This document shows positions 1 to 36,232 of a stretch of DNA of 36,232 bases, in pieces. The notes below the pieces were generated by a model that made no database searches, had not been told where the DNA came from, and saw only the letters and a program-made list of their open reading frames with translations. Source of the DNA: Nitrosomonas sp. (lineage in GTDB: Bacteria; Pseudomonadota; Gammaproteobacteria; Burkholderiales; Nitrosomonadaceae); NCBI GenBank assembly GCA_024282035.1, contig JAMWZR010000023.1, positions 1 through 36,232 on the forward strand, in the 5' to 3' direction. Position 1 is the first letter of the stretch. Each line of letters begins with the position of its first letter. The position numbers and the translations under genes are program-made.

Positions 1-1098
1 TTGGATAAGTATGTTCCAGGGAAATTTCTAATGGAAACACTGGATGATTGGCAATATAACATCGTAGGAATATGTCAATCCGGTCAGGAAGCGTTGACAC
101 GTATCAGGCAAGAAAAAGTTGAATTGATACTTACAGATATCGATCTGAAAGACTGTAGTGGAGTCAATTTAAATCGACTATCCGATACGCAAGCCGATTC
201 TTCAAGTCTTTATATTTACTTTACTTCCTTTGCTACAGAATTGATCATCGAACAAGTAATCGATACTGCAATTGATTATGGATGCAATATCATCAGAAAT
301 GATTCTGATGGTTCATACAAGAAATTTGAATCCATATTTTGCCAACAATTTGGTATCAGTCAGACCAAAAGTTTTATTAAACATTTAACCGCCAAACCGA
401 TTCAAATATTATTGGTTGATGATCAGCAGATTGTTTTGTGGGGCCTGGAAAAGCTCATCGAGAGCAAAAAACCTAGAATGGAAGTTATCGGTTCTGTGAC
501 GAATATTGACGATGCCTTGCTACTGGTTGAGCAAAAACAGCCCGATTTAGTCATATTGAACATTAAGCTCAATGGCGCCGATTGTTTGCATTCAATTTCC
601 AGTTTTACTCGCAATGAACATACCAAGATAGTAATTTTTACCGAAATCGAAGAAATGGATCTGATCGATCAAGCGGTATTAAATGGTGCAAGAGGCATCG
701 TGCATCGGAAGGAATCCATGCAAGTCATCGTCAGAGCCATTGAAAAAATTCATGAAGGAGAACTGTGGCTTGATCGAAGAACAACAGGACGCATTTTTTT
801 GCAGAATTCTCGGTTGGGACGGCGAGCGCACAATGCTGGCGACGACAAGATCACATCATTGACACGTAAAGAGTGCATGATTTTACAAGCCTTTTCCGAT
901 GGTGCAGGGGGGGAGCAAAACAAGCAAATTGCTGCCAAATTATGTATGAGTGAGCATACACTGCGTAATCACTTGACCTCCATTTTCAGCAAACTGGGAA
1001 TTAAAAACCGATTTAGTTTATTTGCATACGCAAAACAACATTTCCCTCAAGCCGAGTCGAATCATTCGATGCGTGGTGGATGCCAGAAGAATCGCTAA
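1..1098 (+). CDS. LuxR/NarL-type response regulator with two receiver domains, 5' truncated
   Basis: This is a transcriptional regulator whose N-terminus lies outside the window. The visible frame opens within helix 1 of a first receiver domain, without its first beta strand and acidic pair, so the TTG at base 1 is probably not the real start. That first receiver keeps the expected phosphoacceptor (D46 in LILTDIDL). A second receiver spans about residues 133-255 and has the acidic pair D140-D141, T214 and K237, but the phosphoacceptor position is asparagine (N187, in VILNIKL). A LuxR-type helix-turn-helix follows at about 285-350 (SLTRKE, NKQIAAKL, SEHTLRNHL, KLGIKNR). Two receivers ahead of one DNA-binding domain is unusual for this family. 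The cognate kinase is not in view, and I cannot tell which genes it controls. The class call is firm. Confidence 0.85.
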   Translation: MDKYVPGKFLMETLDDWQYNIVGICQSGQEALTRIRQEKVELILTDIDLKDCSGVNLNRLSDTQADSSSLYIYFTSFATELIIEQVIDTAIDYGCNIIRNDSDGSYKKFESIFCQQFGISQTKSFIKHLTAKPIQILLVDDQQIVLWGLEKLIESKKPRMEVIGSVTNIDDALLLVEQKQPDLVILNIKLNGADCLHSISSFTRNEHTKIVIFTEIEEMDLIDQAVLNGARGIVHRKESMQVIVRAIEKIHEGELWLDRRTTGRIFLQNSRLGRRAHNAGDDKITSLTRKECMILQAFSDGAGGEQNKQIAAKLCMSEHTLRNHLTSIFSKLGIKNRFSLFAYAKQHFPQAESNHSMRGGCQKNR

Positions 1099-1192
1099 AT
1101 AGAAGAACAGATAAATAAAGTTTGCGGAAGCTATTACATTTATCTCAAAAATTCAATATCTTATCCACTAAGACAATCCTATTGAGTTTTTA

Positions 1193-2671
1193 TCAGGTTC
1201 CGCAGAATGTTTGGTATATTCGTTCAGAGTCGGGCGCAGGGGTTGTGTAGTGAGAAAATGCAGGATTATCGGTGTAAGGATCTGATATGGCAGCAAGTAG
1301 CTGATGCAGTAAGAAAAAATCTCCATTCCCGGCTGCAACTAAGACATCTTCAACACGATGATTGCGCGGAATAATGGCGGGATTGTATGACTTCATTAGA
1401 TTCAGTGCGTTATCTTTCGATTGCTCTTGACGACCTAATCGATCCTGCCAGCGCCCATACCAAGACATAAACTGGGAGTTCTGGATCAATTTTGCATCAG
1501 TAAGGTGATTCTGTGTCAAAGTGCGTAGAAACATCGTGTAATCAACTCGATTAACTTTCATCCAGGATAGAAGGTCAGTAATCAACTCAATATCCTGATT
1601 CTCTTCATTAAATAATCCCAACTTCTGACGCATGCCTTTTAACCAATTGGCCTGAAACTTTTCTGGAAAAGCATGGATTGCTTCTTCGGCCAGAGTGACG
1701 GCCTCACTTTGCTGAGAATCCAACAGGGGCAGCAATGATTCAGCAAAACGCGCGAGATTCCAATGTGCAGCCAGAGGCTGATTCTCGTAACTATATCGAG
1801 CATGATGATCGATCGAACTAAAAACGGTAGCAGGGTCGTAGTCATCCATGAAAGCACATGGCCCGTAATCAATAGTTTCTCCACTAATAGCCATGTTGTC
1901 AGTGTTCATGACGCCATGGATAAAACCAACAAGCATCCACTGAGCGATCAGTGCTGCCTGACGTTCAATGACTTGATTCAGTAGTGCGAGGTAAGGGCGA
2001 GCAGATTGTACTAATTCGGGATAATGTCGCTGAATGACGTAATCCGCCAACATTTTCAGTTGCTCCAATTGACCGAGTCTTGCTGCGTATTCAAATGTAC
2101 CCACTCGAATATGGCTGGTAGCCGTTCTTGTCAATATTGCTCCAGGCAGGCGGGTTTCGCGCATGATTGTTTCACCGGTAGTTGTAACGGCTAGACTACG
2201 GGTGGTTGGGATTCCAAGAGCATGCATGGCTTCACTGATGATGTATTCACGCAACATTGGACCAAGAGCTGCGCGCCCATCACCCCTCCGGGAAAAAGGG
2301 GTTTGGCCAGAACCTTTCAATTGGATATCAATACGTTTTCCAACTGGCGTGATGTGCTCACCGATTAATATCGCTCGACCATCACCGAGCATGGTGAATT
2401 GCCCGAACTGATGACCAGCATAGGCCTGCGCAATCGGTTGAGCGCCTTCTGGTAAGTTGTTGCCACTTAGCATCAGTGCTATATCGTTATCCGGAATGGC
2501 TTCGAAATGGAGTCCCAATTCATTGGCCAATGTGCGATTTAGAATGATCAGTTGGGGAGAATCCACAGGAACAGGTTCAAGGCGAGCGTAAAAAACCTGC
2601 GGTAATCTGGCATAGCTGTTATCAAACTGCCATCCAATCGTTGGTTTCATTGATCGTGCATCTGTTTTCAT
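1193..2671 (-). CDS. selO: Protein adenylyltransferase SelO (YdiU family)
   Basis: SelO is a pseudokinase-fold enzyme that transfers AMP from ATP onto protein hydroxyls and is linked to redox stress responses. The 492 residues match the family length. Visible landmarks are YAGHQFGQF (84-92), the glycine-rich [23 protein letters not shown] (118-134) for nucleotide binding, and the catalytic/metal segment HGVMNTDN (252-259) followed by D268 in DYGPCAF. The C-terminal TFCGT carries a cysteine (C490), the position that is selenocysteine in many eukaryotic SelO proteins. The start ATG has no strong ribosome binding site; a second ATG seven codons in is possible. It lies 43 nt downstream of the FMO-like gene on the same strand, so the two are probably co-transcribed. 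Confidence 0.93.
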
Positions 2672-2714
2672 TGATTTTATCTTGATTGTTTCATTCGCGT
2701 GACGAAAGCCTTGT

Positions 2715-3983
2715 TTACTTCGTCATTGCCTTATTGAGTTGGTTCAAATAAGTTTGGTAATGCACTTCAAGAGCATGACGCGGATGGGCAATAAATTGAC
2801 GAGCCCACTTTTCAGCCTCGGTGTGTGCTTGTTTCTGCCAATTGTCCGGTAATCGAGTTTTTCCGGTCAGCCATCGAGCGATCAATCGGGACTGCACTTC
2901 AGCCAAAGTCCAGATACAACCTTGCGGCTGCAATAAGCCAACAAAACACAGATTCGAATGTTCTGGGTGAAAAATCCGGAGGTACAGTGGAATCTGACAA
3001 GCTTCTTCCCAGTTGATTAGATCGGAGTCAAAAAAAGCAAAGTGAATCCTGTATCCCGTAGCTGCAATGACAACGTCGTAATCTGCTCTGGAGCCATCTG
3101 TGAAATGGACTGTGGATTGATTGACTGCCCGGATGCCTGGGCGGGGAAAGATTTTGCCGTGGCGTATCCGGCCAAAAATTTCTGAATTGATCGTCGGGTG
3201 CGCTTGAGTGGGCAAAAAGTCGGGTTCAGGCAAACCATAGTCACGGTAACGACCGATATGGAGCCGCAGCGAAATTGTTTGTAACCAGTTCTGCAATATT
3301 TGCGGCAGCCACTGTAGAGAGGCGGCAAAAGTATCGGTTGGTTTTCCCATGATCAATTTGGGGATGATATATTGCGGTGAACGCAGGCTCATATCGACTC
3401 GAGCCGCGACATAACTTGCTGCAACCGCACAATCACATCCAGAATTGCCGGCGCCAATGACTAACACTCGCTGGTTTCTGGTTTTTTCATCGGTTTTAAA
3501 ATCATGAGCATGCAGATATATGCCAGAAAATCGATCCTTCCATTCGGGATGTCGAGGAACGGTAAGATGTCCACTGGCGACTAGGAGGATGTCGAATTCC
3601 TGTTGTGTACCTGAGTTGAGTGTTAGACACCACCCGCCATTCCGCATTTTTTCAACGTGTAAAACTGTGGTATTGAACTGAATGTATTGTTCAAGATGAA
3701 ATTGTTTTGCGTAAGTTTTAAAGTAAGCCAGTATTTGTTGATGACTCGGATAATCAGGGTAATGTGCCGGCATGGGGAAATCGCTGAATTGCGATACCGA
3801 CTTGCTGGAAATCGTATGAGTCATGTATGAAATACTACTATGACCCGTACCGGTGCTGTATATCCAGCTGCCACCGATCTGGTGATTTTGCTCAAAACAG
3901 ACTATGTCATGTAGACCGGCTTCCACCAAGTTTTTTATTGCGGTCAAACCGGAACAGCCTGCGCCGATGATTGCTATGCGCAT
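2715..3983 (-). CDS. FMO-like flavin-dependent monooxygenase
   Basis: A two-dinucleotide-fold flavoprotein of 422 residues. An FAD-binding GAGCSG lies at residues 7-12 followed by the acidic strand end (CFEQN). The FMO-type signature [11 protein letters not shown] sits at 152-162, just before the NADPH motif GAGNSG at 177-182. A late ATGY motif is also present. Together these place it with flavin-containing monooxygenases and related Baeyer-Villiger-type enzymes, which oxygenate soft heteroatoms or ketones using NADPH and O2. The substrate cannot be read from sequence. A TATAAT-like promoter lies about 50 bp upstream, and selO follows 43 nt downstream, suggesting a two-gene unit. No clear ribosome binding site precedes the ATG. 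Confidence 0.88.
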
Positions 3984-4034
3984 GTTTTAGTAAATTCGGA
4001 AGAAATTGAAAATGCCAGTCAAAAATCAACCAGC

Positions 4035-4063
4035 ATTATAAAGGTTTTGCACTGCAGAATCAG
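4035..4063 (-). promoter_or_regulatory. Possible sigma70 promoter for the FMO-like gene
   Basis: On the minus strand a perfect TATAAT (4035-4040) is preceded 17 nt upstream by CTGATT (4058-4063), a weak match to the -35 box. Transcription would begin about 45 nt before the ATG at 3983. The call rests only on these matches. Confidence 0.4.
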
Positions 4064-4086
4064 ATCATGCAACGGTCATATGGAAC

Positions 4087-4120
4087 AGGCACAGGATATA
4101 CACAATTTTATCCTGTGCCT
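4087..4120. terminator. Perfect 12-bp hairpin downstream of the glycoside-hydrolase-like gene
   Basis: The arms AGGCACAGGATA (4087-4098) and TATCCTGTGCCT (4109-4120) are exact inverted repeats with a 10-nt loop. The hairpin begins 17 nt past the stop of the minus-strand gene at 4138, which is where a terminator would sit. No long U-tract follows in either direction, so a transcript-stabilising stem or a protein-binding site is also possible. Confidence 0.5.
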
Positions 4121-4137
4121 TATTACTTAAGGTTTAT

Positions 4138-5286
4138 TTAATTGGTACAAGAAACATAAGATGCTGGACAACTCGCTGCAAGTCCGCCAGTAGGGCTGGT
4201 TTTTTGTGCTTTTGCATTAAGAACCTCCAGGACTCTTTTATAGATAACTGGTGTTCTGGTCCAGAAAAGATAGTTTGCATGCAAATTATCCCTCGCAAAG
4301 TTCAATATTTCCTGAATCGTTGGTTTGTGACCCTTGCCATCGTGGCGAGTGTTAAGATAATTGGATTCCTCTACTTGTGCTCCCAAAGGCATTAAGCCTT
4401 TATTCTTGGGGAAATAGGTGTAAACTCCTGGGGGAGAACCTGGATAAAGTAAACCTGGATCATCTGGAAATACATCTGTAGCACTAAGCATTCCCCCGGT
4501 AACCTTTAAGTTATCGACTACTGACTTGATGAGGGGACGTGGATAATTGGTATATTGGAATACCATCGTATGTGGAAATTGCTTGCGCATGTGAGTATCC
4601 ATGTTCATGAGATTTTTATAAAACATGTTGATTTGCGCATCAGTCAATGGTTTGATTGGATGTCCCAGCGCCGTTTCCTGCAGTCCAATACCTTCAAAAT
4701 TTGGGCTGGAATCATACCGTTTGCCAAGAGCAGTAATCAAGGCTGCCAACCGTTCTTTTACAGCATTATTCCAAAGCTTGAGATTGTATCCTTTCACGAC
4801 ATTACTGCCATATGCTCCGATCGGAAAAACTCCGCCTTCATATTGGGCAGTGAGTAAGTAATCGGGCACTAACTTGGTTTTGTCGAATGATTTGGTTTCT
4901 AGGAGAATTACCAAGCGTTTGTTACGAGCGGTAATTTCCTTCAGACGCGCATCGATTGATTTGAAATTGTATACACCTTGAGTCTTTTCGAGTTCAGACC
5001 ATTCAAAACGAATCACAACACCACGAAGTGCAGGTGTCTCGGCAAGCTCGGTATAGACTGCATTCATCAAATTGGGGTTATTGGGATCACCAACCAACAT
5101 GGTATAGTGACCAGGGTTCCATTTGATGGGGTTGTCTGTGGCTGCATGTCCATGTTGAAGTGTAAATATGCTAATCAGACTCACTCCGAAAAATACCAAA
5201 AATAATTTGCAAATCACTGAAAGACCGCGAGTGATACTCGAATTGAGTGGAAATTGGGTAATACAAAGAATTTGCATTAACTGCAT
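4138..5286 (-). CDS. Secreted glycoside-hydrolase-like TIM-barrel protein
   Basis: An exported protein of 382 residues. I place the start at 5286 because AAAAGGAG lies 7 nt upstream there, although the frame is open further 5'. A long N-terminus is followed by a hydrophobic segment (about 22-43) and a signal-peptidase-like site at HGHAA (45-49). The mature part resembles clan-A glycoside hydrolases: an early strand with RFEWSELE (93-100) followed by the G-x-Y found near strand 2 of GH5/GH42-like barrels, GLQETALG with E204 as a possible acid/base, and GAQVEES with E307 or E308 as a possible nucleophile. The end has two cysteines (C-P-A-S-Y-V-S-C). I cannot name a family or substrate; the fold and catalytic residues are inferred. 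It stands alone between intergenic regions. Confidence 0.65.
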   Translation of the reverse strand: MQLMQILCITQFPLNSSITRGLSVICKLFLVFFGVSLISIFTLQHGHAATDNPIKWNPGHYTMLVGDPNNPNLMNAVYTELAETPALRGVVIRFEWSELEKTQGVYNFKSIDARLKEITARNKRLVILLETKSFDKTKLVPDYLLTAQYEGGVFPIGAYGSNVVKGYNLKLWNNAVKERLAALITALGKRYDSSPNFEGIGLQETALGHPIKPLTDAQINMFYKNLMNMDTHMRKQFPHTMVFQYTNYPRPLIKSVVDNLKVTGGMLSATDVFPDDPGLLYPGSPPGVYTYFPKNKGLMPLGAQVEESNYLNTRHDGKGHKPTIQEILNFARDNLHANYLFWTRTPVIYKRVLEVLNAKAQKTSPTGGLAASCPASYVSCTN

Positions 5287-5596
5287 GTGAATACTCCTTT
5301 TAATATGAAAAGGAATCCTGAAGAATCGCAGCGTGAGATGAAACCTAAGGCGAACTACACCTGGGGAACAATGTGAATTAGACAAAAAACTGAGTATTGA
5401 ACAAATACTCTTTGACTCGCTTGCGTTTATTGATAATCAGAATTTCCTGGACAGCAGAATAATGCAATACGATTAAATCAAAAGTTTGAACAATGGGGTG
5501 TTTTCTTATTATTTTATTTTATAAAGTATAATACTTTACTTTAAAACAATGTGTTGCAATGATTTTGCAAATTTTGAAAAAAATTTGAAGGATTGA
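5287..5596. other. AT-rich intergenic region with two inverted repeats
   Basis: No convincing gene is seen. It carries GAGTATT / AATACTC (5392-5398 and 5404-5410), a 7-bp stem with a 5-nt loop, and a 17-nt odd palindrome, TAAAGTAT-A-ATACTTTA (5522-5538), with a TATAAT core. These could be operator or promoter elements for the glycoside-hydrolase-like gene, whose start lies to the left. Confidence 0.4.
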
Positions 5597-5761
5597 ATGG
5601 TTATTACTGTAAAAAAAATTGACTTCTATCCAATCAGAGAATAGCCAGAAGTTATTACTGAAACATCACCTTTCTATGTGTTTAACCATCATGTGCCATC
5701 TCATTCTGAAGAGGGGTCGAAAAAGTTTTTAGTATCGAATATCAATGAATGGATTGCTTGA
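5597..5761 (+). pseudogene. Possible small gene interrupted by an in-frame amber codon
   Basis: An ATG with a good ribosome binding site (GAAGGATTGA just upstream) opens a 55-codon frame that is broken only by a TAG at codon 16 (5642-5644). Reading through it gives a protein-like sequence: MVITVKKIDFYPIRE before the stop, then 38 residues including PFYVFNHHVPSH and FLVSNINEWIA before TGA. A single CAG-to-TAG change would explain it. I recognise no family. It could be a recently inactivated small gene, a sequence error, or chance; the AT-rich setting makes chance stops, and therefore chance frames, less informative. Confidence 0.3.
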
Positions 5762-5869
5762 TATTTATCCAACCGAAGCTCGAAAGTATTGTGTAAGTCA
5801 GATTGATTTGATAGTACGTTTAGTTACATGCAGTTTATGCCTTGTATGGAGATTCAATGCGAATTTTGT

Positions 5870-6202
5870 TTATTGCTTGCATTTGATAAATAAATTGCGG
5901 CTGGCTATAGCACCGCTCTGGAAAGTATGAGAAACCGAATTTATTTTTGTTCGAGCCTCAAATTCACGAACCGCATTTGACAGTGATACGACTTCACCTT
6001 GTTGATTGAGTATTTGGTATCCACGAGTGCTACAAATTTCTCCGGCTTTTTCGAGGCAGTGACTATAATTCATGCCTGAGCCACTGCAATTGACATTGTA
6101 GCCTTTGGAGCCATCTGCAAGATAGATTTCCTTGAATGAAACACAACCGGCAAGTAATGTAATTGAAGTTAACAATATTGACAGATGAAAAACGCGTGCC
6201 AT
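5870..6202 (-). CDS. Small hypothetical lipoprotein
   Basis: A 110-residue protein with a lipoprotein signal: MARVFHL, then a hydrophobic stretch ending in the lipobox LLAGC, with C20 as the likely lipidated residue. I start it at 6202 because AGGGAAATAAA precedes that ATG and the signal peptide begins there; a longer open frame upstream lacks these features. The mature part has further cysteines (in NCSGSG, HCLEKAG, EICSTRG and near the end, IKCKQ) that could form disulfides. It is probably anchored on the periplasmic side of a membrane. No family is recognised. It is divergent from the cyclase-FHA gene, with 247 bp between them. Confidence 0.65.
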   Translation of the reverse strand: MARVFHLSILLTSITLLAGCVSFKEIYLADGSKGYNVNCSGSGMNYSHCLEKAGEICSTRGYQILNQQGEVVSLSNAVREFEARTKINSVSHTFQSGAIASRNLFIKCKQ

Positions 6203-6449
6203 TTTATTTCCCTGTAACTTGATTAAAGAATGTTGTAGCAAACTGACTTGATATAAAGAAATCTTGATTTCCTGATTCAAACCTTTCGAATATTTTAGCA
6301 GGTGCATGTGAACAATGCAGTGATTCTTGATTTGATCAAACTACGGACACGGCATACAGTATCGATAAATTTATATTTCAACTTTTGATTGGTGGTTTTG
6401 AGTTACATGTAAACTGAATCACTGTTTTACTCCTACCGGTAAAATTAAC
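6203..6449. promoter_or_regulatory. Divergent intergenic region with short palindromes
   Basis: This gap separates the minus-strand lipoprotein from the plus-strand cyclase. It holds the palindrome TTACATGTAA (6403-6412) and the inverted repeat TTTTAC / GTAAAA (6425-6430 and 6439-6444) just before the cyclase start. Promoters for both genes must lie here, but none can be assigned with confidence. Confidence 0.3.
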
Positions 6450-7445
6450 TTGACTGTACTAGACGATTTTTTATTGAACCTAGAGAAACTGGACTTAACA
6501 GAGATCATTCGCCTGCAAAACCAGATTTCCAATACATTGACACAGCGATTTGGGAAGTCTGTGGCATTGGCCTCGAGTGATATTGTTGGCAGTACATCAT
6601 ATTTTGCTCACTTTGGAGATGAAGTGGGGCGGCGTTTGCAACAACAGCATTTTGATTTTCTTGCGCAAGCGATAGAGAAATCGGATGGTCAATTTATCGA
6701 TATGGTAGGTGATAGTGCCCTCATGGTTTATCCATCTGTTGAATCAGCGATAAGACATGCGCTTGAATTTAAGAGGATAATGCAAAAAAGTAATTATGAT
6801 TTGCCTACGGAAAAAAAGTGGGCATCCCGTATTGGGATTCATAGTGGAATCGTTCTCACCGATGGTGTCATTTACTCTGGCGATTCTATTAATATCTGTG
6901 TAAAAATTTCCTCTACTGCGCAAGCAGGTGCGATTCGTTTGTCAAAAACAGCCTTTAGTGAACTGCCCAATCTGCTTCGCTTGGCTTGTCGAAATATTGG
7001 CACCATCACTTTGCCAAGCACTTCATTATCGATCGAAGTTGCTGATCTAGTTTGGCAGGATCTGTTACTGATTCCGTCCGTGTTGCTAATCGAAGAGACA
7101 GGTGCAAGGCACTTACTACCGGAGCAGCCTGTAGTGAGTTTTGGTCGAATGGCTACGATTGAAGGATCTAAGGCCAATGATATCGTTTTGGAGCACCCGG
7201 ATCCTTATTCTTCTAAACTGATCAGCCGATGGCATTTCGAAGTGTTGCAAGCAGCTGAAGGATTGGTGTTGCATGTACTTTCCGACAAATTGACAGAAGT
7301 AGATGGTCATGCCATTGCGCCTGGTGAGTATGTTCCTATCAGGATCGGCAGTCGTGTGCGTGTGGCTGGTGTGTTGACCATTCGATTCTTGGCCAATATG
7401 GAATCACTAAACAGCATGGAAACCATTATTGTTGAGAGCCTATAG
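6450..7445 (+). CDS. Class III adenylate/guanylate cyclase domain fused to an FHA domain
   Basis: A 331-residue soluble signalling protein. Residues about 36-190 form a class III cyclase domain: SSDIVGST with metal ligand D44, MVGDSALMVY with second metal D88, and GDSINIC with N148. Residues about 225-315 form an FHA domain (SFGR at 230-233, ISRWHF at 258-263), which binds phosphothreonine peptides. Substrate residues look altered: the lysine that contacts adenine is D84, the specificity aspartate is I141, and the transition-state arginine is K152. It may have unusual nucleotide specificity or be catalytically weak. The start is a TTG without a clear ribosome binding site; no in-frame ATG occurs before the catalytic core, so TTG is the best choice. 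Its partner kinase is not in view. Confidence 0.88.
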   Translation: MTVLDDFLLNLEKLDLTEIIRLQNQISNTLTQRFGKSVALASSDIVGSTSYFAHFGDEVGRRLQQQHFDFLAQAIEKSDGQFIDMVGDSALMVYPSVESAIRHALEFKRIMQKSNYDLPTEKKWASRIGIHSGIVLTDGVIYSGDSINICVKISSTAQAGAIRLSKTAFSELPNLLRLACRNIGTITLPSTSLSIEVADLVWQDLLLIPSVLLIEETGARHLLPEQPVVSFGRMATIEGSKANDIVLEHPDPYSSKLISRWHFEVLQAAEGLVLHVLSDKLTEVDGHAIAPGEYVPIRIGSRVRVAGVLTIRFLANMESLNSMETIIVESL

Positions 7446-7822
7446 TTTTTATTGGAGCTTCTAGCTTAGTGTGCGGCTGTTTGTGAGATAAACAGGAAGA
7501 TATGCAGTTTGTTTTAGGCGTTATTCACACAAATGCATCCGTACATTTCTGGTATCGTAACTTATTGATGTTGATGTAGTCATTTCACTATATGTCCTGT
7601 TTTGCAGCGAAGAAATGGCCCAGAATCATGAAAAAACTGCAATGCTCTGTTTTTTGATTCATCTCTTGTAGGTAATTTTCCTACATTCTGATTGGAAAAT
7701 TACCTAAGCGTATTTAGGCGCAACTTCCATTTACTTCGATCTCTTGATGCCTGAAAATTCACACTGTGTAAGGTAGTGAAACTTGGATTAAGATATTGTT
7801 CTAAATCGAAAGGAGCATTGAA
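7446..7822 (+). promoter_or_regulatory. Leader/promoter region of flhDC
   Basis: 377 bp with no convincing gene. It should hold the class I flagellar promoter and its regulator sites. The only strong structure is the 13-bp inverted repeat listed separately. A 25-codon ATG frame at about 7501 has a purine-rich stretch too close to its start to be convincing. AAAGGAG lies 9 nt before flhD and is a good ribosome binding site. Confidence 0.5.
7669..7706. repeat. Perfect 13-bp inverted repeat upstream of flhD
   Basis: TAGGTAATTTTCC (7669-7681) and GGAAAATTACCTA (7694-7706) are exact reverse complements separated by 12 nt, ending 116 bp before the flhD start. There is no U-tract after it, so it is not a standard terminator. 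It could be a paired operator half-site or an mRNA stem in the flhDC leader. Confidence 0.7.
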
Positions 7823-8140
7823 ATGGAATCAGATCAAATGTTGGGTGAAATCAGAGACATCAATTTGAGCTACCTGATGCTGGCCAAGCAGATGTTGCGT
7901 GAAGACAAAGTTTCTGCCATGTATCGATTGGGTATCAATCAGGATGTAGCAGAAATTCTGGATAAACTGACGTCAGCGCAGTTGGTCAAAATGGCAGCTT
8001 CAAATATGCTGCTGTGCCGTTTTCGTTTTGATGATCGTCTGATTGCTGAAATGCTATCGAATGATAATCGTGATCAAACCATCACCAAATCGCATGCAGC
8101 CATCCTGATGGCAGGTAAGCCAGCTGAAGCGATTGTCTGA
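7823..8140 (+). CDS. flhD: Flagellar transcriptional activator FlhD
   Basis: FlhD is one half of the FlhD4C2 master regulator that switches on class II flagellar genes. The 105-residue protein begins MESDQMLGEIRDINLSYLML and continues AKQMLREDK, then LGINQDVAEILDKLTSAQ, all typical of the family, at the usual length. A strong ribosome binding site (AAAGGAG) precedes the ATG. It is followed 30 nt later by flhC, forming the expected operon. Its presence predicts a motile organism with flagellar genes elsewhere in the genome. Confidence 0.95.
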   Translation: MESDQMLGEIRDINLSYLMLAKQMLREDKVSAMYRLGINQDVAEILDKLTSAQLVKMAASNMLLCRFRFDDRLIAEMLSNDNRDQTITKSHAAILMAGKPAEAIV

Positions 8141-8170
8141 TTAGTTATCACACAAAAACAGGAGATTATC

Positions 8171-8704
8171 ATGCGCAACCGAAGTATTTTGACAGAAGCC
8201 AAACAGATTCAATTAGCCACTGAATTGATTTCGTTGGGAGCGCGTTTACAAGTGCTGGAAATGAATACTGATCTCAGTCGTGAACGTCTGGTCAAGTTGT
8301 ATAAGGAAATTAGGGGGGTCTCACCTCCCAAGGGAATGTTGCCTTATTCCGAGGATTGGTTCATGAGTTGGCAACCGAATATGCATTCATCGTTATTCAT
8401 TAACATCCATCAGTATGTTACAGGTAATACTGGGGTGAGTGGAATTGATGCTTTGATTAAAAGTTACCGGTTATATTTGGAGCATATCAAAGTCAATCAA
8501 CAAGAAAAAGTTCTGAGTCTCACCCGAGCATGGACTCTAATTCGATTCGTAGAAAGCGGGGTGCTATGTATTGCGCCTTGCGTAAGTTGTCATGGAAAAT
8601 TCGTGGTGCATTCACTCGAGATTCACTCCAACCACATCTGCGGCTTATGCAACATTCCATCTCGTGCTGGAAAGACCAAAAAAGCCAGTATGGGCTTTCA
8701 TTAA
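8171..8704 (+). CDS. flhC: Flagellar transcriptional activator FlhC
   Basis: FlhC is the DNA-binding partner of FlhD. The 177-residue protein has the family's zinc site as CVSC (C137, C140) and CGLC (C157, C160), the same positions as in enterobacterial FlhC. The N-terminal half contains the helix-rich region seen in homologues (LGARLQVLE, ERLVKLYKEIRG, and later LPYSEDWF). A good ribosome binding site, CAGGAG, lies just before the ATG. It is the last gene of the flhDC unit and is convergent with aspartate aminotransferase, whose stop is only 18 nt away. Confidence 0.95.
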   Translation: MRNRSILTEAKQIQLATELISLGARLQVLEMNTDLSRERLVKLYKEIRGVSPPKGMLPYSEDWFMSWQPNMHSSLFINIHQYVTGNTGVSGIDALIKSYRLYLEHIKVNQQEKVLSLTRAWTLIRFVESGVLCIAPCVSCHGKFVVHSLEIHSNHICGLCNIPSRAGKTKKASMGFH

Positions 8705-8722
8705 ACAGCCGAGTCTGAGTGA

Positions 8723-9916
8723 TTATTTGAGTAGTGTTTTCATTCGATTCAATGCTTGTTCGAGATTGTTCATCGAAGTCGCAAATGACAGTCTCATGTA
8801 GCCTTCACAACCAAATGCCGAACCGGGAACGACTGCAACACCGGCATTTTCAAGCAGATATTCGCTAAAAGCGATATCGTTCTGCGCACTGATACGCTTG
8901 TTCTGAAACAAATATGCCATGCTTTGTCGAACATCAGCATAAGCATAAAAGGCACCGTCGGAAAGTAAACATCGCACACCATTAATCTGATTCAACTGTT
9001 CGGTAACAAACTGATTGCGTTTCTTGAACGCATCAACCATGGGTGTAATGCAGGACTGATCGCCATTCAATGCAGCTTCAGCTGCGGCTTGTGAAATAGA
9101 ACTGGGATTGGATGTGCTTTGCGACTGAATGTTCTCCATGGCGGTGATGATGGAAGCAGGGCCTCCGCAATAACCGATGCGCCAACCAGTCATCGAGTAT
9201 GCCTTGGACACTCCGTTCAGAACAACGGTTTGTGGCAATAACTCCGGACATGCATTGACAATGTTGGTAAATTTTTGTCCCGATAGCAAGATATGCTCAT
9301 ACATATCATCCGTTGCAATCAGAATATTCGGATATTTCTTCAATACATTGCCCAATTGCCGGAGTTCTTCCGGTGTGTATACGGCCCCTGAAGGGTTGCT
9401 GGGGCTGTTGATGACGAACATTTTTGTACGGGGTGTGATCGCAGCTTCGAGTTGTTCCGGCGTGATTTTAAAATGCTGTTCTATTCCGGCGTCGACGAAT
9501 ACGGGCTTGCCTTCGGCTATCAGCACGATATCCGGATAGGACACCCAGTAAGGTGCAGGGATGATGACTTCGTCACCTGGATCGATTACGGACAGTGCCA
9601 GATTAAAAAAGCTTTGCTTGCCACCGCAGGAAACCAAAATTTGCCTGGCTTCAAAATCCAGGCCATTTTCGCGTTTGAATTTGGCTACGATGGCGTTTTT
9701 CAAACCAGGCGTGCCTCCCACCGCAGTGTATTTGGTTTGCCCCTTGTTTATTGCAGTGATCGCTGCATCCTTGATATGTTGCGGAGTGTCAAAATCGGGT
9801 TCGCCGGCTCCCAATCCGATGATATCCTTGCCTTCGGCCTTGAGCTTGGCGGCGCGGGCGGTGACGGCAAGAGTGGGTGATGGCTTGATGGTTTGAACGC
9901 GGTTAGAGAGCTTCAC
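8723..9916 (-). CDS. aspB: Class I pyridoxal-phosphate aspartate aminotransferase
   Basis: This enzyme transfers the amino group of aspartate to 2-oxoglutarate, giving oxaloacetate and glutamate. The 397-residue protein has the class I aminotransferase layout: GLGAGEPDFDTP near the N-terminus, SPSNPSG (171-177), DDMYEH with the aspartate that pairs with the cofactor ring, and SKAYSMTGWRIGY with the Schiff-base lysine K238. The length and motifs fit the subgroup Ib (AspB/AspAT) enzymes better than enterobacterial AspC; some members also accept prephenate. It is divergent from uvrB, with 79 bp between the starts. Confidence 0.93.
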   Translation of the reverse strand: MKLSNRVQTIKPSPTLAVTARAAKLKAEGKDIIGLGAGEPDFDTPQHIKDAAITAINKGQTKYTAVGGTPGLKNAIVAKFKRENGLDFEARQILVSCGGKQSFFNLALSVIDPGDEVIIPAPYWVSYPDIVLIAEGKPVFVDAGIEQHFKITPEQLEAAITPRTKMFVINSPSNPSGAVYTPEELRQLGNVLKKYPNILIATDDMYEHILLSGQKFTNIVNACPELLPQTVVLNGVSKAYSMTGWRIGYCGGPASIITAMENIQSQSTSNPSSISQAAAEAALNGDQSCITPMVDAFKKRNQFVTEQLNQINGVRCLLSDGAFYAYADVRQSMAYLFQNKRISAQNDIAFSEYLLENAGVAVVPGSAFGCEGYMRLSFATSMNNLEQALNRMKTLLK

Positions 9917-9995
9917 AAAAAATCCTCGTACGTGAATGAACGGAGCTGCGTGCTAAAATGGCATGCAGTAACAATACAATAACGGAATTATACTC

Positions 9996-12026
9996 GTGAT
10001 CGTGACCTTCCCCAATAGTCCTTATAAATTAGCTCAGGCATTCGAACCTGCTGGTGATCAACCTGAGGCCATCAGGCAACTGGTCGAGGGAATGAAAGAC
10101 GGTCTTGCCTATCAAACCTTGCTCGGTGTGACCGGATCGGGAAAAACCTATACGATCGCCAACATGGTTGCGCGTCTTGGACGACCGGCAATCATCATCG
10201 CGCCGAATAAAACGCTTGCTGCCCAGCTGTATGCGGAAATGCGCGAGTTTTTTCCAGAAAATGCCATAGAGTATTTCGTGTCCTACTATGACTATTATCA
10301 ACCCGAGGCTTATGTACCGGCACGTGATCTGTTCATCGAGAAGGATTCCAGCATCAACGAGCATATCGAGCAGATGCGCCTCTCGGCCACAAAATCACTG
10401 CTTGAACGTGACGATGCCATCATCGTGGCAACGGTATCCTGTATATATGGTATCGGTGACCCTGTGGATTATCATGGCATGATATTGCATCTGCGCAGCG
10501 GTGAGAAAATTTCTCAGCGTGACATCATCAAGCGTCTGACGGAAATGCAATACGACCGCAATGAACTGGAATTCAAACGTGGCGTGTTCCGGGTCAGGGG
10601 GGATGTGGTCGATGTCTTTCCTGCTGAAAACTCGGAAGCTGCCGTGCGAGTATCGCTATTTGACGATGAAGTCGACAGCATGTCGCTGTTTGACCCACTG
10701 ACTGGCAGAATACTGCAAAAGCTGTCGCGCTTTACCGTCTACCCCTCCAGTCATTATGTTACGCCGCGAACTACTACGCTGCGGGCCATGGAAACCATCA
10801 AAGCAGAGTTGCGCGATCGGCTGGAATTATTTTATCGGGAAAACCGATTGGTAGAGGCGCAACGGCTGGAGCAGCGTACACGCTTCGACCTGGAAATGCT
10901 GAATGAATTGGGGTTTTGCAAGGGCATTGAAAATTACTCGCGTCATCTGTCCGGTAAAAATCCAGGTGAACCGCCACCGACTCTGCTTGATTATTTACCG
11001 TCAAATGCTGTGATGATCATTGATGAGAGTCACGTTACCGTACCACAAATTGGCGGTATGTTTCGTGGCGATCGCTCACGCAAGGAAAATCTGGTGAATT
11101 ATGGTTTCCGGTTGCCTTCGGCATTGGACAATCGGCCACTGCGCTTCGAGGAATTCGAGCAACGCATGCCGCAAACAGTATTTGTATCGGCCACACCAGC
11201 TGATTACGAGCACACACATAGTGGACAGGTAGTGGAACAGGTTGTACGTCCAACAGGGTTGATCGATCCCGTCATCGAAGTGCGTCCGGTTGGTACACAA
11301 GTCGATGATCTTATGTCAGAAGTCAATATCCGAGTCGCGAAAAACGAGCGTGTGCTGGTGACGACCTTGACCAAACGTATGGCCGAGGATTTAACCGATT
11401 ATTTTTCCGATCATCAAATCAAGGTGAGATACTTGCATTCCGACATCGATACGGTCGAGCGCGTGGAAATCATCCGGGATCTGCGCCTAGGGCAATTCGA
11501 TGTTCTGGTGGGGATCAACTTGCTGCGCGAAGGGCTGGATATTCCGGAAGTATCGCTGGTTGCCATACTGGATGCCGACAAGGAGGGTTTTTTGCGTTCC
11601 GAGAGATCGCTAATTCAAACCATTGGTCGTGCAGCACGCCATATCCATGGTACAGCCATTCTTTATGCAGATAACATCACCAAGTCGATGCGACGTGCTA
11701 TCGATGAGACCAGCCGCAGACGGGAAAAACAGATGCTGTTTAATCAACAGCATCACATTACACCGAGGTCCGTGCACAAGCGTATCAAAGATCTGATCGA
11801 TGGTGTGTATAACCACGAGACAGCGCAACAAAATCTCAAAGCCGCGCAAGACCAGGCGCGCTATGACACCATGAATGAGGTCCAGTTATCGAAAGAGATT
11901 CAACGCGTCGAGAAGAAGATGCTGAATGCTGCCAAAAATCTGGAATTCGAGTTGGCAGCACAATTTCGTGATGAGTTGAAAAATCTCAAGAACAAATTAT
12001 TGATCGGCTTTACCGATGTGGCATAG
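9996..12026 (+). CDS. uvrB: Excinuclease ABC subunit B
   Basis: UvrB is the damage-verifying helicase-like subunit of nucleotide excision repair, working with UvrA and UvrC. The 676 residues are the usual length. Seen in order: Walker A GVTGSGKT (44-51), the beta-hairpin region [16 protein letters not shown] that clamps DNA, the DESH box, the helicase motifs [13 protein letters not shown] and [14 protein letters not shown] and QTIGRAARH, and a C-terminal UVR domain ([10 protein letters not shown] to [12 protein letters not shown]) that contacts UvrC. The start is GTG. I found no CTGT-N8-ACAG LexA box in the 79 bp upstream, so SOS control is not evident here. Confidence 0.97.
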
Positions 12027-12028
12027 CA

Positions 12029-12376
12029 TTATTTTTTGACTTCCGTCGAAGTGACAAAAATCAGTGTGCCAAATGTACGATTCAGGGTTTTGCTGGTGAA
12101 GTTCGTCATGACCATGTTTTGCACATAGCGGATGTGATCGCCAACATTCACTTTGGTTGTGGGGGCAGCAATCCAGAATTTGTTGCCGCCATTTTCAAGT
12201 TCCATGTAAGTGTAGCCGCCCGCATCAATGGAAGAGAGTACTTTGCCTTCATTTGCGGATGTTTTCGAAGCGGATTCCTCGGCATCTTGCGGTTCGTGGT
12301 GTAATGCCATGGCTGAAGCGGAATAAAATGCCAGATTGGCAAGCAGGATAGCGAGAGGTAAAACAGAAATTTTCAT
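12029..12376 (-). CDS. Small exported OB-fold-like protein (NrfJ-like)
   Basis: A 115-residue protein with a clear signal peptide (MKISVLPLAILLANLAF, cleavage near SAMA at residue 24). The mature part carries GKVLSSIDAGGYTYMELENG and later KVNVGDHIRY, a pattern seen in small periplasmic OB-fold proteins annotated as NrfJ-related. GGAG lies 5 nt before the ATG. It sits just 2 nt from the end of uvrB, in convergent orientation, and 51 nt downstream of the SpoU-type methylase. Its role is unknown; the family link is by pattern memory only. Confidence 0.6.
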   Translation of the reverse strand: MKISVLPLAILLANLAFYSASAMALHHEPQDAEESASKTSANEGKVLSSIDAGGYTYMELENGGNKFWIAAPTTKVNVGDHIRYVQNMVMTNFTSKTLNRTFGTLIFVTSTEVKK

Positions 12377-12427
12377 GGAAACTCCAAAAAATGCAATATT
12401 AAGAGTGCAGTATCATACACCGGCGCC

Positions 12428-13258
12428 TTACTTTGTTCCAACACTCCGCGTTACAGTGGCTTTATCCTGGCGAACCTTTTCAAAGAAACAGATTGCAGCA
12501 GCTGCAGCGACATTGAGGGATTCGGTTTTGCCAGGCATGATGATGGCCATGTTATCGTGAGCGGCTTCGATCATTTCTTTGGACAATCCTGAACCTTCGT
12601 TGCCAAAGGCAAATGCAGTCGGACCGGAAAGAGATGTTTCGAACAGGTTCTTGGTGGCTTGAATCGAAGTGGCAATGACCGAGCCTGGAAATTTGCTAGT
12701 GGTTTCAATCAGATCGCTGTTTTCGTGAATGCGTAGAAAAAAATGTGCACCCATTGCGGCCCGTAAAGTCTTGGGGGACCAGGCATCGGTGCACTGTTTG
12801 GAAAGATAGACATCCCTGACATTGGCAGCAGCTGCCGAGCGCAGGATGGAACCGAGGTTGCCGGGATCCTGGATGGCTTCAAGCAGTACGCTGAACACTT
12901 CCCGATTACTACTCGATTCCTGTTTGTCAGGAACATCAATCAGTGCCAGCACGCCTGTGGGTGTTTTAACTGGAGCAACAAACCGGAACAAGCTGTCATC
13001 GAGAATGGTAATTTTGGGATCGGTATTTCCAAACAGCATGTTTAAAAAACGCTTGTTTTCCTTGTCATCGAAATAGGACTGGCTGACGATCAGGTTTCGC
13101 GGAGGACCAAACACCGAGTAATGAATCTGAATCAGATGGATACCATCAATCATTGTCAGGCCGGTTTTCCTGCGATATGCAGTTGACCCCTCGATTTTGA
13201 CCAATTGCTTGACCAGTGGATGATCGCGCGAAGTGATGACTGGCATGGCCAATTTCAC
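12428..13258 (-). CDS. SpoU/TrmH-family RNA 2'-O-methyltransferase
   Basis: A 276-residue SPOUT-class enzyme that uses S-adenosylmethionine to methylate a ribose 2'-OH in rRNA or tRNA. The N-terminal substrate-binding domain (VITSRDHPLVKQL, then DGIHLIQ) is followed by the catalytic domain with the three SpoU motifs: LLEAIQDPGNLGSILRSAAA, FAFGNEGSGLSKE and ESLNVAAAAAICFFE. The target RNA cannot be told. The frame starts with GTG at 13258; an ATG at 13246 (MPVITSRD) is equally plausible and neither has a strong ribosome binding site. It follows hisD by 33 nt on the same strand. Confidence 0.88.
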   Translation of the reverse strand: MKLAMPVITSRDHPLVKQLVKIEGSTAYRRKTGLTMIDGIHLIQIHYSVFGPPRNLIVSQSYFDDKENKRFLNMLFGNTDPKITILDDSLFRFVAPVKTPTGVLALIDVPDKQESSSNREVFSVLLEAIQDPGNLGSILRSAAAANVRDVYLSKQCTDAWSPKTLRAAMGAHFFLRIHENSDLIETTSKFPGSVIATSIQATKNLFETSLSGPTAFAFGNEGSGLSKEMIEAAHDNMAIIMPGKTESLNVAAAAAICFFEKVRQDKATVTRSVGTK

Positions 13259-13291
13259 ATCTTCATGGTTGTGTGGATGGTAATTTCAGTA

Positions 13292-14596
13292 TCAATGTTT
13301 TTTGAAGCGATATTCGGCAGACAGTGCGTGCGCCTGCAAGCCTTCGCCATAAGCCAAGGTGGCAGCGATCTCTCCCAGCTTGGTTGTGGCTTGTTCTGAA
13401 ACCTGGATCAGACTGCTGCGTTTTTGGAAATCATAAACCCCAAGGGGTGAAGAGAAACGTGCGGTACGTGAAGTCGGCAACACATGATTGGGGCCGGCGC
13501 AATAATCTCCAAGTGCTTCACAGGCGTTGCGGCCTAGAAAAATGGCCCCGGCGTGCCGAATGTGCTTTAGCCAGATTTCAGGTTGTTCGACGGATAATTC
13601 CAAGTGCTCAGGAGCAATGACATTAGCGATGCTGCACGCTTCCTCGAGATTATTTACTAAAATCAGGGCGCCGCGGTTTTCCAGTGAAGCACGAATGACG
13701 GCCTGCCTGGGCATTGCAGAAAGCTGGCGATCGATACTATGTTGGACTCGATCGAGAAAATCGGCATCCGGTGATAACAGAATGGACTGCGCTAGTTCAT
13801 CGTGCTCTGCTTGAGAAAATAGATCCATGGCGATCCAGTCCGGGTCTGTCTTGCCGTCGCAGATCACGAGAATTTCGGAAGGACCCGCCACCATATCGAT
13901 ACCGACAATGCCAAAAACACGGCGCTTGGCAGCAGCGACATAGGCATTGCCAGGACCGACTATCTTGTCGACCTGGGGGATGGTTTCCGTTCCATAGGCC
14001 AGAGCACCAATGGCTTGTGCACCACCAATGGTGAATACGCGATCAACTTGGCTGATGGCTGCCGCTGCCAGAACCATGTCGTTTTTTTCTCCTCCGGGAG
14101 TGGGTACCACCATGATCAATTCTTGTACACCGGCTACTTTGGCAGGAATGGCGTTCATCAGTACGGAAGAAGGATAGGATGCCTTGCCACCGGGAACATA
14201 CAATCCTACTCGGTCCAATGGAGTCACTTTCTGCCCTAGCAGGGTGCCGTCGGCTTCGGTGTATTGCCAAGAACCGAGAGGTTGCTTTTCATGATATTGC
14301 TGTATCCTTTCGGCAGCTTGTTCGAGTGCGCTACGTTGTGACGAAGGCAAAGCTGCGAGGGATTGCTGCAATTGATCTTGTGTTAATTCGAGTTGTCCGG
14401 CGGTTGTGACCGAAAGTCTGTCAAAACGATTGGTAAATTCGATCAGCGCAGCATCCTTGCGCTTGCGTATGTCAGCAAGGATGTTTGCAACTGTGGCATC
14501 GATCGCGTCATCCTGGGCATTTTCAAATGCCAGCAAGCGTTCAAGGCTGATCTGAAAGTCGGGATCGGTCGAATGGAGTCTTTTAATTTGAATCAT
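13292..14596 (-). CDS. hisD: Histidinol dehydrogenase
   Basis: HisD carries out the last two steps of histidine synthesis, oxidising L-histidinol to histidine with two NAD+ per turnover and a zinc ion. The 434-residue length is typical. Visible signatures are [42 protein letters not shown] with the zinc-ligand region, IAPEHLEL, and [23 protein letters not shown] near the C-terminus. It lies 30 nt downstream of hisG. The other his genes are not in the window, so the pathway is at least partly scattered. Confidence 0.96.
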
Positions 14597-14626
14597 AATG
14601 GTGAAAGTTTCCAGTATCGTGGATCA

Positions 14627-15277
14627 TCACGGCTGTGAGTCGATGGCTGCGGAAAAAGCATCGAGAATTGGCTGGATGGTGTCACGCTTGAGTTTCAAGG
14701 CCGCCTGATTAATGATCAACCGTGAAGAAATGGGCATAATTTCCTCAACAGCCTTGAGATGATTGGCTTTCAAGGTATTGCCACTGGATACCAGATCCAC
14801 TATGGCATCGGCCAAGCCTACCAGAGGTGCCAATTCCATCGATCCATACAGCTTGATCAGGTCGACATGGACTCCCTTGGCGGCAAAATGCTCTCGCGCC
14901 GTTTGTACATATTTGGTGGCAATCCGTAGCCTTGCACCTTGCTTGACCGCCGATTCGTAGTCGAAATGCTCTGGAACGGCGACCATCATGCGACAACGGG
15001 CGATATTGAGATCCAGCGGATGATACAGTCCCATGCCACCATGTTCCAGCAGCACATCCTTACCGGCTATGCCAAGATCGGCGGCACCGTATTGTACATA
15101 GGTGGGCACATCGGAAGCACGGACGATGACCAGGCGAACATTGTCGTGATTGGTGGATAGAATCAGCTTACGTGATGATTCCGGGTCGTCTTGGGCGATG
15201 ATTCCTGCCGCTTTTAGCAGTGGTGCCGTATCTTCAAAAATTCGCCCTTTTGACAGGGCGATGGTGATATCAGTCAT
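14627..15277 (-). CDS. hisG: ATP phosphoribosyltransferase, short form
   Basis: HisG catalyses the first committed step of histidine synthesis, joining ATP and PRPP. At 216 residues it is the short form, without the C-terminal histidine-sensing domain of the long form, so a separate HisZ regulatory subunit is expected elsewhere in the genome. Family motifs include [16 protein letters not shown], the region around [21 protein letters not shown], and [16 protein letters not shown] for PRPP binding. It is followed by hisD, and starts 12 nt after the sodB stop on the same strand, so it may be read from the sod transcript. Confidence 0.95.
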
Positions 15278-15289
15278 GGGTTCTATACA

Positions 15290-15928
15290 TTAACCAAGAT
15301 TGGCTGCGGCAAAATCCCAGTTGATCAGCTTGTCCAGAATGGTATTGACATAGTCGGCACGACGATTCTGGTAGTCAAGATAATAGGCATGTTCCCAAAC
15401 ATCGATGGTCAGCAGTGGTCGTACGTTCCGAGTGATTGGGGATTCTGCGTTTCCGGTTTTGACCAGGGCGATTTTATCGCCATCCTGTACTAGCCAGGCC
15501 CAGCCGCTGCCAAATTGTGTAACGGCCGCTTGAGCAAATTCTTTTTTGCAGGCTTCGACGCTGCCAAAAGCTACCTCGATTTTCTGCTTGAGAGCCGGGG
15601 AAGGATCTCCGCCACCGTTTGGTTTTAGGCTGTGCCAGTAAAACATATGATTCCAGACCTGGGCTGCGTTATTGAAAATGGCAGCCTTGTCAGCTTGGCC
15701 TGCTGTGGCTTTGATAATCTGTTCGAGTGATTGACCTGATAGATCGGTGTTGGCGACCAGGTTGTTCAGGTTGTCGACATAGGTTTTGTGGTGTTTTCCG
15801 TAGTGAAAACTCAACGTATTGGCCGAAATGACTGGTTCCAGTGCATTGTTGGCGTAAGGCAAGGGAGCCAGTATGTATTGTGAACCAGATTGTGCCGCTT
15901 TTGAGAAATTGTCTAAATTGCTTGTCAT
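15290..15928 (-). CDS. sodB: Iron-type superoxide dismutase
   Basis: This cytoplasmic enzyme converts superoxide to hydrogen peroxide and O2. I place the start at 15928, where AAGGAG lies 6 nt upstream of the ATG, giving 212 residues; the frame is open 22 codons further without a signal. Metal ligands by comparison with E. coli SodB are H42 (FHYGKHH), H94 (VWNHMFYW), D176 and H180 ([11 protein letters not shown]). Glutamine in NNAAQVWNH, at the position that marks iron enzymes, supports the Fe type. The N-terminus is about 17 residues longer than in E. coli. It lies directly ahead of hisG. Confidence 0.94.
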
Positions 15929-16035
15929 TGTTTGCTCCTTATTGGATGAGTTGCGCGTATTGAATAATGCTGTAATTTTTGACCAGTCGACCATGGCTAA
16001 TCCTTATGTAGTTGGGTTGATTCGGGTCTTTCTGA

Positions 16036-16467
16036 TTATTGTCCCTGGCTGGTTTCCGTGGTGAAGGTGATTTTACTATATCCGGCCAAGCGCGCTGCTT
16101 CCATTACTGTGATGACCGACTGGTGCGCGGCTTTGGCATCAGCATGAATGATAATGAACGGATCGGTCAGGTTTTGAGCAGCAGTCCGTAGCGCATCACG
16201 TAAACCTTCGATACTGGAAGATTTGATTGGTGTCTTGTTGATGGTGTAGTCTCCCGAAGTGCTGACCGTGATATCGATGCTGTTGGGTTTGTCGACACTC
16301 TTGTCGACTTCTTCCGTGCTGGTTTGTGGCAAACTGATTTCAAGTTCGGCAAATTTGGAATATGTCGTAGTTACCACCAGAAAGATCAGTATGACCAGCA
16401 AAACATCAATCATGGGAACCAGATTAATTTCCGGTTCGTCGCTTTGTTTTCCACGTTGAAAATTCAT
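16036..16467 (-). CDS. exbD: ExbD/TolR-family proton-channel component
   Basis: ExbD, with ExbB, couples the proton motive force to TonB or Tol-type machines at the inner membrane. The 143-residue protein has a short cytoplasmic N-terminus (DEPEINLVPMID), one membrane segment (about 19-36) with the essential aspartate D21, and a periplasmic domain ending with the region IIHADAKAAHQSVITVMEAAR. Usually exbB lies immediately upstream; here no exbB is found, and a 37-codon frame ends 4 nt before the start instead. The ribosome binding site is weak, which fits translational coupling. Downstream is sodB, 107 bp away. Confidence 0.92.
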   Translation of the reverse strand: MNFQRGKQSDEPEINLVPMIDVLLVILIFLVVTTTYSKFAELEISLPQTSTEEVDKSVDKPNSIDITVSTSGDYTINKTPIKSSSIEGLRDALRTAAQNLTDPFIIIHADAKAAHQSVITVMEAARLAGYSKITFTTETSQGQ

Positions 16468-16471
16468 CGCT

Positions 16472-16585
16472 CTAATTCACCATTTGAGAAAGTGGATAAA
16501 ATCTGTCGTTGCTGATGGATTGAATAACCTGCTGAATCAGTGGTTCGTTAAATTCGTCACACCTTGAGGGCAGTATAATAGTCAT
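16472..16585 (-). CDS. Possible 37-codon ORF coupled to exbD
   Basis: On the minus strand an ATG at 16585 opens a 37-codon frame that ends with TAG 4 nt before the exbD ATG. The product begins MTIILPSRCDEF and ends NDRFYPLSQMVN. No Shine-Dalgarno sequence is clear, and I recognise no family. It could be a small gene, the 3' remnant of a longer lost gene, or chance. The tight spacing to exbD is the main argument for it. Confidence 0.25.
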   Translation of the reverse strand: MTIILPSRCDEFNEPLIQQVIQSISNDRFYPLSQMVN

Positions 16586-16725
16586 TGTATCGCCGCTGAT
16601 GCAACAGGCGAAATAAATCACACAAATATTGTACAGACTTATAAAATACCCCGCCGAATATTTGCAAGCGGGTGTTGCGAGTCTATATGGGGTGAAATGT
16701 TAATTTTTTGAGCGAGCATGATTAA

Positions 16726-17211
16726 ATGAAACCGTTGATTAGCATCGTTATGGGTAGTAAAAGTGACTGGGATGTCATGCAACATGCCGTGAAGATTTTG
16801 GATGAATTTCATATCGTCTACGAGGCTAGAGTGATTTCGGCACATCGTACACCGGATGTCATGTTCGATTTTGCAGAGCAGGCTAAAGGACGTGGAATTC
16901 AGTGCATCATAGCAGGGGCGGGTGGTGCCGCACATTTGCCGGGTATGATCGCAGCCAAAACGACGCTGCCCGTTCTGGGAGTGCCCGTCAATTCGAAACA
17001 TCTGCAGGGACTGGATTCACTGCTCTCCATCGTTCAAATGCCCAAAGGTATTCCTGTCGCCACGTTTGCTATCGGCGAGGCAGGGGCAGCCAATGCCGGA
17101 TTGTTTGCCGTGGCGTTACTGGCGGTCTATAACAGTGAACTGAGTGCACAGTTGAGTGCTTACCGACAGCAACAGGCTGATTCGGTCATGGCATCTGAAT
17201 TACCGCAATGA
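16726..17211 (+). CDS. purE: N5-carboxyaminoimidazole ribonucleotide mutase
   Basis: PurE rearranges N5-CAIR to CAIR in purine synthesis. The 161-residue protein has the class I signatures [10 protein letters not shown] near the N-terminus, SAHRTPD, and the [17 protein letters not shown] loop, then GVPVNSK and [14 protein letters not shown]. The ATG overlaps the stop of an upstream three-codon frame (ATG ATT AAA TGA). It is first in purE-purK-purC; its stop overlaps the purK start by 4 nt, so the two proteins, which act in succession, are translationally coupled. Confidence 0.97.
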
Positions 17212-18341
17212 AACCCATTCTGCCGGGTGCTATGCTGGGTGTGCTGGGGGGCGGGCAGCTGGGGCGTATGTTCACGCAAGCAGCGCAACAAATAGGTTAT
17301 TGCGTCACCGTTCTGGACCCGGCGGAGGATTGCCCCGCAAGTAACGTTGCCGATGACCATATTCGTGCGGATTTTACCGATCCATCGGCGCTTCAGCGAC
17401 TAGTGTCGCAGTGTGAAGCAATTACCACCGAATTCGAGAATGTTCCGGCAGAATCGTTGCGACAATTAGCCAAGAATCGTGTCGTCAGTCCGGATGCACA
17501 AAGTGTGTTCATAGCCCAGAACCGGGTTACGGAGAAACAGTTTCTCACCAATAATGGTTTTACTGTGGCTTCGTTCGCTGTCATCACACGGCAACAGGAT
17601 CTGGATGACGAAGATATCGATTATTTCCTGCCGGGAATACTGAAGGCAAGCCAGTTTGGCTATGACGGTAAAGGGCAGAAGATCGTGCATCATCGTGACG
17701 AACTGCAGGCAGCTTATAGACAACTGAACCAGTCGATATGCGTGCTGGAAAAGTTCATGCCGCTCAAATGCGAAATTTCGGTCGTTGTGGCTCGCAACGC
17801 TGATGGTAAAGTGGCGACATTTCCACCCGCAGAGAATCAGCATGTCGACGGTATTCTGGATGTCAGTATTATCCCTGCGAGAATTACACCGGAACTGGCG
17901 CAACGTGCACAAGAGATGGCTTGTCAGGTAGCCGGAGCACTGCAGTATCAGGGCGTACTTTGCGTCGAATTTTTCGTTCTGCAGGATGATCAGCTGCTGA
18001 TCAATGAAATCGCACCACGGCCACACAATAGTGGACATTATTCGATCAATGCTTGCATCACTTCGCAATTCGAGCAGCAAGTACGCACATTGTGCAGTAT
18101 GCCATTGGGCGACACCACCCAACATAGCTCAGCAGTAATGGTCAATCTACTCGGGGATTTGTGGCACCGCGGCGAACCTGACTGGAGTAGAGTACTGCAG
18201 TACCCAGCCGCAAAGTTGCATTTATATGGCAAAAAAGAGGCGCGTCCGGGACGCAAGATGGGGCATTACACTGTGCTTGCCGACGATACAGCCAGCGCCT
18301 TGCACGATGCCCTGGATATTAAGAAACAACTTAACTACTAA
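17208..18341 (+). CDS. purK: N5-carboxyaminoimidazole ribonucleotide synthase
   Basis: PurK uses ATP and bicarbonate to make N5-CAIR from AIR, the substrate of PurE. The 377-residue ATP-grasp protein opens with [16 protein letters not shown], followed by the ATP-grasp core ([58 protein letters not shown]) and the C-terminal [19 protein letters not shown]. The order and the 4-nt overlap with purE are as in many proteobacteria. purC begins 14 nt after the stop. Confidence 0.97.
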
Positions 18342-18355
18342 TCACTGCAATCCTC

Positions 18356-19258
18356 ATGAATGCATCCACTGCCTTGTTTGAAACCTCAATTACCAGCTTG
18401 CCACTTGTACATCGTGGAAAGGTGCGTGACATTTATGCTGTCGGTGACGACAAGCTGCTGATCGTGCAAACTGATCGCTTGTCGGCCTTTGACGTGATTC
18501 TGCCAACTGCCGTACCTGGTAAAGGCAGAATTCTCACCGCGCTGTCGCAGTTCTGGTTCGACAAGTTGGCGCATATTTTGCCAAATCATTTGACCGGTAT
18601 CGCACCGGAGTCGATCGTCGCCGACTGCGAATGCAGCCAAGTGGAAGGACGTGCTTTCGTGATTCGCCGATTGAAACCGTTGCCGATCGAAGCTATTGTG
18701 CGTGGCTATGTCGTTGGCTCTGGCTGGAAGGATTACCAGCAAACCGGTGCGATTTGCGGCATTCCTCTGCCTGTTGGATTACAACTGGCTGACAAACTAC
18801 CCAATGGTGCAATTTTTACGCCCTCGACCAAAGCTGCTGCCGGAGTACACGATGAAAACATTTCTGTCGTCGAAGTGGAAAAACTGCTTGGCAAGGAACT
18901 GACCGCAAAAGTCAGCGCCAAGGCCATTCAACTCTATACCGAGGCTGCTGATTATGCACTACAACACGGCATCATCATCGCCGACACCAAATTCGAGTTT
19001 GGTTTGGATGCACAAGGCGAACTCTACTTGATTGACGAAGTACTAACCCCTGATTCATCCCGCTTCTGGCCAGCTAATCACTATCAACCTGGCCAAAACC
19101 CGCCAAGCTTCGACAAACAATTCGTGCGCGACTGGTTGGAAACGCAGGATTGGAACAAACAGGCACCTGGACCGGAATTGCCGGACGATGTTTTAAAGCA
19201 AACAGTGGAAAAGTATCAGGAGGCGCTAAGATTGCTGGTAGAGAATTTCACGGAGTGA
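18356..19258 (+). CDS. purC: SAICAR synthase
   Basis: PurC condenses CAIR with aspartate using ATP to form SAICAR. The 300-residue protein is of the longer, yeast-like type. Motifs include [20 protein letters not shown] near the N-terminus, [48 protein letters not shown] and [14 protein letters not shown] with the aspartates that bind metal and substrate. It is third in the purE-purK-purC unit. No hairpin terminator is evident in the 110 bp that follow. Confidence 0.97.
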
Positions 19259-19371
19259 AATGGTTATTCAACAATTATTGACCACAGTATTCATAGATAG
19301 AATTAACCTAACACTCAACTCATTAAATACACCATCTGATTGAAGTTTGCTCATCAGCAAGGGAATTGTTC

Positions 19372-20235
19372 ATGCTTGACCTCGCCATTGACACACTTAT
19401 CATGCGGCCATATGTGTTCAGTTTTTTTGCGGCATTTTTACTGGCCTGTGTGCCACATGTGGGGTGGCGCAAGACCTTAATTTTTGCTGTCGTTGGATAC
19501 CTCATCGCATTTACTTCGGAGAAACTTTCGATTTCCACCGGATTTCCTTATGGCTGGTACTATTACATCGACGATACCAGTCATCGTGAGTTGTGGGTGT
19601 GGGGAGTGCCATTTTTTGATTCGCTATCGTACGTTTTTTTGACGTACTGCAGTTATACGACTGCATTGTTTATCCTGTCGCCTTTAGCGACTAAAGGTAC
19701 TGATTTGATAACGCTTGAAACACGAGCTATCCGGCAATCATGGGCTGCGCTAGTTCTGGGTGCTTTCCTGCAAACATTTCTGGACATCATTATCGATCCG
19801 GTAGCGTTGCAAGGTAATCGATGGTTTCTTGGACAGATATACGGTTACTATGAGAACGGATTGCATTTTGGCGTACCGATTTCGAATTATCTTGGCTGGT
19901 TGCTAACCAGTTTTGTACTTGTTGCGGCATTGCAGTGGACTGACCGGAAACCCGATGTGTCAGTGCCGTATGGTGTTTTTGCAATGCCATGGCGTTCACT
20001 GTTGGGACCGGTTCTTTATTTGTCTGTACTGATTTTCAACTGGGCTGTCACGATTTGGATAGGCGAGTATCTGATTGCTTTGACAGGAATATTGATTTTT
20101 ACGTTACCCATTCTCATCGTGATTGTTTTGGCCATATTGCGTGTTAATCGTTATCGTGGGGAAGAATGGCAAGCGCATATAAGGGATTATCCGTGGTCGA
20201 CATTGAATCAACCAGAAAAGCAGCTGCATGATTGA
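19372..20235 (+). CDS. Carotenoid-biosynthesis-type integral membrane protein (CruF/DUF422-like)
   Basis: A 287-residue polytopic membrane protein with about seven hydrophobic segments. The conserved FPYGWYYY (58-65), preceded by FTSEKLSISTG, and later the DIIIDPVA segment with following YGYYENG fit the DUF422 family, which includes CruF, a hydratase acting on C50 or gamma-carotene-type chains. The ATG at 19372 is chosen because AAGGGA lies 6 nt before it; a TTG two codons earlier is too close to that site. No other carotenoid gene (crtB, crtI, crtE) is in the window, so the actual substrate is open. purC is 113 bp upstream and ppa 152 bp downstream, both same strand. Confidence 0.7.
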   Translation: MLDLAIDTLIMRPYVFSFFAAFLLACVPHVGWRKTLIFAVVGYLIAFTSEKLSISTGFPYGWYYYIDDTSHRELWVWGVPFFDSLSYVFLTYCSYTTALFILSPLATKGTDLITLETRAIRQSWAALVLGAFLQTFLDIIIDPVALQGNRWFLGQIYGYYENGLHFGVPISNYLGWLLTSFVLVAALQWTDRKPDVSVPYGVFAMPWRSLLGPVLYLSVLIFNWAVTIWIGEYLIALTGILIFTLPILIVIVLAILRVNRYRGEEWQAHIRDYPWSTLNQPEKQLHD

Positions 20236-20387
20236 TTTACTGCGTACGAACAATTGATGCTGATCTATTGGCAATTCGCCGATGGCAGTGCAGGTTTGAC
20301 AGCCCTGTTGCTGATTAGTACACTCGAAACGAGTTAGATTACCTTCTTCATCATTTCTTTCAAAAATCAAAAGAGAAATTTAATTTC

Positions 20388-20921
20388 ATGGATATCAGCG
20401 CGATTCCCGTCGGTGCCAATGTGCCTGGCAATGTCAATGTCATTATCGAAGTGCCCACCGGCGGTGAGCCAGTCAAATATGAATTTGATAAACGCTCCGG
20501 TGCATTGTTTGTCGATCGCATTTTACATACTCCCATGCGTTACCCTGCAAATTATGGGTTCATACCGCATACCTTGTGCGATGATGGCGATCCTCTGGAT
20601 GCGTTGGTCATCGCACGTTCGCCGTTTCTGGCGGGATGCGTGGTGCGCGCGCGGCCGATTGCATTACTGCATCTCGAAGACGAGCATGGCGGCGATGAAA
20701 AGTTGATTTGTGTTCCTGACAATAAAACCTTTCCATACTATGCCCATGTACGCGAACGTGCGGATTTGCCCGATATCGTGTTTCAGCAGATCGAACATTT
20801 TTTCACGCATTACAAGGATCTCGAACCGGAGAAATGGGTGCGGGTAGGGCGCTGGGGTGATGCAAGTGAAGCTCAGGACATCGTGATGCGTTCCATTGCA
20901 ATGGCTAAATCCGCCAATTGA
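20388..20921 (+). CDS. ppa: Inorganic pyrophosphatase, family I
   Basis: This soluble enzyme hydrolyses pyrophosphate to phosphate, pulling biosynthetic reactions forward. The 177 residues are the usual bacterial length. Active-site features are seen in order: EVPTGGEPVKYEFDK, YPANYGFIPHTLCDDGDPLDALV with the metal-binding aspartates, ARPIALLHLEDEHGGDEKLI, and YKDLEPEKWVRVGRWG near the end. It is followed by a convergent TauE/SafE permease gene 24 nt after its stop. Confidence 0.97.
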   Translation: MDISAIPVGANVPGNVNVIIEVPTGGEPVKYEFDKRSGALFVDRILHTPMRYPANYGFIPHTLCDDGDPLDALVIARSPFLAGCVVRARPIALLHLEDEHGGDEKLICVPDNKTFPYYAHVRERADLPDIVFQQIEHFFTHYKDLEPEKWVRVGRWGDASEAQDIVMRSIAMAKSAN

Positions 20922-20945
20922 CTTGCTTAATGGGTCAGTTGAGCG

Positions 20946-21743
20946 TCAAAACAGTGTCAATAGCATTCTAATTCCGAGGCCATACAGCAACACAACAAAA
21001 ATAGCTCGGATGATGACTGTTTTGGTCGAGTGAGTGAGTTTTGCTCCCCATGGTGCAGTCAGCATGCTGGCAGCAACCAGCCAAAATAATGCCGGCAAAT
21101 AGACATAGCCGAGACTGTGATCGGGAAGCGGTTCATGCTGCAATAGCCCATTGACGATGTAACCCAAGGTACCAGCCAGTGCTATCGGAAAACCGATGGC
21201 AGCGGCGGTACCGATTGCACGCTGCAGTTTGACATTGCATAACGACAAAAAAGGTACTGATAACAATCCTCCTCCGATTGCAACCAAACTGGACACACCA
21301 CCAATTATCGTTCCAGTGATAAATAAACCAATTTTGCCTGGTAGCTGAAAAAGCGCGCCTGGACGGAATTGCATCAGCATTTGTGTGGCGGCATAAAAAA
21401 TGAACAGGACAAAAATAATGCTTAGAAACTGGCTCGTCAGAGAGCTGGCAAGTCCAGCGCCAGCAAAGGTTCCCAGTAAAATACCCGGAGTAATGTAACG
21501 AACGATGTGCCAATCCACCGCGCCATGGTGGTGATGTGTACGCAGACTGGAGGCAGCGGTGAAAATGATCGTCGCCATGGTTGTTCCCAAGGCGAGATGG
21601 ATGATCCGATCCGTTGGAAAATCTTGTGCTGTGAATGCAGTGATCAGAATTGGGACAATAATCAGCCCACCTCCAATACCGAGCATGCCGGCAAAGAATC
21701 CAACGAAAGCGCCTGTTAGAAGATAAATCAACCACCATTCCAT
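20946..21743 (-). CDS. TauE/SafE-family membrane permease
   Basis: A 265-residue integral membrane protein with about eight hydrophobic segments. The family's glycine-rich repeats appear twice, as GFFAGMLGIGGGLIIVPIL near the N-terminus and GGVSSLVAIGGGLLSVPFL in the second half, reflecting the internal duplication of TauE/SafE transporters. Members export or import small organic or sulfur-containing anions such as sulfite or sulfoacetate; the substrate here is unknown. It is convergent with ppa. The EVE-domain gene lies 30 nt upstream on the same strand, so the two may share a transcript. Confidence 0.88.
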   Translation of the reverse strand: MEWWLIYLLTGAFVGFFAGMLGIGGGLIIVPILITAFTAQDFPTDRIIHLALGTTMATIIFTAASSLRTHHHHGAVDWHIVRYITPGILLGTFAGAGLASSLTSQFLSIIFVLFIFYAATQMLMQFRPGALFQLPGKIGLFITGTIIGGVSSLVAIGGGLLSVPFLSLCNVKLQRAIGTAAAIGFPIALAGTLGYIVNGLLQHEPLPDHSLGYVYLPALFWLVAASMLTAPWGAKLTHSTKTVIIRAIFVVLLYGLGIRMLLTLF

Positions 21744-21773
21744 GATGCGGTCCTGATACTCAATTCCGTTGTA

Positions 21774-22229
21774 CTACAAAATACTCATGATGAACTGCCA
21801 TTCGGATGGATCCACCGGTGTGATCGACAAGCGATTGCCGGTTTGCAGTACACGCATTTTTTCAAGCTCGGGATGGCGTCGTAGCTCCTTGATGGGGATT
21901 AATCGGATTCGCCTGGTCAATGTCAGTTCAACGTTGTGCCAACGTGGATCGTCTGGTGTAGCTTTGGGATCGAAATATTTGCTTTGTCGATTAAATTGCG
22001 TGGCATCTGGGTAGGCAGCCTTACTCACTGCTGCAATTGCCACGATACCCGGATCCTTGCAACAGGAATGATAAAAGAAAACTTGATCTCCTATGGACAT
22101 TTGGTTGCGCATGAAATTGCGTGATTGGTAATTGCGCACGCCTTCCCAAGCGATGGTTTGGTTTGGAGAATCAGCAAAATCATCCACACTGAATTCATAA
22201 GGTTCAGATTTCATCAACCAATAACGCAT
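21774..22229 (-). CDS. EVE-domain protein
   Basis: A 151-residue, single-domain EVE protein of the PUA-like fold, related to human THYN1. Typical features are YWLMKSEPYEFSVDDF at the start, WEGVRNYQSRNFMR, GDQVFFYHSCCKDPGIVAIA, and DPRWHNVELT. EVE domains bind modified bases in DNA or RNA; this small stand-alone type is widespread in proteobacteria and is not diagnostic of a defence locus. It precedes the TauE/SafE permease and is divergent from the thioredoxin-fold gene. Confidence 0.92.
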   Translation of the reverse strand: MRYWLMKSEPYEFSVDDFADSPNQTIAWEGVRNYQSRNFMRNQMSIGDQVFFYHSCCKDPGIVAIAAVSKAAYPDATQFNRQSKYFDPKATPDDPRWHNVELTLTRRIRLIPIKELRRHPELEKMRVLQTGNRLSITPVDPSEWQFIMSIL

Positions 22230-22388
22230 GGTTTCGTGTTACAACATGGGTTCTCGAGGGGGCGGAATATATCTTCTTGCATGGGAGCATGCGCTAATTA
22301 TGTATCCGGTATACTATTGCGCATTCAATCCTGTGCGATTGTTCATAAATTTTTAAACCTATTTCTACTCATTTTAACTGTTTTAATC

Positions 22389-23042
22389 ATGAATAATCAC
22401 TCGCTTTCTGATATTTCCGTTGAATCCTGGGTGCAAGGTGACCCTATCGTAATGAATGAACTGCTTGGCTCGGTGGTATTGATCGAGGTTTTTCAGGTCA
22501 ATTGTCCGGGGTGCTTTTTGTATTCATTACCGCGAGCGGTTGAACTGCACGAGCGGTACCATGAGCGGGGGCTAGTCGTAATTGGCTTGGCAACGGCTTT
22601 TGAGGATTACGATAAAAATACACTCGAAAATTTGCAAAAACTGGTAACAACTGGGGAAGTGATTGGTGAAACATTCAAGGCACTCGATCGCCATGGTTTG
22701 TTAAAGCAAGGCAAGCTGGCTTGGCCCATCCCTTTCGCAGTCGGTATGGATCGAGTAACGGCGGATACCGAGCCCGTCACGGACGATCGGGTTTTGCACT
22801 ATGCACGCCATTTTTTGCCGCAGTATGAAAGTCTTGATGAGAGTCAGAAACAGACCGTATTGCAGCAAGTTAAACATTATTTGCAGCAAAAAAGCATGAA
22901 AGCGGAAACCTTCGAGCGGTTTGCATTACAAGGCACACCATCATGTATTCTGTTTGATCGCAAGGGTGAACTGAAGGATGTATCGTTCGGTCAGATTGAT
23001 TACAAACAGGCAATGGTTGAACATTTTTTGGCGGAAAAATAA
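22389..23042 (+). CDS. Thioredoxin-fold (TlpA/AhpC-TSA-like) protein
   Basis: A 217-residue protein with a redox-type CPGC motif (C39-C42, in FQVNCPGCFLYS) after a beta strand (GSVVLIEVF), then VVIGLATAFEDYD and the later TPSCILFDRKGEL with the cis-proline position. This is the AhpC/TSA-TlpA layout, with an insertion of about 80 residues before the last strands. It lacks a signal peptide if the ATG at 22389 is right; the frame is open upstream but that part is not protein-like. No strong ribosome binding site is seen. It likely acts as a cytoplasmic thiol-disulfide protein; the partner is unknown. Confidence 0.78.
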   Translation: MNNHSLSDISVESWVQGDPIVMNELLGSVVLIEVFQVNCPGCFLYSLPRAVELHERYHERGLVVIGLATAFEDYDKNTLENLQKLVTTGEVIGETFKALDRHGLLKQGKLAWPIPFAVGMDRVTADTEPVTDDRVLHYARHFLPQYESLDESQKQTVLQQVKHYLQQKSMKAETFERFALQGTPSCILFDRKGELKDVSFGQIDYKQAMVEHFLAEK

Positions 23043-23069
23043 AAAGTTCAAACCGTTTGGCAGAAAAGA

Positions 23070-23684
23070 TCAGTCAGTATTCAGCACTGTTTCAAGCCAA
23101 TTTTCAAATGCAGTATGATCGTACAGGTCATACTGCCAGCACTGTAAACCCATTGCTCTCCCGATTGCGATATTGAGTGCCTGGTCGTCGATGTAAAGCG
23201 TTGTTGCTGGATTCAATTGGTATGTATTGATGGCATATTCATAAATGCTGGGAGTTGGTTTTAAGGCACCCACTTCAAACGATAGTACTCTATTTTCAAA
23301 CAGCGAGAACTCCGGATAGGTTTCAAAAATCCAGGGACAGTGAATGGCATTGATGTTGGATATTAGAATCAATCGATGCCCATCGTGAGTCAATTTGCGA
23401 ACGCAATTCCACATTGAGATATTGATTGTGAAGATATTCCGCCATGCATGATAGAACTGTTCTCGTGTTGCATTGCTCTCAAGAATGCGTAAAGACCAGT
23501 CGGCAAAGCTGTTCGGATCCAAGAACCCTGTTTCTAGGGAATCTTTTTGTACCATGATCTGTTGTATGCGCTCTGCAGGATTGGGGACTGCTTCCGGTAT
23601 CAATTTTAGTAGAGATGATTCAAAATCGAAATCGAGCAGAACCTTACCGATATCAAAAAGGCAAGTTTTACGGATTGGATACAC
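23070..23684 (-). CDS. HAD-superfamily phosphatase (YihX-like)
   Basis: A 204-residue HAD hydrolase. Motif I is LFDIGKVLLDFD with the nucleophile D11 and glycine at +2, as in the YihX-type subgroup; motif II is LILISN; the conserved lysine is in GALKPTPSIY; motif IV is LYIDDQALNI. The helical cap lies between motifs I and II. YihX-like enzymes act on sugar phosphates such as alpha-glucose 1-phosphate, but that substrate is inferred. The start is GTG at 23684 with no clear ribosome binding site; motif I so close to the N-terminus rules out a much later start. It lies downstream of the 6S RNA gene. Confidence 0.87.
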   Translation of the reverse strand: MYPIRKTCLFDIGKVLLDFDFESSLLKLIPEAVPNPAERIQQIMVQKDSLETGFLDPNSFADWSLRILESNATREQFYHAWRNIFTINISMWNCVRKLTHDGHRLILISNINAIHCPWIFETYPEFSLFENRVLSFEVGALKPTPSIYEYAINTYQLNPATTLYIDDQALNIAIGRAMGLQCWQYDLYDHTAFENWLETVLNTD

Positions 23685-23736
23685 AGACTTGTTGGGTGGG
23701 GAACGTGATTAGCAAAATTAATAATCGATGAAGCAA

Positions 23737-23769
23737 GGGGATAGGGTCCATTCGATGAACCATATCCCC
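23737..23769 (-). terminator. Hairpin downstream of 6S RNA
   Basis: On the minus strand GGGGATA pairs with TATCCCC across a 19-nt loop that itself can pair a little further (GG/CC). It lies just after the predicted 3' end of 6S RNA. Only a short T-rich stretch follows (TTGCTTC), so it may terminate weakly or form a 3'-protecting stem. Confidence 0.5.
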
Positions 23770-23774
23770 AAATA

Positions 23775-23950
23775 AGCTCCCCACATATGCCGTCAGGCTA
23801 TCATCTTGAACCTTAAGGTCCAAGGTGGTTGTTTCATGGATACATCAGGCACATCCTTAGCAGGCGCGCACAACAGTATCACTATAATCCACAACCATTT
23901 TTTATGAATTGGTTCAAAGAATATAAACCTTAACGAACATCGCAGGGATG
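23775..23950 (-). ncRNA. ssrS: 6S RNA
   Basis: 6S RNA binds the sigma70 RNA polymerase holoenzyme as a promoter mimic and lowers transcription in stationary phase. The minus strand carries GCGATGTTCGTTAAGG near the 5' end and, about 120 nt later, ACCTTGGACC, GGTTCAAG and TAGCCTGACGGCAT, which line up with the E. coli 5' GATGTTCGC and 3' CACCTTGAACC, GGTTCAAG, CAGCCTGCGGCGGCAT segments. The two ends can pair as the closing stem with a small internal mismatch. The position directly downstream of zapA is the classical proteobacterial location. Ends are approximate to about 10 nt. Confidence 0.87.
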
Positions 23951-23979
23951 AACTCTACACTCGCTCTACTATATGATAC

Positions 23980-24279
23980 TTAAACATCTTTTTTTGCAAT
24001 TACTTCATCAACTTTTTTCTTAATTGATACAATTCTACGCTTAAATTCATCGATGTCAAAGCCCGTGCCGTGACGAAGCATTAGTAACTCATGTGCGATC
24101 CGTAATGCCGCTATAATGGCAATTCGATCTGAGTCGATAACTTTACCCTCTGCTTTGATCTCCTGAATTTTATCAATTAGATAAGTGGCTGCAAGTTCAA
24201 TTTCTTCTTGTTCTTCATCAGGGCAGGAAATGTGAAAATCACGACCCATGATGGTGATATTCAGATTTTTACTATTCAT
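23980..24279 (-). CDS. zapA: Cell division protein ZapA
   Basis: ZapA is a small cytoplasmic protein that crosslinks FtsZ protofilaments at the division site. The 99 residues have the family pattern: an N-terminal beta domain (LNITIMGRDFHISCPDEE), then a long helix (AATYLIDKIQEIKAEGKVIDSDRIAIIAALRIAHELL) and a C-terminal coiled-coil tail. Its start overlaps the zapB stop by 8 nt, so the two are probably translationally coupled. 6S RNA follows immediately downstream, as in many proteobacteria. Confidence 0.95.
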   Translation of the reverse strand: MNSKNLNITIMGRDFHISCPDEEQEEIELAATYLIDKIQEIKAEGKVIDSDRIAIIAALRIAHELLMLRHGTGFDIDEFKRRIVSIKKKVDEVIAKKDV

Positions 24280-24469
24280 TTTCTGGCATATTTAAAAGAA
24301 GCGTTTCCAGTCGACCGGCTGCAATATGTATTTTCTCACTCAGTATTTCATTTTGTGCATATGAATCTGCAAGTGCTTTTCGTAGTTTATTGTTTTCTTG
24401 GCAGATCTCTTTATATTGACTTAAAAGTATGGAAATTTTTTTTTCGAGAGATTTCAGCTCTGCATCCAT
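24272..24469 (-). CDS. zapB: ZapB-like coiled-coil division protein
   Basis: A 65-residue, almost wholly coiled-coil protein (LKSLEKKISILLSQYKEI, ENNKLRKALADSY, LSEKIHIAAGRLETLL). Small coiled-coil proteins at this position next to zapA belong to the ZapB-type family that stabilises the Z-ring with ZapA. AGGGTG lies a few bases before the ATG. The stop overlaps zapA by 8 nt. The gene symbol rests on length, coil pattern and position rather than on a strict catalytic or binding motif. Confidence 0.82.
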   Translation of the reverse strand: MDAELKSLEKKISILLSQYKEICQENNKLRKALADSYAQNEILSEKIHIAAGRLETLLLNMPENE

Positions 24470-24593
24470 TGAAACACCCTATGACTGAACCTTTAAAGGT
24501 TGATTGTAAAGCGAATCAAATTGCATTATTACACCTAACTCTCTGGCTGCAGGAATTAAGTATGGATTTTAGTAGTAAAAAGTAGTGTGAGAA

Positions 24594-24839
24594 CTATAAC
24601 TTCCGGTGAGTGCCGTCACAGAATGGCGCATTACCGGTTTTCTTGCAGGTGCATAGCCAAGCCGTGCGATTTTCGTTGATGCTGAATTTGAGTGGTGTAA
24701 TCGTGGTATTTTTGTGCGAGCCATCACAGAATGGTTGTGACTTACTTTTTCCACAGGCGCACCAATAATAGTCTTTACCAGATTCCAGCTTAACTTCAAT
24801 GGGTGCAAAAGAAGAATCTGAATTTGATGATTGATTCAT
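24594..24839 (-). CDS. Double CDGSH-type iron-sulfur protein
   Basis: An 81-residue protein with two CDGSH zinc-finger-like motifs, each binding a [2Fe-2S] cluster through three cysteines and one histidine. The first is C27, C29, C38, H42 (WCACGKSKSQPFCDGSH); the second is C63, C65, C74, H78 (WLCTCKKTGNAPFCDGTH). Two such sites in tandem is the MitoNEET-like bacterial type 2 arrangement. I start at the ATG at 24839 because GGAG lies 6 nt upstream; the GTG four codons earlier overlaps that site. It lies between zipA and zapB on the same strand; its role is likely redox or cluster transfer and is not established for this lineage. Confidence 0.93.
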   Translation of the reverse strand: MNQSSNSDSSFAPIEVKLESGKDYYWCACGKSKSQPFCDGSHKNTTITPLKFSINENRTAWLCTCKKTGNAPFCDGTHRKL

Positions 24840-24933
24840 TAAGATCTCCACACAAAATGTTATGCAAAATGCAGGATTGAAATTGACTCAGGCCATATCA
24901 CATAATCTGCACAATTATAATTCAATTGATAAT

Positions 24934-26124
24934 TTAAACAAATAAGCGCAGAGCACTGGGGCTGCCTGCAATGATATGGTTTTTTTTCATGGCAGTTTGG
25001 ATTTCGATCAAATGCTGTTTGCTTTTATGAATGCCACTTTCACTGAGTGGAACACGGTTATCATCGACCATGATGCCTCCCAGCGTATTTGAAAAGATTT
25101 TTGCCAGATGCGTCATTTGATCAAAAACTCTTTCTCCGTGTGCAATTCGGGGGACATCTAGCAGGAAAGTGACCCCATGGGTCGTTAGCGATTTCATTTT
25201 CTCTGGTAGGAATGGTGTGTTCTCATAGTTACTCAAAGTGAATAGAACTTGATTGTTATCATCGCGATATTTAAAAATACCTTCGGATTCCAGCTTGAAA
25301 CCAGATGCTTCGGCCAATGCACGAATTTTTGTACCAACAAATGCACCTTCATCTTTACTGATGATATTGATTCCAATCATGATGTCTACATCAGCACAGA
25401 ATTTATCTAGTTTTACAGCTTTGTCATGAGAACTGACAATATCTGGACAATCAGCAGTGGCATGAACTTGTGAAGCAACATCCTGAATCAAATCACGAAA
25501 TTTGGATAGATTGACTTCGCTAACGGCGCCTGCGCGGTCAGCTAATTGAAGACAGCCACGCAGAGCGGTATAGCCATCTCCTTCAGCATTAGATTCGTTG
25601 GTAATTTCTTCCCAAGGTTCATCAACATGTCGCTGTCCAAGCCAATAAACGGGTTTGCCAAAATCAAATTTGCGCTGTAGTAATTTGGCGACATAGGTAT
25701 TGGCGATGATTGAATCGGATTTGATATTGACAAGATAATTCGTATTTCCATCATAATCCAGCAAAGGAGATGTCGAAGTGGAAACCAACGGAGCAGGGTT
25801 TATGTTCGCTGACGGGACATGGCTCGGAATGGAAACTTTGTTTAGATCGCCAATGTTGTCAGATAGGTCATGATGATCGAATGAATCATGGGAGATTTCA
25901 GAAGGTTCGGGTTTGTTGAATCTGGGCTCGATTCGTTGTGATGTTTCGTCGGTATCCTGCGTGTTCAACAGAATGTCATGATGTTCATGATCAAATGCTT
26001 CCTGTATTTTACGGCGATAACGTTGCTGCTGAAACCAGTTAAAGATGGCTACGCCGGCTATGACCAAAATTCCGATGATAATCAAACTTAACTGCAAATC
26101 ACTCATGTTGCTCAATATGTCCAT
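24934..26124 (-). CDS. zipA: Cell division protein ZipA
   Basis: ZipA anchors FtsZ to the inner membrane. The 396-residue protein has an N-terminal membrane segment (about 10-29, LQLSLIIIGILVIAGVAIF), a basic stretch (QQQRYRRK), a long charged and proline-rich linker, and a C-terminal FtsZ-binding domain from about residue 255 (DVDIMIGINIISKDEGAFVG, NTPFLPEKMKSLTTHGVTFLLDVPRI). CAGGAG precedes the ATG. It follows smc by 74 nt on the same strand, the usual order in betaproteobacteria. ligA, which often comes next, is not here. Confidence 0.92.
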   Translation of the reverse strand: MDILSNMSDLQLSLIIIGILVIAGVAIFNWFQQQRYRRKIQEAFDHEHHDILLNTQDTDETSQRIEPRFNKPEPSEISHDSFDHHDLSDNIGDLNKVSIPSHVPSANINPAPLVSTSTSPLLDYDGNTNYLVNIKSDSIIANTYVAKLLQRKFDFGKPVYWLGQRHVDEPWEEITNESNAEGDGYTALRGCLQLADRAGAVSEVNLSKFRDLIQDVASQVHATADCPDIVSSHDKAVKLDKFCADVDIMIGINIISKDEGAFVGTKIRALAEASGFKLESEGIFKYRDDNNQVLFTLSNYENTPFLPEKMKSLTTHGVTFLLDVPRIAHGERVFDQMTHLAKIFSNTLGGIMVDDNRVPLSESGIHKSKQHLIEIQTAMKKNHIIAGSPSALRLFV

Positions 26125-26198
26125 ATCATCTCCTGAAATACCCTCGTTTAAGGCACACCGAATTAGATCATGCCGGCTTTATATGTTCAACTGTAAAT

Positions 26199-29100
26199 CT
26201 AGCCAACTTGCTCTTTTACGCGACCGCCCATGCTGATGGCATCGGCTATTTCAACAGCTACGATTTTGGATACGCCTTGCTCTTGCATGGTGACGCCGAT
26301 CAGTTGCTGCGCTATTTCCATGGTAATTTTGTTGTGACTGATGAATACAAACTGTGTGTTTGTCGACATTGTTTTAACTAGCTCACAAAAGCGATTGGTG
26401 TTGACATCATCGAGAGGTGCATCGACTTCATCCAGTAGACAGAACGGGGCCGGATTGAGGCGAAATAATGAAAAAATCAGTGCCAGTGCAGTTAGAGCTT
26501 TTTCACCACCAGACAGAAGGTGAATGGAACTGTTTTTCTTTCCAGGTGGTTGAGCCGTCAACTGCAACCCGGCATCAAGGATTTTACCATCGCATAGTTC
26601 CAGCCTTGCTCGTCCTCCAGCAAAAATGATCGGGAAAATATCGCTTAAATGTTGATTGACTTGATCATACGTCTGCTGCATGCGTAACCGAGTTTCCTGG
26701 TCAATTTGCTGAATCACGTTTTCAAGGGTTTCAATGGCTGTGATCAGGTCTTGCATTTGTGCAATCAAACCGGTTTTGCGAGTGTGCGTTGCTTCCAGCT
26801 CCTCTAGAGCGGCAAGATTAACGGAACCCAATCCTGCGATTTCGTTTTGAGTACGATTGATTTCGGTTTGCAAGGTATTGATCGATTTCTTTCCCGTCTG
26901 CGATGCCAAAGCTGCGCTATCGACTTTGCATTCCTGAAGCATGGCTTGGTGTTGCTCGGCGGTGAGCTTGGCAGCTTGCGCCTTAAGCTGATATTCATTC
27001 AAGGCAGTGCGGTGTGTGTAAATCGATTGCTCGCATGTCATTCGAGTACGTTCAGATTCACGCAACAGATTGGCTAGATTTTCAGCCTCCTGTTTAGTAT
27101 TGGCGAGAATCTGTGAAGTATGGTCGCGGCGAACTCTGGCTGCCTCTAATTGATGAATAAGAGAACTGTCATCCAGGCTTTCTAATTCTCTGAGCGTATT
27201 TGATTTGCGTGATGACAAGGTTTGCAGTTCATTTTGTAACGACTGCAAGCTATGCTCGATTTCAGTGAGTTTATTACTACAAGTTTTGATGTGAAATACT
27301 GTTTCTTGTTGTTGCCTTGATGATTGCTGCAGGTTCGTACGTAAATCATTCAAGGTCCGATTGGCGTCATCCCAAGTCGATTGAGCTTGCTGAATTGCTT
27401 GCTCCAAGTTCGTAATCTGGATCGCATTGTCTTTGATATTGAGATTGGCGGATTCTAGCAATGTAAGTTCGGTTGCGCGAGCTTGTTCTATTTCGTGCAA
27501 TTCGCTGTCGATCTGGAGCCTCCGATGTGCTGCCTGCTCATGTAATTGCGATAATTTAACGAATTCTAGTTGTAATTGGTGGCGCTGTTGCGACAACTGT
27601 TTGCTACTCGAATTGGCCTGTTGTGATGCCTGGTTTAGTTTATTACTCAGCTGCAGAGCATTTTCAAGCTCTTTGCTTTGCTGTGAAATAGATTTGTTTA
27701 ATCGTCCGATTTCTTTATCGAGTTGCTTGAGTTCTTGCTGTCTGCCAAGTACACCATGCAGCTGCGAATCAGGTGCATAAAATGTCAAACTATTGCGGGT
27801 AAGGGTGTGTCCTTGTGACGTGATCAGTGTTTCGCCATGTTGCAGTAGTGTTCGCTGAGTCAGACCCGTTTCAAGATCGGTGACGATATAAATATGCTGT
27901 AGCCAATCCCGCAGCAGATCAGCAAGTTGTGATTCTGTTGTAGTGACATGATCAAGCAACTTCGGTTTGTCATTTTCCACTGGTGGCGGCTCAACTGTCA
28001 GTATGTTTGATACTGTGGTCGATTTTTCGTGCATTGCCCATCTGCCTGGAGGAATAACATTACGCCACTCATTCGAGAATTCGAGTTGACTCATCTCGAT
28101 GCTATTCAGGCGTTCTCGTAAAACTGCCTCTAGTGCAGTTTCCCATTCGGGCGTGACTTGAATTTTTTGCCATAATCGCGGCAATGCATCGAGTTTTTGT
28201 TGATTAAGCCAATGTGCCAATCGGGTATTGCTTTCGAGTTTCTGTTGCAAATGTTGCAGTGCCTGACGGCGTGCACTGAATTCGGAATGTGCATGCTGCA
28301 ATTGCTGCAGGTTTTTTGAAATGTGCTGTTTTGATTGTGTTGCTTCTACTAGCTTTATGCCAATTTGCTCGAGATTAGCTTGTTCCTGAAACAGTTTTTT
28401 CTCGATATCATCAGCCTGGACTTTAAGAGTATATAACTGTGTCTTATCTACACTTGGAAGTTCAGTCATTTCTTGTTGTAAACGAGATAATCGAATTCCA
28501 AGTTGCTGCAGATTTTTGTGAGCGTGCGATGTACGGTTTTCCTGTAGTTGATTGTCCTGTTTCAGGGTAAGCAAGTTATTTCTTAACGTGGCAATTTTGT
28601 CCTGTTGTTGCAGGAAATCGGCTTCTGCATCAGGTAACTCGATTTGTAAGCGATCGTTAGTTAGTTTGTGCGTATCGAGTAATGCTTCCGCCTCAGATTT
28701 TTCTTTAGTCCAATGCACGAGGTTCAAACAGGTTTTTTCCTGTAGATCACCACATTTGACGAGATCGAGTTCAATCAATTCTATTTGATGTGTGAGTCGT
28801 ATTTTATTTTGCTGAAGATGATTGATTTCCAGATCGATGCGACCGATTTCAGCATCCGCAGCATATAGCTCACCTTGTGTGTTTAGCATCTTCTCATTGA
28901 TTTGATGTTCCTGCTCTCTGCACTTATCAAGCTGTGCTTCAGTTATTTCATGTTTATTCAATAAAGCATTAACTTCATTTTCTAAGCGATTGATTCCTTT
29001 ATTAGAACTGTCATAGAGTTTGGTGGCTTCCTGTATGCGCTGCAACCATAGCAGGGATTGGGTAGTTTGCAGTTTTTGTTGTAATTGCTGATATTGTTGT

Positions 29101-29744
29101 GCAAGTTTTGCCTGAGCTTCGAGGTGATGTAACTGGATATCAAGTTCCTGGCAAATATCTTCAAGTCGTGTCAGATTTTTACGTGTTTCGGTCAAACGAG
29201 TTGCCGTTTCCTGTCTTCTTTCTCGGTATTGCGAGATGCCTGCCGCTTCTTCAAGAAAACTTCGCAATTCTTGTGGTTTAGCTTCAATAATTCGATTGAT
29301 CATGCCTTGTTCGATTATGGCATAGCCTTTTCCACCGACACCTGTTCCGAGAAAAAGATCAGAAATATCGCGACGTCTGACTTGCAAGTTATTGATATAG
29401 TATTGAGAAACACCGTCGCGATGTAAGATTCGTTTGATCGCAATTTCGCTATAACTCGCCCATTGCCCGGTTACTTTGTTGATACTATTGTCGAAAACGA
29501 TTTCCACACTTGCTCTTCCCAAGGCTTTGCGTTGGTTTGAGCCAGAAAAAATCACATCTTGCATGGAGTCCCCACGTAGTGCAGACGCTTTTGATTCGCC
29601 TAATACCCACCGCAATGCGTCGATGATATTGGATTTTCCACAGCCGTTAGGCCCAACAATTCCGACAAGATTGTTGGATAGAGGTATTTGGGTTGGATCA
29701 ACGAAAGATTTGAAGCCGGCCAGTTTGATTTGGGCTAATCGCAA
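26199..29744 (-). CDS. smc: Chromosome partition protein SMC
   Basis: SMC dimers with ScpAB organise and segregate the chromosome. The protein is 1181 residues from the TTG at 29744, where the conserved opening (LRLAQIKLAGFKSFVDPT) begins; the frame extends 21 codons upstream from another TTG, but that part does not resemble SMC. Parts in order: Walker A (GPNGCGKSNIIDALRWVLGE), long coiled coil, the central hinge (LPRLWQKIQVTPEWETALEAVL to GVLGRQQEL), returning coiled coil, then the ABC signature LLSGGEKALTALALIFSLF and Walker B PFCLLDEVDAPLDD. No ATG occurs near the true start and the Shine-Dalgarno is weak, which may limit expression. Confidence 0.95.
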   Translation of the reverse strand: MRLAQIKLAGFKSFVDPTQIPLSNNLVGIVGPNGCGKSNIIDALRWVLGESKASALRGDSMQDVIFSGSNQRKALGRASVEIVFDNSINKVTGQWASYSEIAIKRILHRDGVSQYYINNLQVRRRDISDLFLGTGVGGKGYAIIEQGMINRIIEAKPQELRSFLEEAAGISQYRERRQETATRLTETRKNLTRLEDICQELDIQLHHLEAQAKLAQQYQQLQQKLQTTQSLLWLQRIQEATKLYDSSNKGINRLENEVNALLNKHEITEAQLDKCREQEHQINEKMLNTQGELYAADAEIGRIDLEINHLQQNKIRLTHQIELIELDLVKCGDLQEKTCLNLVHWTKEKSEAEALLDTHKLTNDRLQIELPDAEADFLQQQDKIATLRNNLLTLKQDNQLQENRTSHAHKNLQQLGIRLSRLQQEMTELPSVDKTQLYTLKVQADDIEKKLFQEQANLEQIGIKLVEATQSKQHISKNLQQLQHAHSEFSARRQALQHLQQKLESNTRLAHWLNQQKLDALPRLWQKIQVTPEWETALEAVLRERLNSIEMSQLEFSNEWRNVIPPGRWAMHEKSTTVSNILTVEPPPVENDKPKLLDHVTTTESQLADLLRDWLQHIYIVTDLETGLTQRTLLQHGETLITSQGHTLTRNSLTFYAPDSQLHGVLGRQQELKQLDKEIGRLNKSISQQSKELENALQLSNKLNQASQQANSSSKQLSQQRHQLQLEFVKLSQLHEQAAHRRLQIDSELHEIEQARATELTLLESANLNIKDNAIQITNLEQAIQQAQSTWDDANRTLNDLRTNLQQSSRQQQETVFHIKTCSNKLTEIEHSLQSLQNELQTLSSRKSNTLRELESLDDSSLIHQLEAARVRRDHTSQILANTKQEAENLANLLRESERTRMTCEQSIYTHRTALNEYQLKAQAAKLTAEQHQAMLQECKVDSAALASQTGKKSINTLQTEINRTQNEIAGLGSVNLAALEELEATHTRKTGLIAQMQDLITAIETLENVIQQIDQETRLRMQQTYDQVNQHLSDIFPIIFAGGRARLELCDGKILDAGLQLTAQPPGKKNSSIHLLSGGEKALTALALIFSLFRLNPAPFCLLDEVDAPLDDVNTNRFCELVKTMSTNTQFVFISHNKITMEIAQQLIGVTMQEQGVSKIVAVEIADAISMGGRVKEQVG

Positions 29745-29773
29745 TTTTCTATAAGAAATAAAGCAGTTATAAT
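29745..29773 (+). promoter_or_regulatory. Possible sigma70 promoter for queF
   Basis: A perfect TATAAT (29768-29773) lies about 75 bp before the queF ATG, with TTTTCT (29745-29750) 17 nt upstream as a weak -35 box. It overlaps the 5' edge of the divergent smc gene. Only the -10 box is convincing. Confidence 0.35.
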
Positions 29774-29847
29774 GTGTAAGGCGTATGTATGGCGCCGCTA
29801 AGAGCAAGAAATATTGTAACCGAATTACTTAAATAAGAGCATTAACA

Positions 29848-30267
29848 ATGTCTAGTAAGCCTCAGAAAAATATTGAAATATTTCCCAATCCCTATCCCAA
29901 TCGGGACTATCATATTCATATGGAAATCCCTGAATTCACATGTCTATGCCCTAAAACCGGGCAACCGGATTTTGCCACATTGATACTCGATTATATTCCC
30001 GACAAAAAGTGTGTTGAACTCAAAAGCCTCAAATTGTATACCTGGTCGTTTCGGAATGAGGGTGTTTTTCATGAAGCTGTTACTAACCAGATTCTGGATG
30101 ATCTTGTTTCTACATTGAAACCAAGGTACCTCCGATTGATTGCACGTTTTTATGTGCGAGGCGGAATTTTTACTAATGTAACAGTTGATTATCGAAAAAA
30201 AGGATGGAAAATCCAGCCGAATATTTCACTACAGGACTTTACTCTTCAGTCCAATTTTAAATATTAA
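29848..30267 (+). CDS. queF: NADPH-dependent preQ0 reductase (short type)
   Basis: QueF reduces the nitrile preQ0 to the amine preQ1 in queuosine biosynthesis for tRNA. At 139 residues it is the short, unimodular (YkvM-type) form. The catalytic cysteine C34 ([12 protein letters not shown]) and the following aspartate D41 have the spacing of the B. subtilis enzyme. The NADPH-binding QueF motif is present as [20 protein letters not shown], with tryptophan-serine at a place often Y/F-S. It is divergent from smc. Other queuosine genes are not in view. Confidence 0.93.
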
Positions 30268-30420
30268 TCTCTTAATATACATTAATTATGGTTTATATGG
30301 TTATGTATTTATTGAATAATGTATCATTATTCCTATTTGTTAGGAAAAAATATTTGTTTGCAAAGATTGATTTTTTAGTTATCCTTAAGCCCATTGTGAA
30401 GATACAAATATGCTATATAA

Positions 30421-31701
30421 ATGATTTTAAATAGAAATATTTTATTTGCTCTTCTCATCTCTGTACTTATCTTCAGTTCTTTTCTTCAATCATCACTAGT
30501 CTCTGCCGAAAGATTTGTACAAGATGAAAGTTTGAATCACGACGATTTATGGGATCGTGTCCGCAGTGGTTTTTCAATAGCTGGTCCTATTGACCATCAT
30601 GCTATTCGTAAGCTAGAACTTCCTTATGCACGTAATCCTAAGTCGTTCAATTTGATCGTTAAGAGTAGCGAGAAATATCTTTTCTATATTGTAGAAGAAA
30701 TCGAACGACGTGGCATGCCACTGGAGATTGCTTTACTACCAATTATAGAAAGTGCATACAACCCACTGATTAAATCTAATAATCAATCTGCCGGGTTATG
30801 GCAGTTTGTGCCTTCGACAGGAAAGCTTCTTGGTCTGGAGCAGAATGTGTGGCATGACGACCGCAGGGACATAATTGCTTCCACCAATGCGGCTTTGGAT
30901 TATTTGCAGTACCTGCACAAAAAGTTCAATGATTGGAAACTTGCTATTGCTGCGTATAACTTGGGTGAAGGGACTGTAAGTAAAGTCTTGTCACGTAGTG
31001 CACATAAAGGTAGATCGCGCAATTTCTTTGATCTTAATTTACCTATTGAAGGTAAACAATATGTTTATCGATTATTGGCGGTCAAAGATATCATCGCCAA
31101 TTCAAAAAAATATGGTATCAAGCTTCGACCGGTACCTAATCGACCGTATTTTGAAACAGTCAAAATCCACGAACCCATCGACATATCCCTCGTAACACGT
31201 CTAGCAAATATTTCCGAATCAGAATTCACCGCACTAAACCCAGCGTATAATCGATACGTCATCAAAGTTGCTACGGATCCTAGAATGCTGGTGCTCCCCA
31301 AGAATAATAAAAATGTTTTTCTCAAGAATTTAGAAACCTATCACGATCCTAGAGTGACTTGGCAAATTTATCATATCAAGAAAAATGAAAATATTAATGA
31401 GATTGCCACGCGGTTTCAAACAACGGTCAAACAATTGAAAGCAATTAATGGTATTTCCAGAGATCGTAATCTAACGTTGGGACAGAAAATCTTGGTACCG
31501 CAAGTTTCAACTGAGAATGTTGCCAGTGCCAGTACTAACATAGCTGGTAAAATACTTCAGGCTAGTGTACATGTGGTCAAGTCCGGTGATACCTTGTCTG
31601 ATATAGCAAAACGATATGGCACTACTGTCAAAAAAATTAAAACGAGAAATAACGCTAGTGATTTGTTTATCGGTCAGGAACTGGTGATTGTGAAAAGTTA
31701 A
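30421..31701 (+). CDS. mltD: Membrane-bound lytic murein transglycosylase D-like, with LysM domains
   Basis: This periplasmic enzyme cleaves peptidoglycan glycan strands non-hydrolytically. The 426-residue protein has a signal peptide (hydrophobic 7-28, cleavage near SLVSA at 29) and no lipobox, unlike E. coli MltD. The SLT catalytic domain covers about 85-205, with the catalytic glutamate E110 in LLPIIESAYNP, SAGLWQFVPSTG, and LAIAAYNLGEG. Two LysM repeats follow (about 318-362 and 381-425), which bind peptidoglycan. No strong ribosome binding site precedes the ATG. The 153 bp upstream are very AT-rich. Confidence 0.92.
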   Translation: MILNRNILFALLISVLIFSSFLQSSLVSAERFVQDESLNHDDLWDRVRSGFSIAGPIDHHAIRKLELPYARNPKSFNLIVKSSEKYLFYIVEEIERRGMPLEIALLPIIESAYNPLIKSNNQSAGLWQFVPSTGKLLGLEQNVWHDDRRDIIASTNAALDYLQYLHKKFNDWKLAIAAYNLGEGTVSKVLSRSAHKGRSRNFFDLNLPIEGKQYVYRLLAVKDIIANSKKYGIKLRPVPNRPYFETVKIHEPIDISLVTRLANISESEFTALNPAYNRYVIKVATDPRMLVLPKNNKNVFLKNLETYHDPRVTWQIYHIKKNENINEIATRFQTTVKQLKAINGISRDRNLTLGQKILVPQVSTENVASASTNIAGKILQASVHVVKSGDTLSDIAKRYGTTVKKIKTRNNASDLFIGQELVIVKS

Positions 31702-31731
31702 TTCAGTAACTACTGGTATTTCACATCGCCA

Positions 31732-33195
31732 TCAGATTTTTCGCAGAAATTCAAAGGCCCAATTTACCCCAAAACCGGTTACATCACTGTCTACTGCACC
31801 GAGACCACCTTTGTGACTGCTCGCAGACAAATCCATATGCAACCATGGGGTGTCATCAATAAATTTCTTTAAGAAGCAGGCAGCAAGAATATGATCTGAT
31901 TCGCCACCTATTTCGCATTGTTTGATATCGGCAATATTGCTTTCCAAGCTTTCACTGTAGTCGCTATCCATTGGAAAAGCACAAATTCTTTCACCCGAGT
32001 GGCACCCTGCAGTTATCGCCTTCTGAATCAATTCGCTTTGATTGCTGAAGATGCCGCAATATCTTGAACCAAGTGCGGTTATCATGCTACCGGTTAGAGT
32101 GGCGAAATCGATGATCAGATCGGGCTTGTTTTTTGCTGCTAACGTCAAAGTATCGGCCAGAACCATTCGACCTTCGGCATCGGTATGAACAATTTCGATT
32201 GAAAGCCCATTTAAAGCAGTAACAATGTCGTTTTGTTTGTAGGCATGCGGACTAATATGGTTTTGTGCAATCGCCAGCCAGCAATCAAGTTTTATTGAAA
32301 TTTCTGCACGAGTAATGGCAAGTAAGATACCTAGGGCGACAGCTGAACCATTCATGTCTTCATGCATACCTTGCATGTAGCGCGGTGGTTTTAAGTTGTG
32401 CCCGCCGGTGTCAAAACAGATGCCCTTGCCAACAATAGAGATCGTTTTGCTCGTATTGTTGTCGTGTTTTCTGCCATGATACTGCAAGTGTACTATTGCG
32501 GCATCTTCTGACTCACTGCCCTGGGCAACTGCAACAAACGCACCGGCACCCATTTCTCGAAGTTTTTGGATATCGTATTCTTCATATTTCCATCCCTCGT
32601 TTTCTGCCAATCTTTTGATTTGTTGTCGGTAAGTTTTAGGGGTTAATTCGTTGGCTGGAAGAATTGTTAGTCCTCTAGCCAGCAAATTCCCTTCAGCAAC
32701 TGCGCGCTGCGAAGTGAAATTTTCATTGTCTTTATAGCCGTGTAGGAAAATCTTGGTAATGGGTTTTGCGGTTGGATTTTTTTTGCGCACAGGAAGTTTG
32801 GCACCGTTAATCCAAGTTACGTAAACAGCTAATTCAGAGAAAATTTTCTTTTGTTGAGTACTCCCATATACTGCAATATGAATTTCGGATGGATTTTCAG
32901 TGAGCAACAATTTTACGGCCTTTCGCAAGCCTGTTTGTTGTTCAAATGTTGAAGTATCGGAGTCCACCATTACCCAAACGCATAAAGTACCATCTTCCAG
33001 ATTTGCATTCACGGGGTTGTGGCAAAGATCTACCTGGGTCTGATTGCGACGGTTAATGGTTTGTAATAATGTAGCTTCGCCGGGGATAATGTATTTTTTA
33101 GATAATTTCTCTTGTTTGGGAATTACAACAAGAATGTGTGATGCGCGAATTGATTGATCAATAGGTGATGCATTCTGGAAGAGTGATGCCAGCAT
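31732..33195 (-). CDS. Leucyl aminopeptidase-family (M17) protein
   Basis: A 487-residue cytoplasmic metallopeptidase of family M17, which removes N-terminal residues from peptides as a hexamer with two metal ions. The catalytic domain carries VGKGICFDTGGHNLKP with the ligand lysine and aspartate, MHEDMNGSAVALG, and HTDAEGRMVLADTL with the D-x-E metal pair and the catalytic arginine, followed by DFATLTGSMITALG. The sequence departs from the usual PepA consensus (FDSGG is FDTGG, NTDAEGR is HTDAEGR), so it is a divergent paralogue rather than clear pepA. AGGAAAG lies 8 nt before the ATG. It is flanked by convergent mltD and divergent thyA. Confidence 0.87.
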   Translation of the reverse strand: MLASLFQNASPIDQSIRASHILVVIPKQEKLSKKYIIPGEATLLQTINRRNQTQVDLCHNPVNANLEDGTLCVWVMVDSDTSTFEQQTGLRKAVKLLLTENPSEIHIAVYGSTQQKKIFSELAVYVTWINGAKLPVRKKNPTAKPITKIFLHGYKDNENFTSQRAVAEGNLLARGLTILPANELTPKTYRQQIKRLAENEGWKYEEYDIQKLREMGAGAFVAVAQGSESEDAAIVHLQYHGRKHDNNTSKTISIVGKGICFDTGGHNLKPPRYMQGMHEDMNGSAVALGILLAITRAEISIKLDCWLAIAQNHISPHAYKQNDIVTALNGLSIEIVHTDAEGRMVLADTLTLAAKNKPDLIIDFATLTGSMITALGSRYCGIFSNQSELIQKAITAGCHSGERICAFPMDSDYSESLESNIADIKQCEIGGESDHILAACFLKKFIDDTPWLHMDLSASSHKGGLGAVDSDVTGFGVNWAFEFLRKI

Positions 33196-33368
33196 TGAAA
33201 ACTTTCCTGTTTAATATTATTTTCTGAATGGCTGTAGGATAAGTCATTTCGCCATGATATGAGTGCTTAAATAAGCTGCTATTATATACGTCTTGCATGA
33301 TTTTTGGTCGTGTAAACAGGCACCATTAGTGTAATCAATCATAATATTGACGAGGAATTTCCTTTAAA

Positions 33369-34163
33369 GTGCAGCAATATCTTCAATTAATGCGTCATGT
33401 CATTGATCATGGGCATCAAAAGTCTGATCGCACTGGCACAGGTACGATTTCTGTTTTTGGTTACCAGTTGCGCTTTGATCTTGCTGATGGATTTCCACTG
33501 GTCACGACCAAGCGTTGCCACCTCAAATCGATCATTCACGAGCTACTGTGGTTTCTGCAAGGTGATACCAACATTGGTTATTTGCAGCAGAATGGTGTAT
33601 CGATATGGGATGAGTGGGCCGATGCGGATGGTAATCTTGGTCCGGTATATGGTCAACAATGGCGATCTTGGACTACTGTCAATGGACAAAAAATTGATCA
33701 ATTAAAACAGGTAATAGAGCAAATTAGAAAAACGCCAGATTCACGCAGAATGATTATTTCAGCGTGGAATGTTGGCGATCTGGAGCAGATGAAGCTACCA
33801 CCTTGTCATGCGCTCTTTCAATTTTATGTTGCTCAGGGTCGCTTGTCCTGCCAGTTATATCAGCGTAGCGCCGATATTTTCCTGGGAGTGCCTTTCAACA
33901 TTGCATCTTATGCCTTGCTGACACTCATGATTGCTCAAGTATGCGATTTGTTGCCGGGAGAATTCATTCATACACTGGGCGATGCTCACCTCTATATCAA
34001 TCACCTCGATCAGGCACATGAGCAATTGAAGCGTCTACCAAAACCATTACCTTCCATGAAAATAAACACGGAAATCAGTGATATTCTCCAGTTTGGCTAT
34101 GAGGATTTCACATTGGAGAATTACGATCCGTATCCTGCCATTAAAGCTCCTGTAGCTGTATGA
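33369..34163 (+). CDS. thyA: Thymidylate synthase
   Basis: ThyA methylates dUMP to dTMP using methylene-tetrahydrofolate. The 264-residue protein is the usual length; the catalytic cysteine is C146 in [12 protein letters not shown], with [13 protein letters not shown] near the start and [18 protein letters not shown] for nucleotide binding. The start is GTG at 33369, with GAGGAA about 13 nt upstream. The stop overlaps the folA start by 4 nt (ATGA), coupling the enzyme that consumes the folate with the one that regenerates it. Confidence 0.97.
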
Positions 34164-34678
34164 CTTTGCATCGATTTTCCTTGTTGGTGGCTATGGCAAA
34201 AAATCGTGTCATTGGCATTAATAATCGATTACCTTGGCACCTCCCCGATGATTTGAAGCATTTTAAATCTTTGACGATGGGACACGCCATCGTAATGGGG
34301 CGAAAAACTTATGAATCAATCGGTCGAACGTTGCCAGGAAGAATGAATGTCATCGTGACGCGCCAGCTGCATTATAAGATTCCAGGAGCCTTGGTCGTAA
34401 ATTCTATTGAGAGCGCACTACGAATCTGTGAAGAACATGATACGACAGGTAGCGGCGAAAGTTTTATCATTGGAGGTGAAGAATTGTATCGACAAACTCT
34501 TGTTTTCTGTCAACGTATTTACGTAACCGAGATTCAAAGTGTTTTTGAAGGTGATGCGTTTTTCCCCGAGATTGATCAAATGGAATGGATAGAAATTGAG
34601 CGCCAGAAACGTATTGGGGAGAATGCAGGAGATTTGGAGTATCACTTTGTCGTCCTTGAGCGTCAAGGTACGATCTAG
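34160..34678 (+). CDS. folA: Dihydrofolate reductase
   Basis: FolA reduces dihydrofolate to tetrahydrofolate with NADPH, restoring the cofactor used by ThyA. The 172-residue protein has the family core: [28 protein letters not shown] with the substrate-binding aspartate, [17 protein letters not shown] for NADPH, and [12 protein letters not shown]. It is slightly longer than E. coli FolA. It is the second gene of the thyA-folA pair and is followed by a strong hairpin. Confidence 0.97.
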
Positions 34679-34711
34679 GTGGTTGAGTTGACTATATAAG
34701 AGTTAGAAATA

Positions 34712-34744
34712 AAGAGGACGTAATGCATGACATTTCGTCCTCTT
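34712..34744. terminator. Bidirectional-type hairpin between folA and the decarboxylase gene
   Basis: AAGAGGACG (34712-34720) and CGTCCTCTT (34736-34744) are exact inverted repeats, and the loop can add AATG/CATT pairing after one mismatch. It lies between two convergent genes. On the minus strand a T-rich run (TTTATTTCT) follows the stem, suiting termination of the decarboxylase transcript; on the plus strand the following sequence is less U-rich. Confidence 0.72.
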
Positions 34745-34794
34745 CGTATGTGTTTCTTGTTGATTTGATATTATATTCCCCGATATTTCTTATC

Positions 34795-35970
34795 CTATAT
34801 TACTTTGACATCGGGTAATGGAAATCCATTGAAGTTACTTGCATAGGCAGTGGTATAGGCGCCCGCATTGGGAATATAGATGAAATCTCCTTCTTGCAAG
34901 TCGCTCGGTAGCATCAGGTCATGCACCAAAACATCAACGGAATCACAAGTTGGACCTGCTACTGACCAAGGTATTGCATTGCCTTTTCGATCAGTCATAA
35001 TTTCGTAGCGTAGCCCTTCTGTGATTTCAATCACGCCTCCAAACATGCCCGCATCCCAGTACATCCAGCGTTTGCCATTACGAGTAGCTGTGCCGACAAT
35101 TCTACAAACAAAATAAGCCGAATCAGAAACCAAGTAACGACCAGGCTCAGCCATGATTCGTATGGTTTCGGGCAAATCAGCGATCGCTTCATTGATAACT
35201 TGAGCGATAATTTCAATCGATGGTATTGGTTTTACATGACGAACGGGATATCCACCGCCGATATTAAGCAAACGAGGATTCAATCCTGCTGCTTTCATCT
35301 CGGCAAAAACTTTTTTGGCTCGCTCGATACCAACACGCCAGTTTTGAGGATTGCGACATTGAGACCCGACATGAAAGGTTACTCCGGCTAAGTCGGCTTT
35401 CAAGATTGCAGCTTCATGAATAATTTCATGAATATCGGCCAAGTGCGTTCCAAATTTTCCAGCTAGTGGCCAGTCACTACCGATATTCGGTGTGTCGATG
35501 CGCAAATACATTTTGGCATCGGGTTTGACGCTAACAATTTTACGTAACTCTTCAATACTGTCCAATACATACCATTCAACCCCTTTGGCAGCTGCATACT
35601 CGAGATATGCGCGAGATTTCATGGGGTTGCTATAGAAAATTTCGGCAGCTGGTACACCTAATTCGAGTAATAAATCAAGTTCGGCAATGGATGCAATTTC
35701 AAAACCGGTACCTTCTTCGATGAGAGTTTTCAGTACTGTACGGTCAGGGTTAGCCTTAACAGCATAATGCGGATGAACACGAGGCATGGCCGCTTTAAAT
35801 CGTCGAGCTTTTTGTCGGATGATGTGACTATCGACAAGCAGAAATGGACGCTGATAGCCTTTTTTTAATTCATTCTGAACATGCTTAAAGTCCAGAGTTA
35901 CTTCAGGATGTGTGTCGAATAAAACTTCAGATTGATCAGTTTTTTGCAGTGTAGAGGAACGTCTAGACAT
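34795..35970 (-). CDS. Fold III PLP-dependent ornithine/lysine decarboxylase
   Basis: A 391-residue enzyme of the eukaryotic-type ornithine decarboxylase group, which makes putrescine (or cadaverine) with pyridoxal phosphate. The Schiff-base lysine is K72 in HYAVKANPD, the glycine loop is NIGGGYP (236-242), EPGRYL (275-280) binds cofactor phosphate, and the active-site cysteine is C342 in GPTCDSVDVL, contributed from the other subunit. Decarboxylation of ornithine, lysine or both cannot be settled by eye. AAAGGA lies 7 nt before the ATG. A 21-codon frame with a very strong ribosome binding site ends 22 nt upstream, and a promoter lies before that, suggesting control by a leader peptide. Confidence 0.92.
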   Translation of the reverse strand: MSRRSSTLQKTDQSEVLFDTHPEVTLDFKHVQNELKKGYQRPFLLVDSHIIRQKARRFKAAMPRVHPHYAVKANPDRTVLKTLIEEGTGFEIASIAELDLLLELGVPAAEIFYSNPMKSRAYLEYAAAKGVEWYVLDSIEELRKIVSVKPDAKMYLRIDTPNIGSDWPLAGKFGTHLADIHEIIHEAAILKADLAGVTFHVGSQCRNPQNWRVGIERAKKVFAEMKAAGLNPRLLNIGGGYPVRHVKPIPSIEIIAQVINEAIADLPETIRIMAEPGRYLVSDSAYFVCRIVGTATRNGKRWMYWDAGMFGGVIEITEGLRYEIMTDRKGNAIPWSVAGPTCDSVDVLVHDLMLPSDLQEGDFIYIPNAGAYTTAYASNFNGFPLPDVKVI

Positions 35971-35992
35971 GTGAATTTCCTTTTATAAATGA

Positions 35993-36058
35993 CTACGTTT
36001 CAGGAATATGGGAATTGACTTGATCAACTGGAGCAAAATAGTTCTTGATAGCTATCAT
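35993..36058 (-). CDS. Putative 21-residue leader peptide of the decarboxylase gene
   Basis: A complete short frame on the minus strand: ATG at 36058, TAG at 35993-35995, preceded by TAAGGAGGT (36063-36071), nearly a perfect match to the 16S rRNA anti-Shine-Dalgarno, spaced 4-5 nt from the ATG. The product starts MIAIKNYFAPVDQ and ends NSHIPET. It is ahead of the decarboxylase start by 22 nt and lies within its predicted transcript. TGATAGCTATCA (36046-36057), a perfect palindrome, spans codons 1 to 5. A ribosome-arrest or attenuation peptide that senses ornithine or polyamine is the natural hypothesis; a small functional peptide is an alternative. Confidence 0.6.
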   Translation of the reverse strand: MIAIKNYFAPVDQVNSHIPET

Positions 36059-36062
36059 GATG

Positions 36063-36071
36063 ACCTCCTTA
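36063..36071 (-). promoter_or_regulatory. Near-perfect Shine-Dalgarno for the leader peptide
   Basis: The minus strand reads TAAGGAGGT, then CATC, then ATG. This is the strongest ribosome binding site in the window and is much stronger than that of the decarboxylase gene (AAAGGA), which argues that the 21-codon frame is translated. Confidence 0.75.
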
Positions 36072-36103
36072 TCAGTAAGTTTGTTTGTGGTAAAAATGCA
36101 CGC

Positions 36104-36131
36104 ATTATAATCCGCATTGTAACTAAATCAA
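36104..36131 (-). promoter_or_regulatory. Sigma70-like promoter for leader peptide and decarboxylase
   Basis: TATAAT (36104-36109) with TTGATT (36126-36131), spaced 16 nt, on the minus strand. Transcription would start near 36097, giving a leader of about 40 nt before the peptide ATG and about 125 nt before the decarboxylase ATG. Confidence 0.6.
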
Positions 36132-36232
36132 GCGTTTTTTTTCTGTAGCAGATATATTTTTGGGTCTTAGGAAGTTAAAGCGGGTTTAGGCGTAATAATT
36201 TAAGAACTGCAAGGTAGAGATTATCACGACGA

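Follow-up and report, generated by a model that had tools for sequence, protein, structure and literature searches.

Organization of the locus

The window, the whole stretch of Nitrosomonas sp. DNA that was analysed (36,232 nucleotides), carries close to its right end a gene for a probable L-ornithine decarboxylase (ODC) that is preceded by a short open reading frame (Table 1). This frame has its own ribosome site and lies between a promoter and the main reading frame, which is the arrangement expected of a leader peptide. The initial annotation had described the promoter boxes and their separation, the short frame with its Shine-Dalgarno sequence, the distance to the decarboxylase start, and a palindrome over the first leader codons, and each of these is present in the DNA.

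Table 1. Features of the leader and decarboxylase region, with window coordinates.
Feature	Coordinates	Strand	Remarks
-35 box, TTGATT	36131-36126	minus	16 nt from the -10 box
-10 box, TATAAT	36109-36104	minus	
Leader Shine-Dalgarno, TAAGGAGGT	36071-36063	minus	
Leader peptide ORF, MIAIKNYFAPVDQVNSHIPET	36058-35993	minus	21 codons, stop TAG
Leader start and stop codons	ATG at 36058; TAG 35995-35993	minus	
Palindrome, TGATAGCTATCA	36046-36057		12 bp, over the first leader codons; judged incidental
C-terminal motif, I-P-[EV]-T-TAG	35993..36007	minus	conserved; mostly preceded by H or D
Spacer, leader TAG to ODC ATG	35971..35992	minus	22 nt; contains the ODC Shine-Dalgarno
ODC Shine-Dalgarno, AAAAGGAAA	35984-35976	minus	inside the 22-nt spacer
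ODC gene	34795..35970	minus	fold-III PLP-dependent decarboxylase, 391 aa; probable L-ornithine decarboxylase

A simple scan of the window finds three short ATG frames (12-35 codons) with a GGAGG site compared to a mean of 2.5 in 20 mononucleotide-shuffled windows, and three promoter matches were found where 1.7 are expected (633 bases). A single sequence alone proves nothing in this regard, and the leader is considered real because it is conserved. Promoter-like sequences recur as well; a -10-like hexamer is found in 99 of 104 distinct relatives at a median of 46 nt (range 30-139) upstream of the leader ATG, and a TTG..TATAAT pair is found in 91 of the 104 using a loose pattern without a shuffled control.

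At the contig end the window contains a repeat (36156-36232) with ten more matches in the genome, eight of which are 69-82 nt long at 98-100% identity. One copy (L004) adjoins a gene coding for a 434-aa DDE transposase, and the neighbour L010 has a different sequence where the window has the repeat. An insertion sequence thus appears to end roughly 24 nt ahead of the leader -35 box.

The decarboxylase has the fold-III domains PF02784 and PF00278 (Orn/DAP/Arg decarboxylase N and C), and its best solved relative is 2plj, a lysine/ornithine decarboxylase, with ornithine decarboxylases next. It scores 189.5 on the LysA model, below the cut-off of 297.9, and a true LysA is encoded elsewhere in the genome (L230). 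The enzyme is thus most likely a fold-III L-ornithine decarboxylase, as predicted from its sequence. SpeF belongs to the fold I decarboxylase family, and the earlier statement that the two enzymes have unrelated folds is borne out by the two domains and the 2plj relationship. An enzyme of N. europaea bears the label L-ODC in the legend to Fig. 10 of PMC7857480. No fold-I decarboxylase (PF01276) was found in the genome and no SpeA (biosynthetic arginine decarboxylase) scored above cut-off there, and the leader may therefore control the main entry to putrescine. A polyamine aminopropyltransferase is also present (L229). A further fold-III decarboxylase-like gene (L231, G000:C52) lies directly downstream of an acyl-CoA-ligase-like gene, as judged by eye, and may be the exosortase-associated decarboxylase.

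Conservation of the leader and selection on its peptide

ODC orthologues were collected from 61 close relatives (42 matches at E<=1e-60) and 200 genomes of the order (45 matches at E<=1e-90), and the DNA upstream of each was read for the leader, such that orthologues were chosen by the ODC and not by the leader. This gave 77 genomes including the window's own, with the duplicates L044-L047 dropped and G065, whose match is truncated by the end of a contig, left out; the genomes are related and are not independent observations. The leader is present in 58 of the 64 orthologues with at least 65% ODC identity and in none of the 13 below 65%, where identity for some of the 77 was measured on a fragment. 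Leader-bearing orthologues span ten families of the order, as labelled. An ODC orthologue at E<=1e-120 was found in only 2 of 369 genomes of the wider class, both of this genus. Length was counted for 57 of the 58 leaders (the exception is L069, with an ODC match in two pieces); 48 have 21 codons and the rest are within 16 to 24. Of the 58 leaders, 43 match the start region AGGAGGTCATCATG exactly and 49 match it with at most two mismatches, and seven loci of the same genus (L031, L033, L034, L039, L042, L043, and L050) have an altered start region and keep the peptide end.

The six orthologues at or above 65% identity that lack the leader (L067, L068, L073, L075, L076, and L077) are all at 67-72% identity. 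Three of these (L067, L075, and L076) keep the start region AGGAGGTCATCATG exactly but have a truncated or different peptide, and are apparent relics of a lost leader. A tree of the ODC from the 57 of the 77 genomes with long loci, 51 with the leader and six without, requires three state changes, and its deep forks are weak; because of the relics, a single old origin followed by losses is favoured over several gains. L073 (G099) has no leader TAG and its frame extends to 29 codons, ending in a TGA that overlaps the ODC ATG; this lineage may have exchanged arrest for plain coupling, or the assembly may be at fault.

Leaders were also sought without reference to the ODC, in 84,980 species with one genome per species, using a pattern consisting of the start region and P-[E/V]-T-TAG, separated by a gap of 26 to 56 nt that was free in any frame. 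There are 112 matches, of which 111 are in frame, and 107 of these 111 have exactly 21 codons. This ODC follows the leader in 110 of the 112. The stretch of L110, one of the two matches without a seen ODC, ends 132 nt past the leader stop; L195, from the archaeon Thermocladium, was rejected as a chance match that is out of frame and is not followed by any decarboxylase match within its 125 nt of downstream sequence. The other matches are from Nitrosomonas, Nitrosospira, Nitrosovibrio, Nitrosomonadaceae, and betaproteobacterial, burkholderial or proteobacterial genomes, with one labelled Neisseriales. Of 399 genomes of the order, 27 contain a single match to a looser pattern, and none matches its reversed control; the ODC follows all 27, although in L208 (the same genome as L069) the ODC match is in two pieces. 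Both scan patterns presuppose P, T, TAG, and the start region. The 137 leaders comprise 85 distinct peptides.

The stop codon is TAG in all 57 P-x-T leaders of the ODC-based set, for which the search required P-x-T and allowed any stop, and also in L069, the 58th leader. For comparison, TAG ends 12 of the 50 ODC genes at the same loci that are long enough, and 40 of 178 open frames of at least 200 codons. When leaders are chosen by the start region alone (AGGAGGTCATCATG, at most two mismatches), 49 of 54 end in P-x-T-TAG; the five that do not are L067 (7 codons, TAA), L073 (29 codons, TGA), L075 (8 codons, TGA), L076 (23 codons, TAG with another end), and L078 (15 codons, TAG). These five, together with the six orthologues at 67-72% identity that have no leader, indicate that the leader is dispensable. 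The base following the leader TAG is C in 67 of 104, and a C after the stop codon is a poor termination context. A conserved C-terminus and stop codon are as expected of a metabolite-sensing termination-arrest peptide.

Among 89 distinct 21-codon leaders, pN/pS in the leader frame falls from 0.50 over all pairs to 0.243 at up to 10 differences and 0.145 at up to six. The corresponding values in frames +1 and +2 are 1.12 and 1.01 over all pairs and 1.37 and 0.81 at up to 10 differences, with stops present in these frames in 66 and 72 of the 89 leaders, and the reverse frames give 1.16, 0.67, and 0.99. In a 45-sequence subset none of 200 column shuffles is as low as the real frame (0.48 compared to a mean of 0.85). 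The invariance of P and T among the 89 leaders is partly built in, because both residues, and in some searches TAG and the start region too, were search requirements. A search-free check used 41 distinct ODC-first leaders and codons 3-17 only, leaving out every codon touched by a pattern, and gave 0.45 over all pairs and 0.202 and 0.117 for close pairs, the range being 0.62-1.60 for frames +1 and +2 and 0.52-2.08 for the reverse frames. One reverse frame is also lowered (0.67, and 0.52 for close pairs in the search-free set), yet is far above the leader frame. The leader frame is under purifying selection, with pN/pS of 0.12-0.25 for close pairs as opposed to 0.5-2.1 in the five other frames. 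The initial annotation had proposed looking for a synonymous-site excess and held that the leader would fall if its frame or ribosome site were not conserved in close relatives; the excess is found, is specific to the frame, and persists when search-touched codons are omitted, and conservation in relatives (58 of the 64 with at least 65% ODC identity) extends to the frame, its length of 21 codons, the C-terminus, and the stop.

Spacing to the decarboxylase gene and possible modes of action

The distance between leader and ODC varies little. Among 104 distinct leader-plus-spacer sequences, 90 have a Shine-Dalgarno-like hexamer for the ODC that starts no later than +13 (median 12), counted from the T of TAG, and in 14 it starts farther on; the first ATG with a Shine-Dalgarno-like site, its frame unchecked, is 20-29 nt from TAG in 101. 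When the frame is checked, as in the ODC-first set, 54 of 56 loci have the ODC ATG 20-28 nt beyond the T of TAG, with L030 not placed. Toeprint geometry places the leading edge of a ribosome with a stop codon in its A site at about +13, and a ribosome with the leader stop in the A site would therefore sit on or against the ODC site.

Searches for RNA elements gave no candidates. Rfam covariance models have no match at E<=1 in 35700-36232, a scan for intrinsic terminators found none in the leader, and RNAalifold predicts no structure for 46 diverse sequences (energy 0.0 compared to a column-shuffled mean of -0.08), a method to which pseudoknots are invisible. Forty sequences folded singly are slightly less folded than their mononucleotide shuffles (median z +0.75), and the ODC ribosome site has a median unpaired probability of 0.35. 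Single-sequence prediction thus does not show this site to be fully open, but no conserved helix is predicted to hide it. The palindrome TGATAGCTATCA was considered as an operator or a hairpin and rejected; among the relatives listed, only L010, a neighbour with 98% identity to the window, shares it, and it is thus judged incidental, such that no role for it is supported.

What is conserved is the frame, the peptide with its near-fixed length, the UAG stop, and the spacing ahead of one enzyme gene. From this pattern we infer translation of the leader, arrest at release factor 1 (RF1), and occlusion of the ODC site, as well as the ligand and the sign of the effect. The reading to which we assign a probability of roughly one half is that of a cis-acting termination-arrest leader that limits ODC translation, probably as feedback by a polyamine product. 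Leader and ODC would share one transcript, and the leader would act in cis through the ribosome that translates it. The nascent C-terminus, mostly [HD]-I-P-[EV]-T before UAG, would slow termination by RF1, and the ribosome held at UAG would cover or crowd the ODC Shine-Dalgarno sequence starting about 12 nt downstream, lowering ODC translation; with quick termination the ODC site would be free, or the terminating ribosome might re-initiate. Putrescine or a derivative, as a polyamine end product, would be the likeliest signal, and control would then be by feedback. A more specific form, in which polyamine-dependent RF1 arrest at HIP[EV]T-UAG closes the ODC site by occupation and is unrelated to SpeFL, is put forward tentatively, with the odds against it.

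Conservation does not itself separate arrest from coupling or from a peptide acting in trans. Translational coupling alone, in which a strong leader site recruits ribosomes and passes them across 22 nt to the ODC start with no metabolite sensed, would be consistent with the strength of the leader ribosome site, with the short spacer, with the extended frame of L073 whose stop overlaps the ODC ATG as in coupled genes, and with the start regions lacking the C-terminus in L067, L075, and L076. However, coupling requires no set residues, length or stop codon, and as the leader is constrained in all three, coupling alone is inadequate and we regard it as somewhat unlikely. An induction like that by SpeFL, with a stall at the leader stop turning the ODC on and the substrate ornithine being sensed, would place the same logic in the same pathway as in gammaproteobacteria, where SpeFL inhibits RF1-mediated release (PMC8429421). 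Salmonella speF, though, has a long leader, Rho termination, and a structure that hides its ribosome site (PMC6386406), whereas the locus here has a 22-nt spacer, no conserved fold, and no terminator of the intrinsic kind, the kind scanned for, and induction of this type is unlikely. If instead the 21-aa peptide acted in trans, for example by binding the decarboxylase, selection at the peptide level and the adjacency of this ODC to 110 of the 112 pattern matches would be accommodated, but the fixed UAG stop and the tight spacing to the ODC start would have no evident role, and we consider this quite improbable.

Two further explanations were considered. The leader could be a structured RNA element or a DNA-level site that happens to be an open frame, since the start region GGTCATCATGA is highly conserved as nucleotides, even in L067, L073, L075, and L076 where the peptide end is lost. 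The lack of an Rfam match, the alifold energy of 0.0, and the median z of +0.75 speak against this, and the seven same-genus loci in which the start region has changed and the peptide end is retained argue against an RNA-level cause. The frame-specific synonymous excess largely refutes it, and it is very improbable. Lastly, the short spacer might suggest that stop readthrough or frameshifting fuses the leader with the ODC. All three relative frames occur, however, with offsets modulo 3 of 0, 1, and 2 in 15, 26, and 15 of 56, which refutes such a fusion and leaves it practically no credence.

Relationship to other leader peptides

TnaC and SpeFL are established examples of short leaders that arrest termination, and they build their sensors in the ribosome tunnel in different ways; SpeFL acts by termination arrest with RF1 inhibition, and TnaC acts through Rho (PMC8429421). 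The Nitrosomonas leader looks like these termination-arrest leaders but fits neither SpeFL nor the alphaproteobacterial odc1 motif. SpeFL (orf34, upstream of speF in gammaproteobacteria) is likewise a small ORF upstream of an ornithine decarboxylase, but has 34 codons rather than 21. The speF start codon is at nucleotide 516 of its leader, which is controlled by Rho termination and RNase G (PMC6386406). In contrast to that long Rho-controlled leader with its hidden ribosome site, there is a 22-nt spacer here with no conserved fold and no terminator in a scan for intrinsic ones, a difference suggesting that it is the ODC ribosome site that is blocked. Pfam and NCBIfam give no match at E<=10 for the four leaders tried, although, at 21 aa, the peptide is too short for kinship with SpeFL to be excluded.

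TnaC of the tryptophanase operon is also a short leader, of 24 aa, but it ends in UGA (RF2), blocks Rho, and induces a catabolic operon, whereas the leader here ends in UAG with a proline two residues earlier and a 22-nt spacer. Whereas the TnaC and speF leaders act via Rho, the 22-nt spacer here makes site occlusion or coupling the simplest routes. The odc1 motif (uORF-25-1) similarly has a conserved short uORF before an ODC gene, and consists of an 11-aa uORF starting from UUG beside the main UUG, with a hairpin and pseudoknot, in 272 alphaproteobacterial examples (PMC8632094). The betaproteobacterial leader differs in having 21 codons, an ATG start, a separate ribosome site, a 22-nt separation, and no conserved structure as seen by a method blind to pseudoknots. 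That this is an independent leader-peptide system on an ODC, as the initial annotation suggested, is well supported by the conservation, the synonymous excess, the fold-III enzyme, and the absence of Pfam or NCBIfam matches for the four leaders tried.

Eukaryotic polyamine uORFs, among them the polyamine-sensing MAGDIS uORF of AdoMetDC, also encode a short peptide with a C-terminal motif. For the PS* motif of HOL1 and the PPW motif of AZIN1, polyamine stalls the ribosome at the C-terminal motif and expression of the main ORF is lowered (PMC11550727). These systems depend on eukaryotic scanning and translation factors, and no sequence relation to the leader here is claimed. Few bacterial arrest peptides that sense metabolites have, to our knowledge, been described. 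If the proposed feedback is correct, the leader would be the first bacterial sensor of a polyamine end product working as a nascent peptide, and a counterpart of the eukaryotic polyamine uORFs.

Among the matches listed from the open-licence literature (subscription papers and preprints being outside its scope), titles and the starts of abstracts contain no description of this leader, which is real and, within the literature searched, apparently undescribed. Its anatomy, with no conserved RNA fold, no intrinsic terminator, and a 22-nt spacer, leaves few mechanisms. The leader is short and occurs in named strains of Nitrosomonas, Nitrosospira, and Nitrosovibrio together with many uncultured betaproteobacteria. 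A sub-type with D in place of H before the end (DIPET, DIPVT or DLPET) is found in L093, L094, L096, L100, L102, L129, L131, L133, L134, L138, L146, L222, and L224, and could be used to test the role of the H/D position.
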